64,000 nt of DNA, taken from the NCBI GenBank assembly GCA_000733355.1, contig JNVV01000028.1, forward strand, positions 362,239-426,238, in the 5' to 3' direction. Source of the DNA: Falciphora oryzae. Its lineage: Eukaryota > Ascomycota > Sordariomycetes > Magnaporthales > Magnaporthaceae. A program made the translations under genes and the position numbers. Below, in pieces: positions 1-64,000 of this stretch (position 1 is its first letter; each line of letters begins with the position of its first letter). The notes beneath the pieces were generated by a model, which made no database searches, had not been told where the DNA came from, and saw nothing but the letters and a program-made list of their open reading frames with translations.

Positions 1-50
1 AGGCGAGCAACAAGATGTAGGCACCCAGTTGCCAGTTTCCCAGCGAGCCT

Positions 51-3000
51 TCACCGCCGGGAGTTCTTGACCCAGAACCTCTCCATGTAGTTCTTCCTCA
101 CAGTCCACATCCTCGCGCGCTTGCCAAACACGTACATGGGCACCGTGGTCAGCATGACGATGAGGTGAATGACGCCCAGGCAGATAAACACCATCTGGCT
201 TCCGTCGGCGACGAGCCAGCGGGTGAAGAAGAGCGAGAAGACCATGCCGTGCAGCACGTTCTTGCAAAAGTTGAGTGCCACCAGCGCCTCGCCGCTGTAT
301 TGGCGGTAGCTGTCCACCACAAACGTGATGGCCGTCGTCGAGCCCATGGAGCAGCCCAGCGAGACGAGCCCAAAGAAGAATGTGGGCACCATCCAGTGCT
401 TGCCCGCCTGCGCCGACCAGCCGAAGCCCACCAGACCGAGCACCGTCGTGATCAGGATTGGCAGCGCCATGATGAGCCGGTACTCGGGCTCGTAGAGGCC
501 GCCGTTGCGTCGTGCCATCTGCATTTATTTGTTATTAGCAAGGCCGAACCGAAGTGGAGGCGAGGTTCGAGGAGCATGAGCAGAGACTTACCGCCTTCAC
601 AATCACGTCCGAGATCTTGCCGGCGACGGCAGTACCAAGGATGCCACCGATGAGCGGCGAGATGTACGTGAGGCCCGTCTGGAGCTCGGTAAAGCGATAC
701 GGCCCTTGAATGAAGACGACGGCAACCGACTGCGACAGAACGACAAGCCAGCCCATGGAGCAGCTATAGACCAGCGCCGCCCAGAGCACGGCGGGGTACG
801 AGAACAGCACGAGCGGCCTAAGGGCCACATGCAGCCAGCTGTCTCGGCTCAGTCGCCCATGGTATGGCCGTAGCTGCTGCGCGAACGTGCGCGCCGGCAT
901 CCCGCGCAGTGCCGTCGTGTACGAGAGCCGCCGTGGATCCCCCGTTGATATGGGCATATCGTAGACCGCCATAACGGACGAGGGTCGCCGCGGCAACCCG
1001 TCCGGCGCCATCGTAAACGTTGACATTGAGCCCATAGAGTCCACTGCGTCCATAGGGAGACTCATTCCAAGAGCCTGCCTCCGCTTCTCATTATCCACAG
1101 TCGCCGTCGGTGTGGACAGTGACGATACTGAGCCCACTGAGCCCATGGGGAGGCTCATTCCAAGAGCCTGCCTCCGCTTCTCATTATCCGACAGCGACGA
1201 TACCGAGTGCACTGAGCCGGCAGGTAGATCCACGCCGAGTGCCTGTAGCCGCCTCTCGATGTCCGCAGCCGCGGCCGCGTCGCTCTGCCATACAACTTCG
1301 TAGTCTTGGTCGTGGTCGGCATCATGGCCCTGATACAGGGGTTGAGGGCGGGTCGGTTGCTTTTCGTTATTGGCCCCCTTGGCGTCACTTGTGTCATTCT
1401 GCTGCGCGTCTTCTGGGTTGTCATTCTTGCTTTCCCATACTATGGCATAGCCGTCGCCAGCGTCCGCTTCCCGGCCCTCGTCGCCAGAGCTCTCCGACTG
1501 CTTCTTCCACACCAGTACATACCCTCCCTCGGGCTGTGTGTTGCTGGGCTGTGCGCCGCCAGGCTGTGCGCCGCCGGGTCGTTGGGCCTGTTCGTCATTC
1601 TGTTGCTGATCGCCCTGCTGCATGCCGCCGGACTGGCCATCAATCTGGTCGCAAAAGGCCTTGAGCTCCGGACTAATCGGCAAGCTGGGAAAGCGGGACT
1701 GCCTCTCACCAGCAGCACCGCTGCCAGAGGACCGCGCGCCCTGGCTGCTTCCATAGTCGGATGAGCGAGACGGGTTTGCCGCAGCAGCCTTGTGGCCTGG
1801 CTTGCCTCTGCTCGAGCTGCTGCTGTCATCCTCGTCCGCGGGCTCGCCCGGAGGGGTCCTCGGCGTCCACCCCGGCATCATTTGCCATATGGAGTATTTG
1901 CTGTTGTAGTTGTCGAGGCTCCGACACATCTCGCGAGGGCTTTGGCGCACCGCAGGCCTTGGTGGTATGACGGGGAAGCCGGCGACCGTGTCGGGACCGC
2001 TGCTGTGGTCTATTTCCATGCCGCGAACATGTACCACTCTAGATTTTCTACCATCGAGAATCATGAAGTAACCATGGTCGTGAGAGTGAGTACGTCGGGA
2101 TGATTTGAGACCGGAGCGATGGCGCCCACGGTTCATCGGGATCAGCGATACCTCTTCGTCTGCAGGCTGGGCCGAAGAAGACCGATGTACCGGGGCAGGA
2201 GGGACTAGGGTACTGCCGGACACGAGGGAACTCTTTCTGGAGTCTGCAGGCTGGATGGTACTGCCGGACACGAGGGAATCCCTTCTGGAGTCTGCAGGCT
2301 GGATGGTACTGCCGGACACGAGGGAATCCCTTCTGGAGTCCTCGGCTGTTACCACAGCAGTTTCCGAGGCCGCTGAGTTGGTCCGGTCACCGGGGTAGTA
2401 GGGAGGGTCGGCGAAGTGAGCGCGTCTATCCCTCTTATCGACAAATGAGGGCGTAAACACTTCTTCGAGCTCTTTTGGCGATCTCGGGGGGGTGCCTCTC
2501 GTAGAGCCAGGGGCCGACGGAGAGAAGACGCCCGACCTGAAACTCGCGACACTCGAAAGTCTGCGAGCCAGCGTCGAAGACCACGATGGCGATTCTTGCT
2601 TTGGCGCCCGGCTTCGGTCCCAGAAGGACTCTGGCACAAAGAAGAAGAGCAGAGCGCCACAGAAGACGAGCACTATGGTAACGATCCTGCATGCGAAAAA
2701 GGCAGCCTTGTTAGTGGTACGTCCGGGAGTGGCCTGCGCCAAGGTGAAAGGAGCCGACTCACCAGAACACCCATCGCCAGTCAAGGCTCTGTATGATGGC
2801 GGCACTGACGAGCGGGATGATGTTTTTGCCGCCCATAAGCAGTAGGGTGTAGGTGCCAATGCGAAAAGCCTTCTCGTGCAGGAAGAAGATCTCGCCAATG
2901 GTGGCGCCTGGGAGGCATTCGACGGGGCTGACCGCCACGCCCTGGAAGACGCGGGCGATGACGAGTGAGGCGAAGTTCAGGGACAGAGCACACCAGATGG

Positions 3001-3644
3001 AGCAGGCGATGATGGCGACGGCACTACCGAGATACACCGTCCGCTTTCCGTAGAGAATGGCCGTTGGGGAAGCAATGACCGAACCGACTCCCAAGCCCAG
3101 CATGTACATGCCTGTGGTGAGAGAAACATCGGCAATCTCGACGTGGTACTGCGGCGAGACGTTGGTATTAGCCAGGGTAGCGGAAGGGAGTAAGATGATA
3201 GTGAGAACAGCACATCTCACCTCTTCCGCGATGGCAGGAAAGCCGGTGGCCAGCAACGGAGTCAAGCCACCGCCAACCATGCAGTAGAGCCCGACCGAGA
3301 TCAAGGCAAGATCCCGTCGCCACGAGGGCCAGTTCAGGGGGTCGTTGGCCGATTCCTCGGGTTGTGGGTCCAGGATCATCAACCCGTCACTCGTTCTCTT
3401 GGGCGGCGCGCCCCTGCCACGCCCCCGTGGAGGGTCGGCAAATCCCCAGGGGATCCCCGTGGGCAGCGTGGAGGCGGAGCTCCTTCGTGGGATACTCCAC
3501 AGGCCCAGCGGTTCGTCGTGGTCTCTAGCCAGCAGACGTACAGTGCCTAGGGGATTGGGCGTGTCAGGGAGTCTGCGTTAATGGCTTCCGGTGCTCAGGG
3601 ACGGGCTTACCGGGGACGTCAACAGTTTCTCTGTCGTTCAGCAT
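51..3644 (-). CDS. MFS transporter (fungal DHA1/HOL-like) with very long central loop
   Basis: Five exons by eye: 3611-3644, 3221-3546, 2763-3148, 592-2686 and 51-518. All introns are GT-AG (64-76 nt) and the sum is 1102 codons plus stop. The spliced start gives a short leader with the VPGTV motif common in this fungal group. Exons 2-3 encode TM1-6, including a DPLNWPSWRRDL stretch before TM1. Exon 4 carries TM7-8 and the last exon TM9-12, opening with RRNGGLYEPEYRL, a motif seen in fungal HOL-like drug/H+ antiporters. Between TM6 (about residue 268) and TM7 (about 870) lies a hydrophilic loop of some 600 residues, rich in Ser, Asp, Gln and Gly with internal repeats. The usual loop is far shorter. 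Substrate unknown; plasma-membrane efflux or uptake is inferred from the family only. Confidence 0.87.
1030..1260 (-). repeat. Degenerate in-frame repeat coding NEKRRQALGMSLPM
   Basis: Three imperfect copies of a coding repeat lie inside the MFS loop. Two read NEKRRQALGMSLPM and are nearly identical in DNA (around 1050-1100 and 1150-1190). A third, more diverged copy near 1205-1260 reads ERRLQALGVDLPAGSV. Copies are separated by Ser/Val-rich segments and stay in frame. Confidence 0.7.
2205..2345 (-). repeat. 48-bp in-frame tandem repeat in MFS loop
   Basis: Three direct copies of a 48-bp unit encode a 16-residue Ser-rich repeat with core DSRRDSLVSGSTIQPA. The last two copies are almost identical in DNA. 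RRDSL and RKSSL fit basophilic kinase sites (R-x-x-S type), so the repeat may be a phosphorylation array; that is inference. Confidence 0.75.
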
Positions 3645-5406
3645 GCCGAGAGCCCATCTCGGAGGGGTATCCTCGGATGCGGTCATTGTCACTGTGATTT
3701 CCGGCGTTTCTCTCCAGATCAAGTCGGAAAGGCCTTCCAGCAGTTTCCAGATGGCGTTCCGGTGCCTGACATTCAGAGCTGCTCAAAGGGTAGGACAGGT
3801 GGTACAGGAGCTGGATGTGGCTGGTCTGAAAGGAGCTGGTCTGAAAGGAGGTGGAAAAGGAGTCAAGGACAGGTATCGTGGCAGCGAGAGATCGAGGAAA
3901 ACGGCGGTGCCTGTGGGCAGATCGATAGAGCTGTGGAATAGCTGGTAGACTACCTAGTAGGAATGATAGACTGGGCTTCGATGGAAGGTATCCCAGATGT
4001 TGCATAATAGTTCGATAGGGTGTGTGCAGTTCAAGGAGAGCGACTGGTTATTGCTGATGAGGGGTCGATGGTGATGTTGTTGGAACCACGTTTGGGTGAC
4101 GGGTGTTGTTGGAAGTCTGGGAACTTTGGTCAGAGACCGAGGCCGCGCGCAGGTGTTCGTTGATCCGACCACGCACGACCGGCGTGCTGTTGCGATGGAA
4201 GGCTCAAGGCACCATGGCTGCCCAGGCCGTCGGTCTTTCCCCTCGAGGCAGGCCCCCCTCCAGCACGCGAGTGCACCCGCGCGAGGAGATTCTCATGACG
4301 GCAGGTGTTGTCTTGGCATGAGATCGGAATCTGGGGAGGGCAGCAGCGAGCTGCAAGGAGGAGCGCCCACGAACGGACGTAAAGGATGGCCCGGCAGGGT
4401 CATTGAAAAGAGCAGGACACACCTTCCCATATAGCAATGGAGCTAGCTTTGTCTATTGCCTGCCTCGTTGCAAGCTTGACCGGGCGGTCGAGACGCATTG
4501 CGGCAACTGCCAAACGAGCCATTGTGTTTTGAGATTGAAACGGAGGAAGGCAGGACGTCGAGGAGCGCTACTCTCCATGATCCGCCCCGAGAAGCCGGCG
4601 GGTAGAAACATGACTGTACCTACTAAGATACTACAGACGTATATATGAGGCGAGATAGAGAACGAGGGGTTGGAAACCGCAAAGCTAATCTGAGCGGGAT
4701 GACTCCAGTCCGGTCCACTCGTCATCAGCGCCTCAGAGATTGGGTTTATCACCCGATTGAGGAAGGCTGCGGCGGCTTGGACTGTCCAGTTGACTGGCAG
4801 GCTCTTGGGCTCATCTGATGATTGTGACATAATTGTTCGTCGGCCTGGAAGCATCTGGTGTTCGTGTGTGTTCGAGAAAAATCCAGGGTGGATGCTCTCC
4901 GAGAACGGAGGTCAAAGACACAATACCAGGCACAGGCACACCTCATAGGCAGGTTGAATATTCTGCTAGCCTCAAATATCCCGCTTGAATAGCCGAGGCT
5001 ATTAATGAGGGGATCAGATTCATCACTATTGCGAGTTTCAATGGCTGCCTGGTTGCTCGTTTTCGTTTGCTCTCGAGTTTTGGCGCTAGTCGAGGAGCGA
5101 ATTTTGGATGTCGTGAAATATCTATCCCCTTCCGTGCACCGTGCTGTCAGTGCCCAGACAGGCCGGGGTCCCCCGATGATATCATCCTCGGCCCCTAGCA
5201 TCTACCCAGGGTGGATCCAGGCAAGCCACTTCAGCTGTCAGGGGTGAAAAAGCTTGGATGCGTGGTGCACAGGCGGTGATCAAAGTATCGAACTGCCTTA
5301 CTCTCTCTTCCTTTGAACCACATCAACATCCATAGAGGTACCAAACAATCCACGGAGAACAAACCTTTCAGGACCGTGCGTGCAGCCTAAAAAAAAAAAA
5401 AAACCG
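3645..5406. other. Intergenic, no supported gene
   Basis: Divergent spacer between the MFS transporter (-) and the thioredoxin-like gene (+). Open frames here are short, mutually overlapping and of atypical composition. I see no conserved motif, tRNA or repeat. It must contain both promoters. A 15-A run lies at 5389-5403, immediately before the next start codon. Confidence 0.6.
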
Positions 5407-6072
5407 ATGGCTATTTTCTCCGTCCGCCCATTGGGCCTCGTGGCATGGAGCGCATGCAGCCTTCCGAAGCCGAAGATACACAACAGTAGCTTTGTTTCCG
5501 CCGCGACCTTCTCAACCTCGCGCCCGCGGAAGGCAAAGAACCAGATCTTTTCTCCGTACGTCCGTGTGTTGTCCACACATACGCGCGTGCCACTGCGCAC
5601 AAACAAGTATAAACTTACCGAAAAATCACATCGTAGAATCCGCAACCCAGATACCTTCAACACCCACATCCTCCTCTCCTCCTCGGCCCGAACCCCGCTC
5701 GTGACCCTGTGGACCACGAGCTGGTGCCCCAGCTACAAGGCCATCGCTCCTCTGCTACAAAACATCGTCGAGTCTGGCGTCGGCGAGGCCGAGGGTGGCG
5801 TCGCCTTCGCGCCCGTCGAATTCGACAGCCCGGACATGCAGAAGGCCAACCTGGCCCTCGACTACATGATCACCAGCGTCCCCACCCTCCTCAGCTTCGA
5901 CGGCGTCGAGGCCCAGCTCGAGACCAAGGTCGTCGATGGCAGGCTGCTGGCCGACAGGGCCTTCCTCGAGAACTGGGTCCGCGCTGAGGCCCTCAGGCAC
6001 GGCGGCCGCGGTGGCGGCGGAGGCTTGCCGGAGTTGAGCTTCTTTGGTGGGCTGTTCGGCGGCTCCAAGTGA
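5407..6072 (+). CDS. Thioredoxin-like protein, probably mitochondrial
   Basis: Two exons, 5407-5555 and 5637-6072. The 81-nt GTACGT...TAG intron keeps frame, so an unspliced reading is also open, but removing it joins NQIFSP to IRNPDTF as in the fungal family I recall. The product is 194 residues. An upstream in-frame ATG at 5380 would add a poly-Lys leader read from the A run, so 5407 is preferred. The Arg/Ser/Ala-rich N-terminus looks like a mitochondrial presequence. A thioredoxin fold is suggested by LVTLWTTSWCPSYK (about residues 71-84), a cis-Pro-like SVPTLLSF, and a Gly-rich C-terminus. The active-site pair is atypical: C80 is present but the second Cys of CxxC is Tyr83. A redox role is inferred and may be lost or monothiol. 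Confidence 0.78.
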   Translation: MAIFSVRPLGLVAWSACSLPKPKIHNSSFVSAATFSTSRPRKAKNQIFSPYVRVLSTHTRVPLRTNKYKLTEKSHRRIRNPDTFNTHILLSSSARTPLVTLWTTSWCPSYKAIAPLLQNIVESGVGEAEGGVAFAPVEFDSPDMQKANLALDYMITSVPTLLSFDGVEAQLETKVVDGRLLADRAFLENWVRAEALRHGGRGGGGGLPELSFFGGLFGGSK

Positions 6073-6431
6073 GGCGCTGCAGCTCCCCGCATAGGGGCAC
6101 AATGAGAGATCCAGCAACCAAACAAAACACGCCATCCTTGCTCATCAGATCCATCACCGCCAGTTGAAAACACGGTTGCATTCAAAGTCGTTATCTGTCG
6201 TTTTCATCAGGGAATCCAACCCGCCCGACCCGAAACCAGCTTCGTCAAGCACATGAAAGCGAAACGGCAGCGTGCAACCTTGAAACACCGCACCAGGAAA
6301 GCAAAGGTGGGAAGGCAGTCGAAGAGTTCTGTCGCTTTGACGATCGCCGTTGGATAAACGAGGAAGAGAGAACATGGGAGAGGAATGATGGGAGAGCAAG
6401 AGCCAGCACGGCCACGGCCCGGATCCCGCCA
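6073..6431. other. Convergent 3' spacer
   Basis: Shared 3' region between two converging genes. No gene is seen; it holds the 3' UTRs and polyadenylation signals of both neighbours. Confidence 0.6.
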
Positions 6432-6954
6432 TCAGGAGGGGGTGTAGTAGAAGACCTCCTCGATAGGCTTCCACCACGACGGCTCGCCGGCCTCGCTGCT
6501 CTGCGCTCCCGGCACAAGAGACTCCTGCCAGCCGTCTGTCATCTTCCACCAGTCGCGCACCCTGGGGTTCTCCCGCATCTTCTCCATGTCGCCGGCGTAA
6601 TCGTACCCGACGTATTTGAAAGAAGCGAAGAGGATGTTGGATCCCTCGTCGTGGAATATGCTGTCTGAGCCGGGGCATCAGCAAAGAAGTAATAAGGGAA
6701 AAAAAAAGTCGGGGCTGGGGGAACCTACAGTCGACGATGTTGCAGGCCTTTATTTGAGCCAAGACCTCAGGCCAGACCTTGGCATGGACCTCCTTGTACT
6801 CCTCCCGGTGCTCGGGCTTGAGCTTGACAATCTGGGCAAACCGCCGGCCCGGGTTACGCCTTTTAGCCTGCGTCGTCGGCGACAGCGGGTCCTCGCCGGG
6901 TCCGGTTGGCGAGGTGGCTGTTGGCAGCTGGACGGTGGTCGGCTTGCTCCACAT
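6432..6954 (-). CDS. L-rhamnose mutarotase (RhaM family)
   Basis: Two exons, 6729-6954 and 6432-6664, with a 64-nt GT-AG intron; product 152 residues. It interconverts alpha and beta anomers of L-rhamnose. Family hallmarks: EEYKEVH (Y53, H57, aligning with the catalytic Tyr/His of the E. coli enzyme), VWPEVL, the junction-spanning NIVDYSIF created only by splicing, FASFKYVGY, RVRDWWKMTDGWQ, and the C-terminal EEVFYYTPS. The bacterial enzyme is about 104 residues; this one has an extra N-terminal extension of about 37 residues rich in Pro/Thr. No other rhamnose catabolic gene is adjacent, which is usual for fungi. Confidence 0.92.
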
Positions 6955-9367
6955 CCTAGCTGGCCCTTGTCCTCGGTCGTCTCTGCTTGATTTTTATATG
7001 GTCTCTGGACGAGTCTCTCTCGTCTCGCGTCTGGGGAGCCGAAGCTGGGAACACGCCACTGGGGAATGGTCCCCCGCAGGCTTTCTCCCCGCGCAGAGAG
7101 ACCTTTTGCGCTGCGCTGAGCTGACTTGAGAGCAAGAGGGCTGGCTGTTGGAGAGTCCGGATCAGCCGTGAGCAAAGAAGAGAGGTTTCTGATGTCAGGG
7201 ATTTCACCCAACCCACGAAAGGGGAGGGAAATGTGGCCGACTTGTGTGTCGCGTGAGGGCTTTTGGGGGAGTTTAAGAGGAGAAGGAAATAAGAATACCA
7301 AATACGGCGCGGATAAAGCTGGTACCAGATTCGGGCAAGCTGCCGGCGAGATGGTGGGGAGGGGGCACCAAGGGGCTTGATCCAGACCGTTGGCGCTGGG
7401 GTCGAGTGGAACGGCTCTCGCTTGGGCCAAACCGCGACTGCAACGGGGCCTTCTTTCTTGCCTTTCCTTCTTTGCTTATCCAAAAAAAAAAAAAAAAAAA
7501 AAAAAACCGGGCGAGGAGAAAGGAGCAATAAACGAGACGTGGGAGCCCAGAGCAGACGGTTGCGGATTCGGGGCAGTAAGCCAGGAACGCAACACGCGGT
7601 CTCCGAAAGACGGACCCAAGACTAAGGTAGTGACAGGAGCTACGTTGACGCCCCCGTTTCGTCCAGGCGGCGGGAGGATGCCAACGGGAGTCCGGAGGCA
7701 GGGTGGGAAGCTTTTTCGTGAGGGGTAGGGATGGAGCTCTGCTAGTGGCCGGAAGCTGTCTGCTCCCTGCTGGCAGCCGGGCAAGCTTTGCTGGGACCAA
7801 AGAAGTGCGGCGAGGTGTCGAGGTGGGGGAGAAGCAGCGAAGCGGGCGAAACGATGCAGGGCGCTTAGAAGAGGGCGGGCGGGCGGGCGGGCGGCGTGCT
7901 GCCTTGGAAATGCTTGTGCACGACCAACAACTGGCTCTTTGATGTGGTGTCCTTGTGTTGTCGGGCGCAGGTACGGTCCGTGTCGGGCGGCGGTTCGATC
8001 CACTCGCAAACAAACGGGCGGGCCCCAAAGACGTCGAGCGTAGCACGGGCAGGTAGCACGATCTCGGACGACGATGCCCTGCTTCAATGTTGTAGAGTCG
8101 GAGCGAGCAATGGGCGAAGGCGGAAGGCGGCATAGAAATAGAAACGCACCGAGAATTCAAAAGACGTCGGGGTAGTAGGAAGAATGGACGTGTGGTATTT
8201 ATAAAAACAGAAGAGATGGAAATACAGTCCCCTCCATCTCAGCGCGCCCTAACCTTGGCGCCGGAAGCAGCGGAACCACAAGGCCACCTCCCCCACGCCG
8301 TTGTCGGGGGATCCTGTGCTGTTTTTACAAATCCGATTATTCCCATCATGGTTCACTCACGCGGCCTTTACGAGCGAGGAATGGGTGATCCCTCCATTCG
8401 TTCACTTGACCGAGTTGGGAATTTGCATCGGCCAGGGAGTAGGCGCTCGGGTCGTACATGCTCATAAGCTGCCGAGACGTGCGCACAAGGAGCCACTGCA
8501 GGCATCCCTACATGGATGGGGGCGGGCTTGTGTTGCCCGCATCTTCAGCCTCATTGATCCCCGCCAGGGTCAGCCCCAGTCTCGCTGGGCTTTTGTGCAG
8601 TGCATAGGAGCTTGCGCAGATTGCGTGCGACGCACAGCACGCCCACATGCGCTGGACTTGGCCATCGTCCGAGTCTGCTTGCGAGGCACAGAGCACCACC
8701 TCCACCGGCCGGCCATGTACTATGCCCAGTGTCCAAAACAACAACACATTCATAACACCCCGACGATTGCAGAGCAAGGCAGGTCTGCGCGAGATTATTT
8801 ATACAAAACACACGCAACGGAGCACATATAATCGGGCACGCCTAGCTGCCCACCTCATTACTTCCATCCCGTGAAACCTCCGCCATATACGAAAAAGAGA
8901 CGAACATGTCTTGCAATGACTGACCCGCTGTGACGTTTGTTTGCATTCTTCCATGCTTCCCGTCTGTGTTCTTCCCCTCGCCGTCAATACCGATGAGTTT
9001 GCATCTTTTGAACCTTGATCTTTCCGTGAAAATCCCCAGACATAAAGAAACGCCCAGAAAGGGACATGGAGTTACGACAGAGAAAAGGAGACAGAGACAG
9101 GCGGGGATTGGGGCGCCGTCATTCCGATCAACGCGACGTAAAATGAGATTCGTCCGGGCAGGCCGTTATTCGGATTACAAGGATATGTGTTGGTCGTATC
9201 CCGTACAACATGATAAATAAAACAGACAGCCATGCTTGGTAGAATAGAGGGCTCCAACGCCCGTCCTGTAAGCACGCTCGGAAGGGGTAACGTTGCGTGA
9301 AACGGTGCGAGCGTCGAGCTTGCGCTCGTCGGGAGCAATATAAAAACATGGCGTCTCGCGTCTTCGC
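6955..9367. other. Intergenic, no supported gene; poly-A run
   Basis: A 2.4-kb spacer upstream of the mutarotase and downstream of GDT1. It contains a 25-A run (7482-7506) and a short GGGC microsatellite near 7875-7892. Open frames are shadows or low complexity. I found no RNA gene. Confidence 0.55.
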
Positions 9368-11187
9368 TTATTTGTAGAAGGCCTCGATGAAGTAGATCAA
9401 GGCAAACACGAGGAAGGCAATGGCGCCGCCCACAGTAACTGTTACGGGGTGGACGTGCGTTAGCGGACGTGAAAAGAGCTTCGAGCGTAGGGACAAGACA
9501 GCCAAGAAACAAGAACATGACAAACATACCAACTTTAAGGCTGACCCGCCCCGCGATGGCCCTCCCGCCGATGACGGCAACACCAGTGCAGCAAGCGTGA
9601 CCCAGCACGGCACCGAGCGTGACCCACCAGTAGTCCTGGCCCGCCGCCATAGCGATGGTAGCGATCTGGCTGCGGTCGCCCCACTCGCCCAGGAAGGTCA
9701 TGACGAACGTCTGCACCCAGGCCGGGCTGAGCAAGAGGGAGAGCAGATTGTTGAGCCCCGCCAGCGCCGACCCGATGGCGCCACCGCTGGCCCCGGAGCC
9801 GCCACCGCCCCGCCGCCTCGACGGGCTGCGACTCCGGCTGCGCGACGACGACGGGCTCCGCGGTGGCGTAGGGAAGCGAGAGTTCTTAGACCTAGACTTG
9901 CGTTCGCCACCGCCCATTCCCATCTCGAGGGCGTACGGGGAGACCGAACCGCGCCTGCGGCCCTGCTTCCGGGCCAGGTTCTCCTTCTCCTCAAGTTCGT
10001 GCTCGACCTCCTGCATCTCAGCCGTGACACCCTCGTCGGGGCTCATGGCCATGCCCTCGCGCAGGAGACGGAGACCAAAGATGAGGAAGAGGCCTGCGGC
10101 CATGAAGTTGGTCAGGCGCTTGGGCAGCAGCGACGGCACCGTGTGACCCATGACAGCCGAGAGGACCGTCATGGTGATCAATGCGGCGAATGCGGCCGTG
10201 AAGACGACGAGCCGGTCGTGCTTCATGGCCATGAGTGCTGCCACCAGGAAGGTCTTGTCGCCGACCTCGGAGAAGAGGATCATGGTGAGGGAGAGGAAGA
10301 AGGAATGGAGGGGGCGGATAACGCCGCTCTCCTCGGTTGCGAGCTTGGGAGTCTTGCCCACAGCAGGTGCCGTCTTGGTGTTGCCCTTGGTCAAGTCAAG
10401 ATGGTCCTTGTGGACAGAGTCTGGCAGTGGAGGGTTCTTGTCGTGTGTCTTGCCTGGAAGGTCGCTCGGTTTCTGGCACAGCAAAGAACGGGTTAGTTAG
10501 CAAAGCGCAAGAGCGAGGAAGAGGTACCAAGGAATACCGATGCTGTTCAGCATATCGCATTTGACGTACCCCCAGGCCGCTGACATCGTCGGGTGAGTCC
10601 GCTTTGCCCCTATCCTTGGTGGACTTTTCCTTCTCCTTGGACGACTTGTCCTTGGGGTCCTTCTTGGAGGGCTGGCCGCTTAGGATCTTCTCCTGCTCGC
10701 TGTGGGGCAGCGGCGGCGCGGCCTTGGGGGTCTCAGGCTTGTTCTCGACTTTCTCGCCAGTCTGACCCTCCTTGGCCTTGCGTTGTTTGTCCTTCTCGGA
10801 CACGCCACCGGTTGTGCCCGTGGTGCCGTGCTTGGGCTGGGCCCGGTTCTTGTCGTCCATCACGCCGTCGTTGGACTCGGGGATCTTCTTGCCATCGACG
10901 ACCGTTGGGTCCTTGGGCCGGTCCTTAAGCGGCGGAAGGTCCTTTGACGTGCTCTTCTCCTTGTCTTTCCTCAAGTTCTCAATGTCGACAAAGGGCCCCT
11001 GATGAGGCCTCCCGTCCTTGCCGTCGACGGGCGCATCCTTGGTGCCGGACTTGACATTATCATTCGTGCTCGGCGGGGCGGCGACTGATTTATCCGCGGC
11101 GTCTGCTGTGCCTGCGGCGAGGGCGGCGGATATGGCAAGGGAGGAAAGCAGAAGGAAGAGCGGCGATCGTGGATTCCGGAGCCTCAT
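9368..11187 (-). CDS. GDT1: GDT1/TMEM165 (UPF0016) Golgi Ca2+/Mn2+ transporter
   Basis: Three exons, 10570-11187, 9530-10472 and 9368-9438, with introns of 97 and 91 nt; product 543 residues. The family moves Ca2+/Mn2+ into the Golgi lumen in exchange for H+ and supports glycosylation. Residues 1 to about 30 form a signal peptide. A long Lys/Asp/Ser-rich segment follows, then two UPF0016 halves with signature motifs EVGDKT (275-280) and EWGDRS (469-474). They are linked by an acidic coiled stretch and an Arg-Ser-rich loop. The last exon encodes the final helix ending IYFIEAFYK. The N-terminal charged region and SR-rich loop are longer than in yeast Gdt1. An acceptor beside the GCTAACTAAC branch point supports intron 1. 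Confidence 0.93.
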
Positions 11188-12901
11188 TGTGCGCAGTTAG
11201 GGGATGGCGTCAACCGAGGTTGGCGCCGCGTCAGAGGATTTCTGGGCCTCGGGCGTCGCGGAGCTTCCTTCCTCTCTCGAGCAGGAGAGGAATGGCAGAA
11301 CAAGAGGATGACGACTCAAGCAAGACGTGCAGATGTCCCTCGTGCCGAAATCCTGCGGATCCCGCGATGGTCGATGACGTGACGGACGAAATGCCTTTGC
11401 TTCGTCCAAGGGGTCGCTGCAAAGGACGGCGGTGCGTGGTTCGTCTGTGGGTCTTCTACTCGGGAAGGAAATCAAACCGGACGCGTCTGCTCGCTGCAAC
11501 GAAGAACAAGGAAAAGGAAGGGAAAAAGGGTATGAGCTCGTTGGTAGGGTGGCGGCGGTTGTGGTGCAAGGAATGGAAGAAAAGAAAGGAAAAAATTGTA
11601 CGCGATTCCCTTGATCACAGCGCATGGATGGGCTAGTATGGGGCCAGCATGCGCAAAAAAGGGTCGATTGATTGACTCCTTGCCCGTTGCAGGGAACTCA
11701 TCAAGCCTCGTGCCCCATCCGCAGTCTAGGCTCTCCCACCTGGCCCCGGCTTGGGCGGGACCCGACAGTACGGGGCGGCATTGGCGGGCACGCCTGCACG
11801 TTGCGGAACGTAATTACGTTAATTGCAGAGTCGTTTTCTTATGTGGCTATGCAGGAATGAGCCGTCTTGCCCCTTTCTTACGTACACTTGAGCGGTAAGC
11901 ACCAGCGGAATTCGATACCATGTGGAAATGCGATTGACGGCCAAGACACTGGCTGGCCGTCGCCCTGAATCTATTTGCTCATCTATTCATCCAGCGACCG
12001 TGTTCTGTTCGCGAATCGTCAAACTGTTTGAAAACACCCTCGAGGCGCCACAAGTCTTTTTGGAGAGGGATCAGCCCTGGCTGGCTGGCGGCTTGTCGCC
12101 GTCTGAAAAGTCGACTTGCCACATCATGTTCAAACCAGGGGTAAACTCGGCAGCGGCCACCAGATCTCAGGCACTGTGGAGCCTAGCGTGCCCCTGAGTC
12201 GCGCCTTGTTCTCGAATGCGCACGCGACTATGAGGTCCCTTTGCACGCAATTGAGACTAGAAGAGAAGACGTTAGGCGAACGTCGTCGATAGGATGGAAA
12301 AGAGACGGTTGCATGGAAAATAACATGGAAATTTCAAGACAGCGCCTGTTTATGGTGTTTATGGGCCAGGACTTCGGGCGACCCTTTGGAGACAGGTCGC
12401 CATTGATCAAGGCCCCCACCTCCGAATCTGCTGCCGGATTCCCGTCTCTTGTTCCTTTCCTTTGCTAACTTTTAGGGACCGTTCTTTTCCCTACTATCTA
12501 CGTTTCTTTCCTGTTGAACATTGGTTTCCACACTATCGAGTTTTCCAGCCCTTCCGCTCGGGGCCTAGGCCTGTGCAAATTCCAAACTGTCAAACTCAGG
12601 GGGATCCAGTCCCAACCAACACCTCATTGGACTTGGCACGTGACCTTGGCTTGGCACCCTGGTTGGAAACCGCCCACCCGCCCCACTCCGACTCTGATGC
12701 GCAATCAACAATGAACCGACCTTCATCAGGAAGGAACGAGCGGGCAATCGAAGGCGTCGTGACCGCGCGTACCCTAACCCCCAAGTGGTAGACCTTGCCG
12801 GATACCAAAGGCTTCGAGAGAAAAGGGAGAAAAAAATAACACCAGGCGCGAGGTGCTGCCTCAACACCACACAGACCCAGGCAGCGCAGGTCATCGCCCC
12901 A
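11188..12901. other. Divergent intergenic spacer
   Basis: Contains the promoters of GDT1 (-) and the telobox gene (+). No supported gene or RNA. Open frames are short and unlike known proteins. Confidence 0.55.
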
Positions 12902-15530
12902 ATGGCTTCTCTCAGGCTCGCGGCGCACTTCGCCAATTCGCCTGTGGCCTCGCGCACAAGGCGCGGCAAGACAACGCAAGGCCAAGCACCAATACCAACC
13001 CCAACCCTAGACGATCACCAGCCTGGCATAGCCACTCTCGCCGCCGCCGCGTCGACCTACGCAGACGCGGGCCAGGCGGGCAGTGTCTACGGCGCGAGGA
13101 GGGGTCTGCCGCGGGAATTCTTCCAAGAGCAGAGCATCCGGAGTATCAGCAGCGAGCCGATAGAGCCGACCCGTTTCGACCAGACACATGATGCGACCCG
13201 ACGCATCAGCGCGTTCCCCGTTGCGACGCCCTACTTTGGACGATGTGCGTTTCGCTGGCCGTCCGTCTGGTTCCCCCATTCTTCTCATTGGCCTCACCTC
13301 GTTGTGTGCTCATAGTGCCACCTCAGACGCACACTTCCAACAACTAACCCCCCGGTATAGTCAACCAACTTGCAGCAGATGATTCTTCGTCTATGGTCTC
13401 AGACTCCCAGGAGTCGCCTTCTGGGGTTGGACAGCGAATCATGGCCCGTGGAAGCCTCCGCACCGGCGGCAGAGCTCACGCGTTCAACAGGGGCCTCCCG
13501 CGGTTGCTAGACGCCGCCAAGGAGCTCCACAACCTGCTGTCCCAGCGCGGGCCGTCCCTGAACGACCCGGACTTCGTTGAAGAGCTTGAGGTGGCGCGCG
13601 ATCAGCTGGCAGCCCTCAGCAAGCTCTACCGGAACAAAGCGAGTGAGGCCCCCTTCATCAGCAGCTTTGATATCACCACCCTACTCTCGCATCCTCCGGG
13701 CAGCAGCCAGTATGCCTACGCCAAGAAGATTGCCTGCATCGCGAACCTGGGCGAGTTCTCGTGCAGCCTTTTCTCGCTCCACGCCCACGAGGCCGCCGGG
13801 GTGCCCATGGAGCTGCTATCTCAGCTCGACGCCTCCAGCTTCCCCCTGGATTTCACACCAGCCTCTCTCTTTGGCCGTGATGACTGGAAGGAGGGTACCA
13901 TTGCACTTGCGGTCGACGTCAGGACCCAGCTCGCAATCTCCAGGCTCCAGACAAATGACGCAGAAGGACCCCCTCAGAAGGTGCTACTTGATGTCTTCCG
14001 CACCGACGAAGTCGAAAGCGCTCAGGATCTGGACGCCATTCTAGGGAACAGCTCCCAGTTCAGATCGCTCCCAGGGTGGGATCCGGTCAAACTCTCGCAC
14101 GTGGAGCTGGACGTGGATCATATTCGAGAGCAGTACATGGCAAGGTGCCAAAACATGCTACATCTCCTGGGTGCAGGGGGCACTGTCACACCCGAAGTCC
14201 TAGCCCAGATGGCCAAGGAATTTTCTCCGGGCAAGCTCGTGGCAGACCTACAGACTTGGATCGACGAAACGACATCAGAGCTATTCGAGACTTCGCTGGA
14301 GAGCGGCATCCTCCGCAACCCGCAAGTGCCGTACGCTCAGGATGAGCACGGGCATGGTGGTGTGTCCCACTTCGGTCCGCCGTCTGCTTCCCAAGAGAGC
14401 ATCATGTCGGATGTGAGCATCAGCATGATCCAAGAGTTCGTGAAGGCGAGGGACCATCGCCCGCACGCGACCCAGCTCGACGACCGCGACGCGGCTCTGG
14501 CCGCCAGCGTTGTCGGCGCCGTTTCTTCTCAGGGCCCATCACGGAAGCGTGGGCGGACCGAGTTAGACGCCGGTCCGGCCCAAGACGACGACAACGATGC
14601 GTTCCAGTTGGACAACCGCGGCACTGTTACTGACAGTCAGTCGATGCCGCCGCCGCCACGACTACGGCCCGCGACTCGTGCGCCGGGCAGTTCTCGCAGA
14701 GGGCCTAAGAGAGTCCGAATCGAGGAAGTCCCGGTTGACCCTAGCCTGGCTGAACATTCCCCATCGGCTGGGCCCAGCCAAATCAGCCTGGCTGAACATT
14801 CCCCACCGGCTGGGCCCAGCCAAATGCCGTCGAGCGCCCTGATCACCGTCGAGAGTTCTGCAGACGATGGCGCCCTTGCGCACGGCGACGATGACGGTCG
14901 TCCACGCTACAGCGGCACCCCGGCAGTGCCTGACGTCGAGTGGCTGTCGCAGCAGTCCAAGGCCGTGTCGCTGGAGGCGCGGCAGAGAAACCCGAAGACG
15001 CCGCAGAAGCGCACCGCGTGGAGCACGCACGACTGCAACCAGCTCATCAGGGCCATCTGCGATCATGAGGCCAAATGGAGCAAGATTGCCGCGCAAGTAA
15101 AGAGTGGCGAGATTCGGTTTGACCACGAGCGCGACCAGCAGGCACTGCGGGACAAGGCGCGGCTCCTGAAGGTGGACATGCTGAAGTACGTGATGGCACA
15201 CCACTTCCATATTCCTGTTTCCGTCCGAAACTAACGTGGCACGCCCCGTCTTCCCTTCTCAGGACCGACCAGCTCCTATCGGCTGGTTTTGACAATGTCG
15301 TGCTGGGCCGGAAGGAACGCAAGGCGGTCGAGGACGTGGGCAGAAACCCCGAGCGCAAGGAGGCCGATGTGGAAAACGGCGTCCCCACCAACACGATGGT
15401 GCCCTGCCACGATCGCCCAGAGGAGAACCAGGCAGCCGTTGCAAACGTGCCGCTGGAGGAGCAGCAGTCACAATCGCCGCCCGAGGAGCGCTTTCAGGGT
15501 GATGCTTTGGCCGACCGTATAGTCGACTAG
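12902..15530 (+). CDS. TRF/Taz1/Tbf1-like telobox DNA-binding protein
   Basis: Three exons, 12902-13244, 13361-15185 and 15263-15530 (introns 116 and 77 nt); product 811 residues. The family binds telomeric or TTAGGG-type repeats. Residues 150-420 resemble a TRF-homology-like helical region (LLDAAKELHNLL, FDITTLLSH). A long disordered Ser/Pro/Asp segment follows, with a duplicated SLAEHSPxAGPSQ. A C-terminal Myb-like domain (about 663-723) has AWSTHDCNQLIRAI, KWSKIAAQ and the telobox-like QALRDKARLLKVDMLK, continued after the last intron by FDNVVLGRKERK. The final exon adds an acidic Gln/Glu tail. Membership rests on the Myb/telobox end; the N-terminal assignment is weaker. The start at 12902 is the first ATG in frame with the splice phase. 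Confidence 0.75.
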
Positions 15531-16819
15531 AGATCGGCCATCTACGAGTTTCAGGCGGACCTTCCGTAAGAGCCGCTTGGTTTTGATCAAGAGAACCATG
15601 AGGAAATGGAGGGTATGGGTTTGTTGCCAACATGTCAATCATACGGATGTATCATGAGGGGAGGGTCTGGTTTTCTTTATTTCAGGCGAAGGGGTATACG
15701 CAAAAGGAATGGCTCGGTCAGGCCGGTACGGTTTCTTTTATTTCCGGAGGCAGGCCTTTCAAGGCCGGACTAATGTTGTATTATTTTCGTAACTCTATCC
15801 TTCATGTATCCCTGTCAGTTGACAAGCCAGCCCACCCAATGGTTTACCTTTATCTATTTTCCTGGACAGTTTAGGCTCGGTCACGTCGGCTGTTCTCTAG
15901 ATGGTTCCGTCTCTTGCGAATGTTGACGTCGTTCTTCGTTTGCCCTCTCGGCCTCGGTCGCATCTCAGCACGCCAACCGTCAAGTGCGGCCTGACTGGTC
16001 TCACGTAACTGGCGCTTGTCGGCGCGGCGACGCCCAGCGAAATAGCGGCGGCGGCGGTTGTCATTGCTGCTGCTGTTATAGTATGAAACGTGTTGGCACG
16101 CCACGCAGGGGACGAAATCAAAACTGTTCCTTTATTCCGGGCCTAGACCCTGCTTGATCTCGTTTGTGGTAGTAGTACTGGTCTTTTCTTCGAGGGGCTG
16201 ACTGATGCTGAGCACGGGTCTTGCCGCGTCCAGGTTCTCGGCCGGGACAAGCTAGACGTGTATTACTTTTGCAGCCATGAGCGCCTGGATTTCTGGGCTT
16301 CTTCCCCGTCCCCTTGTTTTAGGCACCTTTCATGCTCTGGCCTTCTCGGCCTCCAAAAAACCAAAGTGAATAAAAAGATAGGCCATCTCCTATTATTGTC
16401 CGTATCGCGATCATTCATGCCTCCGTTTGCCACAAGACGATAAAGATAAAAACCAAACTATGGGAAAAACATGGGTGAGTTGTAAGCACAACCTTTGCTT
16501 TTCTCCTTTCCACTGAGTAGCTGGTAGAGAGCTGAACCCGGAATGATCGGACACGAAGAGGGGGTGCTGATCGAAGTCACCCCGGCTCCCCTCCTCAAGC
16601 GAGCACGTCCGCGTGCAAGGCCACCCGCACACCAAAACACAGTAGGCTCAGACTTGGGTCACCAGCCCGCACTGTCCGTAGACGTCCCTCGACACGCCCC
16701 TCCTGCCCGCGGCGGTGCAGACAGCTCCATCCTTGTGTTGCCGGCCAAGGGTCAACAAAAGAGCAAACGGAAGTCCGCCATGGCCACCGGATGAGCAAAA
16801 GGGTATAAAAGTCGCTTCG
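15531..16819. other. Convergent spacer, no supported gene
   Basis: 3' flanks of the telobox gene and of the DUF1917 gene. Nothing recognisable; small open frames only. Confidence 0.55.
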
Positions 16820-17782
16820 TCACTTGGACTCTACGTAGCTCGCCCAGGAGCCATCCTCCAAGACCATCCCCTGGCCCCGCGCCTCCATCAGGTCCGAGAT
16901 GCCCTTGGACCCGTAGATGGACGCGCGTATGTTGAGCGCGTTGCCGCTGTCGATCTCAAGGATAGTGAATGCGTCTTTTTTTTCCCCATCCGTTGTGAGG
17001 TGGGAGGAATATCACATCAGCAACCAGAGCAAAACAAACAAAAACTGCTCAAAGAGCAGGAAGAAACCCTTACCGGGCTTGTAGTAGATCTGTGAGTTAG
17101 CCGCGAACCCCAGTCCCTTCAGCAGGCCGAGCACGCGCCCGACGTCGTCCAGGTCTGCAAAGTCGCGCGTGTAGACGCAGATGAGGCGGGCCCGCGTCTG
17201 GTCGGGCGGCCCGACCTCGCCGCCCGTAGCCACCTTTGCGGCCACGCCGAGCTCGCCCGCGCTCGTGGCCCGGGCGATCTTCTCCCAGACCTCGTTTACG
17301 TTTTGGGGGCTGATGAAGAGCATCCACTGAGAACAGGACGAAATGTGCGCGTTCAGTAACCAAGGCCTCCCTGCCGAGGAACCTGGCTGGGGGCCACCTA
17401 CCTTGCCGGTGGTGACCTTGAACCGCTGCGCGAGCTCCAGTATCTCGTGGACCGTCTCCTTCTTCCGCGGGTTGATCTTGCGGCCGGCTGCGACCTTGGT
17501 CCTCTCGGCCGCCCTGGTCATGTCGGCAAAGCTGGCGAGGCAGGCCAGCTTGAGCGAGCCCCGGTCGACAAAGGTGCCGCTGCCGGCCTCGTCGTCGGCT
17601 ATGGCCCGGTCGCTGCTGGCCAGCGGGTTGTCGACGAAGATCCACGTGAACCCCGTCGTCGTCGCCGGCGGGAGCCGCGCCACGAAGGCCGGGATCGTCT
17701 CGTCCAGCTGCCAGGCGTTCAGGACGCCCGCGTACCGGTTGGGCGGCGTAGTAGGTTGGGCGGCGCTGTGCGAGTCCGCCAT
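16820..17782 (-). CDS. DUF1917 / Bles03 (C11orf68-like, UPF0696) protein
   Basis: Three exons, 17402-17782, 17074-17326 and 16820-16974; product 262 residues. Introns are 75 and 99 nt. The family has an eIF4E-like fold and unknown function. Visible family features: GFTWIFVDNP near residue 50, KINPRKKETVHEILELAQRFKVTTGKWMLF spanning intron 1, GVAAKVAT, ARLICVYTRDFADLDDVGRVL, IYYKPDAFTILEID spanning intron 2, and the C-terminal NIRASIYGSKG. The second acceptor follows an A-rich stretch and lacks a local pyrimidine tract, so that junction is the least certain. The start at 17782 is chosen over upstream frames because it opens a typical MADSHS leader. Confidence 0.85.
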
Positions 17783-19444
17783 GGTTCCTCGATGTCTTCT
17801 TGGACGGGCGGCCAATGTGGTGAGTGGTGCCCGTTGTTGCCTGGAGCCTCCTGCCAGTGAAACAAAAGAATCAAACTCCCGCGCGGGTAGGTCAATCCAA
17901 ATTGGATATGGCTGCGCCAGCTGGCGTTGTGCGACGTGATCTTGCCAATTGGTCCCAGATGTGACTCTACAGGTTGGCACTCTGTGTAATCGTCCCGGCT
18001 GGCTCAGATCCCATGGCTGCCTGCACGCACGCACGAGTTTGATGGGGTTAAGATGACGACGGCCCGCGTTTGTAGGCTGCATCGCGGCTGCCACTTTGTG
18101 GTGATCCAGGAACAGAAGTTTTCCAGGCACCCGCGCTGAGCCAGTGGGTGATGGCAGCGATACGGTATGTGACCAGTGCGACTGCCATGTCCACACCCAA
18201 GCATGACCACAGAAAGATACCAGCGCGCAATGGGCAAGATGAGTATAATAGCTGAATCCCTTCTTCCCGAACTCCTTGCTCCATAAGGGAGCCCCGAGGA
18301 GGAGATTATCGAGGCTCGCTATTTACTGGCCCGAGCGGTCTTAAGGCCGAATTAGGAGGCGGGATAGGAACACCGAATAAGGAAACAGGACAGGGTGAAA
18401 TGGCCCCGAGGCCACTCCTTCAACCCAAAGCACTTCCCTCCAGCTCACAGAAAACCCAGCGGTTTTCAGGCTGCCCAGGCTCACACAGGAGGCTTGAGGC
18501 CTGCGTTATATACTGATGCTCCTCTGGAAAACAAGAACAAAATGAAGATGAAGGCGTGGGGTTCAGAAGAACACACCCACGGGTGTATATCGCAATGAAA
18601 CGGAATGAAAAAAGATGCGAGATGGCGAGCGTGAAACATACAAACTCCGTGGTATGGAACCGATCATGTGGTCGGTAACTGCGACTGAGAACACTAAGAG
18701 AAAAAGCAAGAAAAAGGAAAAGAAAAATATCACCGAGCCCCAATTTTTGAAGGTAGAAACGAAACGAAACTCAACGACAACAATGCTGTTGGATAATGGC
18801 TGCACAGAGCCTAGGTGCAAAAAAACAAAGTGCCCCGAAGAACTGAAAATAAAAAGGGGCAACTTCCACAAATGCTGTTTATGCCATGCGTAGAGTCCCT
18901 GCCATAGAAGGCGAGGGTCTGGAAACGGTTGACGAGAATCAAATTGGGGAATCGAGAATGTTGAAGCTGCCAGGAGTGGGAAGAGAGTATGTTATGTCGT
19001 GTTAGTTGTGAGTAGCTCGTATGAAGCAACTGCCGGTTCTCATCCAAGGCGACGGCTATTTGGGCAGCCAAGAAAAACGATGCCGTGTCTTGGCTGAGGC
19101 TCAAGGTAGCCGGCGGTGTTCATAGAATGTATTGTCGAGCATATCTTCGGGACCGGCGGATGAGTCCGTTCGAATGGGATTGGGTACTCCAGCAAATTAT
19201 CGTGGATAGTATCGTGGATAAACAAGCTCTCGGCAGTGAGCTTGTCTGTGGTAGGGGGGATGGACGAAAAGAAATCTATGCCCGAATGATCCATTGTGTC
19301 GAAAAAGCGATCGAGAATCCAGCAGGGATCGGCGTCATCGTTGTGGTATTCCCTTGGCCTGATGTTTCGAATGGGCGGCGAGTAGGTATTATACATGCAG
19401 GAAGGACGGACGAGGCAAACGCTGTCAGGCGCGGGTCGGCTTGA
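17783..19444. other. Intergenic, no supported gene
   Basis: 5' region of the DUF1917 gene and 3' region of palI. Somewhat AT-richer near 18500-18900. No conserved open frame or RNA structure that I could support. Confidence 0.55.
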
Positions 19445-21734
19445 CTAGATGCGCCCGGCTGGGTAGGCGCTGCCGGGAATCATGCCGCCGCCGGGGCCCC
19501 TGTTGGGGTTGCCCCTGGGGCCACCGAGACCGGGGAGCTCAAAGTCCGGGTTGTTGTTAAGCAGCACGTCGTTCCGGTTGGGCACTGGCCGCCTCTGTGG
19601 TGGTCCCGAGAAACCCGGCATCAGGTTCGGAGGCGGCGGGTTCCAGCGTGGGTTAATACCCCGTTGCGAGATGGATGTGAAGTTCGACTTCTCCGACTCG
19701 GCTGGACTGCGCGCGCCTTGCGGGATATCGTCATAGTCCGTCGCTCCGTTGTTAACTTGGATCGGAGGCGGTGGCGTCGGCCTCCCTCTCGGCACCCCTC
19801 CTGGTGCGCCGCCTGGGCCTGAGGGCTGAGCGAAACGGGGATCAATGTCCTCGTAGTAGCCGCCTCCGTTACCCGCGGCAGGCGGTGGACTCCTGCCTTG
19901 GCCTCCGGGAGCATCTGGGTTGCGCCTAGCAACATGAAGCGGCGAGGGCATCCGGGGCAAGTCCCTGCCTGCTTCGTTCCAGCCTGTCCTTGGCGGAACA
20001 TACCTGGTGGATAATGTCAGCATTGATTCTTCGTTAGCGTCACGGGGCAGGCAGCTCTTACTCGTCAGAGCTGTATCTGCTCGCTTCGCTCATGACTGTG
20101 TCGTGGCGCTGAACGGGCCCGATGCCCTGCTGAAGCCCCACCATGCCCGCGATGTCGGCGTCGCTATCCCTGAACTGGCCGTTGTTGCTGTTGTTGTTGT
20201 TCTGGTTGTTACCGTTGGCGAAGCCGTTCTGGGGCGGTCGCGGGCTGCTTGATGAGGCATCCATCTCGACCGCCTGGGCGGGGCGTGGGCCGGGGCCGGA
20301 GCTGATGCCGTCGTCGACACCCGGGAGAGGGGGAGGCGACTCGGCCCGCGGCAGGTCGTCGCGGTCATCAGAGCTGTATGCCGTGTAGCCGCCCGCCGAA
20401 ACGTTGGCTGATGAGTTGTTCATCCCGTAGCCTCCGGGCGCCGACGGCGGTCCCGGCGACATTCCCCTGGGACCGGGGCCGTACGGTCCGTTGTAGTTAT
20501 CTGGCGGAGGAGGAGGCCCTCTGCCGTCGAACTGATACCCCGGCGGTGGCGGGCGGCCTCTCGTGGGCGGGCCGTAGCCTCCCCTCTGCGGGGGTCCATA
20601 TCCTCCCCTGCCGTTAGGTGGCGGCCCGTAACCTCCCCGACCAGGTGGGCCATAGCCTCCTCGGCCGCCCGGCGGACCATAACCACCATATCCGCCCCTG
20701 CCTCCTGGCGGGCCGTAGCCTCCACGGCCTCGGTAGCCTCCCGGAGGGCCGCCTCGACCCCTCGAGTTCATGCGATCAAAAGAAGGACCTCTGCGCATCC
20801 CGTAGGCATCGACGGGGCCGTCGATGGGGTTTCCGTATTGGTCACGCTGTCCAGGGTTGGACGGAGATCTCGATGGCTGCGGCGGCATGTTGTACTGCGC
20901 GTCCCCTAAGAGCATATCATTGGGCGGCCCGTTGGGAGAGCGGTTGGGAGGGCTGACCGAGGTCAGAGGCACCCTCTCGTCGCTGCTCCGGTCGTCCTTC
21001 TTCTCAAAGGTAGCAAAGCCCGGCAGCTTGTCGATACCGTTGCCATTGGCGCCGCTGAGGACCGGGACGGTCGGCTGCTTTGTCTCGGAGGAGGGCGTGG
21101 TGCCAGGAGTGGGTTGCTGGGCCTGGCGGTTGTAGAAGTTCTCGCCACTCATCTCGGCATTCTCTTCAATGCGCTTCTTACGCGCTTTGCGGCTGACGAG
21201 GGTGCGTCGCATGGCACACGAGACAAGCCCGCTCAGCATGACCAGAATAGTGGCTGCCAGCACGAGGTAAGAGCCCCAGGCCAAGTGCGGCACGAAAAGG
21301 AGCACATCGATCAGGAAAGCGAGCAGGCAGATGACGGTGTCGATGATGCCGACAATAAAAACAATGAGAAGATACCGGGCCGAATGGGCGGCCGAGTGGG
21401 AGTGGGCAGCAATCGACATTCCCAGCATGATCAGGGTGATCAGGGCGGCAACCGGGTGGATGATCAGAATGGTCGACAGCGTGCGCCTGGCGGGGGCTGG
21501 CAGGTCGAACGTCGAGTTGTCCGACTCGGCCAACACCCGGGAGAGGCCATCGTCGTAGCCGATCTCAATGGGGCTGCACTGGTCGCCCTTGCACCAGCCG
21601 AAGACGCCAAAGGTGACGCCAACGTACTCGCCCAGCGGGATCGCTTTGATGATCGGGGTTGAGAGGACGGATATGACGAGCAGGCCAAACGCTGCGGCCA
21701 GCAGGACCGACAATGGCGTGGCGGGCCGTAACAT
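19445..21734 (-). CDS. palI: PalI/Rim9 pH-response regulator
   Basis: Two exons, 20062-21734 and 19445-20003, with a 58-nt intron; product 743 residues. PalI is a plasma-membrane helper of the ambient-pH receptor PalH in the Pal/Rim pathway that activates PacC. The N-terminus is diagnostic: MLRPATPLSVLLAAAF, then STPIIKAIPLG and FGVFGWCKG, with TM1 (about 8-30) and three further TMs (about 87-108, 119-147, 150-175). The long cytosolic tail is Pro/Gly/Arg-rich with many GGYGPPGGRGGYG-type repeats (about 20540-20760) and Asn/Asp/Ser stretches, as in Neurospora and Aspergillus homologues. Splicing joins YSSDE to YVPPRTGW. Conserved and intact. Confidence 0.95.
20530..20765 (-). repeat. GGYGPP-type low-complexity repeat in palI tail
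   Basis: About eight imperfect coding units of the form RGGYGPPxGRGGYG, in frame inside palI. They form an RGG-like, tyrosine-containing disordered segment of the cytosolic tail. Confidence 0.8.
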
Positions 21735-24547
21735 GGTGGCTTATCGGTTCGGAGGCGCCCGAGAGAGTTCGAGGGTCCAGCAGCACAGCCGGCGTCGTCA
21801 AGACGCGGCGGGGTGGGTGTAAAGACTCCTCCCAATTGACTTCCAGATCGCGGTCGAAGCTGACAGAGAACGGGTGAATGTTTTTATGAGGTGCGCCTTC
21901 GCGTGATTGAGCCGAACGAGCTCTCGGGATGCATGTGGTGATCTCCCGTTTCGAAAGCCTCGAGTGTCGTGGTTCGGGTTCGCGAGCAGCCGAGAATAAT
22001 CTTTGTCGTCGATTTGCCTAGTTGGCCTAATTGGATTGCGGCTTCTCAGCCAGCGCGTTCCCCTTCTCTTCTTTCCCCCAGCGAACTGGAGATGAACTGA
22101 ATTAAGTGCGCCGTCTTCCGATCCAGCAGCCAGCCGCCATAAGCACAAAATAACGGGTAAAAAAGGAGCAGTAAATAAGAAAAAAAAAAAAAAAAAAAAA
22201 AAGGCCTCCTCTTTCGGATCGAGAATTGTTGTCGGATCCGTCACGCGTTGTCGTTGCGCGCGTGTGTGGATTTTCGGGCGATCGACGAAGACGACCAAGC
22301 GAGTGTCGTGTTGAATTGCTGTTGTAGGGGGAAAGTCTTGGGCGACCGAGACGGCGGTTGGAAATTCCAGGTCGGTGGTTTGGGAGTGACTGGGCTGGGC
22401 ATGGCCCTGCCCTGCCCCGGCTGGCGGTGCCTGCTGGTCGCTGGTCACTGCAGGTGCGTGCGACGGGTGTTCCTGTCGCACACGCACACGCACCCACCAG
22501 CTCGCTTCCACGCAGCACGACGCAGCAGAGATGACCCCGGTTTGCATGAGCGTCTGGGCCAGTGAGAGCGCCCGTCGTGCCTCAATGGACCCATAGCATG
22601 AGGTCGGCGGGGGTGGTGTCGGGCCCACTGGCTGCGACAGGGCCCTTGCCTTTGCTTGCGGACTGTTTTGAGGAGGCGAAGGCACCGGGGGTCTCGATCC
22701 TCGCCATGGGCCCCCGGGCTGCCTGAACAGGCTAGACTGTTGGATTTCTTTTGGACCTTTGAACTGGGTAGAGAGACGCTATTTTTTTTTTTTTTTTACT
22801 GGTGCATTCTGCCTGGAGCTAATGCTAGGGATAGTTATTCGATTTGCTTTTTTCGCTATCGTAGGCCGCCTGAGCACCAGTCAAGCATTAGTGATAGACT
22901 GCGGGCTTGCCCCGGTCTCTTCTCGGGCCTCACGCTCACACGCTGCAATTTCTCGAGACCCCCTCCGCCTGGCTGCTAGTGCATGTCCGGCAGGCGACGC
23001 CAAAAGTATGTTTACGTGCTCGTGCTCGATGGAGCTCGACGCAACGCGGACCCTTTTTCTTCGGGTGTTGGGCCGACGCGAGGCGGGGACAGACGAGCAA
23101 TTACGATAACCACGGCTAATTAAAGCAAAAAAAAAAAAAAAAAAAAAAAAAAAGCGGTCGGTTAGGCAGGTGCGCGGGCAGGCACATGAACGGCCATTGA
23201 AATTGCGGCCCTCTTTTTCTCGCCGGCTCGCACGCAGTAGTTTCCCGCCCAGGCTAAAATGGCAGGAGTGGGATGCGGCGGCGGGAATGCGGTGCAGATA
23301 GAAAGCCGCCAGTTTGGCTAACTGTAGCTGCCGTCAATCCATGATCGCTGGCGGCGACAATAAATTCATGTGCGACATCGGGTGCCGTGCTCGACGTGCT
23401 AGTGCGACCAACATAGTTGTGCACGGGAACCCTTGGGTTCGTCCGTCGAAGGACCAGAAGCCGCACACGAGAAAAGGACGGACACATGCACAGCCGCCCG
23501 GAGCTAGGCCTGCCAGAAGGTTTCACGACACTGGCGTTGGGCTCGACTTCTTTTCGGGGTCCGGCTCTCCGCCGCGCAATGCATGCCTCTCTAGCCCGAA
23601 CTCTCAAACCCCTTCCCTTCGACTAGTCGCCCTCCCGCATGTCGACTGCGAAGTGCTTGCATTCACACCCACCTATCCATGTGCAGCAGCGCCAGGCCCG
23701 GGGTTCTTCCCGCGGTTCCCTGTCTTGATCGTGACTGGCCGGGCCGCCCCAAGAAACCGACACGTGCCCGATCGCCAATAACCATTCAATCAGGTTGTGT
23801 GGTGCAAGGCATACCAAAAGAGGAAAGAGAGTGGGTGTAAGAGAGAAAGAGACGTCAGATGCAGCGGCCATCAATGTTTGCGTGCAGCAGTGAATGCGGT
23901 GTGATGCAGGCCAAGTCCCACCAATAGCCACGCGGCACAGAAGGCAAGAAAACCGCGCCGCCGTGCTTTGCCTGCCCCTCCAACTCTCTCCTCGCCTCCC
24001 TCAGATGCCCTTTGGGTCAGCGTGCCAGCCTTTCTCGGCCGCAGGACAACCTACTGGTAGATCTTCCATCATCATGCGTCGCCCAGCGCCGATAAACTCA
24101 AGAGGTGTGGGTGTGATCGATTCACCTTCCCTGGGGGAGCACTGCCACGAGCACCAGGGAGGTACGATTGGTAATGGGCCGGCAACCTGATAGCGAATCA
24201 ATCGCCGGGCTTCCAATTCCCATTCGCCATGGACGGCGTACCGACTCGACTTGCCACACCTCTCGGAGTCAAGCGGCGGCAAACGGCTACCAGCTGGAAG
24301 TTGCTGTGCGAGCTGTGGTGTGATTCTTTGGTTTCGCAACAGCGACACAGAGGGCTGCTGCATTTTCTACACCGAAGCAGTTGCAGATGGCGGTCGTGGA
24401 TGGGGCTGTGCTGGCCTAGGTCGTCACCAATCTCCCTCAGACAAACAAGGGATTGAGAAGCTGTGCCTCTCAAAGCTTTTTGTTTCGCGGCACTTGGCGG
24501 CGTCGGGAACGACCCCCGCCGCCCGCAGTGCAAACGATGTGCCCCCC

Positions 24548-24578
<31 letters not shown>

Positions 24579-25857
24579 TCATCAGCGCTCAATCGGCATC
24601 GTCGACGGCGGGTGGGCAGGGGATCCCTATTCAGGGGTATTAATAGACGGGCGATGGCATTAACAGACCCGACAAACCCCGACAGGCAAAGCCCCGTTTG
24701 CAGGTCGTTCTTGTCCACTGGATTACCCATGCCTGATCCAAGGCGGCCCAAAGCATTGAGCTTGGGTTTTCTGCAGCTTTTTCGTTTCCGCGAGTGGAGC
24801 AGCTGCGCGGCAGTTTTGGCGCGACCCTGGACGAACGGCCTGGATTTGTCGAGGCTGAAACCCTTGCCGCCTCCAAACGCAGCAGCGGCTACGGGCCGGG
24901 AAAGCATGTTGCGCACACACCCGCCTCCTCTACGTAATGTGTAGATTGATTCGTTGGTTTTTCTGGGACTTGCTTTTTTCGGGTCGTTGTCTTGCCCCGT
25001 CCACTTGCTGCGGAGCACGACTCTGCTGGAAAGGCTTCTGCATGCGCCGAGCAGGCGTAGGGCTCCCTGGGACTGGGACTGTGTTGAGGGGAAAGGCAAC
25101 CAGAGCTGGGTGGTTTCTGCCGACTTCCAGCCCGAGGAAACAAAGGGAGGGCATGAATATGGTGAAAAACAAACAGCAAATAAAGCCGATACAGACACCA
25201 TACGTGATGATATTACCCGCACCGTAGTAGATCTTTGGTCGGGGATCGACGCTGAGAATCGTGGTCTGGACCAGAGAAAGATGGGATGGCTTGGCAGCTT
25301 GTGAGCTTTCGCAATGGCCAGCTCAACCCGTGCCTGATCAACTCATCGGCGGGATCTTAGGCCAAAAGATGGTGAGCCCATATTCCTATCCCATACCTCA
25401 GCTATAGCATCTCAAGTGTGCTGTATTGTCTGCCAGGCACTGTCCTATAATTCAGGATTATGGGCAGGCCCGTCCTGCACCCAAGAAATCGGGGCAAGAT
25501 AAGCAGCAGCTAATGTGCAGCCTGGGTTGCGCCGGGCCCGATCCAGGGGCAAAGCACGTGTGTGTGCGGGCCGCCATGGAACCCGGGCATGCTGGCGGCC
25601 TTTTCAATCGCGTGGAGATAAGGCAGAGCGCCGGATAGTGGATTTGGCCCGAAATCTCCGGTGGGATTCGGAGCCACCGCTTTTGTAATGGACGTCATCA
25701 ATAGAGCGGCGCCAAACAATGATGAGCAATGCAAAAAATCTTCCACTTCGCCTTAGAAATTAATCATCGTGCATTTTTTCCAATGGCCTCGAGTCGGTAG
25801 TCCAGTCTCCTTTTCCCTACCCCTTGTGCACGCGCTGCCTTCTTTGCAGGGGCCGCC
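21735..25857. other. 4.1-kb divergent spacer with four long homopolymers
   Basis: No supported gene. The spacer separates palI (-) from the MCP2-like gene (+) and holds a 23-A run (22180-22202), a 16-T run (22782-22797), a 27-A run (23127-23153) and a 29-T run (24551-24579). Candidate ORFs are low complexity or change frame across the runs. It may contain long leaders or non-coding transcripts, but I cannot show any. Confidence 0.5.
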
Positions 25858-28361
25858 ATGTTTCCCCATGGCATAGCCCGCCTTCGCAGCGGCGCTGGCG
25901 CCAGCAGCCGCCATGTGCTGCTGTCGCGCTGCACCGCGTCGCCTCTCCCCCGGCGGTTCGTCCACCTGCCGTCCCGGACTCTCAGCTCGATATTGGCGGG
26001 CAGCAGCAGCCGCCCCGTCGCGACGANNNNNNNNNNNNNNNNNNNNNNNNNNNNNNNNNNNNNNNNNNNNNNNNNNNNNNNNNNNNNNNNNNNNNNNNNN
26101 NNNNNNNNNNNNNNNNNNNNNNNNNNNNNNNNNNNNNNNNNNNNNNNNNNNNNNNNNNNNNNNNNNNNNNNNNNNNNNNNNNNNNNNNNNNNNNNNNNNN
26201 NNNNNNNNNNNNNNNNNNNNNNNNNNNNNNNNNNNNNNNNNNNNNNNNNNNNNNNNNNNNNNNNNNNNNNNNNNNNNNNNNNNNNNNNNNNNNNNNNNNN
26301 NNNNNNNNNNNNNNNNNNNNNNNNNNNNNNNNNNNNNNNNNNNNNNNNNNNNNNNNNNNNNNNNNNNNNNNNNNNNNNNNNNNNNNNNNNNNNNNNNNNN
26401 NNNNNNNNNNNNNNNNNNNNNNNNNNNNNNNNNNNNNNNNNNNNNNNNNNNNNNGTCCTGGGCGCGGGCTACGCCGTCGACCGGCAGGTCTGGGCGTCGG
26501 GCGTCGCGCGCTCGCTGCGCACCTTCGCGACGGGGCTGCTGGTCGCGCTGGACTACAAGCTCAACTTCCGGGCCGAGCCGCTGCTGCCCTGGTCGAAAGA
26601 AGCCGCGCCGGTCGAGGACGTGCACCGGCGCAACGCGGAGCGCCTGTCGGGGCTGCTGCACGCCAACGGCGGGCTGTACCTCAAGATCGGCCAGGCCATC
26701 GCCATGCAGAGCGCGCTGCTGCCGGCCGAGTTCCAGAGGATGTTTGCGCGCATGTTTGACGACGCGCCGAGTGTCGGCTGGGCGGAGGTCGAGAAGGTTG
26801 TGCGCGAGGACTTTGGCGGCCGCTCGCCGCAGGAGGTGTTTGGCGTCAGCTTCGCCGGCGTCGAGGGCTTGGGCGTCATGGAGCGCGAGGCCCGGGCCAG
26901 CGCGAGTGTCGCGCAGGTCCACTGGGCGCGCTTGCCTGACGGGAGGGAGGTCGCGATCAAGATACAGAAGCCCGAGATTGCGAAGCAGATCGGGTGGGAT
27001 CTATGGTCGTTCAAGTGAGTATGAACCCGTCCCTGCTGGACTGGCGTAGGGCTATACTGTCTCTGGTCGCGGCCTGGTCAGGTTTATGCGAAAGAGATAG
27101 AAGTGCTAACCGCTGGCTGCATCTCACCTACAGAGTCGTCGCATGGGTGTATACCTGGTGGTTTGAACTGCCATTATACAGCATGGTGCCGTTCGTCACG
27201 GAGCGGCTGGAGCTCGAGACGGACTTTATCAACGAGGCTAAGAACTCGGAGACGATGCGGCGGCTGATCCAAGAAGAGCCGAGCTTGCGCGGGCGCATAT
27301 ACGTGCCTAAGGTTTACGAGGAGCTGAGCTCTAAACGCGTTATGACGACCGAATGGATCGAAGGTGTTCGTCTCTGGGACCGCGACTCCCTAACAAAACC
27401 CTGGTATGGTGGCAACGGCAAAGGCACCCCGGGCGTCAACGGCGCCCCGCTGACGCCCGCGCCCGACATGGCCGCCGTGCGGGCTGAGCTGCGACGCAAC
27501 CCGGACAGCAACCGACTCAAGCCGGAGCGCGAGGGCTGGAGGGGCCGACGCGGCACGGGCGGGCTCGGGCTGTCCAAGAAGGAGGTCATGGGCACCATCA
27601 TCGACCTCTTCTCGGCCCAGATCTTCAAGTTCGGCGTCGTACATTGCGATCCCCACCCAGGCAACATGTTTGTGCGACGCCTGCCCAACGGCAGGGCCGA
27701 GATCGTGCTTATCGACCACGGCCTTTACGTTTACATGTCGGAGACGTTCCGGCGCCAGTACGGCGAGTTCTGGCGCGCGCTTATGACGTTCGACAACGAT
27801 ACCATTACGCGCGTTTGCACCGAATGGGGCATAGGCGGCGCGGACATGTTTGCTAGCGCTACGCTTATGCGCCCGTACGAGGGAGGGGACGGCACGTACC
27901 GGCGCCAGCTGCTGCTGGGCGAGGGCACGGAGCACATGACGGAGCGCGAGCGGCGGGTCGAGACGCAGCGGCGCATGAAGCAGGCGGTGCGCGACATGCT
28001 GGCCGACGAGGAGCGGTGGCCAAAGGAGCTGGTTTTTATCGGACGGAACATGCGTATCGTCCAGGGCAACAACCAGCTCATGGGCTCGCCGGTAAACCGC
28101 GTCAAGGTCATGGGCCAGTGGGCCAGCCGCAGCCTGGTCGAGGACCGGGGCCGGCCGTGGCGCGAGAGGCTGGCGGCCGCGTGGAGGCACTACGTGGTGC
28201 TGCAGTCGGTCCTGGCCGTCTCGGACGTGCTCTTCTACTTCTTCAAGATCCGCCAACTGCTCGGCCTCGGCGGGGGCATGGAGGACGAGGTCGAGGCCAG
28301 GATGAAGAAGATGGCGAGCGAGTACGGCGTCGAGCTGCAGCATGACGTGTTCCAGGGGTGA
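25858..28361 (+). CDS. MCP2: Mitochondrial ABC1/ADCK atypical kinase, MCP2-like (interrupted by gap)
   Basis: ATG at 25858 in a CCGCCATG context. Exon 1 runs to 27014 and contains the 26027-26454 gap; exon 2 is 27134-28361 after a 119-nt intron. If the gap length is right and intron-free, the product is about 794 residues. The Arg-rich start is a plausible mitochondrial presequence. Family marks: YLKIGQAIAMQ (KxGQ motif), MFDDAP, ASASVAQVHWA (Ala-rich nucleotide loop), VAIKIQKP, FINEAKNSE, VVHCDPHPGNMF (catalytic loop) and LIDHGLYV (metal-binding DxG variant). The yeast relative Mcp2 acts in mitochondrial lipid homeostasis. An insert of about 50 residues (about 27430-27560) with Pro/Arg-rich sequence separates two conserved blocks. 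Confidence 0.88.
26027..26454. other. Assembly gap (428 N)
   Basis: Run of N inside exon 1 of the MCP2-like gene. The missing sequence should encode the transmembrane and pre-kinase region; an intron inside it cannot be excluded. Confidence 1.
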
Positions 28362-28993
28362 GAGCGGCGAGTGGGCTGTCTTTTTGGCCCTGCCCTGTCC
28401 TGCCTATATTGCCCTGGCTGCCCCGACAGAGCGGGCGGAACAGCTCGCCGGCTGTCATCGGAGTGGTAGGGCCGTGGCTTGGTGGCTAGGGGCTATGGCA
28501 GCCTGCTCCACTCTACGATCTATGCCGGATAGGGGGTTCTAGACTCCCGGGATGCGATGTTTGTTGTAAGATATATGCTAGAGGCGCTGATATCATGGTT
28601 CTGCGCATATAGACGGAGAGGCGGCGTCTAGGTGCATTTCTATGGACTGGTCCAAGGGTCGATCGATACCGAGAAAAACAGGGAGGACACGGGCTCGTAG
28701 ATAGAGCTTGCATGGCTTGGTTTTTCTGTTCATAATAAAGGAAAGACCCAGCTCAACAACCAGATTGGTGCCTGCCTAATGGATGTTGGGACCTGAATCT
28801 CCGAGAACCTTTTGCCTATTGTTGGTCCTGAGCTGCAGCTGAAGGTGCCCTGCAACTGGGCAGGAGCGAGGGATGGTCAGAGGTATGGACCCCACGGAAA
28901 TCTAGCGGCTCTACCTCCCGTCGTTTCTTTCCCATCGTCTTTTGCCTCAATTGCTCAAATCTTCAACGCATCGGTTCCGTCTCCAGCGGCAAC
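28362..28993. other. Spacer before the accessory region
   Basis: 3' flank of the MCP2-like gene and promoter of the kinase-like gene; no gene seen. Confidence 0.55.
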
Positions 28994-30016
28994 ATGGACC
29001 GAAGCGACGAAGCGATATGGCTGCAAGGCACGAGGGTCCGCGATGGGCGGCATGGGCCGGTCTTCGTGGCTGTGGAGGAGAGGTTCGGACAAGAGTTTTC
29101 GGCAGAGCACCTTGACCTAGACGAGCCCGCTTTGGAGAAGGCGGTTGCGCGGCTCGATAGGATGCTCGAGGACCGGCTCAAGAACGCCGAGCCCGAGGAG
29201 CAGCCCAAGAACGGCAAGCCCAAGAACAGCAAGCCCGGGAACGGCAAGCCCGAGAACGGCAAGCTCGAGAACGGCGAGCCCGAGGACCAGCCCGAGGACG
29301 ACGAGCCCGGCTACGCTGTTGCGGCCTGCGCTGGGTACATTCGTCGGGACGACAAGGTTTATCTGCTCACCGAATGCAATCTCTACTACGGCAATTCGTT
29401 CTCCGCCTGGATGAAATCCATCACCGCCGATGGCATCCGTCGTCTTGAAACGAACGTCGTGCGCATATGGCTCGCCCGCCTGGCCCGCGGGCTCGAGCGA
29501 TTGTACGCAGACCGGGGCCTGACGGTGGTGTTCCTCGACGCCAAGCATCTCTCGATGGACAGGTTCATGCTCCCCCAGATCGAAGCCCCCATCCTCGACA
29601 TCACCGTCACGGGGCGGCCGTTCCTGCCCACGGCCCTGACGCTGCCCGAGATCGTGCTGGCCAGCGGCTGCGACGACGACAGCCTGCGCAAGGCGGACGT
29701 GTGGCTGCTCGGCATCGTCGCGGCCCAGCTGCTGTCGGGCAGGCTCGACCTCGTCCCGGACTACGCCGCCGCCACCTCGGTCGGGGCGCGGATCATGGCG
29801 CGCGATTATGCGGGCGACGACGCGCTGGGCATCATCCTGCCCGACTACAAGGAGTACGAGAACCTGGCCGGCGGCTCGCTTGCGCTGAACTTCCTGAAGC
29901 GGTGCCTGACTGTCGACCCCAAGAAGCGGCCGAGCATCTCGGAGCTGCGCAAGCATACGTTCCTGGCCGGGGGGGAATCGGAGAGATCGCAGGATGGAGT
30001 GAAGCTGCCACATTAG
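28994..30016 (+). CDS. Divergent protein-kinase-like protein, probable pseudokinase
   Basis: Single open exon, 340 residues, real ATG in an AACATGG context. The C-terminal half has kinase C-lobe features: DVWLLGIVAAQLLSG (DxWSLG-like, subdomain IX) and LNFLKRCLTVDPKKRPSISELRKHTFL (subdomain XI). LARGLERLYADRGLTVVFLDAKHLSMD sits where the HRD catalytic loop should be, but HRD is absent, and no DFG, glycine loop or VAIK lysine is visible. Residues about 60-105 are a charged low-complexity run of Lys-Pro/Glu-Asn units (NGKPENGKLENGEPE). It lies at the edge of a HET/NLR-rich accessory region. The kinase-fold assignment is moderate; catalytic activity looks unlikely. An unseen upstream exon cannot be excluded. 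Confidence 0.6.
   Translation: MDRSDEAIWLQGTRVRDGRHGPVFVAVEERFGQEFSAEHLDLDEPALEKAVARLDRMLEDRLKNAEPEEQPKNGKPKNSKPGNGKPENGKLENGEPEDQPEDDEPGYAVAACAGYIRRDDKVYLLTECNLYYGNSFSAWMKSITADGIRRLETNVVRIWLARLARGLERLYADRGLTVVFLDAKHLSMDRFMLPQIEAPILDITVTGRPFLPTALTLPEIVLASGCDDDSLRKADVWLLGIVAAQLLSGRLDLVPDYAAATSVGARIMARDYAGDDALGIILPDYKEYENLAGGSLALNFLKRCLTVDPKKRPSISELRKHTFLAGGESERSQDGVKLPH
29190..29310 (+). repeat. Coding minisatellite (Lys-Pro/Asn-Gly units)
   Basis: About seven imperfect 9-15 bp units of the AACGGCAAGCCCGAG type inside the kinase-like gene, all in frame. They encode alternating NGKPE/NGKPK-like pentads. Confidence 0.7.
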
Positions 30017-30143
30017 GAAAGCTGCCTCGCACAGGCGTTTCCAAATTCACTGCGTGGTGTTTGCTCCACAGCGGCAGTCCCATTGAGGTGGGACCCAGGA
30101 TCGAAACATGTTAGATGTGGCTGTCCCGGGAAGCAGAAGGGGA

Positions 30144-30548
30144 AAAAGCATCATGATCGTACTTTAGGGGGTTGTGGCGAAGATAATGTGCCCGGTTCCG
30201 GCCACGGCGTCGGTTCATGCCGAAGGGAAGGTTTGATGTGGTGCGAGGCGTCCTCGTGGATTTTATTCAGCAGCATCATAGCATAAGCCTCGCAGAGGAT
30301 ACGCAACAATAGATATTCTCGATGTATGTGCATATAGAGGTACCCAGCAGGGGCAAGTTTACCTTCAGAGCTCCGCAGTCGTTGCCGTCGAGACCCATTG
30401 TCAGTGCGGCGAGCATGAGCGAGCGTGCAGCACAGCATAGACGGTGCAAGAGGCTCAAACCACATGATTTCGACCTGCCGGGTCTCGGGAGGGGAAAGGT
30501 TACATCCTATCGCAGGCCGTTCCATGGCTCGACGGGGCCACCCCCATT
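30144..30548 (+). repeat. Dispersed repeat A, copy 1
   Basis: About 400 bp matching 33728-34028 in the same orientation. Shared landmarks include GGTTCATGCCGAA, GTGGTGCGAGGCGTCCTCGT, GATACGCAACAATAGATATT and CCCATTGTCAGTGCGGCGAG. Copy 1 carries a segment of about 35 bp that copy 2 lacks (after CCCAGCAG). Most mismatches I can align are C/T or G/A. In copy 2 the repeat runs into a HET-domain relic; here homology ends after CGACGGGGCCACC. Confidence 0.75.
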
Positions 30549-30755
30549 GCGCTCGACGGTGGAAACTAAGAGGGCCAGCCAGAACCGGTTTCAAGCATCC
30601 CCCCCCTTAATTATATCGCCACTTTTAGCATCACAAACTTACTTAACAAGTACTGCGTCCTCACCGTGCGATTAAACCTCGGATCCTCATCTAACACGTC
30701 AAAAATCACCTTCGGCTCGGTCACTGGCCTTTTAAACCTCCCCACAGCCTTACTG

Positions 30756-31106
30756 CTAGGCCGGCATTCCTCCTCGGCGCCGGGCGCCACTCGCCGCTAA
30801 GAAAATCAAATACCACTGGCAGCAGCTGCCCGCACGTAACGACCCGGCTTTGACGGGCCCATACACGTTGAACGTCGCCGGCTCCGTTGTGCCCCGCACG
30901 GCCTCGAACACTGGCTCGATTTTATCCGTCCCGGACCGCCAGTTTGTGAACTGGTCCGGGTAGCGATCGATATACTGCACCGGCCCGACGACCGATGCCC
31001 ACGACCATGAAGGTGGCGTCCCGTCAATGGTGCAATATGAGGCACCTGAGCACTGGCAGGGTAGAATCCGAACTGAAAAGAAGTGTTCCTTTATAAATGG
31101 CACCAC
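30756..31106 (-). pseudogene. HET-domain protein remnant (C-terminal part)
   Basis: Open segment containing PSWSWASVVGPVQYID, the PSWSWAS motif typical of the region after the HET domain in fungal heterokaryon-incompatibility-like proteins. No HET domain core is joined to it on this strand, and the frame closes shortly on both sides. I read it as an orphan 3' fragment. Confidence 0.6.
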
Positions 31107-31167
31107 GCTATCTCCCTTGCCGCTAAACCCTCACTTAGCCAGACTGGCTTTTCCGATTTCTTCCACC

Positions 31168-32856
31168 TTATTTAGAGCGGGCCCTTGGCGTGTTCTGCCG
31201 GTCGTCCAGCTCAATCCCTGCTCGCTTTGCCGTAAAGGGGGAGCTTGAGGTTAACAGCGGAATAAGCGTGTCGAGAAATGAAATGCCGCCTAGAATGGCA
31301 AACCCAATACCCAGCTTCGCACTGACCGACAGCGAACTTGCGGTGCTCAGCTTCCAAATCGGCACGGCCAGGATCGAAAATGAACCAAGTATCCCGATGC
31401 CCTCCGTCATGGCCTTGAACCACGGGCGGACCCTGCGCTCGTCGCTGCGCTCGTTTAAAGCCCCACTCAGAGTACTGAGAGGGACGCTGACTGCGCCGAC
31501 GGACACGCCAATCTTGGCCGCATCTGACAGGGAACTAGTAAACAGCTTCCATAGCGCGATGCCCAGCGCCGAACAGAGGGCTGCCGTGGCCCCCATCTGC
31601 TAGGGTGGCGATCAGAAAGCGATGGGCGAGGCTCTCCTTAGGCGTCGAAATTTCGGGATAGAAGACGGGGTGGGCGATTGAACCACCAAAGATCGGGTTG
31701 GTCGCGATGCGATACCATGCCGGGGTGGCGAAAGCCGGGATCCCAATGACGCCTAGCGCCAGCCCGATCTTGGAGTCGACGGGCAGTGCACTTGTGGCCA
31801 GAGCCCAGAGGGCCACGCCGGTGCCAGCAAAAAAAGCAGCCACGACGGCGTGCTGAGCCGGGCGCAGATCGCGACGTAGCTTCGACAGCACGCCGCCACA
31901 GTGCGCCCGCAGCAGCGGCAGCATCACCAGCAGACTCACGCTAATGCCGATCTTGGCGTCGTCGGTACGGGGCATGGTGGCGGCAAGCCAGAAGGCTACA
32001 CCTAGTGCGGCGTATAAGGCGACGGTGGCGAGGGCCGGCAGCTGAGACCGGAGCACCTGCGCCCAGCGGCGCGTGCGGACATCGAGCATGTCCCGGCCCA
32101 GGCGGCGGATTGTTTTGGGCGTCTGGTAAGCGGCGGCGACCAGCGGGCGGCGGAACCGGATGGAATACGTCAAGGCGGTGACGCCAGTTGAGATGGCCAC
32201 CCACATGCCCACGGTCAGCTTCTGATCGAACTCGACGATGTTCATGCCAAAAAGCCCCGAGACAAATGTTGGCGGGATGAAGAAGAAGGCCAGGTTAGTG
32301 AGTCGCGTCACGGCCTCGGTCTGCTCGATGGCCCGCTCACTTTCGAGGATGCTCATGGTCGACATGAGCACTTGGTACGTGCCCTCAAGCCGCCGCATCG
32401 TAGCTTCGAGCCGCTTCTCCGACCTTTTTAGGGCTCGATCCCGCGTGAACGTGCGTGACTGTGAGGACGATGCGGCAATTGTTGAGAGGGGGAGCGAGAT
32501 CAAAGATGCAATCATTTCCGATTGGTGGAAGAGATGGTTCCTCCACCTCGGAGGGAAGTCTCTCCAGCTTTGAGGGATGTTCAGGCCCTTCTCCATGGAC
32601 AGTTCGATATCGTCCAGAGCCTTGCTGATGCTCGTGAGGAACTTGGTCTGGTCCTCGACGACAATCTTTACCATGACGTCAGTGATGGCCTCGATGATTC
32701 TGTTATGATCAGGCGTCATTTTGGTAGCCTTGAGGATGCCGATGAACCTTTCGAGGTAGCTGTTGTCGTCCTGGAATGCCGCGTCACACTCAGGCTTCCG
32801 CTTAGCGTTGCCGCCGTTCCAAAAAATCGTAGCGGACTTTGCTGATGCGATGTTGC
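31168..32856 (-). CDS. CorA-like membrane protein with four C-terminal membrane repeats (5' end unresolved, possible frameshift)
   Basis: The longest open frame is 31535-32856, starting after a strong acceptor (CCCCCCCAG, pyrimidine-rich). It opens NIASAKSATIFWN, then PECDAAFQDDNSYLERF, MTPDHNRIIEAITDVMVKIVVEDQTKFL and a coiled region. LAFFFIPPTFVSGLFGMNI follows, with the GMN motif of CorA-type Mg2+ channels. The C-terminus then has units of about 50-80 residues with the pattern A-h-G-h-A/h-W-x-h-x-T ... D/S-A-K-h-G. Two are in the first frame; two more (ALGIALWKLF..., ILAVPIWKLS...) are in a second frame at 31168-31596. Joining needs a frame change near 31595, either an indel or an unrecognised intron. 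The upstream exon is unclear; a candidate leader lies at 32860-33069. Transport activity is inferred only. Confidence 0.6.
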
Positions 32857-33119
32857 CTGGGGGGGGGAGGAGGAGAGAGAGAGAGGGGGGGGCAAGGCCT
32901 CTATCGCAGGGTCAGGGATATTTGGCAGAACTAGGCTGGCAACGGAAGACTGGCGGGTAATGACGCCTAGTCGTTCCATGCGTTCAATGCTGGCCTCGAT
33001 AGCCGAATACGAGTGCTCCGCGTCCGAAGGCGACCTCTCCGGCGAATTGATGTTGCCCGGAGTTTGCACAGAACCTGAAGGCGTTGTTGAGCCCGCAATG
33101 GCATCGATGGCTGCAAAAG

Positions 33120-33476
33120 CTAGATGCCCGCCTGGGCGGTGGCGATGCCGGGGAGCGGCAAGGGTAGCCGCTCTGGGCGAGGACGGACCTGTCGCGGCGG
33201 TCGCGCGTGAAGGCGTGCGCGAGCGCCGGCGTCGGCGCGGACCGAGGCCGAGGCGGCGCCGGCCAGGCCCGTCAGCTGGCGCCAGTTGGAGCCGAGCGAG
33301 AGGGTGTGGGCGTCGCTGGTGCGCGGGTCGCGCCAGGCCAGGCGGGCGGTGGCGCCGCGCACGGCCTCCTCGTGGCTGGCCCAGGGCTTCTCGGTGGCCG
33401 AGGCCGGGCCCTCCACCGACAGGCGCGGGTCCGGGTCGCCGTTGATCGGGGTCGGGAAGGCGGCATCCTTTAGCAA
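33120..33476 (-). other. GC-rich open segment, unidentified
   Basis: An open frame on the minus strand reads DPRLSVEGPASATEKPWASHEEAVRG and LGSNWRQLTGLAGAASAS. Composition is gene-like but I recognise no family. It lies directly upstream of the CorA-like gene and directly beside the candidate MITE, so it may be a broken upstream exon or a separate relic. Confidence 0.3.
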
Positions 33477-33481
33477 CCGTT

Positions 33482-33723
33482 TAGTGGCCCACCCCGCTAT
33501 AAAATTTGCCTGTATTTTTTATCCGCGTTTGCAGCTGCATAACTATTTTATATAATATGAAAATGTTAATCCGCATTTAAAAAAAAAAAAAAGTATTTTT
33601 TTTTTGCATTTATTTATCATTTCCTTTTTCTCTTCAATTTGTAGTATTTTTCTTTATATTTTTAAATGCAATTTGAAAAGGTACTATTTTGGTGTAAATC
33701 ATTGTGGGGTGGGCGGACTTTTA
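33482..33723. mobile_element. Candidate MITE (AT-rich, imperfect terminal inverted repeats)
   Basis: An AT-rich island of about 240 bp in GC-rich surroundings. The left end reads TTA-GTGGCCCACCCC (33481-33495). The reverse complement of the right end reads TTAAAAGTCCGCCCACCCC (33723 leftwards), sharing GCCCACCCC, and both ends are flanked by TTA. No coding capacity. Length, AT-rich interior and TA-containing flanks fit a Tc1/mariner (Fot1-like) MITE, but the inverted repeats are short and imperfect. Confidence 0.42.
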
Positions 33724-33727
33724 ATCG

Positions 33728-34028
33728 AGAACTTTAAAGGGTTGCAGCGAAAATAACGTGCCAGGTTCTGGCCACGACGTCGGTTCATGCCGAAAAAGAG
33801 GTTTGGTGTGGTGCGAGGCGTCCTCGTAGCTTTTATTTAGCAACGTCGTAGCGCGAACCTCGTAAAGGATACGCAACAATAGATATTTTCGATGTATGTG
33901 CATACAGAGGTACCCAGCAGTGCCGTCAAGACCCATTGTCAGTGCGGCGAGCATGAGCGAGTGGGGACACATGCAGGGGGAAGGGTTACATCCCATCGCA
34001 GACCGTTCTATGGCTCGACGGGGCCACC
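33728..34028 (+). repeat. Dispersed repeat A, copy 2
   Basis: Second copy of the repeat at 30144-30548, same orientation, lacking an internal segment of about 35 bp. It is followed without break by the HET-domain relic, so repeat A is probably the 5' part of a duplicated HET-type gene. Confidence 0.75.
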
Positions 34029-35691
34029 GGATCAGGTTGATGGGGCGCATCTACTCGCAGGCCGAATCCGTCGTCATTTGGCTCGGCCCCGAAGATCCCT
34101 AGCATCCTGGGAGTAACACCATGATCGTCGAGGTCGCCAGGCGACTGAAGATCCACCGCCAAGGGCGCGCCGGCACCACGGGCCCGGGGCTCTTTGACGA
34201 CCTCCTGAGCCTGAGCGACGGCGTCACAACCGAGAAGGCGCTGGACGCCGCCGCCGCTGATAACGACCTCATGGCTCTGGTGCGCGGCATCGACGCCGAG
34301 CACTGGCGCGCCGTCTTCGGCCTCGTCGACCGCGCCTACTGGTCGCGCCTCTGAATCTGGTAGGAGATCATAGCAGCCCGCCGCGACCCCGTCGTAGCCT
34401 ACGGAAGCACCGTCCTCACCTTCGAGGACCTACGCGCCCTGTCGCACTACCTAGTCCAATTCGGCAGGGGCGGAGACACGGCCGAGGCGGACGCCTAGAT
34501 ACGCCAGCAGTTCGGAGGCCTCATCCTACGCATTGCTCGCAACGGGTTCGACTGCTCTGACGAGCGCGACAGGGTGTACGCCCTCATGGGGCTCTGCCGT
34601 TACGAGCGGCTCAATCACTGGGACTACACCGCCCGGTTCCGTGACCCGTACCGCGAGCTCCGGTTCGAAGTCATAGAGCGCACACGCGATGTCAACTTCC
34701 TCACCCGTGTCGAGGACGAGGCCGCCCGGTAGGCGCGGCCCAAGACGATGCGGCGGGATGGGAAAGAGGTTACCCAAGTGGCAACACCGGGCCCTGCCGA
34801 CGTGGGTGCCGGATCCGCGGGCCCGTCTGGAGCCTTTGAGTATGTGGCATGTCCTGGGTGGCAACCAGACCTTTGACATCTCAAAGAACCCGGACGCACA
34901 CCTTGCATCCAAGAACGCGCGGCATGGGACATCTCCATCTTAAAGGTGTCAAGCTCGATGTTATTGCCGGGGTTAGCGAGTGCGACGACCAGGCGAAGCG
35001 CGAGGCGAGCATCCCAAGCACCTTGGAACTAGTCCGCGACCTCCTTGACCCCAGAAAGCCCTCGGCTTACGATCGGCCCCGTGGAGTCATGGATGCCTTG
35101 CTCTCGTCCATTGTTTTCTTGGCGGTCATAAACGCGGATGAGGCCGATTTCCCTGTTACCCCGGAGATGTCAGGACGGGGAAGAGCATGGCTGCTTCACA
35201 TGTTGGCCGAGTCGGAATATCCAACGTATCCAATGCCCTCACTGACAGACAGACCAGGCTGCTTGAGGAACCCGAAAATGTCGATGCGTCCGGTGTAGTT
35301 CCGTCTCGACAGCGGCTCAGCGCCTATGCGGCGAAGAATCAGGGACTCTGGCGCCAGATGATCCGCCAACGACAAGCCAGCATGATGCCAATCACGGCTG
35401 GCGACATGGGCATCTATCGGAGGCGCCTCTTCCGCACGGCAGTATCCGGGTGGATAGGCAAAGGTCCCCAGTCCCTCCGTGTGGGTGATGAGCTCTGGGT
35501 CGTGCCCGGTGCCACCGTGGCTTTCGTATTCAGGATCCCTGCAAGCGGTGACCCGAATAAGAGCGAGGGGGTTCAAGGCGAGCCAGAGCCCTGGCGCCTT
35601 TGTCGGACATGCGTACGTACATGGGCTGATGAGTGGAGAAGGGCATAAACTATTGCGGGACAAGAAGTTGGAAGGCATCGTACTGGCCTGA
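33990..35691 (+). pseudogene. HET-domain (heterokaryon incompatibility) pseudogene
   Basis: Conserved HET pieces appear in order on one strand: RSMARRGHRIRLMGRIYSQ, AESVVIWLGPE, RDRVYALMGL, and far downstream RRLFRTAVSGWIGKGPQSL, VGDELWVVPG and AYVHGLMSGEG. In-frame stops interrupt it near 34099, 34352, 34364, 34497 and 34730, and the C-terminal part changes frame near 35560. Each stop I can place is explained by C-to-T or G-to-A change (for example Trp or Gln codons). HET proteins trigger cell death after non-self fusion; this copy cannot encode one. No promoter or start codon was assigned. Confidence 0.8.
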
Positions 35692-36343
35692 GGGCTTGTC
35701 GGATCTTGCCGAACTCAACACTCCCCATGGGGTACGGATCTTTCATTGCTACATCCGCAGGGTATCTTTCCAGCTTTTTCTACGCACTCGGCATCCGGTC
35801 TCGAACCTCACGCTCAAGCAGTTTTTCTCCTCTTGCATAAACGGCTGGCGGCCGGCTGCTCCAAAACAGCAGACTTCACAAAATCGACATCCACGTTCGA
35901 TATCTTCGGCACCATCGTCCCGGGCACCGAGAGCTTCCAGTAATTTCGCATGCTTGAAGGCCATCCCCCCGTGTGCACACCCAAAAAGATCTGGCCACGT
36001 CAAACGACAACGCGCTGGACTTCAGCTTGGATTGGTCGGGTTCTAGGGCGGCGGTACGGAGCTGCCCATTCAATAAAATTACTCGTCTATTCTTTCAAAA
36101 GCCCTGTCACATTTGGCCTGGCTGCATGGCATTCACAACGTGCATAAAATGGTACAAAAGTGACAAATGTCAGATTGTATCTATCTATAATCCAGGACAC
36201 AACTCCCTAAACTACATGCAAACCGTCCGCCAGCTCTTACAAGTCGAAATCACCACACCTATGCCCCATACAATTTAGCTAGCGTTCCAGAAAGAACAAA
36301 AACCAGACGCCATAAACACAGCTTCGAAACTCCTCGAAAGAGA
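35692..36343. other. Spacer, no supported gene
   Basis: Between the HET relic and the repeat precursor. AT-richer from about 36060. Short open frames on both strands resemble nothing I know. It contains the 3' flank of the precursor gene. Confidence 0.5.
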
Positions 36344-37558
36344 TTAGAAAACCTCCCCATCCGCGGCCTCCTCGATCGACCGCTTGCCGCCCTTCGGGGG
36401 CTTCGGGAGAGGGTAAGCGGGCTGCTTCGGCGGGGGCTTCGGAAGAGGGTACGCGGGCTGCTTCGGCTTCGGGAGAGGGTACGAATCTCTCACGGGCGGT
36501 GAGGGCTTGGAATCTTTCGGGGGCTTCGGAAGGGGGTACGAAGGCTTGCCAGGCTCACGCTTAGCAAGATCGAACGCCCCCTCGATCGACCGCTTGCCAC
36601 CCTTCGGGGGCTTCGGCAGAGGGTAAGCGGGCTGCTTCGGCGGAGGCTTCGGCAGAGGGTACGCGGGCTGCTTCGGCTTCGGAAGAGGGTACGAGTCTCT
36701 CACGGGTGGGGAGGGCTTAGAATCCTTCGGGGGCTTCGGAAGAGGGTACGACGGCTTGCCAGGCTCGCGTTTGGAAAGCTCCTCGATCGACCGCTTGCCG
36801 CCCTTCGGGGGCTTCGGAAGAGGGTAAGCGGGCTGCTTCGGCGGAGGCTTCGGCAGAGGGTACGCGGGCTGCTTCGGCTTCGGGAGAGGGTGCGAGTCTC
36901 TCACGGGCGGTGAGGGCTTGGAATCCTTCGGGGGCTTCGGAAGAGGGTACGAGGGCTTGCCAGGTTGGCGCTTGGCAAGATCGAACGCTCCCTCGTCCGC
37001 GGCCTCCTCGATCGACCGCTTACCGCCCTTCGGGGGCTTCGGCAGAGGGTAAGCGGGCTGCTTCGGCGGAGGCTTCGGCAGAGGGTACGCGGGCTGCTTC
37101 GGCTTCGGGAGAGGGTACGAATCTCTCACGGGCGGGGAGGGCTTGGAATCCTTCGGTGGCTTCGGAAGAGGGTACGACGGCTTGCCAGGCTCGCGCTTGG
37201 AAAGCTCGAAAGTCTCCTCGATCGACCGCTTGCCGCCCTTCGGGGGCTTCGGAAGAGGGTACGCAGGCTGCTTCGGCGGGGGCCTCGGAAGAGGGTACGC
37301 GGGCTGCTTCGGCTTCGGAAGAGGGTACGAATCTCTCACGGGTGGGGAGGGCTTAGAATCCTTCGGGGGCTTCGGAAGGGGGTACGAGGGCTTGCCAGGC
37401 TCGCGCTTGGCAAGATCAAATGCCCCCTCGTTGGCGAACCCGGGGGCCTGGGCGCCCAAGCCAGTGAGGTCAACGGACTGCGTGCCAAGCGGGAGCGCCA
37501 TGGCCGGGATGGCGCCAATGGCGATAAGGGCCATGAGGTGGGCGATGTTGAGCTGCAT
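36344..37558 (-). CDS. Secreted Kex2-type repeat precursor with five Pro-rich cationic units
   Basis: Single exon, 404 residues. The ATG at 37558 (CCAAAATG) opens a classical signal peptide, MQLNIAHLMALIAIGAIPAMA. A more upstream frame start at 37669 would bury the signal and is rejected. After a spacer ending DLAKR (52) come five 57-residue units at 53-109, 123-179, 198-254, 265-321 and 335-391. Each ends PPKGG followed by KR. Linkers are short and acidic (SIEETFELSKR, SIEEAADEGAFDLAKR, SIEELSKR, SIEGAFDLAKR; C-terminus SIEEAADGEVF). Each unit has four (S/A)YPLP(K/R)P motifs (one reads SHPLP in unit 3); unit 1 has 23 Pro, 9 Lys, 2 Arg and only 3 acidic residues. This is the layout of Kex2-processed repeat proteins. 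The mature role is unknown: free cationic peptide, cross-linked RiPP or wall protein. Confidence 0.85.
   Translation of the reverse strand: MQLNIAHLMALIAIGAIPAMALPLGTQSVDLTGLGAQAPGFANEGAFDLAKREPGKPSYPLPKPPKDSKPSPPVRDSYPLPKPKQPAYPLPRPPPKQPAYPLPKPPKGGKRSIEETFELSKREPGKPSYPLPKPPKDSKPSPPVRDSYPLPKPKQPAYPLPKPPPKQPAYPLPKPPKGGKRSIEEAADEGAFDLAKRQPGKPSYPLPKPPKDSKPSPPVRDSHPLPKPKQPAYPLPKPPPKQPAYPLPKPPKGGKRSIEELSKREPGKPSYPLPKPPKDSKPSPPVRDSYPLPKPKQPAYPLPKPPPKQPAYPLPKPPKGGKRSIEGAFDLAKREPGKPSYPLPKPPKDSKPSPPVRDSYPLPKPKQPAYPLPKPPPKQPAYPLPKPPKGGKRSIEEAADGEVF
36360..37400 (-). repeat. Tandem coding repeat (five units of about 195-220 bp)
   Basis: Five direct units encode the 57-residue peptide plus KR and a variable acidic linker. 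Core parts are nearly identical in DNA, while linkers differ in length (8-16 residues). Within each unit the YPLPKP-coding motif itself recurs four times. Confidence 0.9.
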
Positions 37559-37729
37559 TTTGGCGAGTGGAGAGCGGAGTGATATAGTAAGAAGAAAAGA
37601 TCCAGGATATGATTGCAAAGACGTAGGAAATAACAAAGGAAATAAATCGAGGACAAAAGGAAAAGACAAAAGGAGATGGGTTGATGATGGTGGTCTTCAG
37701 TCTTGGAAAAGGCCGGCGGGATGCATGGC

Positions 37730-37736
37730 TTATATA
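37730..37736 (-). promoter_or_regulatory. TATA box of the repeat precursor gene
   Basis: TATATAA on the minus strand about 172 bp upstream of the start codon, followed by a pyrimidine-rich leader without upstream coding structure. The spacing implies a 5' UTR of roughly 140 nt. Confidence 0.5.
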
Positions 37737-37849
37737 GATTTCGGTTGCTCTGGCTCTGCCTCAGCGCGCCGAGGGCCAAGGCCATTGGGGAACTGTTTCC
37801 GTCATCGTCGTCACTGAGCTTGTCTCGGCGCAAGCCGATGCGCCGCATG

Positions 37850-38703
37850 CAGCCAAGTGCCGTCCCATCATCCGGTAGAGTTTACCCTATACACGGGTCC
37901 CGCGACCAGGGCCCCCTGGGGGCAGACCTCTTCGGTGGCATTTTACCCCTGGGCGTCTCTGCGCGAGTCGAAGCCGACCTGGATGTCTGTACCCTCGCCC
38001 GTATTACACGTAACGGCACAGCCATGCTGTGACAAAACCTACGAGTTGCTCGACTTATTGCTCACAGAAAACCCGACAAAAAGACTCCTCCTGGGCTCCC
38101 TGGAATATTTTCTACACTGTGCACTGGTAGTGTGTACAGGGCGGGTGAGTACGGGGCGCGTGGTAGCAGTGTGTCATCCTGGTAGCAATGGTATCGCCAA
38201 AAGGTTTGAGTTCAAGTGACAGCTTAGGCGGCGGCTTAAGCATCAAGGGGAAATCCATATATAGGTAGCTACGAGATGATCTGATTACAGTAGCAGGGAC
38301 ACTTTCGAGCTCCTGTCCCAATATAGCGGACATTTGATGTCGCCCAACTCGAGTCAAGTCTGTGAACTCTATAAGTGGCCGAAATACAGCATAGCTCGGT
38401 AACACACCGTTAAATGGAGCCCTGGACCATGCGAAAGAGTCACTCCAAGGGAGGCGAGGTTTCGGCAGTGGCTCTGCGTATCCAACCCCGGGAACTTAGA
38501 CGGCCAGTTTCCTAATTGAACAAGTAAATACGTAACATAAAGTCGGGCGGCGGTGTAGGGAACGCTCGGTGATAGCCTCATCTCGGCTGTCTGTCACGCA
38601 GAGCACAAGGATAGGCCTGCTGCCCGGGTCGCGACTCTCACCACTGCTGACGACGACTGAATGGCCTGCTGCAAAGAGGCCTGCTCAAAGGGGCAGGCCA
38701 GGC
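37850..38703. other. Spacer, no supported gene
   Basis: Upstream of the precursor gene and downstream of the transporter relic. No conserved open frame seen. Confidence 0.5.
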
Positions 38704-39909
38704 TTACACCACATGTCCCTTGGTCTGCTTGACCTCGTCCACGCGAATGTCCCGCCAGGGCAGGGTGGCCAGCCAGGCAACGGCGAGCAGGCACACACTC
38801 GCGATGAGCATGTACTGCTGCGCGTCCGCGTACGCCCACGCGATCGCCATCCGCGTCGGGCCGCCCCACGGGTAGCCCAGCTGGAAATATATACTGCTGT
38901 GAATCTGGTCCGCGGACGATAACATCGACGAGGGCAGGCGTTTAGCTAGCGCGTTAGGGAATACCGTCGCCCAGATGGCCGTCGCCACTCTCGAGCCCAG
39001 CGCCGTCCCCAGGCCGCCGGCCAGTTCCAGGATCGCGATAATGGCCGCCACGTGCTGGTGGCCTAGCGGCGCCATTATAGCCATTTCGGCGGCGATCACG
39101 AAGGGGCCACCCGCTAATGCTATTAGTATTTGAGTCGCCACCATGCCGCCTATCGAATCGGCCGCCTCGGGCGTGCGAAACCGGATTATCAGCCCGACGC
39201 CGAATATGGATAGGGGCAGCACAAACCATAGCGCCACCTAGCGGAACCGACTTAACCCCGTATCGAGTAGCCGATCACCAGCGCAGACGGATAGGACCCG
39301 GTGCGGTAAATGTTAGTGATGTAGGTCGTGGTCGATACGCGCTGGTTAAACGCAGCTAGCAGCATTAACGTAAACCAGCTGTTCTAAACGGCTGAGGAGA
39401 AGAAGATAAAGAGGACGGTGACGCCCGCAAAAAAGACCGTCCGGTCCGTTAGGCGCCATCCCCGCGGCGAGCAGCAGTATGCCGAACAGGTCGACGTCGA
39501 TGCAGTAGGCGCAGACGTCGTCGAGGGTGGGCAGCCGCCGGCGGCTAGGCGGGATGAGGCCAAGACGGCGGGCGCGTCGCTGGTTCCAGAAAAAGAGGGC
39601 GGAAAGGGGCAGGACGATGGTGGCAGGATCGCGAAGGTTCCGACGCCCCAGCGCCAGCCCGCAGGGCCCGCTAGGATGGAGTCGGCCCAGGGTCCGCCGA
39701 GCCAGGTCGTCACGATGTATGGTGACGTGGCGAAGGAGAGCATCAGGCCACGGTTGCGCAGGGACGAGGTATCGGCAATAAAGACGGTCAGGCGGCGGCT
39801 GACGCCTGGGCACTGTAGGCGCGTTCTCTGGCTTGTCGGCAGGTCCGAGTTGACGGGGACAGGACAGCGAGTCAAGTAATTGTGGCGACTGGCCACTCTT
39901 GATGCCCAC
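38704..39909 (-). pseudogene. Siderophore-type MFS transporter pseudogene
   Basis: Transporter pieces lie in order but in different frames: ADTSSLRNRGLMLSFATSPY and IVTTWLGGPWADS (39896 side), FFWNQRRARRLGL, FNQRVSTTTYITNIYRTGSYPSALVIGY, then an open C-terminal part 38704-39237. That part reads ISIFGVGLIIRF-like, GLGTALGSRVATAIW, GYPWGGPTRMAIAWAYADAQ, LPWRDIRV and KQTKGHVV. The C-terminus matches the fungal siderophore-iron transporter family (ARN/SIT/Mir). Internal stops near 39240 and 39385, at least two frame changes and a missing TM1-3 block make it non-functional. Confidence 0.75.
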
Positions 39910-40031
39910 GTCCGAAAACGCGCCCGCAGCGTCGTCGAGCTCCGCCGCGATTCACATCATCATGCTTCGGAGTGGCCCCGTCCGCTCGCTTCCGCTGCTG
40001 CTGGAAGTAGTCCGTTGCGTTAGGCTAGGGG

Positions 40032-40105
40032 GGGTGGGGAATTGAGGCTTGTTTTAAGGTGGGGCGGGTGGAGAATTGAGGCTTGTTTTAAGGTGGGGTG
40101 GGGTG
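40032..40105. repeat. Two-copy 34-bp G-rich tandem repeat
   Basis: Two copies of GAATTGAGGCTTGTTTTAAG plus flanking G-runs. Function unknown. Confidence 0.6.
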
Positions 40106-40458
40106 TGGAAAATGGTGAGCTACGGCAGTCAAGCCCATTGGACCCGGGGGAGGGAGAAGCCTCCTAGCCAATCATTGAGCGCCCCGCAACTACCGCAATC
40201 AACCATATCGACCCGAGGACACTCGACGGCATCAGGCACAAAGGCCTCCTTTCGAGTGAGCTGTCTCGCCCGCTGAGCAAGCGTAGTGTCAGCTGCCTTG
40301 CAATCGCGACTTTACACAGGATACAAGATGAGGCGATGTGGTCGCGCACCATAAACGACACCCAGGGAAAGGTAGGTGGCCTAAAGGGGACCGTGAACTA
40401 GAGGGTGTTGCACGCTACCAGCGGACCTTCACCTCGCCGGGGCTGCGAGCACGGCGGG

Positions 40459-40839
40459 GAGAGTGAGTGAGTGAGTGAGTATATTTAACGTCGGCAAGTC
40501 GGGATCTACCAGTCCCTGCCTTCCAGGGGGCATACGACGTGCTAGCGCTACCTAAGCTTATTTACACCAGGCTACAGTCCTGCTATTAAGGCAGCTAACT
40601 AATTAAACCCGAAGGCACACGGAGGTCGGGCCGCATTCCGGCGCTCCTTGTTGGTGAGCGGGCAATCGGCAGTAGGGCGTATATATACGCCGAGGCATTG
40701 TGGGCGCTGCGGGTGGTAGTGATGCTGTCGGCCGGCGAGTGTGCCGGGAAAGGGGTAAGGCCAGGTTTGGGCGGAGGGGGGGAGGGGGGGTCCTCGGGAT
40801 CACCCCTGGGCCCGGCCGTGGGTGCGGGGGACCAACGAG
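40459..40839 (-). mobile_element. 3' end of a non-LTR retrotransposon, copy 1
   Basis: Matches 53667-54030 over about 370 bp in the same orientation. On the minus strand a coding tail reads RRIYTPYCRLPAHQQGAPEC and stops. About 110 bp of 3' UTR follow, then TTAAATATA and the simple repeat (ACTC)n at 40459-40480. Copy 2 ends at the same base with (CTC)n. A shared 3' end followed by different short repeats is what LINE target-primed insertion leaves. Both copies are 5' truncated. Confidence 0.6.
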
Positions 40840-41094
40840 GCTTTGGACGTTCCGCAGGGGGGACGGCGTTATCGGTTGCGCTGTTGTGCGCGGGGGCCCG
40901 GGCGGCAGCATCGCACTCTTCCGGGCCGACGGGCCGCTGAGAAGAGCGTGTGCCACCTTGTTGGCTAGGGGGGCTGTTGGCGAGCGTGGTGTTGGTGTTG
41001 GATCGCTGGATTGGCGGGTGTTAAGGAATTGTATGCAATTTGTCAGTATGCACTAACAGCACCATGCCAAAAATTGGTAGGTTCGAGGAAGGAT

Positions 41095-41475
41095 GCCACA
41101 TACCACAGTTAAGGGAGGTACGACGAAGCCGAAAAGATATACGTGGACGTGCTGGCACTGCAGCGCGACGTGCTCGGCGGCAAACATCCTCACACTATCC
41201 AGAGCATGTACGGCCTGGCTATTACGTGTAATAGCCTGCGACACCAGGACGAGGCATTAGCGATAATGGGCGATTGCGTCCAGTTACGGCACCGCATCCT
41301 TGGTCCGAACCACCCTCACACGCAGGATTCTCTACGTATGTTGAACCTGCTACAGATTTCACCGTCGATGTCGAACAGATGCTCCAGGAGCTGTCATCGA
41401 TCCTGGACATCCGACAGGACCGTCCCGTGCGCCACCACCCTTCGTTCCGCGACTTCTTGCTCTACTACTACTACT
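41095..41475 (+). pseudogene. NLR debris: TPR unit and NACHT-flank fragment
   Basis: One frame reads RYDEAEKIYVDVLAL, RDVLGGKHPHTIQSMYGLA and LGPNHPHT, a kinesin-light-chain-type TPR pair as in fungal NACHT-TPR proteins. A second frame reads DVEQMLQELSSILDIRQD and HHPSFRDFLL, the motif found just after the NACHT domain in fungal NLRs. The pieces are short, out of frame and in the wrong order (TPR before the NACHT flank), so this is rearranged remnant DNA. Confidence 0.6.
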
Positions 41476-41809
41476 GTTCAAGCAACCACGAAAGGGGAAC
41501 GATACCCGTAGAATTTTTTTGCTGTCAACAGATACAAATACAATAACGGACGGGAAGGGGCAGAAACTTTCCAGGGATATCGTCGCCTTATCGTGACTTC
41601 CGGAACAGGCTTGTACCTGTAGACCATCACCACCACAAACCCCCCTTTTCCCCCTATGGTAGGCACCTTTAAAAGGAGAGTACCCGTGCTTGAGCCCAAG
41701 CCCGGAAGGGGTCCAGCAGAGCGAAGGAAGGAACCTGCTGTCTCCTTCCGCGGCCAGGACTCTGGGAACTTCTGGCCAGTTCGTACTTGACAATTGATGA
41801 GCTAAGGCT

Positions 41810-42059
41810 NNNNNNNNNNNNNNNNNNNNNNNNNNNNNNNNNNNNNNNNNNNNNNNNNNNNNNNNNNNNNNNNNNNNNNNNNNNNNNNNNNNNNNNNNNN
41901 NNNNNNNNNNNNNNNNNNNNNNNNNNNNNNNNNNNNNNNNNNNNNNNNNNNNNNNNNNNNNNNNNNNNNNNNNNNNNNNNNNNNNNNNNNNNNNNNNNNN
42001 NNNNNNNNNNNNNNNNNNNNNNNNNNNNNNNNNNNNNNNNNNNNNNNNNNNNNNNNNNN
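41810..42059. other. Assembly gap (250 N)
   Basis: Run of N between NLR debris and the LINE tail repeat. Confidence 1.
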
Positions 42060-42089
42060 TGTTAGTCCTGTTGGAGTAAACGAGCAAAG

Positions 42090-43030
42090 TTAAATAGGAA
42101 AAGGGTTAAAAGGAAAGGGGTAAAAGCAAAGGGGTAAAAGGAAAGGGGTAAAAGCAAAGGGGTAAAAGCAAAGGGGTAAAAGGGAAGGGGTAAAGGGAAA
42201 GGGGTAAAGGGAAAAGGGGTAGGTAGGTGAGAAACGAGTAAAAAAAGGGAAGGGATATAAAAGGAAAGGTAATGTACGGGCCCGTAGGTCTGCCGTTACC
42301 GTCCAGCTATGGTGTAGTAGTTGGTAGCTTCGACAAACGAAGCAAAAACGAAGGGCTTTTGAAGCAGCCGTTTCCAGTATCCGGGCCTGTCGAATATCGG
42401 GGCGGGGTCCGCTGTAGGCCATTTGTTTTCCAACGCCTTAGCCAACCTGCAAAATACAGGGTGGGAAGGGGATTCATTTCTCCCACAGCGGCACGGGTTA
42501 TCGTCCTCGTGTCCGAATTTTCGGTGGTACCAGTCGAAGTCCCCGTGGCCTGTGCGTGCGGCTATCAGCCGTTGCAATACCCTCCGGTGCAGTTGCAAGG
42601 CTCCGGGTGTATGTTGTGGTGCCGGCGGGAGGCCTATGGCCCTGTACCTTGCCGGGAGGTTGTTTTCGAACCACGCGTTACGGGCGTCCCGGGCCATTTT
42701 CCGGGCCAAAGCTTTAACTCCGGCCACCGTTGGCTTAAAATGCTGGGGTATCGGCAGGGCCGATCCCAACTTTGCTTCGGCGTCTGCCTCCTCGTTCCCG
42801 GGGATTCCCATATGGCCCGGGGACCAACGGACGTATACCCGGTGTTTATCCATAAAGCAATGGACCTCCTTAAAGGCCCCTTCGGGACGAAGATGATGGA
42901 CGGCCTCAGAAACGGTTTCTTCTGCGTCATTGTGCATATCCGCAACATGCGGGTTTCTGGTTGGAGTTCTTTCATGCACCGGTGGGGGCATCGGTACGGT
43001 CACCGGCGCCATTTTATTAATATAGTATTC
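42090..43030 (-). mobile_element. Tad1-like LINE fragment, ORF2 RNase H and C-terminus
   Basis: The open frame 42296-43012 encodes the end of a reverse-transcriptase polyprotein. RNase H hallmarks are VRWSPGHMGIPGNEEADAEAK, followed by the C-terminal zinc-knuckle-like CRCGRNESPSHPVFC and the tail common to fungal Tad1 LINEs. The RT domain is missing (5' truncation). The 3' UTR runs into a pyrimidine-rich (minus strand) minisatellite tail. Not autonomous. Confidence 0.82.
42100..42222. repeat. 14-bp minisatellite GGGGTAAAAGCAAA
   Basis: About eight tandem copies of GGGGTAAAAG(C/G)AAA, decaying to GGGGTAAAGGGAAA. Located exactly where the LINE 3' tail should be. Confidence 0.85.
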
Positions 43031-43132
43031 GACCTAAGATAGTTCCGCAAGTATTATACCCGTTGGTGGAGTACGTGGGACCACATACACCTGCTGAGGG
43101 CGCCCACATCGTTGTCCGTAACAAAAGATGCA

Positions 43133-45309
43133 TTAAGCGGCGATCGTAACGGCCCCTTTAAACAGCTTGCGTTGCTGTTTTCCGAACAAATCAGCCGGGA
43201 TGTTGCTGGAGCCGGAACCAAGAAATCGCCAGATAAAAAGAAAAGGAAAACCCACAGTAAAGCAAGTCGACAAAACGAGAGTTAGCGCCGCAGCCACATA
43301 AACCGGAATAAAGACCTTCTGCATGGCCGACACGAGTGCCTCCACAACTTTGCCTCTGACCGCACCCGAAAGACCCTGGTAGAAGACATTGCTCGTCCCA
43401 GCGATGGCAAGCTGCAGCTGTTCAGGGGTGGCGTCCGGCAGGACGGCTTGGAGGGCTGGGATTGAGGCGTTGATGAATATGGCGCCGGCTATGGCCACAC
43501 CGAATGCGATGCCGGCCAGCTGGGCTGTTTTGCGCACAAAAAGTCCAGCTTGTCAGTAAGGGGGTTTGCGCTTGTATTGGGCCAATGGGTGGATATGCGT
43601 GATGGGCTGGAAAAGAACCTAGAAAATCCAGGGCTGGGCTGTGTAGCTAGCGGAGGGAACAGGGGAACGGGGAATTTACCTATCATCATATAGCTGATCG
43701 CATACGCCATTTCCGACGCGGGCACGACCGCCTGGATCACGGCAAATCCACCCTGGACAAAAGAGCCGACACCAACGGCGAGCAGCACCTCGATCCCGTA
43801 TATCTGTGCCTCGGGGGTGTCAACACCCACTCGCGCTGGTGCGTGACGACGTGGAAAGTCAGCTTCTGCGGGACCTTTTCAAAATTTCGACATAGTTTGC
43901 GGAAGAGGTTAAATGGCTTACACATCAGCACCCCACCAACAAGAGCCAACGCACTGCCACCAATGTACCAAGGCTGAAAATAGCTGAACTTGCCCATGAG
44001 GTGTCCCTGAGCTAAAATGGAGGCGCTTAGAACCACGATGAGCGGGAGCAGACGGACGGCGGCGGTGATGGCGCTGTCGCCCCTGGTAAACTGGAAGTAG
44101 AGCGGGATGTAGTAGATGGGGATGAATGCAGCCGCGTTGATGGCCGCGGCACAAACGAAAAGTAGGACAGCGTTGATGTTCCGCAGGAAGTGGCCGGGGA
44201 AGATGCGGTTCTGGAGCCGCGTGAAGACGGCGTACGCCTGCTGGACCCCAAGCAACACAAACAGAACGCCGGAAAAGACAAGCAGCGCGATGATCTGTCC
44301 GCTGTGCCAGGGGTACAGCGCGCCGCCGAAATTGAGGCCCATGATCAAAGTTGCGATGGCCCCGATGCTGAGGACGGAGCCGACGACGTCGAACTCGCGG
44401 AGCAGAGATAGGGTTTTGGTATCCGCACGAGGCTTGGATTGCGGGATGAGGAAGAGGTAGACGGGCGCAAAGAGGCCGCAAATGCAGAGGTTGATGTAGA
44501 AGGCCCAGCGCCAGGTCGCGGGGGAGCCGACGAAGGCGCCGCCGACAACGGGGCCGAGGACGGTGCCGATGCCCCAAACTAGGCCGACGAAGGAGAGGTA
44601 GCCGGGGCGCTCTAATGGCAAAAATGAATGGTATCAGCTCCGTTTCCATATTGGTAACGAGATACGATCTCGGATAAAGACTCGACTTGCCTCTATCAGT
44701 CGTATTAGTCGAGATGATGGTGAGGATGCCAAAGTACATCCCCGTCCCGCCCATCCCAGCCAGAACACGTCCCACAATCAGCGAGTCCATGCTCGGAGCG
44801 GCGCCACAGAGCGCAGAGCCGACGTTGAACAGGACCAGGCTTCCGACAAACAGCCACTTGGTGTCAAACAAGCCAAAGATCTTGCCGAGGGGCAGCACCG
44901 TGGCGGCTCCGCCGAGTAGGAAGCCGACGGCGAGCCAGGGGAGCTTGACGACGTCGCCGAACTCGTTGACGGCGGAGGGCGTGATGTCGGCGACGACGGT
45001 GTTGTCAAGCGCATAGAGAAATTCGCTTGAGAGCGTTCCGACTAGGATTGTGGTCCACTGCCCAGGGGTTTTTATCAGTCTGGGACGCGCCCACCCGCAG
45101 TGGGATAAAGAAAGGGAGGGGAGACGCACAGTGAGAGTTTTCATCTGTCGCAGGGGCTTCATGACTCCCATCTCGGCTGATGGCTCAGCCGCCTTTTCCA
45201 AGTTATCGGCTTGGGGCCCGGCCTGGGGGTTTGCCTCAAGCTTGGAGTCGGAGCCTGGCGCCATCGAAGAAACGCCTGTTTTGTCGCTGATGGAGGAGCT
45301 GGACTGCAT
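43133..45309 (-). CDS. MFS efflux transporter, 14-TM DHA14 type
   Basis: Five exons, 45130-45309, 44691-45057, 43922-44611, 43680-43835 and 43133-43524, total 594 residues. Introns are 72, 79, 86 and 155 nt; intron 2 uses a GC donor (GAG|GCAAGT). Splicing restores TTDRERPGYLSFVGLVWG, GGVLMSRVGVDTPEAQIYG and SYMMIAQLAGIAFGVAIAG. Family features: WTTILVGTLSSEFLYALDNTVVADITP (TM1), AGMGGTGMYFGILTIIS, and GTVLGPVVGGAF (motif C of antiporters). DHA14 pumps often export toxins or metabolites from biosynthetic clusters. It is divergently transcribed from an AflR-like regulator 618 bp away, which supports co-regulation. Confidence 0.9.
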
Positions 45310-45927
45310 GATGAGGACGGGCAGTGCTGGTGCCGTTTATAAGGTAGGAGGGATGGCTGCCCCCGGCATCTTGGACCTGCTTGCCCATCGGTGCTAAGAC
45401 TCGTCTTTTAACTGCGTGATATGTGAAGAAGTCTGATTGAAGATTGGAAATCGAACCAAATTACAAACTGCCTGATTTCGAAGGAATTTCAGAAAACGTC
45501 TTCGAGCATCCGCATCGGGCAGTGGGGGATTTTCCCCAAAACGGCAATTCCTAAAAACGGGAGCTTGCCCCTGTCCCGCAGCCTTGGCAAGGCGAACTGC
45601 CACGCGACGTGCGTGGATGGCAGATCGACTTTCCCCGATCTGTGATCTGTGCGTCAACGCGCGGACAACAACATGGAGTGCCATCCTGATCGATCTCGCA
45701 AAAGGAGGCATTTGTCAGCAACAAGAGACTTGGGAGCCCACGCTAACCGAAACAAGCATTTCAACATTTCCCTTTTCTGGCCTCTTGCCAAAAGAGGCAG
45801 GAGTCACCAGACCCCAAGCCTTTTCCCATCTTCGTCGTTCCACGGCCATCCTGCACCCGCATCGTTTGCTTGCACTGGACGCACATTGCACCAGAATCGT
45901 CCTCCAAATCCTAGCCCGCCCGACGAG
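45310..45927. promoter_or_regulatory. Bidirectional promoter, efflux pump / AflR-like regulator
   Basis: 618 bp between two divergent start codons. Contains both core promoters. I see no perfect TCG-N5-CGA AflR-type palindrome; a half-matching TCGATCTCGCA lies at 45690-45700. Confidence 0.5.
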
Positions 45928-47439
45928 ATGTTCCTGACGCTCAAGTCATCTGCCCGTCCCACCTCGCAGGGCCTGGAGCAGGTTAAGGCGCGACGCGCCG
46001 ACAACGCCGCGCGACCAAGGCAACAGCAAGGAGTGCACCAATTTCCGTGCGATGCCTGTCGCGCAAGCAATGTGCGCATGCCGTCCCGATCCTTGGCGAT
46101 GGGTTCCCTTCCTGCTTCCTCTCCCGCCGACGACCTCTTTTGTCCACCCGCTTCCTGCACCCAACCGACCATCTCTAATCGCCTTGGCCCTGTGCTAACG
46201 CGGCCTTGCAATTCGGCCGTCCAGTCTCAATGCGCAATGGGCCCGGCGGCCTGCTCCAGATGCGAGCAGCTGTCGATCCCATGCGCGCGGCGCCCGGTCG
46301 AGTGGGCCAGAAAGCGGCCCCGCGTCGACGGTCCGCCCGTCATTAAGTTCCGGGCATTTAATCCAGCACCGCCTGCGTCGTCGGATGAATCTCCACGTCG
46401 CGCGGTAAACGCCGCACCAGTGCAGGCTCCCTTACCTGCACCGCCGACCCCGGCGCCCACGGCAACGCCCCCGTCGGTCGCCGGGGATCCGTCGCTGCCG
46501 CAGGAGCCCAGCATCCTCGACGAGATCTTCATGCAAGACCTGTTTTCCGGGACCGATTTCGATGAGACATTATTTTTCCTCGCGAGTCCCTGTAGGACGC
46601 CAAGCATCAGAGCTCCTTCTCCATCCATTCCCACACAAACATTATCATTGCCTTCACAAACGATACCCACAGCACAACTCACCGGAAACAGCGCTGCGCC
46701 TATTCATAGCTCAACCTCCGAGCATCGATTGTCACCGTGTTCCTGCGTTAACGACATCGTGCATGTGATGCAGCAGCTCGACGATGACGAGTTCCACCTC
46801 AACTCCCTGACGCTGGACCAGGCCCTTCGGCTGCAGCGCTGGATCGCGTCGCAGTGCGCGATCCCGCTGGACTGCCGCCGCTGCGGCCCCAAGCAGGCGG
46901 GCAACACCGTCGCCGTCGCCGTGTGCAGCCGCCTGGCCGAGATGCTCGAGTGCACGCACAAGCGTATCTTGAAGCTGTGCCGAGACCGGCGCCCACTGCC
47001 GCTGCGCGGCGTGATGGACGGCCTAGTCGAGGGGAGTGGCTATACGCCTGCAGATGGTGAGACGTCGCCTGGGGATGGGCGGCAGCAGCAGCAGCAGCAG
47101 CAGCACGGCCGACAGGCGGAGACGCGCGACTACGACTACCAGCTCTACTGCGGCGTCACGGGGGCTCCCAGCAGCGTGATTCCGTGCAACCCCGTTCCTT
47201 TCCTGTCGCCGCAGTTCCAGGGCATGTTCTCGGACGAGGAGCAGGTGCACATGATCTTCGGCTTGGTGAAGCTGCAGGCCAAAAGCTTCCGGACCCTTCT
47301 GTCTAGGCTCCAGGGGTCCAGTCAGCACAACATGGCGAGGTGGTCTCGGGTCCGGTCGTTAATTGATAGGGTTATGTGCGCGGAGGGGGATATTGAGCGT
47401 GTTTTTGCTGTTTACTACGCGTCGCTTGAAGGGCTTTAG
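45928..47439 (+). CDS. Zn2Cys6 transcription factor, AflR-like
   Basis: Two exons, 45928-46071 and 46225-47439, 452 residues. The 153-nt intron splits the zinc cluster; removing it gives C41-x2-C44-x6-C51-x6-C58-x2-C61-x6-C68, a perfect C6 pattern. The unspliced frame destroys it. A basic WARKRPRV linker, a Pro/Ala-rich middle, and an AflR-type C-terminal domain (SPCSCVNDIVHVMQQL, LRLQRWIASQC, LDCRRCGPKQ, VAVCSRLAEML) follow, with a short Gln run (about 47083-47103). AflR-family factors switch on secondary-metabolite clusters. The adjacent divergent DHA14 pump is the natural target. No synthase is seen in the window. Confidence 0.88.
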   Translation: MFLTLKSSARPTSQGLEQVKARRADNAARPRQQQGVHQFPCDACRASNVRMPSRSLAMGSLPASSPADDLFCPPASCTQPTISNRLGPVLTRPCNSAVQSQCAMGPAACSRCEQLSIPCARRPVEWARKRPRVDGPPVIKFRAFNPAPPASSDESPRRAVNAAPVQAPLPAPPTPAPTATPPSVAGDPSLPQEPSILDEIFMQDLFSGTDFDETLFFLASPCRTPSIRAPSPSIPTQTLSLPSQTIPTAQLTGNSAAPIHSSTSEHRLSPCSCVNDIVHVMQQLDDDEFHLNSLTLDQALRLQRWIASQCAIPLDCRRCGPKQAGNTVAVAVCSRLAEMLECTHKRILKLCRDRRPLPLRGVMDGLVEGSGYTPADGETSPGDGRQQQQQQQHGRQAETRDYDYQLYCGVTGAPSSVIPCNPVPFLSPQFQGMFSDEEQVHMIFGLVKLQAKSFRTLLSRLQGSSQHNMARWSRVRSLIDRVMCAEGDIERVFAVYYASLEGL

Positions 47440-48572
47440 CAGGGCAGGACCCGGTAGATTGGTATGACACCACGGCCACACGATATCGGGCCCTTTTTCG
47501 GCGCAACGGTGGAGCCTTTTACTTGGATAGGGAGTCATCTGTAACTTGCAGAAAAGTTACGCATATAAACGCAGGGCTGGCTGGTCCGGAAGTGTCGTTA
47601 TTTAGTATTCGCATCTCGCTTTCGGGCGATTTTATTATTGCAACTCCGCTTGCAAATTTAGCATCCAGGCATTAACAAGCTCGAAACCAATAAAAGAAAA
47701 AAAAATTTTCCCCAAAACTCCAGTATGCTCACCGTCGACCCGGGCGCGGCCGCATGCTTCGTACTCGGCGCATCTGCCTCCACGGTGCCTTTGCCTACCT
47801 GTGCCCCGAGGCCTTGGACTGCTTGGGGCCCAACGCGCCGGGCCTCGCGCGGGCGGCGGCGACTCTGGCGTTGGACCTGGACACCCAGGGTGCTGGCCGG
47901 TCTGCCTGGCCGCACCGCAGCAGCGTCATCCTGGTCGCCGGCGACGCCGAGGTCGTTTGAACGGCCCTGGAAACAGCACTACGGGCTCGTCGTCGCTCAG
48001 CACGAGCACGTCGAAAACGGCGGCGGCCTTGGAGACCTTTACCGCCTTTATAGGGTATTGCCCGCTCCTGTCCAGGTTGGCCTTCCCGTTAGGACCTATT
48101 AGGAAAAGCGTTTGTACCGGCACCTACAGGCTAAGGTTTACGGTTAAGTACATAGACGACGGGCTAATAGTTACGTATAGGCCTTACGAGCCGACCATCG
48201 AGAACCTGTTTCGCGCCGCAGCCTAAATTGGAAAGTAAAAGCTCAGGAAGCAGCAATCGGCCTGCAAAGATGGCCAAACCTTTTTGTTGGCCTAATTTCC
48301 CTGGTGTTCCCAAGGCTTAAAGGTAGATATATATATAAATCTCCCGCGGTTCTCACTAAGTTTCCCCGCCGAGACACATCCCCGGGGCCTGACAGAAGCG
48401 TTCGTATATCCGCTCTGGAAGGCGTACAGTGAGCGGTGCTTTACTGATAACCGATATCCAAACTCGCAATCACCGATAAGCTCAGGTAGCCACCTGCCAA
48501 ATACGCGTGGACAGAGATATATTCGGGGGGGCATTCCTTTTTCCGGCCTTAAAAACAGACGTACGGTATCTT
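47440..48572. other. Spacer with an unidentified coding relic
   Basis: 3' flank of the regulator and of the sugar-type transporter. Around 47754-48226 two frames show gene-like composition (GAFAYLCPEALDCLGPNAPG, then ETFTAFIGYCPLLSRLAFPL and YRLRFTVKYIDDGLIVTYRP), out of frame with each other. I do not recognise the family; probably a broken gene. Confidence 0.4.
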
Positions 48573-50216
48573 CTACGAGATGACACCGTCGTCCCGGACA
48601 ATGCGCGAGAGCTCGTCGAACTTGACGCCCTGGAACTTGCGGGCCGGCACCCCGGCCTCAAACAGGCGGTCGAGCTCCCACGCAGTCCTGTTTTTGGTCT
48701 CGGGCAGGAAGAGCCAGGCGAGGACGAAGAGGGCGAGCGAGGTGGCGCCGAAGACGAAGCCCATGCGGAGGCCCAGGTTGCCCGCGTCCGGGTTGAACAT
48801 CTGCGGGATGGCAAAGGACATGCCGAAGCTGAAGAGCGAGTTGACCAGGTTGACCCACGAGTTCGTCTTGGCTCGCAGCCGGTTCGAAGGGATCTCGCCC
48901 ATGACGGCCCAGGCTACCGGGCCTACGGTCGCCTGATACGCGAAGGACCAGAGGTACATGCCCAGGACCGCGACAGCCCCGGCGGCCCTCGTGTTGTCCG
49001 CCTGTACGAGCGACATGAAGCCCACGAGCAGGTTGGCCGCGCCGAGGATCAGCGTGCCCCACGTATAAAGGCGGCGCCGGCCGATGGGTTCGATAACAAA
49101 GTACGAGCACATGTTGGCGAAAAGCGCGATCGAGTAGTTCCCCACCGTTATCGCGTTCGAGCCGGGGATGTGGGCGAGCTCGTAGAAATAGTTCTGGAAC
49201 CCCAGGATGAAGAGGTTGCCCGTCAGGACCTGGCCGACGATGACGAGGGTGGCGATCAGGGTGCGGCGTCGGTCCGTGCCCTGGCACGGCTCCCAGAAGC
49301 TGATGGCGGCGCCCTCCTTGCTTTTGGTTTCGTTCTCGGCCTGCACCTCGAGCACGATCTTGTTGACATGTGCGCGGTAGTCGTAGCGCTCGCCCAGCAG
49401 CCTCCGCGCGCTGTCCACGGCCGCGTCGATGCGATCGTTCTGCACCAGGAACACCGGCGACTCGGGCAGTAGGGCCGAGAGGGCGAGGAAGAGCGTGGGG
49501 AACACGAATTGGAGCCCAAAGACGAGCAGCCACGAGCGATTGTCGTTCACGTTCCGGAAGCCCAGGTCGGAAGCCATGATGAGCACCGATGAGAGCCACT
49601 GCCCGAAGACAAGGAAGGCGTTGATGCCGATGATGGCGATACCCCTGAGGCGCGGGGTCGCGCACTCGGCCAGGTACGGAGCGCTCTGCGAGACGAGGAA
49701 GCCTGTGCCGAGGCCCAGGACGCCCTTGGAGGCAATAAGGAGACCGATCTCGCGTGCGGCAATCATCATGGCGGCCGAGGCGACGACGATGACGGCCGAG
49801 ATGCGGAGGGCCCAGCGACGGCCCAGTCTGTCGGCGATGTAGCCGGACAGCATGGCGCCGATGGTCTGCATGCCGACGCTGACGGCACCCCAGGCGCTGG
49901 TGTAAACGGCCGGGATAACGTAGCCGACGTCGTCGTTCATGTATTGCCCAAACTGGCGGCGGAACGAGGGGATGCCGATGGTGAGACCGGCCAACCCGTT
50001 GTCGACGCCGATGCTCACGACGCTGATGTAGATGATGAGCAGCCGCGGGAACAGCGGGCCGACCAGCTTGAGCTCCTGCCAGACCGTGTTCTCGCTGGCC
50101 GCATGGGCCGGCGCCACGGTTTCGAGCTGCTCCAGCGCGGTGCCATTTTTGGCCTTGAGCTCGCCCAGGGACGCCTCCGCTTTCACACGGCCTGTATGGG
50201 TGCCGTTGTCAGCCAT
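48573..50216 (-). CDS. MFS sugar-type (SP family) transporter
   Basis: Intronless, 547 residues from ATG 50216 (an open frame extends to 50264 but without ATG). Twelve TMs, H+ symporter family. SP signatures: DRLGRRWALRIS, ECATPRLRGIAIIGINAFLVFGQW, LLPESPVFLVQ after TM6, IEPIGRRRLYTWG, GEIPSNRLRAKT, and PETKNRTAWELDRLFEAG after TM12. The general layout resembles fungal alpha-glucoside/maltose permeases, but the substrate cannot be read from sequence. Intact despite decaying neighbours. Confidence 0.9.
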   Translation of the reverse strand: MADNGTHTGRVKAEASLGELKAKNGTALEQLETVAPAHAASENTVWQELKLVGPLFPRLLIIYISVVSIGVDNGLAGLTIGIPSFRRQFGQYMNDDVGYVIPAVYTSAWGAVSVGMQTIGAMLSGYIADRLGRRWALRISAVIVVASAAMMIAAREIGLLIASKGVLGLGTGFLVSQSAPYLAECATPRLRGIAIIGINAFLVFGQWLSSVLIMASDLGFRNVNDNRSWLLVFGLQFVFPTLFLALSALLPESPVFLVQNDRIDAAVDSARRLLGERYDYRAHVNKIVLEVQAENETKSKEGAAISFWEPCQGTDRRRTLIATLVIVGQVLTGNLFILGFQNYFYELAHIPGSNAITVGNYSIALFANMCSYFVIEPIGRRRLYTWGTLILGAANLLVGFMSLVQADNTRAAGAVAVLGMYLWSFAYQATVGPVAWAVMGEIPSNRLRAKTNSWVNLVNSLFSFGMSFAIPQMFNPDAGNLGLRMGFVFGATSLALFVLAWLFLPETKNRTAWELDRLFEAGVPARKFQGVKFDELSRIVRDDGVIS

Positions 50217-51832
50217 TATCCCGTTCTTGTCCGTCGGTGATGCCTGTTCGGAGCCGGCCACCAAGGTCAGGGAGCTGAGGAGGTGTTCTTTGGCAGGACG
50301 TTTGTACCTAGCCGCCGTTCGGAGGTGGCAGGAAGTACCTTTCGGTGCTACACGCTGCCGGCGGCGCTCTTATATAATCCTTCGATAAATGCCGCCGGAC
50401 ATTGTGAGCCCCCAAAGATCAGGACCCCCCACCCCCCGCTTAAAAAAAAAAAAAAAAAAGGGGCTTCCGCCTGGCCCCAACCGGCATTTCCGGTGGTAAT
50501 GGCCTGCTTCGGGCTGATGTTCCCCGATACCTGAGACATTCCCTGCTTCCCCGTGGGGAAAACTGTGGGAATGGCTGGGGAACATCGGGGAGCACGACGC
50601 CTTGAGAGCGGAGAAAGGTCCGTGTTGGTGACGGTGGCTGTGGGGTCTAGGGCCGATCGGAGGGGGGGCAGCCAAGCCAAGCGTTGAAAGTGGGCGGTTC
50701 AAAAATAATAACTCGGCTCGACTGCCACGAAGGATCGGGAACAATACCTACGTGGTTCGGGTTATCATAACCCGACGACGCATTGGCGGCGCCGTGATCG
50801 CGGGGCGTTAGCCGCGTCGATAATGACCCGAGCAAGTAATGTTTCGTGTCGTCTGGTTTGTGTACCTATCCAATGTTAGTATTCCACCTAATGTTGGGAT
50901 TAATGCTAAAGGCATTATAGGGAAAAGTATTGTATTGAATGCGTGATAAACGTAGGAAAACCTATAATTAGTGCAGGGGAAAGAGGTCTTATTGTAAGGA
51001 GGTGGGCCAGAGTCAAGCCGCTCCGCCACAAAGACCAAAAGATCCAACAGTTCAATCACTTCGTAATTAAACCCTCTGGCACCACTGTATACCAAGCTAT
51101 GGAAGCCCAAGGGCAACCCCGTTACAGGAACCTAATTTCGATAATTTCTTTTTGCAACTAAAAATTACTCAAATTAATTCATTTGCTTAATCTTTATAAT
51201 CTCTCCGGGATCCGTGATCACTTGCGTCTGTAGGTTTTTTATTTTATCGAGGAGTCACGTGACCGTGCATCCTATTCCAGCATCCCAGTGCGGGGTGGTT
51301 CTCGCACCAACGGTCGTAACAGAGGTCGCTATGCGGTGTGATAATAAACCGTTGGAGCCCGAAGACCGGGCGTTATTGCGCGCGCGAGATATGTAAGGGA
51401 AAGATTTAACTAATCATTATATGCGCTGCAGGGCAGCCGGCTTGATGGTGATGGAATACAACAGAAATCAGGGCGTTCCGATCTTTAGGCTGGTCGAGTC
51501 ACGTGACAGTATGGGTCGCGTGACCTCCGAAGTCACGCGACTTATGGCTTCACTGGAAGCCACGAGTCGCGCCCCAGGCCTTGATTTGAACCACTACCTA
51601 TTCATTTCATCAAGCCATTATTCCCATTCCAACAGACAATTCATGATCAACTGCAGGGAGACCTCCTCTTTCCTGGCCTACAGGAGAATATCATCCAAAA
51701 CATAGCTGTTTGTCGCCCAATGTTCGACGACTTGTAGGCACCCAGACAGCCCCATACCCCGCTTCTCTTCCACTGAAAACGACCTCACCAGCTGACCCTG
51801 GATCGACCGTTTGAAGGCCGCCAAACTTACAG
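50217..51832. other. Spacer; CACGTG palindromes; no supported gene
   Basis: Promoter of the transporter, then AT-rich DNA (50860-51230). An 18-A run lies at 50442-50459. Four GTCACGTGAC-type palindromes lie at 51254-51541. An open frame at 51421-51705 is not recognised. Confidence 0.5.
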
Positions 51833-53128
51833 CTTGCGCTCAAGCGCCACTGGACTGAGGGGCAGGGCTACCAGTCACCGCTCATATTCGCCAGCAGGCT
51901 CGAGGAATATCTCCGCGGTTTTAACTGCCACCTGGGCGTCGACCTAAAAACGGAGGACAATGACTGGATGAAGCTACTTCACAAGCTCGACAATGTCTAT
52001 CCCAACAAGAGTGATCTCGTCCTCGCAGTGGCTTACTCTCTCGATATCTTGTGCTGGAGTTTGGCAGAGATTCTTGAAGGCAAGGACCTGCGCTCTGGAC
52101 CCGGTGGCAGCTGGAGCGCGTCCTTAATGGAGCAGATTGGTCCGTACATGTCGCGACTGGATATATGCGCCGGCGTGAGTGCTACCTCCTTTTCAACCTA
52201 ACCCTGCCTCTGGGATTAATCTTTTTTTTTTTTTTTTTCCTTTCCATACACACCTCAGGTCTCCGCCGACAAGGATCGACTGTCGGCTTCATGGTGCCGC
52301 GACCGACAAGGCTTCGTTGTATGGCTCCCCACTCGCCCCTTGGTCATTTATGGTGAGGACCTCGATGGCCTGCGCGACGACATCGCCGGCTGCTTCTCCC
52401 AGAGCGTCGAACGGCCCGAGCCGCAGTCTTCGCCATCCGCGACCGCCACGAACAGCGGTGCCGCCACACCCACCACCACGGCGACCGGGGATGCTTCCGT
52501 GAACGCCGACTTTGAGGGACTCGATATTTCGACGGGCATGGGCGACTTCGTTAATGCAAGGGGGCCTGCTGCACCCATAACCGAGCAGCAGGCGCCGAAG
52601 CCGCAAGAAGCGGACGCCATGCCCAGAGCGGATGAAGCCCCGAGCCCTGACGAGCTGGGCCAGCAGCTCCCGTACCGCCTCATTGTCCATGTGCAAACCA
52701 CCCGCAACAGTGGCTACGTTGAGTGCAGTCACCATCAGACACTTGAGTTCTTGCAAGGCTACTACCTACGATTCCGAAACGTAAATTCGTTTGCTCCGCG
52801 TCGCTTATTCTTTGCATCCCGTCGAGGCCACCCTCGTATACACACCTCCCGTTGTGCGCCGTACGCATAAGCCGGGGCTTGACGATTTAAATTACTAACG
52901 TATGGTATCCCGCTCGTATTTTAGGTTCTCGGGGTTGACGCAGGTTTTTATCGTCCCCAGGGCCTTAGCCCTACAGTTTGCAGGCTGCAGCTTAACTCGC
53001 ATCCCGCGTTTGACGTCAACGCTGTAACACTACTCAACCTCGTAGAGAACTTGCTGGGCTACAAGCGGGTTAGCGGTGGTGACAACACCTGGACTTATCA
53101 TCGGGACACCGCCTTTAAGGATTTATAG
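51833..53128 (+). CDS. Unidentified spliced gene (5' end unresolved)
   Basis: Three exons with good signals: 51833-52174 (after acceptor CTTACAG), 52259-52780 (GTGAGT donor; acceptor after a 17-T tract) and 52925-53128 (GTAAAT donor, TTACTAACG branch point, TTTTAG acceptor). All junctions are phase 0 and give 355 residues to the stop. Exon 1 reads WTEGQGYQSPLIFASRLEEYL and SLDILCWSLAEILEGKDL. Exon 2 reads RQGFVVWLPTRPLVIYGEDL, then a Pro/Ala/Thr/Glu-rich linker and LPYRLIVHVQTTRNSGYVEC. Exon 3 reads VDAGFYRPQGLSP and LLNLVENLLGYKRV. I recognise no domain. An in-frame stop precedes the first acceptor, so an upstream exon is missing or the gene is broken. Confidence 0.5.
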
Positions 53129-53666
53129 CACCGAGGTCATTCATTCAGGTGGGCTCATATGACCGGTAAGGGCAAAACTTTGGACCCCCGGCACAGTTCT
53201 CTGGCTAGCATAGAATCTCCCGGAAAGGGAGGGCACCGGCTCCCTTTATTAGGCGTGGATTGTGTCCTTTTTGCTAATACCAGGTCATGCATAAATACCT
53301 TTTGTCGGCAATGAGATAGACGTACGGACTCTTCTGGGAATTCCTTCTATGTGAAATAATTAGGCCAGGGCTTTCTAACACCCGAGAGGAGCGGCCAAAA
53401 GTACTCGTCGACCCAGCCGGGCTGTCCATGGGAGAGCACCCATCCGAAATGAGATGACAACGAGGTAAGCCAAGTCACTTACGCAATGGCAACGACCGAA
53501 CTCGGGGGGCTGAATTCTTACTGGAATGCTACAGTTACTGTTAAACCTGTGCCGCTGCCGCCGTTTAGTCGATGTCGGAGCTTCACGCCCGAGCCCCCCA
53601 CGATAACACGCCAATGACTAGATGGATAATGTGGTGATAAGATTTGGCAGGATAACGCAATAGGCA
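53129..53666. other. Spacer, nothing recognised
   Basis: No gene-like frame. Lies between the unidentified gene and LINE copy 2. Confidence 0.5.
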
Positions 53667-54030
53667 GTGGAGGAGGAGGAGTATATTTAACCTCGGTAAA
53701 GTCGGGATCTACCAGTCCCTGCCTCCCAGGGGGCATACGACGTGCTAGCGCTACCTAAGCTTATCTACACCAGGCTATAGTGCTGCTATCGAGGCGGCTA
53801 ACAGATTAAACCCGAGGACACACGGAGGTCGGGCCGCATTCCGGCGCTCCTTGTTGGTGAGCGGGCGATCGACAGTAGGGCGTATATATACGCCGGGGCG
53901 TTGTGAGCGCTGCGGGTGGTAGAAGTGCGTTCGGCCGGTAAAGGTACCGGAAAGGGGTAAGGCCGGGTTTGGGTGGGAGGGACCTCAGGACCCCCCCTGG
54001 GCCCGGCCGTGGGTGCGGGGGACCAACGAG
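53667..54030 (-). mobile_element. 3' end of a non-LTR retrotransposon, copy 2
   Basis: Second copy of the element end at 40459-40839. The minus-strand coding tail is RRIYTPYCRSPAHQQGAPEC with stop, then the same 3' UTR ending TTAAATATA and (CTC)n at 53667-53680. Differences from copy 1 are mainly C/T and G/A. The open frame continues to about 54276 on its 5' side, beyond the shared segment. Confidence 0.6.
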
Positions 54031-55126
54031 CCTACTGTTGGTCCGCGCCTTAGGTGGTGTCCCGCTGCATGGAGCGGGAACCGGGTCAGTGCGCCGGTAG
54101 GGACCCACCACACGTGTTACCCGAGGCAACGGAGGACTGACCGCTGGCCGAGCCTCCACTGGCGGTCGACCCGCCGCCCGCCGCTCCTGCCGAAGCACGA
54201 GCTGCTGCAGTTGCCTTGCGGGTTTGGAGGGCCAGAAGACATGCTTGTTGGCGATGTAGCGGAGTTGCGAGCACACAGTTGGGAGGTGGTGTTGTATCTT
54301 GGCTGCTTCGCTTTGCCGTGTCGCTTACGGGATGGGGGAGGAGGAAAGCAAGCAAAAAAAAAAAAAAAAAAAATTGCTTGCGGAACAAAGCTGCGGTGTT
54401 TTTATATAAAGAGCAGTGAAAGGGGAAGCCCGTGACAGGTTGTTATGGTTGTGATACCCCAGCAGAGACTTGTTACACGCACGCATCGCCCGCAGCGGTT
54501 TCAACGCCTGTGCATCCTCCCAAGCCGAAGCCGAGTTGGGCGGTAACAAAGGGTGAGCCTATCGTCGGAGACCTGTGGCAGGGCAATTCGTCGGAATTAT
54601 TATCGTAGAGAAATCAGATTATGTTCTNNNNNNNNNNNNNNNNNNNNNNNNNNNNNNNNNNNNNNNNNNNNNNNNNNNNNNNNNNNNNNNNNNNNNNNNN
54701 NNNNNNNNNNNNNNNNNNNNNNNNNNNNNNNNNNNNNNNNNNNNNNNNNNNNNNNNNNNNNNNNNNNNNNNNNNNNNNNNNNNNNNNNNNNNNNNNNNNN
54801 NNNNNNNNNNNNNNNNNNNNNNNNNNNNNNNNNNNNNNNNNNNNNNNNNNNNNNNNNNNNNNNNNNNNNNNNNNNNNNNNNNNNNNNNNNNNNNNNNNNN
54901 NNNNNNNNNNNNNNNNNNNNNNNNNNNNNNNNNNNNNNNNNNNNNNACAGCAGGTCAACGAATGGTTTTCTTTTCCTTTCGGATTTGTTACATCACGCGC
55001 GCTGCGCGATTACCCTCTCTTTCGGTACAATCACTGTGAGCAAGCTCCCATCTTGCTTTGGATGGGCTCGCCCCATCTCCGGGTTTGTGATTGCTGCGAT
55101 GCCATTTCATGTCGCGTGGAGGCACG
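54031..55126. other. Spacer with poly-A run and gap
   Basis: GC-rich low-complexity frames, a 20-A run at 54354-54373 and the gap at 54628-54946. No supported gene. Confidence 0.5.
54628..54946. other. Assembly gap (319 N)
   Basis: Run of N about 180 bp downstream of the lipocalin-like gene. Confidence 1.
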
Positions 55127-56210
55127 TCAAAGCTCGGAGACCCTGCGCTCCGACACACCCCAGCCCTTGATGACCTCCCCACGGATACGCGCGTCCACAT
55201 TTACGTAGCCCTCGAAGAGCGTGGTCACGGGATCGTGGCGCCCCTTGATCGCCATCTCGCCGACGGGCCATGGTTGGTGCAGCTCTATGCGGGCGTCCAG
55301 CGCGGAAATGGTGATGACCTGGTGGGCGTGGTAGAGGTAACCGGTGTCCTCGGAAACGAAGGGCTGCGAGAGCTCGACGTGGTCGTCGACTGGGTAGATC
55401 TCGTGGTGGCTGTCGGGGTAGACAATCGTGGCCATGTATTGCTTCCTACCGACGCCGGGACAGGCCGCACTCAGCCAGATGGACGCCTTGGTGCCGTTTT
55501 CGAGAATGAGCATATAGAGGTCCCACCCGGCCTTGCCCACCCCCATCCCGTATTGTCTGTCCAGCCAGGCCATGGACTTCTCCGGCACGATCTCGACGAT
55601 CTCCGTTTTGTACTTGAAGGTCCCGGTGACCCACATCTCTGGAAAGGACATCTGGTATGTCCAATCCGTGCCCCAGAAGAAGGTTCCTTGACCACCGGCG
55701 AAGAGGGTCGGCCCCCTGGGTGCGGCGATGATGTCGAATTCGGCGCCCTCGACGGTGCTCCTGACCTTGATGGGCGACGAGCGGTCCCCAGGCGTCGTCG
55801 AGCGGATCTCGAACCGATTCGCCGCGAAATCGACGGCGTCGAGGGCGAAGGGGCTGTCCAGAGCCGGGAAGGTCTCGCCAAACCAGTAGCCGTCGTTGAT
55901 GTCCAGCATGCACACCCGGAAGACGGGCTTCGCCGGCGCGGTCAAGGTGTGAGCCACCGCATGGCCCACCACAAAGTAGTCGTGTCCGTTGGACCCGTGC
56001 AGGAAATACATGAACCAGTAACTCTGGTAGTACGTCGGCTGGGCTGGGCCGACCAGGGTGCTAGCAGCATCAAATACGCCAGCTTTGGCCTAGATTTTAT
56101 CAGGAAACAGTATCATATACGCATGGTGGCACGATAGGGAGACCTCTGCTGACCGTATAAGGCTCGGCGGACCAGGGGGTGTTGTCCGTGGTGGTGCGTT
56201 GAAAAGGCAT
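55127..56210 (-). CDS. Lipocalin-like CrtC-family enzyme (kievitone hydratase / Diels-Alderase type)
   Basis: Two exons, 56154-56210 and 55127-56089, 339 residues; 64-nt intron with a GTCAGC donor. Splicing joins MPFQRTTTDNTPWSAEPYT to AKAGVFDAASTLVGPAQPTYYQSYW. Family features: SYWFMYFLHGSNGHDYFVVG, GYWFGETFP, GGQGTFFWGTDWTYQMSFPEM, PEKSMAWLDRQYGMG and LYMLILENGTKASIWLS, the second-domain pattern (W-x-D-R-Q-x-G) of hydroxyneurosporene-synthase-like proteins. Characterised fungal members are kievitone hydratase (secreted, detoxifies a plant phytoalexin) and Fsa2/CghA-type Diels-Alderases (intracellular, cyclise polyketides). No signal peptide is present, which favours the second group. Substrate unknown. 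Confidence 0.7.
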
Positions 56211-56881
56211 GGCGAAATCTGCGAGGGGAGGATGCGTCGGAGAAAAAGTAACAGGAATACACTGAAGCTCAAAACACGGTAGGGGGTTGGCTTTTGTAGG
56301 ATACGACTGGATTTATGATTTGATCTGCTTCTTTTATTGCGGACTCGTCGGGAATGCTGTCTACACACGCCCGACGCCGACAAGGAAACAGGGAATTTGA
56401 CTAGACTAGGCTCCGCGTACGTGCCCGAAGTGCCCGAGACCCATGCGCGGTCTCGAGACACGGCGATACGAGCGCCGCTACGTGTCGTATCTCTTGTAGC
56501 CGGCGTAAATACCTCCCGTCGGACGAGAGTGGAGAGGGAGCCCCAGCATGATGACGTTGCACAAGGCAATCATGGGCCGTTTCGTGACTATTACAAAGTA
56601 AAGCAAAACACCGGCCATGCCGGCCAGAGTGTGGGGGCCCGGAATGCGGCGATTTACAAAACTGCCGATGCCGACGACGGGGAGGGGCACCTGTCACGTG
56701 TTCCCCGCTACCATAGGGGCCCTGCGAAATGATGCAGCGACAGGCCACCAAGCTTCCAAGGTCACCTCCGACGAATAGCCCCCCATCTCGTGCCACCACT
56801 CTCCTGCGATAAACTCGTGGGTTACCAGGCAGGGCGCAAGACAAGAGAAAGAAAGGCGCCCCCAGGGTGGCCGCAACCCAC
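56211..56881. other. Spacer, no supported gene
   Basis: Between the lipocalin-like gene and the chitinase remnant on the same strand. Contains the promoter of the former. Confidence 0.5.
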
Positions 56882-57420
56882 TCACCGGCACGACGACCAC
56901 CACTCGCTCGAGAACACACACGCAGCTGGCATACGGTCGGGCCCGTGTAGCCGTTGCCGCCGCGCTGGCCCCACTGCGGCACGCCGGCCCCGGGCGTCGC
57001 GGTCGTGGTGGTCGGGGCTGTGCTGGTTGTGGTCGTGCGCGTCGGCGTCACCAGCGTCGTAGTGGTAGCAGTAGCCGTCGTCGTCGAGGAGGTTGTCGGC
57101 GGCGGCGGCGGCTGCGAACCGCCGTTGAGCGCCGCAGCGACGCCGTCCAGCCACCCGCTGTTCGCCCACGCTCGCGACGCATCCCACACCATGACGCCGC
57201 CGAAGCTGGCGAACCGCCTGCAGTACGCGACGACCTGCGCGAGCGCCGCCGCGTCCCGGTAGCCCGTGCCGGCCGCGCGGGCGCTGCCGGGCACGCCGAG
57301 CAGCACCTTTGTCGCGCCGCGCCCGCCGTCGGCCGCCGCGGCCCACTGGTCCCAGCGCGCAAAGTTGAAGGGTCCTGGGCCTCGACGCCCGGCTTGAAGT
57401 TGTGCGCAATATCCAGTTGA
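56882..57420 (-). pseudogene. GH18 class III chitinase + CBM1 remnant
   Basis: The C-terminal third of a class III (plant/fungal ChiA-like) chitinase is open: FNFARWDQWAAAADGG, KVLLGVPGSARAAGTGY and FASFGGVMVWDASRAWANSGW. A Thr/Pro-rich linker and a CBM1-like PQWGQRGGNGYTGPTVC follow. The usual WGQCGG cysteine is Arg, and the CBM1 end (CVFSSEWWSSCR) lies in a different frame. The catalytic DxxDxDxE half is absent upstream, where the sequence (57420-57600) no longer resembles chitinase. Truncated and frameshifted. Confidence 0.75.
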
Positions 57421-58199
57421 AGGGTCATATTGGCGCGGGGGCCGACTCTCGAGGCGGTCGACACCAGTCTCGGCAGCCCAAACAAGCACTGGCAGGTCCA
57501 AACCGGCGTCCCACACCCTCGACCCGGGGCGCACCCACCGGGAGGCCCTAGCACACGCAGTCCCCGACAGCCCACTGGGATACGGGTACATAGAGGTGCC
57601 GAAGTGGCCCGCGCTGCGTCAAAGGTACCGGGGATATTCAGACTAGCACCTCTGGCCCGCTGCCGCGCAGGGCGCGGACACTGTGGACGCCTCGCTGCGG
57701 GCGGCGGCGCAGCACCAATCGGAGGCGGTTGGGTCGCGCAGGCCAGTACGATCAGAGCCAGCGGTCATCACCGCCGCTACCGCCGCATCTTTGAGTGCTT
57801 GCACTCCGGCTGAGCGCTGCACGGGACGTGAACGAGTGGTGCTACCTTGAAGCACACTCTGGATGGGTGTGAGCGTGGCGAACGATTGGCCAAGAGACTT
57901 TCCTCATTGTGTTTGGATGAATGTCTAACGATTGTGCTGGGTGGATAGACCTCCTTTTGTGGCCCCTGTGGTGGTGGGGTATAGAGAGGGGGAGCTGTTC
58001 CCTTTCCGGCGTTCTGGCGCGGGAAAGGGGCGGCGGGCAGGCTTCGAGGGCATTGTGATGCGTGCTTTGTGCCTCGGGCGCTCTCATTGCTCAAAAAAGC
58101 TAGGTAGTCAGGGAATGGATAGTCGTGGTCAGCCACGATGGCTTGGATATTGACGTCGCAGGACGCGCGTCCCGTGTAGGGGGCAGGGGCGGGCATAAG
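57421..58199. other. Spacer between two pseudogenes
   Basis: GC-rich, no coherent frame; the expected N-terminal halves of both flanking genes are missing here. Confidence 0.5.
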
Positions 58200-58877
58200 C
58201 GCAGCTGGGGCCGCGGCTACAACTCACGGGGGGCACCATCAAGATCGCATGGTCGGTCGGCTGGCACGACCCCAACATCTGCCTGTGGGACGCGGCGACG
58301 GGGCGCCAGCTCGCCACGACAGGTGCCGTCGCCCTCTTCCGCAAGGCGCGGTCGCAGCATGCCACCGTGGCATTTTCGCCCGTCGCCGCCGTCCTGCCCT
58401 CGGTTGCTGGCTCTCCCACCGCCGTCGCCGTCGCAGGTGCCAGTGGCAGTACCCGCGGCGGCAGCACCAGTACCCGCGGCGGCAGCACCAGTGCCAGCGC
58501 CCGCTTCGCCACGGGGTCTCTGGACGGGCGGGCCCGGATCTGGGACGTGGACCGGGCCGCGGGGACGGTGGCGCTGGTGCTATCGCTAGACCACCGCGGC
58601 CGTCACGGGTTCCCAGCGACGGTGCAGTCGGTGCATTTCTCGGTGGACGGCCGGCGGCTAGTGACGCACACCAGTGGCCTGTTGTCGGGTGGCGGAAGTA
58701 TCGTCACGGTCTGGGACCTCGGGGACCGGACGCGGATCCGCGTGCTCCAGGCAAGCGACGAGGACGATCACCGCTACTACTCGGGGCACATTTCTCGGCC
58801 CCAATACGGCCCCGCCGCCTTCTCCCCGGATGGAAACATAATCGTAGTCGCGACCAACCGCTGCGTCGCCGCGTACA

Positions 58878-58940
<63 letters not shown>

Positions 58941-60995
58941 AGGGCAAGGGCGAGGGTGAGGGCGAAGGCAGCACCCTAGAGATGCTCTACACCCTCACCC
59001 ACGTCCGCTTCAGCGGCCACAGCATTTACGACATCGCCATCTCCCCGGACAGCAAGCTGCTCGCGTACGCCGAGTCGTGGGGCAAAGTCCGGGTGTGGGA
59101 CCTGGAGGCCCGGACGACGCATGTCCTCAAAAGCGATATTGAGGCCGATGGCACGTCCCACGGCATCGCGTTCTCTCCCGACGTCAAGCGGGTGGCCCGG
59201 GGGGCTAAAAACGGCACCGTTCTGGAGCGGGACGTTGCCGCGGTAGGTACCGGCGGCGGCGTCGGCCCGCCAGTCGCGAGGTTCGAGGCACACAAGGGCA
59301 GTGTGTACGCCGCGGCGTGGTCGACGGGCGGCGCGCTGTTAGCCACCGCGTCCGAGGACAAGACGGTCCGCCTGTGGGACGCAGAGACCGGGCGGGCGGT
59401 CCGCGTCCTCAGGGGCCACCGTGGGAGTGTCCGGTCGCTGGCGTTCGTCCCCGGCGGGAATGAGATCGTGTCGTCCTCAGGAGACGGCACGATTCTCTTG
59501 CAGAAGCTTGGCCCCAGGGGCGGCGGCGGCGGTGACGACGACAACGACGGCTACAACCGCTACTACTCCTACATGGCCAGAAAGACCAAACCCAAGCCCG
59601 TCTCCATGCCCTCGCTAGCTGTGTTCCGGGACGGGAGGCACATGGCGTCGGGATCCGACGACGGCACCATCGCGCTGTGGGATGTCGGCGGCGCGGCAGA
59701 GCCCAGGCATATCCTGCAAGGACACACCGGTGACATCGAGTCGGTCGCCTTCTCGCCCGATGGCGCGTTGCTCGCTTCCGGCTCGTCTGACACAAAGATT
59801 CGGCTGTGGAGAGCGGATAGCGGTGCTGCAGTACGCACTATCGCCGTTGGCGACCCGATCCGTTCTCTGGCCTTCTCCCCGGATGGCCAGACGCTGGTTT
59901 CGGCACACGCGAACCACACCGCCCAGCTGTGGGATGTACAAGCGCTTCTCGCCGACTCTAACGTGGGAGACAGTCTCGATCGCAACCAAGCCAAGCCGCC
60001 GGTGAAATCCCTTACTTTCTCTCCGGACGGGAAGCGCCTCGCCGTCGTGTTGGGTGACAAGAGGGTAAGGCTACTTGACGTAAACACCGAGGCCGAACTG
60101 TGCACGCTCCAGGGTCACAGCGGGGGTGTGGATTCGGCGGTCTTCTCTGCGACTGGCGCACTGCTGGCGACCGCCTCTGACGACATGACGATTAAGCTTT
60201 GGGGCCTCCTGAACATGCGGGAAGCTGAAGTAGGAACGGCAGCAACAGCAGCAGAAGCAGAGCCACTGCGCACACTAGAAGGCCACACCAGCTGGGTTCG
60301 GGCCACCGCGTTCTCGCCCGACGGGCAGCGGCTGGCTTCGGGATCGGACGACAAGACAGTCCGCCTATGGGATGTCGACGCGGGCGAGCTGCTTCACACC
60401 CTCGAAGGCCACAGCGACTGGGTCGGCGCCTTAGCCTTCTCCGGCTCCGGTTCCGGTGCCCCGCTGCTGCTCGCCTCCGGTTCCGACGACGGCACGGTCC
60501 GGCCCTGGGACTGCAAGGACGGAGGGGAAGCGGTGCTAGTTCTCAAGGGACACGATGCCTGGGCAGGGCGGTCGGGTTCTCCGCTGATGGTAAGCGGCTA
60601 GCTTCGGCGTCTTCTGACCGGACAGTACGGGCTTGGGACGGGAAACAGGGGTTGTCTCACACATGTTCTCTGTAGATGCGCTGGTTCGGTCGATCTGGTT
60701 TTCTGGAGATGGTCAACGCATCGAGACAGATCGTGGGGCGTTTGCTCTTGATAGCGCGGAGAAAGGATCGCTACCAAACGGCAAGGGCATCGGTGGAGTC
60801 CAAACTAGCTCAGAGCCAACGAATCCTCCCCCTGTATTCGTCAAGGAGGAATGGACCTACCTCGGGGACAAGAGGGCGGTCTCACTGCCACCAGAGTACA
60901 GGGCTTCATGTTCGGCGCTTAGTGTTGACGGTATCTTTGCTCTGGGTTATGACTCCGGCACAGTCTCGTTTTTCGAGTTTGGCCAGGATTGTTAG
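58200..60995 (+). pseudogene. WD40 domain of a NACHT-WD40 NLR, 5' truncated and frameshifted
   Basis: One long open frame (to 60601) holds about ten WD40 units with SPDG and xLWD signatures (for example FSPDGALLASGSSDTKIRLW, FSPDGQRLASGSDDKTVRLW), starting near PNICLWDAATGRQLA. There is no ATG-initiated N-terminus and no NACHT domain. Two frame changes (about 60570 and 60640) precede the conserved NLR C-terminus: FSADGKRLASASSDRTVRAW, WFSGDGQRIETDRG, VKEEWTYLGDKRAVSLPPEYRA and ALGYDSGTVSFFEF. Fungal NLRs of this kind sense non-self via the WD40 array. An alanine run of about 27 residues (58880-58937) interrupts one blade. Confidence 0.82.
58878..58938 (+). repeat. GCC/GCT trinucleotide run (poly-Ala)
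   Basis: About 20 alanine codons in tandem (GCC then GCT blocks) within the WD40 frame, broken by one Val. A hot spot for length change. Confidence 0.85.
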
Positions 60996-61354
60996 TCCAG
61001 CGGCGGGTTTCATTACTTCGGAAGTCTAAACGGTAGCGCTAGGATGGAAGGTATTTAGAATATTCTAGTAACGTAGTTCATAAGTGAGCGACACACAAGC
61101 GAGCGACACACCGCATCGTGGGTATCCTGGAACTTTACCAGGTAGCCTTGGTTGAGTGCCCACGTCGTGATGAAGTTATTTTCACCTACTTAACTTTGCC
61201 GGATGGACGAAGACCAGGTAAACGGGAGAGATCCTCATTGGTAAATGATTCGAAGAACTCGTTGCTCTGCACAAGCTTTGTCCTGGTTGCCATCGCCCGT
61301 CCTGAAACGACGAAGACTCCTCCATCCATTCCATTAGTAGCTCGGAGCTCGAAG
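60996..61354. other. Convergent spacer
   Basis: Between the ends of two converging pseudogenes; contains ACACACAAGCGAGCGACAC-like short repeats near 61085-61110. No gene. Confidence 0.5.
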
Positions 61355-64000
61355 TTATACCGTGTGAAATAGGCGGTCCCCAGAGTCAGAGTCAGGGTCT
61401 CTATTGCGCCCAAACCTGCCGAACGAAGACTCCATTCGCCACTGTGACCGTGGTGGCCTCCTGCCGATGAACGCCCTTTCATTCGCTCCCTTTTCCAACA
61501 GCAGCTTCGCTGCCTTATTGTGCTTGTTCCATCCAGCCCACGAGAGCGCCGTCCGGCGCTTTTTGTCCTCCGCCTCGAGGTCCGCGCCGCCCTTTTCCAC
61601 CAGTGCCTGGATGACCTCGACGTCGCCGCCCACCGCGGCCAGCAGCAGCGGCGTCATGCCATTCTTGTTCCGCGCCTCCACGTCGGCCCCGGCCACTATC
61701 AGCATCTGGACCACCGCCGCCCCATGCCCGCTTTCGACAGCCAGGACCAGCGCTGTGCCCTTGGTCGCGTCGTCGCGCCCAAGTTCCGGATCGGCACCTG
61801 CGTCGAGGAGCAGCTTGACCATCTCGGCCAGGGGCGCAGCGGTGGCGTCGTTGTCGCGACCCCAAAACTTCTCCCGCAGGGCCTCGCACAGCGCCGTCGA
61901 CCCTTTATCGGTCACGGCGTTGCAGTCGGCCCCGGCCGCGAGCAGGATCCGCACGACCGCCGTGCCGTCACCGCTGCTGCGCCAGCAGCCCTCGTAGGTC
62001 CCGGCGGCGTGTATGAGCGGCGTCCAACCCGAGTCGTCTCGCGCGTTGTCTAGGTGGCCCGCGCTGCCGCCGCCTCTGTTGCCATCCGGTGCGACGAGAA
62101 GCTCGGTGACGCTGGCGTGGCCGCCACCGGCTGCGAGGAACAACGTGCGCTGCCGATCGCTAGCCGCGGGCCCCCCGGGGGGTCGGCGACCCAGCGCCTT
62201 GATTGAGCAGCATCCGGACAATAGGGGCTTTGCCCGACTGGGCCGCCTCTAATAGCGGCACTTTGTAGTAGCTCGAGCGGCGGCCGGACGGGAGCTCCGG
62301 GCTGGCTCCCTTGCCGGGGAGTACTTTCGCCACCGCCTCGTGGCCCTCCTGAGCGGCTTCCCCGAGCGCCAGATCCAGATCGCGAGCCCCAGCGACCAGA
62401 AGCCGCCGCACCACTGCCTCGCTGCCGCCCTTGGCGGCCTTGCAGAGGGGCGTGCAGTCCGAGTCGGAGCAGCCCCATTTCGGGTCGGCGCCGCCGCGGC
62501 CGAGGACAGCTCCACGACGCCGAGGTGGCCGCCGGAGAGGTCGGCGGGGTTCGCGCTGGCGCCGTGCTTGAGCAAGATCTCGACGACGCCCACGCGGCCC
62601 TTCTTCGCGGCCCGGCCGAGCGCCTCCATTCTCGGCCACCCCTGATGGGCCTCGATTTCAGCGCCGCGGGCCAGCAACATCTCAACCATAGCCGCGTGGC
62701 CTTTCTCCGCCGCTATGCCCAAGGGCCGGACGTAGTCCCCGTTCTCCGCCTCCACCAGCGGCTTCTTTCTGCCGTCGCCGCCGCCACCATCCCCGGCGTT
62801 CCCACCCTCCATTAGCTCCCCACTGCTGCTGCGGCGCTTGTTATCGTCGCCCTTATCCGCGGCATGGTCGAGCAGCAGGCCCGCCACCCTCAAGTGCCCG
62901 CCCTGCGCGGCCTTGTGCAGCGGCGTATTCTTCCCGTACTTATCCGCGGCCTCGAGATCCGACGCCTTGCAGCGCTTGAGCACCTGAGCCACTACGGCGG
63001 CGTGCCCGTTCGCGGCCGCCTCCCACAGCGGTGTATGCCTGTCGTCGTCCGTTGCCGAAGCACTGGCGCCATTGCTGAGGAGGAGCTTGACGACTGCTGT
63101 ATGACCCTCCTGCGCAGCTACAAGAGGCGGAGTCCGCCAACTCGAATCCCCCGAGTCGGCCGCGAACTCAGATGCCGACGGAAACATCGACGACGACGGC
63201 CACGGCGATAGCGTCGCCGGCAGCAGCAGCAGCCGCCGCACAGCTTCGACGTGCCCGACCTCCGCGGCCCACGAGAGCTCGCTGCGGCCGTCCCAGTACA
63301 CGAGGTGATCGAGCTCGTAGCCCCACTGGCCCTTGGCGAGCGCCGGGGGCGGCGCGGCCAGCCGGGCGCAGACCTCGTCGACGGCGCGCCCGACCAGTAT
63401 GCGTACAAGGTCCCATTGGCTGTTGGCGACGGCCTTGGGGAGCGGCGTGCGCCTGTACCGGTCGCGGTCGCGGTCGCTGCTGATGTAGCTGGGGCTGTGA
63501 CGCATCTCGAAGAGGTGCAGCCCCGCGCCGTGCTGCAACAGCAGCTTGACTACTTCGATATGGCCTCCGCCTGCTGCCCACACTAGGGGCGTTGGGCCGC
63601 CGTGCCTTCGGCCTCGACAGCGCGCCCCGGGCCAGCAGCCGCGCCGCGATATCGCATGGCCGTTGCGCACGGCCCAGCCCGGCGGGGTCAGACCGGACCC
63701 CCAGTCGTGGGTCTTGTTCTTGTAATGCCAGGCGCCCCACTTGTCCTGGTCCTCGAGGTTGACGCCCTCGGCGGTCAAAAGCGCCGTTACGACGGCCTCG
63801 TGGCTATTGCTGCTGCCCACAGCAGCGGGCGCCTCCCGTCCTTGTCGCTGGGCGTGTTGGGATCGATACCGTCCTCGAGCAGGGCCCCGACCAGCGGCGC
63901 CATCGCGTCGCCGCCGCTGCTGTGCTTGAGCGCCCACCAGAGCAAAGACTCGCGCTCGCTCTTCTGGAACGGGCCCTGGTTGATAGCCTCGCTCAGCAGC
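61355..64000 (-). pseudogene. Ankyrin-repeat protein, multiply frameshifted, runs off the window
   Basis: Minus-strand ankyrin units are readable across the whole segment but in alternating frames. Examples: PLVWAAGGGHIEVVKLLLQHGA, PLVAAQEGHTAVVKLLLSNGA, TPLHKAAQGGHLRVAGLLLDHA, CTPLCKAAKGGSEAVVRRLL, WTPLIHAAGTYEG, KGTALVLAVESGHGAAVVQMLIVAGA and ALSWAGWNKHNKAAKLLLEKGA, ending at 61355. Frame changes are needed near 62190, 62480, 63600-63650 and 63818. No stop-by-transition pattern dominates; the lesions look like small indels, or possibly assembly error. The 5' end lies beyond 64000. About fifteen units are visible, typical of large fungal ankyrin or ankyrin-NLR proteins. Confidence 0.78.

Follow-up and report, generated by a model that had tools for sequence, protein, structure and literature searches.

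KEX2-processed repeat proteins (KEPs) were defined as a class in 2019 by Le Marquer (PMC6339444) and in 2020 by Umemura (PMC7329392). According to the text of the earlier study, a KEP gives at least four KR/RR fragments, at least three of which carry the pattern, with repeats making up at least 15% of the length (PMC6339444). The later rule, as worded there, asks for at least three tandem repeats of at least 8 residues between KR, KK, RK or RR, none longer than 100 residues (PMC7329392). In the main text of the 2020 survey, 1345 of 1461 strains have KEPs, 7878 in all, with a mean of 5.25 per ascomycete strain; 2560 of the 7878 lack a homologue (PMC7329392). As KEPs are so frequent in surveyed strains, a single stand-alone KEP gene is an ordinary find. 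Most of the many KEP peptides have no assigned function, and loci that share a leader offer a handle on how such peptides originate and change.

Here, we found a gene in the window (the whole 64-kb stretch of DNA analysed) that, judged by its sequence, belongs to this known class and agrees with every testable part of both definitions. Like other KEPs, the window protein combines a signal-like start (Kyte-Doolittle hydropathy averaged over 10 residues peaks at 2.80, from residue 8) with at least three repeats of 8-100 residues between KR sites, namely five units of 57 residues. When the wording of the 2019 rule was applied, it gave 11 fragments, five of them alike, with repeats covering 285 of 404 residues (71%). 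An in silico cut after every KR yields a 52-residue leader, five 57-residue units with a KR behind each, four linkers that measure 8-16 residues with their KR, and an 11-residue tail (Table 1). The first-pass annotation had described five 57-residue units bounded by KR with acidic linkers, and this was confirmed at the same positions, on the minus strand, which it had left unstated. Its composition for unit 1 (23 Pro, 11 basic and 3 acidic residues, four YPLP motifs) is likewise correct with the terminal KR excluded. To call the gene a new peptide system was too strong, since it fits the KEP class as described in the published texts (PMC7329392, PMC6339444), but the proposed precursor format was borne out.

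Table 1. Features of the KEP precursor gene and of the neighbouring transporter copy (positions in the window).
Feature	Position	Strand	Basis
KEP precursor gene, single open frame of 404 codons plus stop (ATG at 37558, stop 36344-36346)	36344..37558	-	ORF and translation
Signal peptide, residues 1-22	37493..37558	-	hydropathy; cleavage after A-M-A inferred
Propeptide, residues 23-52, ending AFDLAKR	37403..37492	-	KR cutting; leader similar in relatives
Unit 1, residues 53-109, then KR	37232..37402	-	KR cutting, unit comparison
Acidic linker 1, SIEETFELSKR, residues 112-122	37193..37225	-	KR cutting
Unit 2, residues 123-179, then KR	37022..37192	-	KR cutting, unit comparison
Acidic linker 2, SIEEAADEGAFDLAKR, residues 182-197	36968..37015	-	KR cutting
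Unit 3, residues 198-254, Q and H variant, then KR	36797..36967	-	KR cutting, unit comparison
Acidic linker 3, SIEELSKR, residues 257-264	36767..36790	-	KR cutting
Unit 4, residues 265-321, then KR	36596..36766	-	KR cutting, unit comparison
Acidic linker 4, SIEGAFDLAKR, residues 324-334	36557..36589	-	KR cutting
Unit 5, residues 335-391, then KR	36386..36556	-	KR cutting, unit comparison
Acidic C-terminal tail, SIEEAADGEVF, residues 394-404	36347..36379	-	KR cutting
Disrupted MFS-type transporter copy	38704..39817	-	similar gene in same place beside C46 relative

Unit 3 differs in that Q replaces E at its start and H replaces one Y, which leaves three YPLP motifs, and the N-terminal dipeptide is EP in four of the five units and QP in the other. 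Net charge is +8 to +9 in the units and -2 to -5 in the linkers and tail. With 59 Lys and 16 Arg in total, the protein contains 10 dibasic pairs, all of them KR and all at unit boundaries. When residues 23-404 were shuffled 20,000 times, KR occurred 2.45 times on average and at most 9 times. The freedom of one unit from internal dibasic pairs has a shuffle probability of 0.09 and, the five units not being independent, is a weak point alone. Divergence between units, pooled over 10 pairs, was pS 0.207 and pN 0.009 (pN/pS 0.046); the many synonymous and few amino-acid differences imply that the repeat DNA copies are not recent and that the amino acids were kept. The reading frame is real and the peptide is under constraint.

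How would such a chain be used? We propose that the precursor would enter the ER via its signal-like start, with signal peptide cleavage predicted at residue 22/23, that Kex2 would cut after each KR in the Golgi and that Kex1 would trim KR from the C-termini; a Ste13/DPP-type peptidase may also strip the N-terminal EP or QP dipeptide. The outcome would be some five peptides of 55-57 residues, linear and unmodified, with a net charge of about +8 and 40% Pro, and the acidic linkers would offset the cationic charge of the cores until cleavage. Given the placement of the sites, Kex2 cleavage very probably releases free peptides. As for the enzymes, the genome contains one P-domain (Kex2-type) locus, the only P_proprotein match (E 3.9e-27), and one DPPIV_N (Ste13-type) locus. 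The text of the 2019 study gives XA or XP after a Kex2 site as the Ste13 signature, and the EP and QP starts of the units fit its XP form (PMC6339444). For insect antimicrobial multipeptide precursors, a passage on ant hymenoptaecin proposes a dibasic cut, a carboxypeptidase step and the removal of E/D-A/P dipeptides (PMC3415428), a series that matches the scheme given here. The window gene predicts exact peptides (calculated linear monoisotopic masses for units 2, 4 and 5 are 6167.41 for the 57-mer and 5941.32 for the 55-mer without EP), which can be traced by mass spectrometry and synthesized for activity assays.

An uncut or loosely cut wall protein rich in Pro and Tyr, with an extensin-like use and Tyr serving oxidative cross-links, would suit the confinement of all 19 Tyr to YPLP and the disordered Pro-rich chain predicted by a single-sequence structure model (mean pLDDT 52.5, no folded domain predicted, a model that carries little weight). 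It would also suit the weak Pfam Extensin_1 match (E 0.0057) found in one of eight family members, although a Pro-rich composition alone predicts matches of this kind and the window protein itself has no Pfam match at E ≤ 1. A structural use appears improbable to us, because KR stands exactly at all boundaries, acidic linkers are present and the short acidic C-terminus is, by eye, unlike a GPI signal.

Searches of a protein database returned nothing at E ≤ 0.01 for the whole window protein among 7994 scored candidates, nothing at E ≤ 1 for the leader region among 69 candidates and nothing at E ≤ 1 for an alignment of the eight precursors among 7990 scored candidates. Since this database lacks the window's own protein, the source fungus is seemingly not covered, and an absence of homologues elsewhere does not follow. 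The other seven aligned precursors matched 16 Pfam families, each in one member and chance-like (best DUF2169, 5.5e-6), and Rfam gave no match within the window. No such Pro-rich fungal precursor was described in the literature titles and abstracts surveyed; KEP supplementary tables lie outside that scope, and the window gene may be identical to a KEP already in those lists. Elsewhere in the window, an 800-residue frame on the plus strand (58199-60601) has many WD40 repeat matches.

Is the leader of the window gene shared with other genes? The genome searched (50.2 Mb in 123 contigs, the window being on contig C28) is fungal by content, with UstYa genes, SUR7 and the fungal cellulose-binding domain. 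In seven further loci, some of them weakly supported, the leader is similar to that of the window gene and the cores are different and mostly cationic; this makes eight with the window gene. A whole-genome search with the window protein found C9 (E 2.4e-12), C1 (9.8e-4) and C46 (0.027). C18 was found through further searches and a leader pattern, C63 from the C18 query (E 0.0075), C42 from the C63 query (E 2.0e-18 and 1.1e-28 for two parts) and C61, a 62-residue precursor with one core, from the C1 query (E 0.66). A ninth locus, on C37 (E 0.656), is seemingly decayed, with a likely ATG and then a stop. Eight matches at E ≤ 1 were obtained with the window query, from which the gene itself, C9, C1 and C46 were accepted and C62 and C1:3507068 were left out. 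C16 and C37:76128 were rejected because KEP-like architecture was absent on inspection; C3 and C25 were also rejected on inspection. Because the genome was searched with single queries only, the relatives listed are a minimum.

Leader DNA resembled that of the window gene with z scores of 25.9 (C46), 25.4 (C9), 12.2 (C18), 8.9 (C61), 8.4 (C63), 4.2 (C1) and 4.0 (C42), from 100 mononucleotide shuffles each, a procedure that overstates the scores of signal peptides, which are alike by composition. C1 is supported at the protein level, C42 is tied in via C63, and the placement of C61 draws on its architecture as well as its leader DNA. C4, C1b and C22, which came up because of their acidic, repetitive style, had leader z scores of -0.4, -1.1 and 5.3; these three are not counted as relatives, though the score of C22 is no worse than those of C1 or C42. 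The leader DNA pattern occurred at 94 places with at most one mismatch (30 fetched loci were inspected) against 86 for the reversed control, i.e. at chance level overall; four of its six exact matches were in-frame KEP leaders, three of which had been used in designing it. Similarity of the 5' flanks was set aside as support, because pyrimidine-rich flanks may explain the scores (z against the window 20.6 for C9, 13.3 for C46, 10.9 for C1b, whose leader is dissimilar, 1.0 for C1 and -0.1 for C18). Runs of N occur in the window at 26027-26454, 41810-42059 and 54628-54946, and a 4.7-kb run lies beside the C9 relative (L055:752-5500).

Core sequences include YPLPKP repeats in the window protein, GLYPLAPPPGRTTKQ...KKKGS in C9, GYLGKKVPKGAPKPPLKNG in C1, QRSSNPPIHNPPVSN in C18, LLGPHKAVAPYINRQMKKQKH... 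in C63 and GRYYPGSNAKAPKGISKG in C61. Net charge is +8 to +10 in three long C9 cores (+2 and +4 in its two C-terminal fragments, -3 to -6 in its spacers), +10 to +14 in the cores of C63 (-7 to -15 in its spacers and tail), +10 and +12 in C42, +6 in C1 and +4 in C61. The C18 cores are weakly charged at +1 to +2, and the first two C46 cores carry 0 and +8, the C-terminal half of this protein being irregular. Spacers and tails are acidic across the family (-1 to -15). The pairing of cationic core and acidic spacer is frequent in the family, but C18 and one core of C46 depart from it.

In the window protein and in C18, whose last core extends to the protein end, every boundary is KR or RR, as are most of those in C9 and C46. 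The leader ends in a single Arg in C1, C63, C42 and C61, as do the spacers of C63 and C42, and Kex2 cutting after these single Arg residues is less certain; the cores of the same four loci close with KR or RR, except for the second one of C1, which runs to a stop. KK pairs lie inside cores, 11 in C9 and 14 in C63, and such internal dibasics make clean whole-core release less certain in the relatives. The KR or RR at the core ends of relatives, together with the P-domain and DPPIV_N matches, supports the original description of a secreted-looking, Kex2-type, cationic Pro-rich repeat precursor. That description was to fall if homologues kept the repeats and lost the KR sites, which the leader-sharing relatives do not, apart from the single-Arg leader ends of four of them; among the three look-alikes, only C1b has neither KR nor RR in its repeat units.

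These look-alikes have features of their own. The C4 precursor (L066:910-1818, minus strand) has eight cores of the form DCANNPYGCGL[VN]P, each containing a pair of Cys, very acidic STEE/SVEE spacers and leader DNA unlike that of the window gene. C1b (L073, ATG 2514, minus strand, contig C1) has cationic cores GLGRSAAQFGKGVARTALSGAKKLASKIPVR, acidic spacers and single-Arg boundaries; it contains no KR, and its one RR is in the leader. C22 (L074, ATG 835, plus strand) has cationic cores QLTGLSRLPNLKNPFKNLKNPFKKHGKR, with -14 to -24 in the later spacers and tail. Gly directly precedes KR or RR in the window units and in several cores of L011, L012, L023 and L027, and Gly before a dibasic pair is the arrangement of animal amidation sites. 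The amidating-enzyme domain PF03712 had no match in the genome and likewise none in control genomes, so absence is not implied.

The window gene and C46 lie in a segmental duplication, in which both have an MFS-type transporter gene ahead of the KEP gene and oriented like it. The window transporter has stops and frame breaks and misses about 150 bases relative to the C46 copy. At the DNA level, the transporters are identical at 82% of 750 and 88% of 368 aligned positions, the leaders at 82% of 91, and the stretches downstream of the KEP genes at 94% of 36. For the cores, looser settings gave DNA alignment only in pieces of 41-75 positions (75-83%), none continuous, with the same C46 core piece matched by several window repeats; at the protein level the cores are related (z 5.4 from 200 shuffles, for the stretch from the first core through the spacer to the second core). 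Judged by these alignments, the core has changed or been rearranged more than leader and flanks in this pair, which is useful for tracing peptide evolution. Window and C9 point in the same direction (27 of 52 leader residues identical, 13 of 45 in the core), whereas C63 and C42 show no faster cores (22 of 39 leader residues shared, against 22 of 44 in the first and 41 of 57 in the last core). The proposition that cores are always fastest to change is weakened by C63 and C42 and by the short window/C46 core matches, and for both reasons we give the reading of a family diversified chiefly in its cores (below) a slightly lower probability. Transporter and KEP gene as a functional pair were rejected: the arrangement was seen at two of the six regions compared (window and C46; part of the C9 region is masked, and C63, C42 and C61 were outside the flank comparison). 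As the C46 frame shows the window transporter to be disrupted, the pair reflects duplication and not a working cluster.

What are the peptides for? The best overall reading of the sequences is that they are probably processed peptides for biotic interaction. As the leading candidate for their use we tentatively suggest a secreted antagonistic (antimicrobial-type) peptide directed against other organisms, one of several cores on similar leaders. Six KEP knockouts in Coprinopsis were without phenotype in axenic culture, as reported in the text of that study, which fits a biotic use and proves nothing (PMC9769878). Against an antimicrobial set stand the C18 cores at +1 to +2, the one C46 core at 0 and the fact that core change is not uniform.

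The peptides might instead be self-signals, or host-directed effectors that alter a plant or animal partner rather than inhibit microbes. The KEP peptides characterised so far, as listed in the text consulted, are mating factors, virulence factors and mutualism modulators (PMC9769878), and XP/XA Ste13 signatures are described as usual in alpha-pheromone precursors (PMC6339444). However, 57 residues are far beyond the 9-24 residues of the pheromone class (PMC6339444), and several dissimilar, mostly cationic cores per genome exceed the needs of one self-signal, so that we regard a signal or effector role as rather unlikely. Returning to antagonistic peptides, we speculate, with considerable doubt, that the dispersed family uses one leader and acidic-spacer scaffold to deliver very different, mostly cationic, Pro-containing peptides. 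It would then be a convergent fungal counterpart of animal antimicrobial precursor families, serving competition with microbes or hosts and diversified chiefly in its cores.

A core that is cross-linked by UstYa-type enzymes into a RiPP (dikaritin) would be compatible with the KEP format and with three or four Tyr per unit, and the genome does contain UstYa genes (13 matches). None of the 13 lies on the 495-kb contig C28, which speaks against the Tyr-cross-linked RiPP suggested by the first-pass annotation, and the match nearest to any of 12 KEP-like loci is about 84 kb away, on C63. By comparison, UstYa-type genes accompany 22% of KEPs at an average distance of 3.09 genes, according to the survey text (PMC7329392). 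UstYa, tyrosinase or peptidase genes, for which the flanks were to be checked, do not appear among the Pfam families listed for 30 long window ORFs (for the WD40 protein, among the 25 of 57 matches listed). A dikaritin precursor is for these reasons highly improbable.

How does the locus compare with known systems? The precursors of ustiloxin- and phomopsin-type dikaritins share with the window protein Kex2-processed repeats with Tyr, but known ones have UstYa-type genes nearby, and the window gene has none on its contig. Dikaritin cores of this type are short. Ascomycete alpha-pheromone precursors, as described in the text of the 2019 study, have KR sites followed by XP dipeptides in common with the window protein, where EP and QP between them open all five units, and differ in their cores of 9-24 residues against 57 (PMC6339444).

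Closer in format are the hymenopteran antimicrobial precursors for apidaecin and ant hymenoptaecin, which in the published descriptions also consist of signal, pro-sequence and repeated units, with a dibasic cut and then an acidic dipeptide with Pro ahead of each unit (PMC11549390, PMC3415428). The apidaecin core is Pro-rich like that of the window protein, with 15-34 residues in the apidaecin type against 57 in the fungal units (PMC11549390). Type II Pro-rich antimicrobial peptides are described as conserving a C-terminal PRPPHPRL (PMC11549390). This motif is absent from the 404-residue window sequence; if antimicrobial, the window peptide would therefore probably use another route than the apidaecin type. 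Unlike in the hymenopteran precursors as described, the SIEE...KR linkers would leave as separate fragments. The resemblance is one of format, not of descent.

Among KEPs, the core of 57 residues is far above the commonest Dikarya class of 9-24 residues given in the 2019 text (PMC6339444), and 23 Pro and a net charge of +8 per unit set the window protein apart. Pro itself is present in SPPHKT, one conserved Pezizomycotina KEP motif mentioned there (PMC6339444). KEP type P-4 (#108) of Rhizophagus, Diversispora and Trichomonascus has an Apidaecin profile match in Table 2 of the 2020 survey (PMC7329392), whereas the window protein matches no Pfam profile at E ≤ 1, a comparison by description only. 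The window leader also differs from the KEPs described in resembling the leaders of several loci with unlike cores; in the KEP surveys, supplementary tables being outside the scope, we found no description of dispersed loci whose leaders are alike while their mostly cationic cores are not. Thus, the single gene is an ordinary KEP, and the leader-sharing family is the more interesting and newer part.
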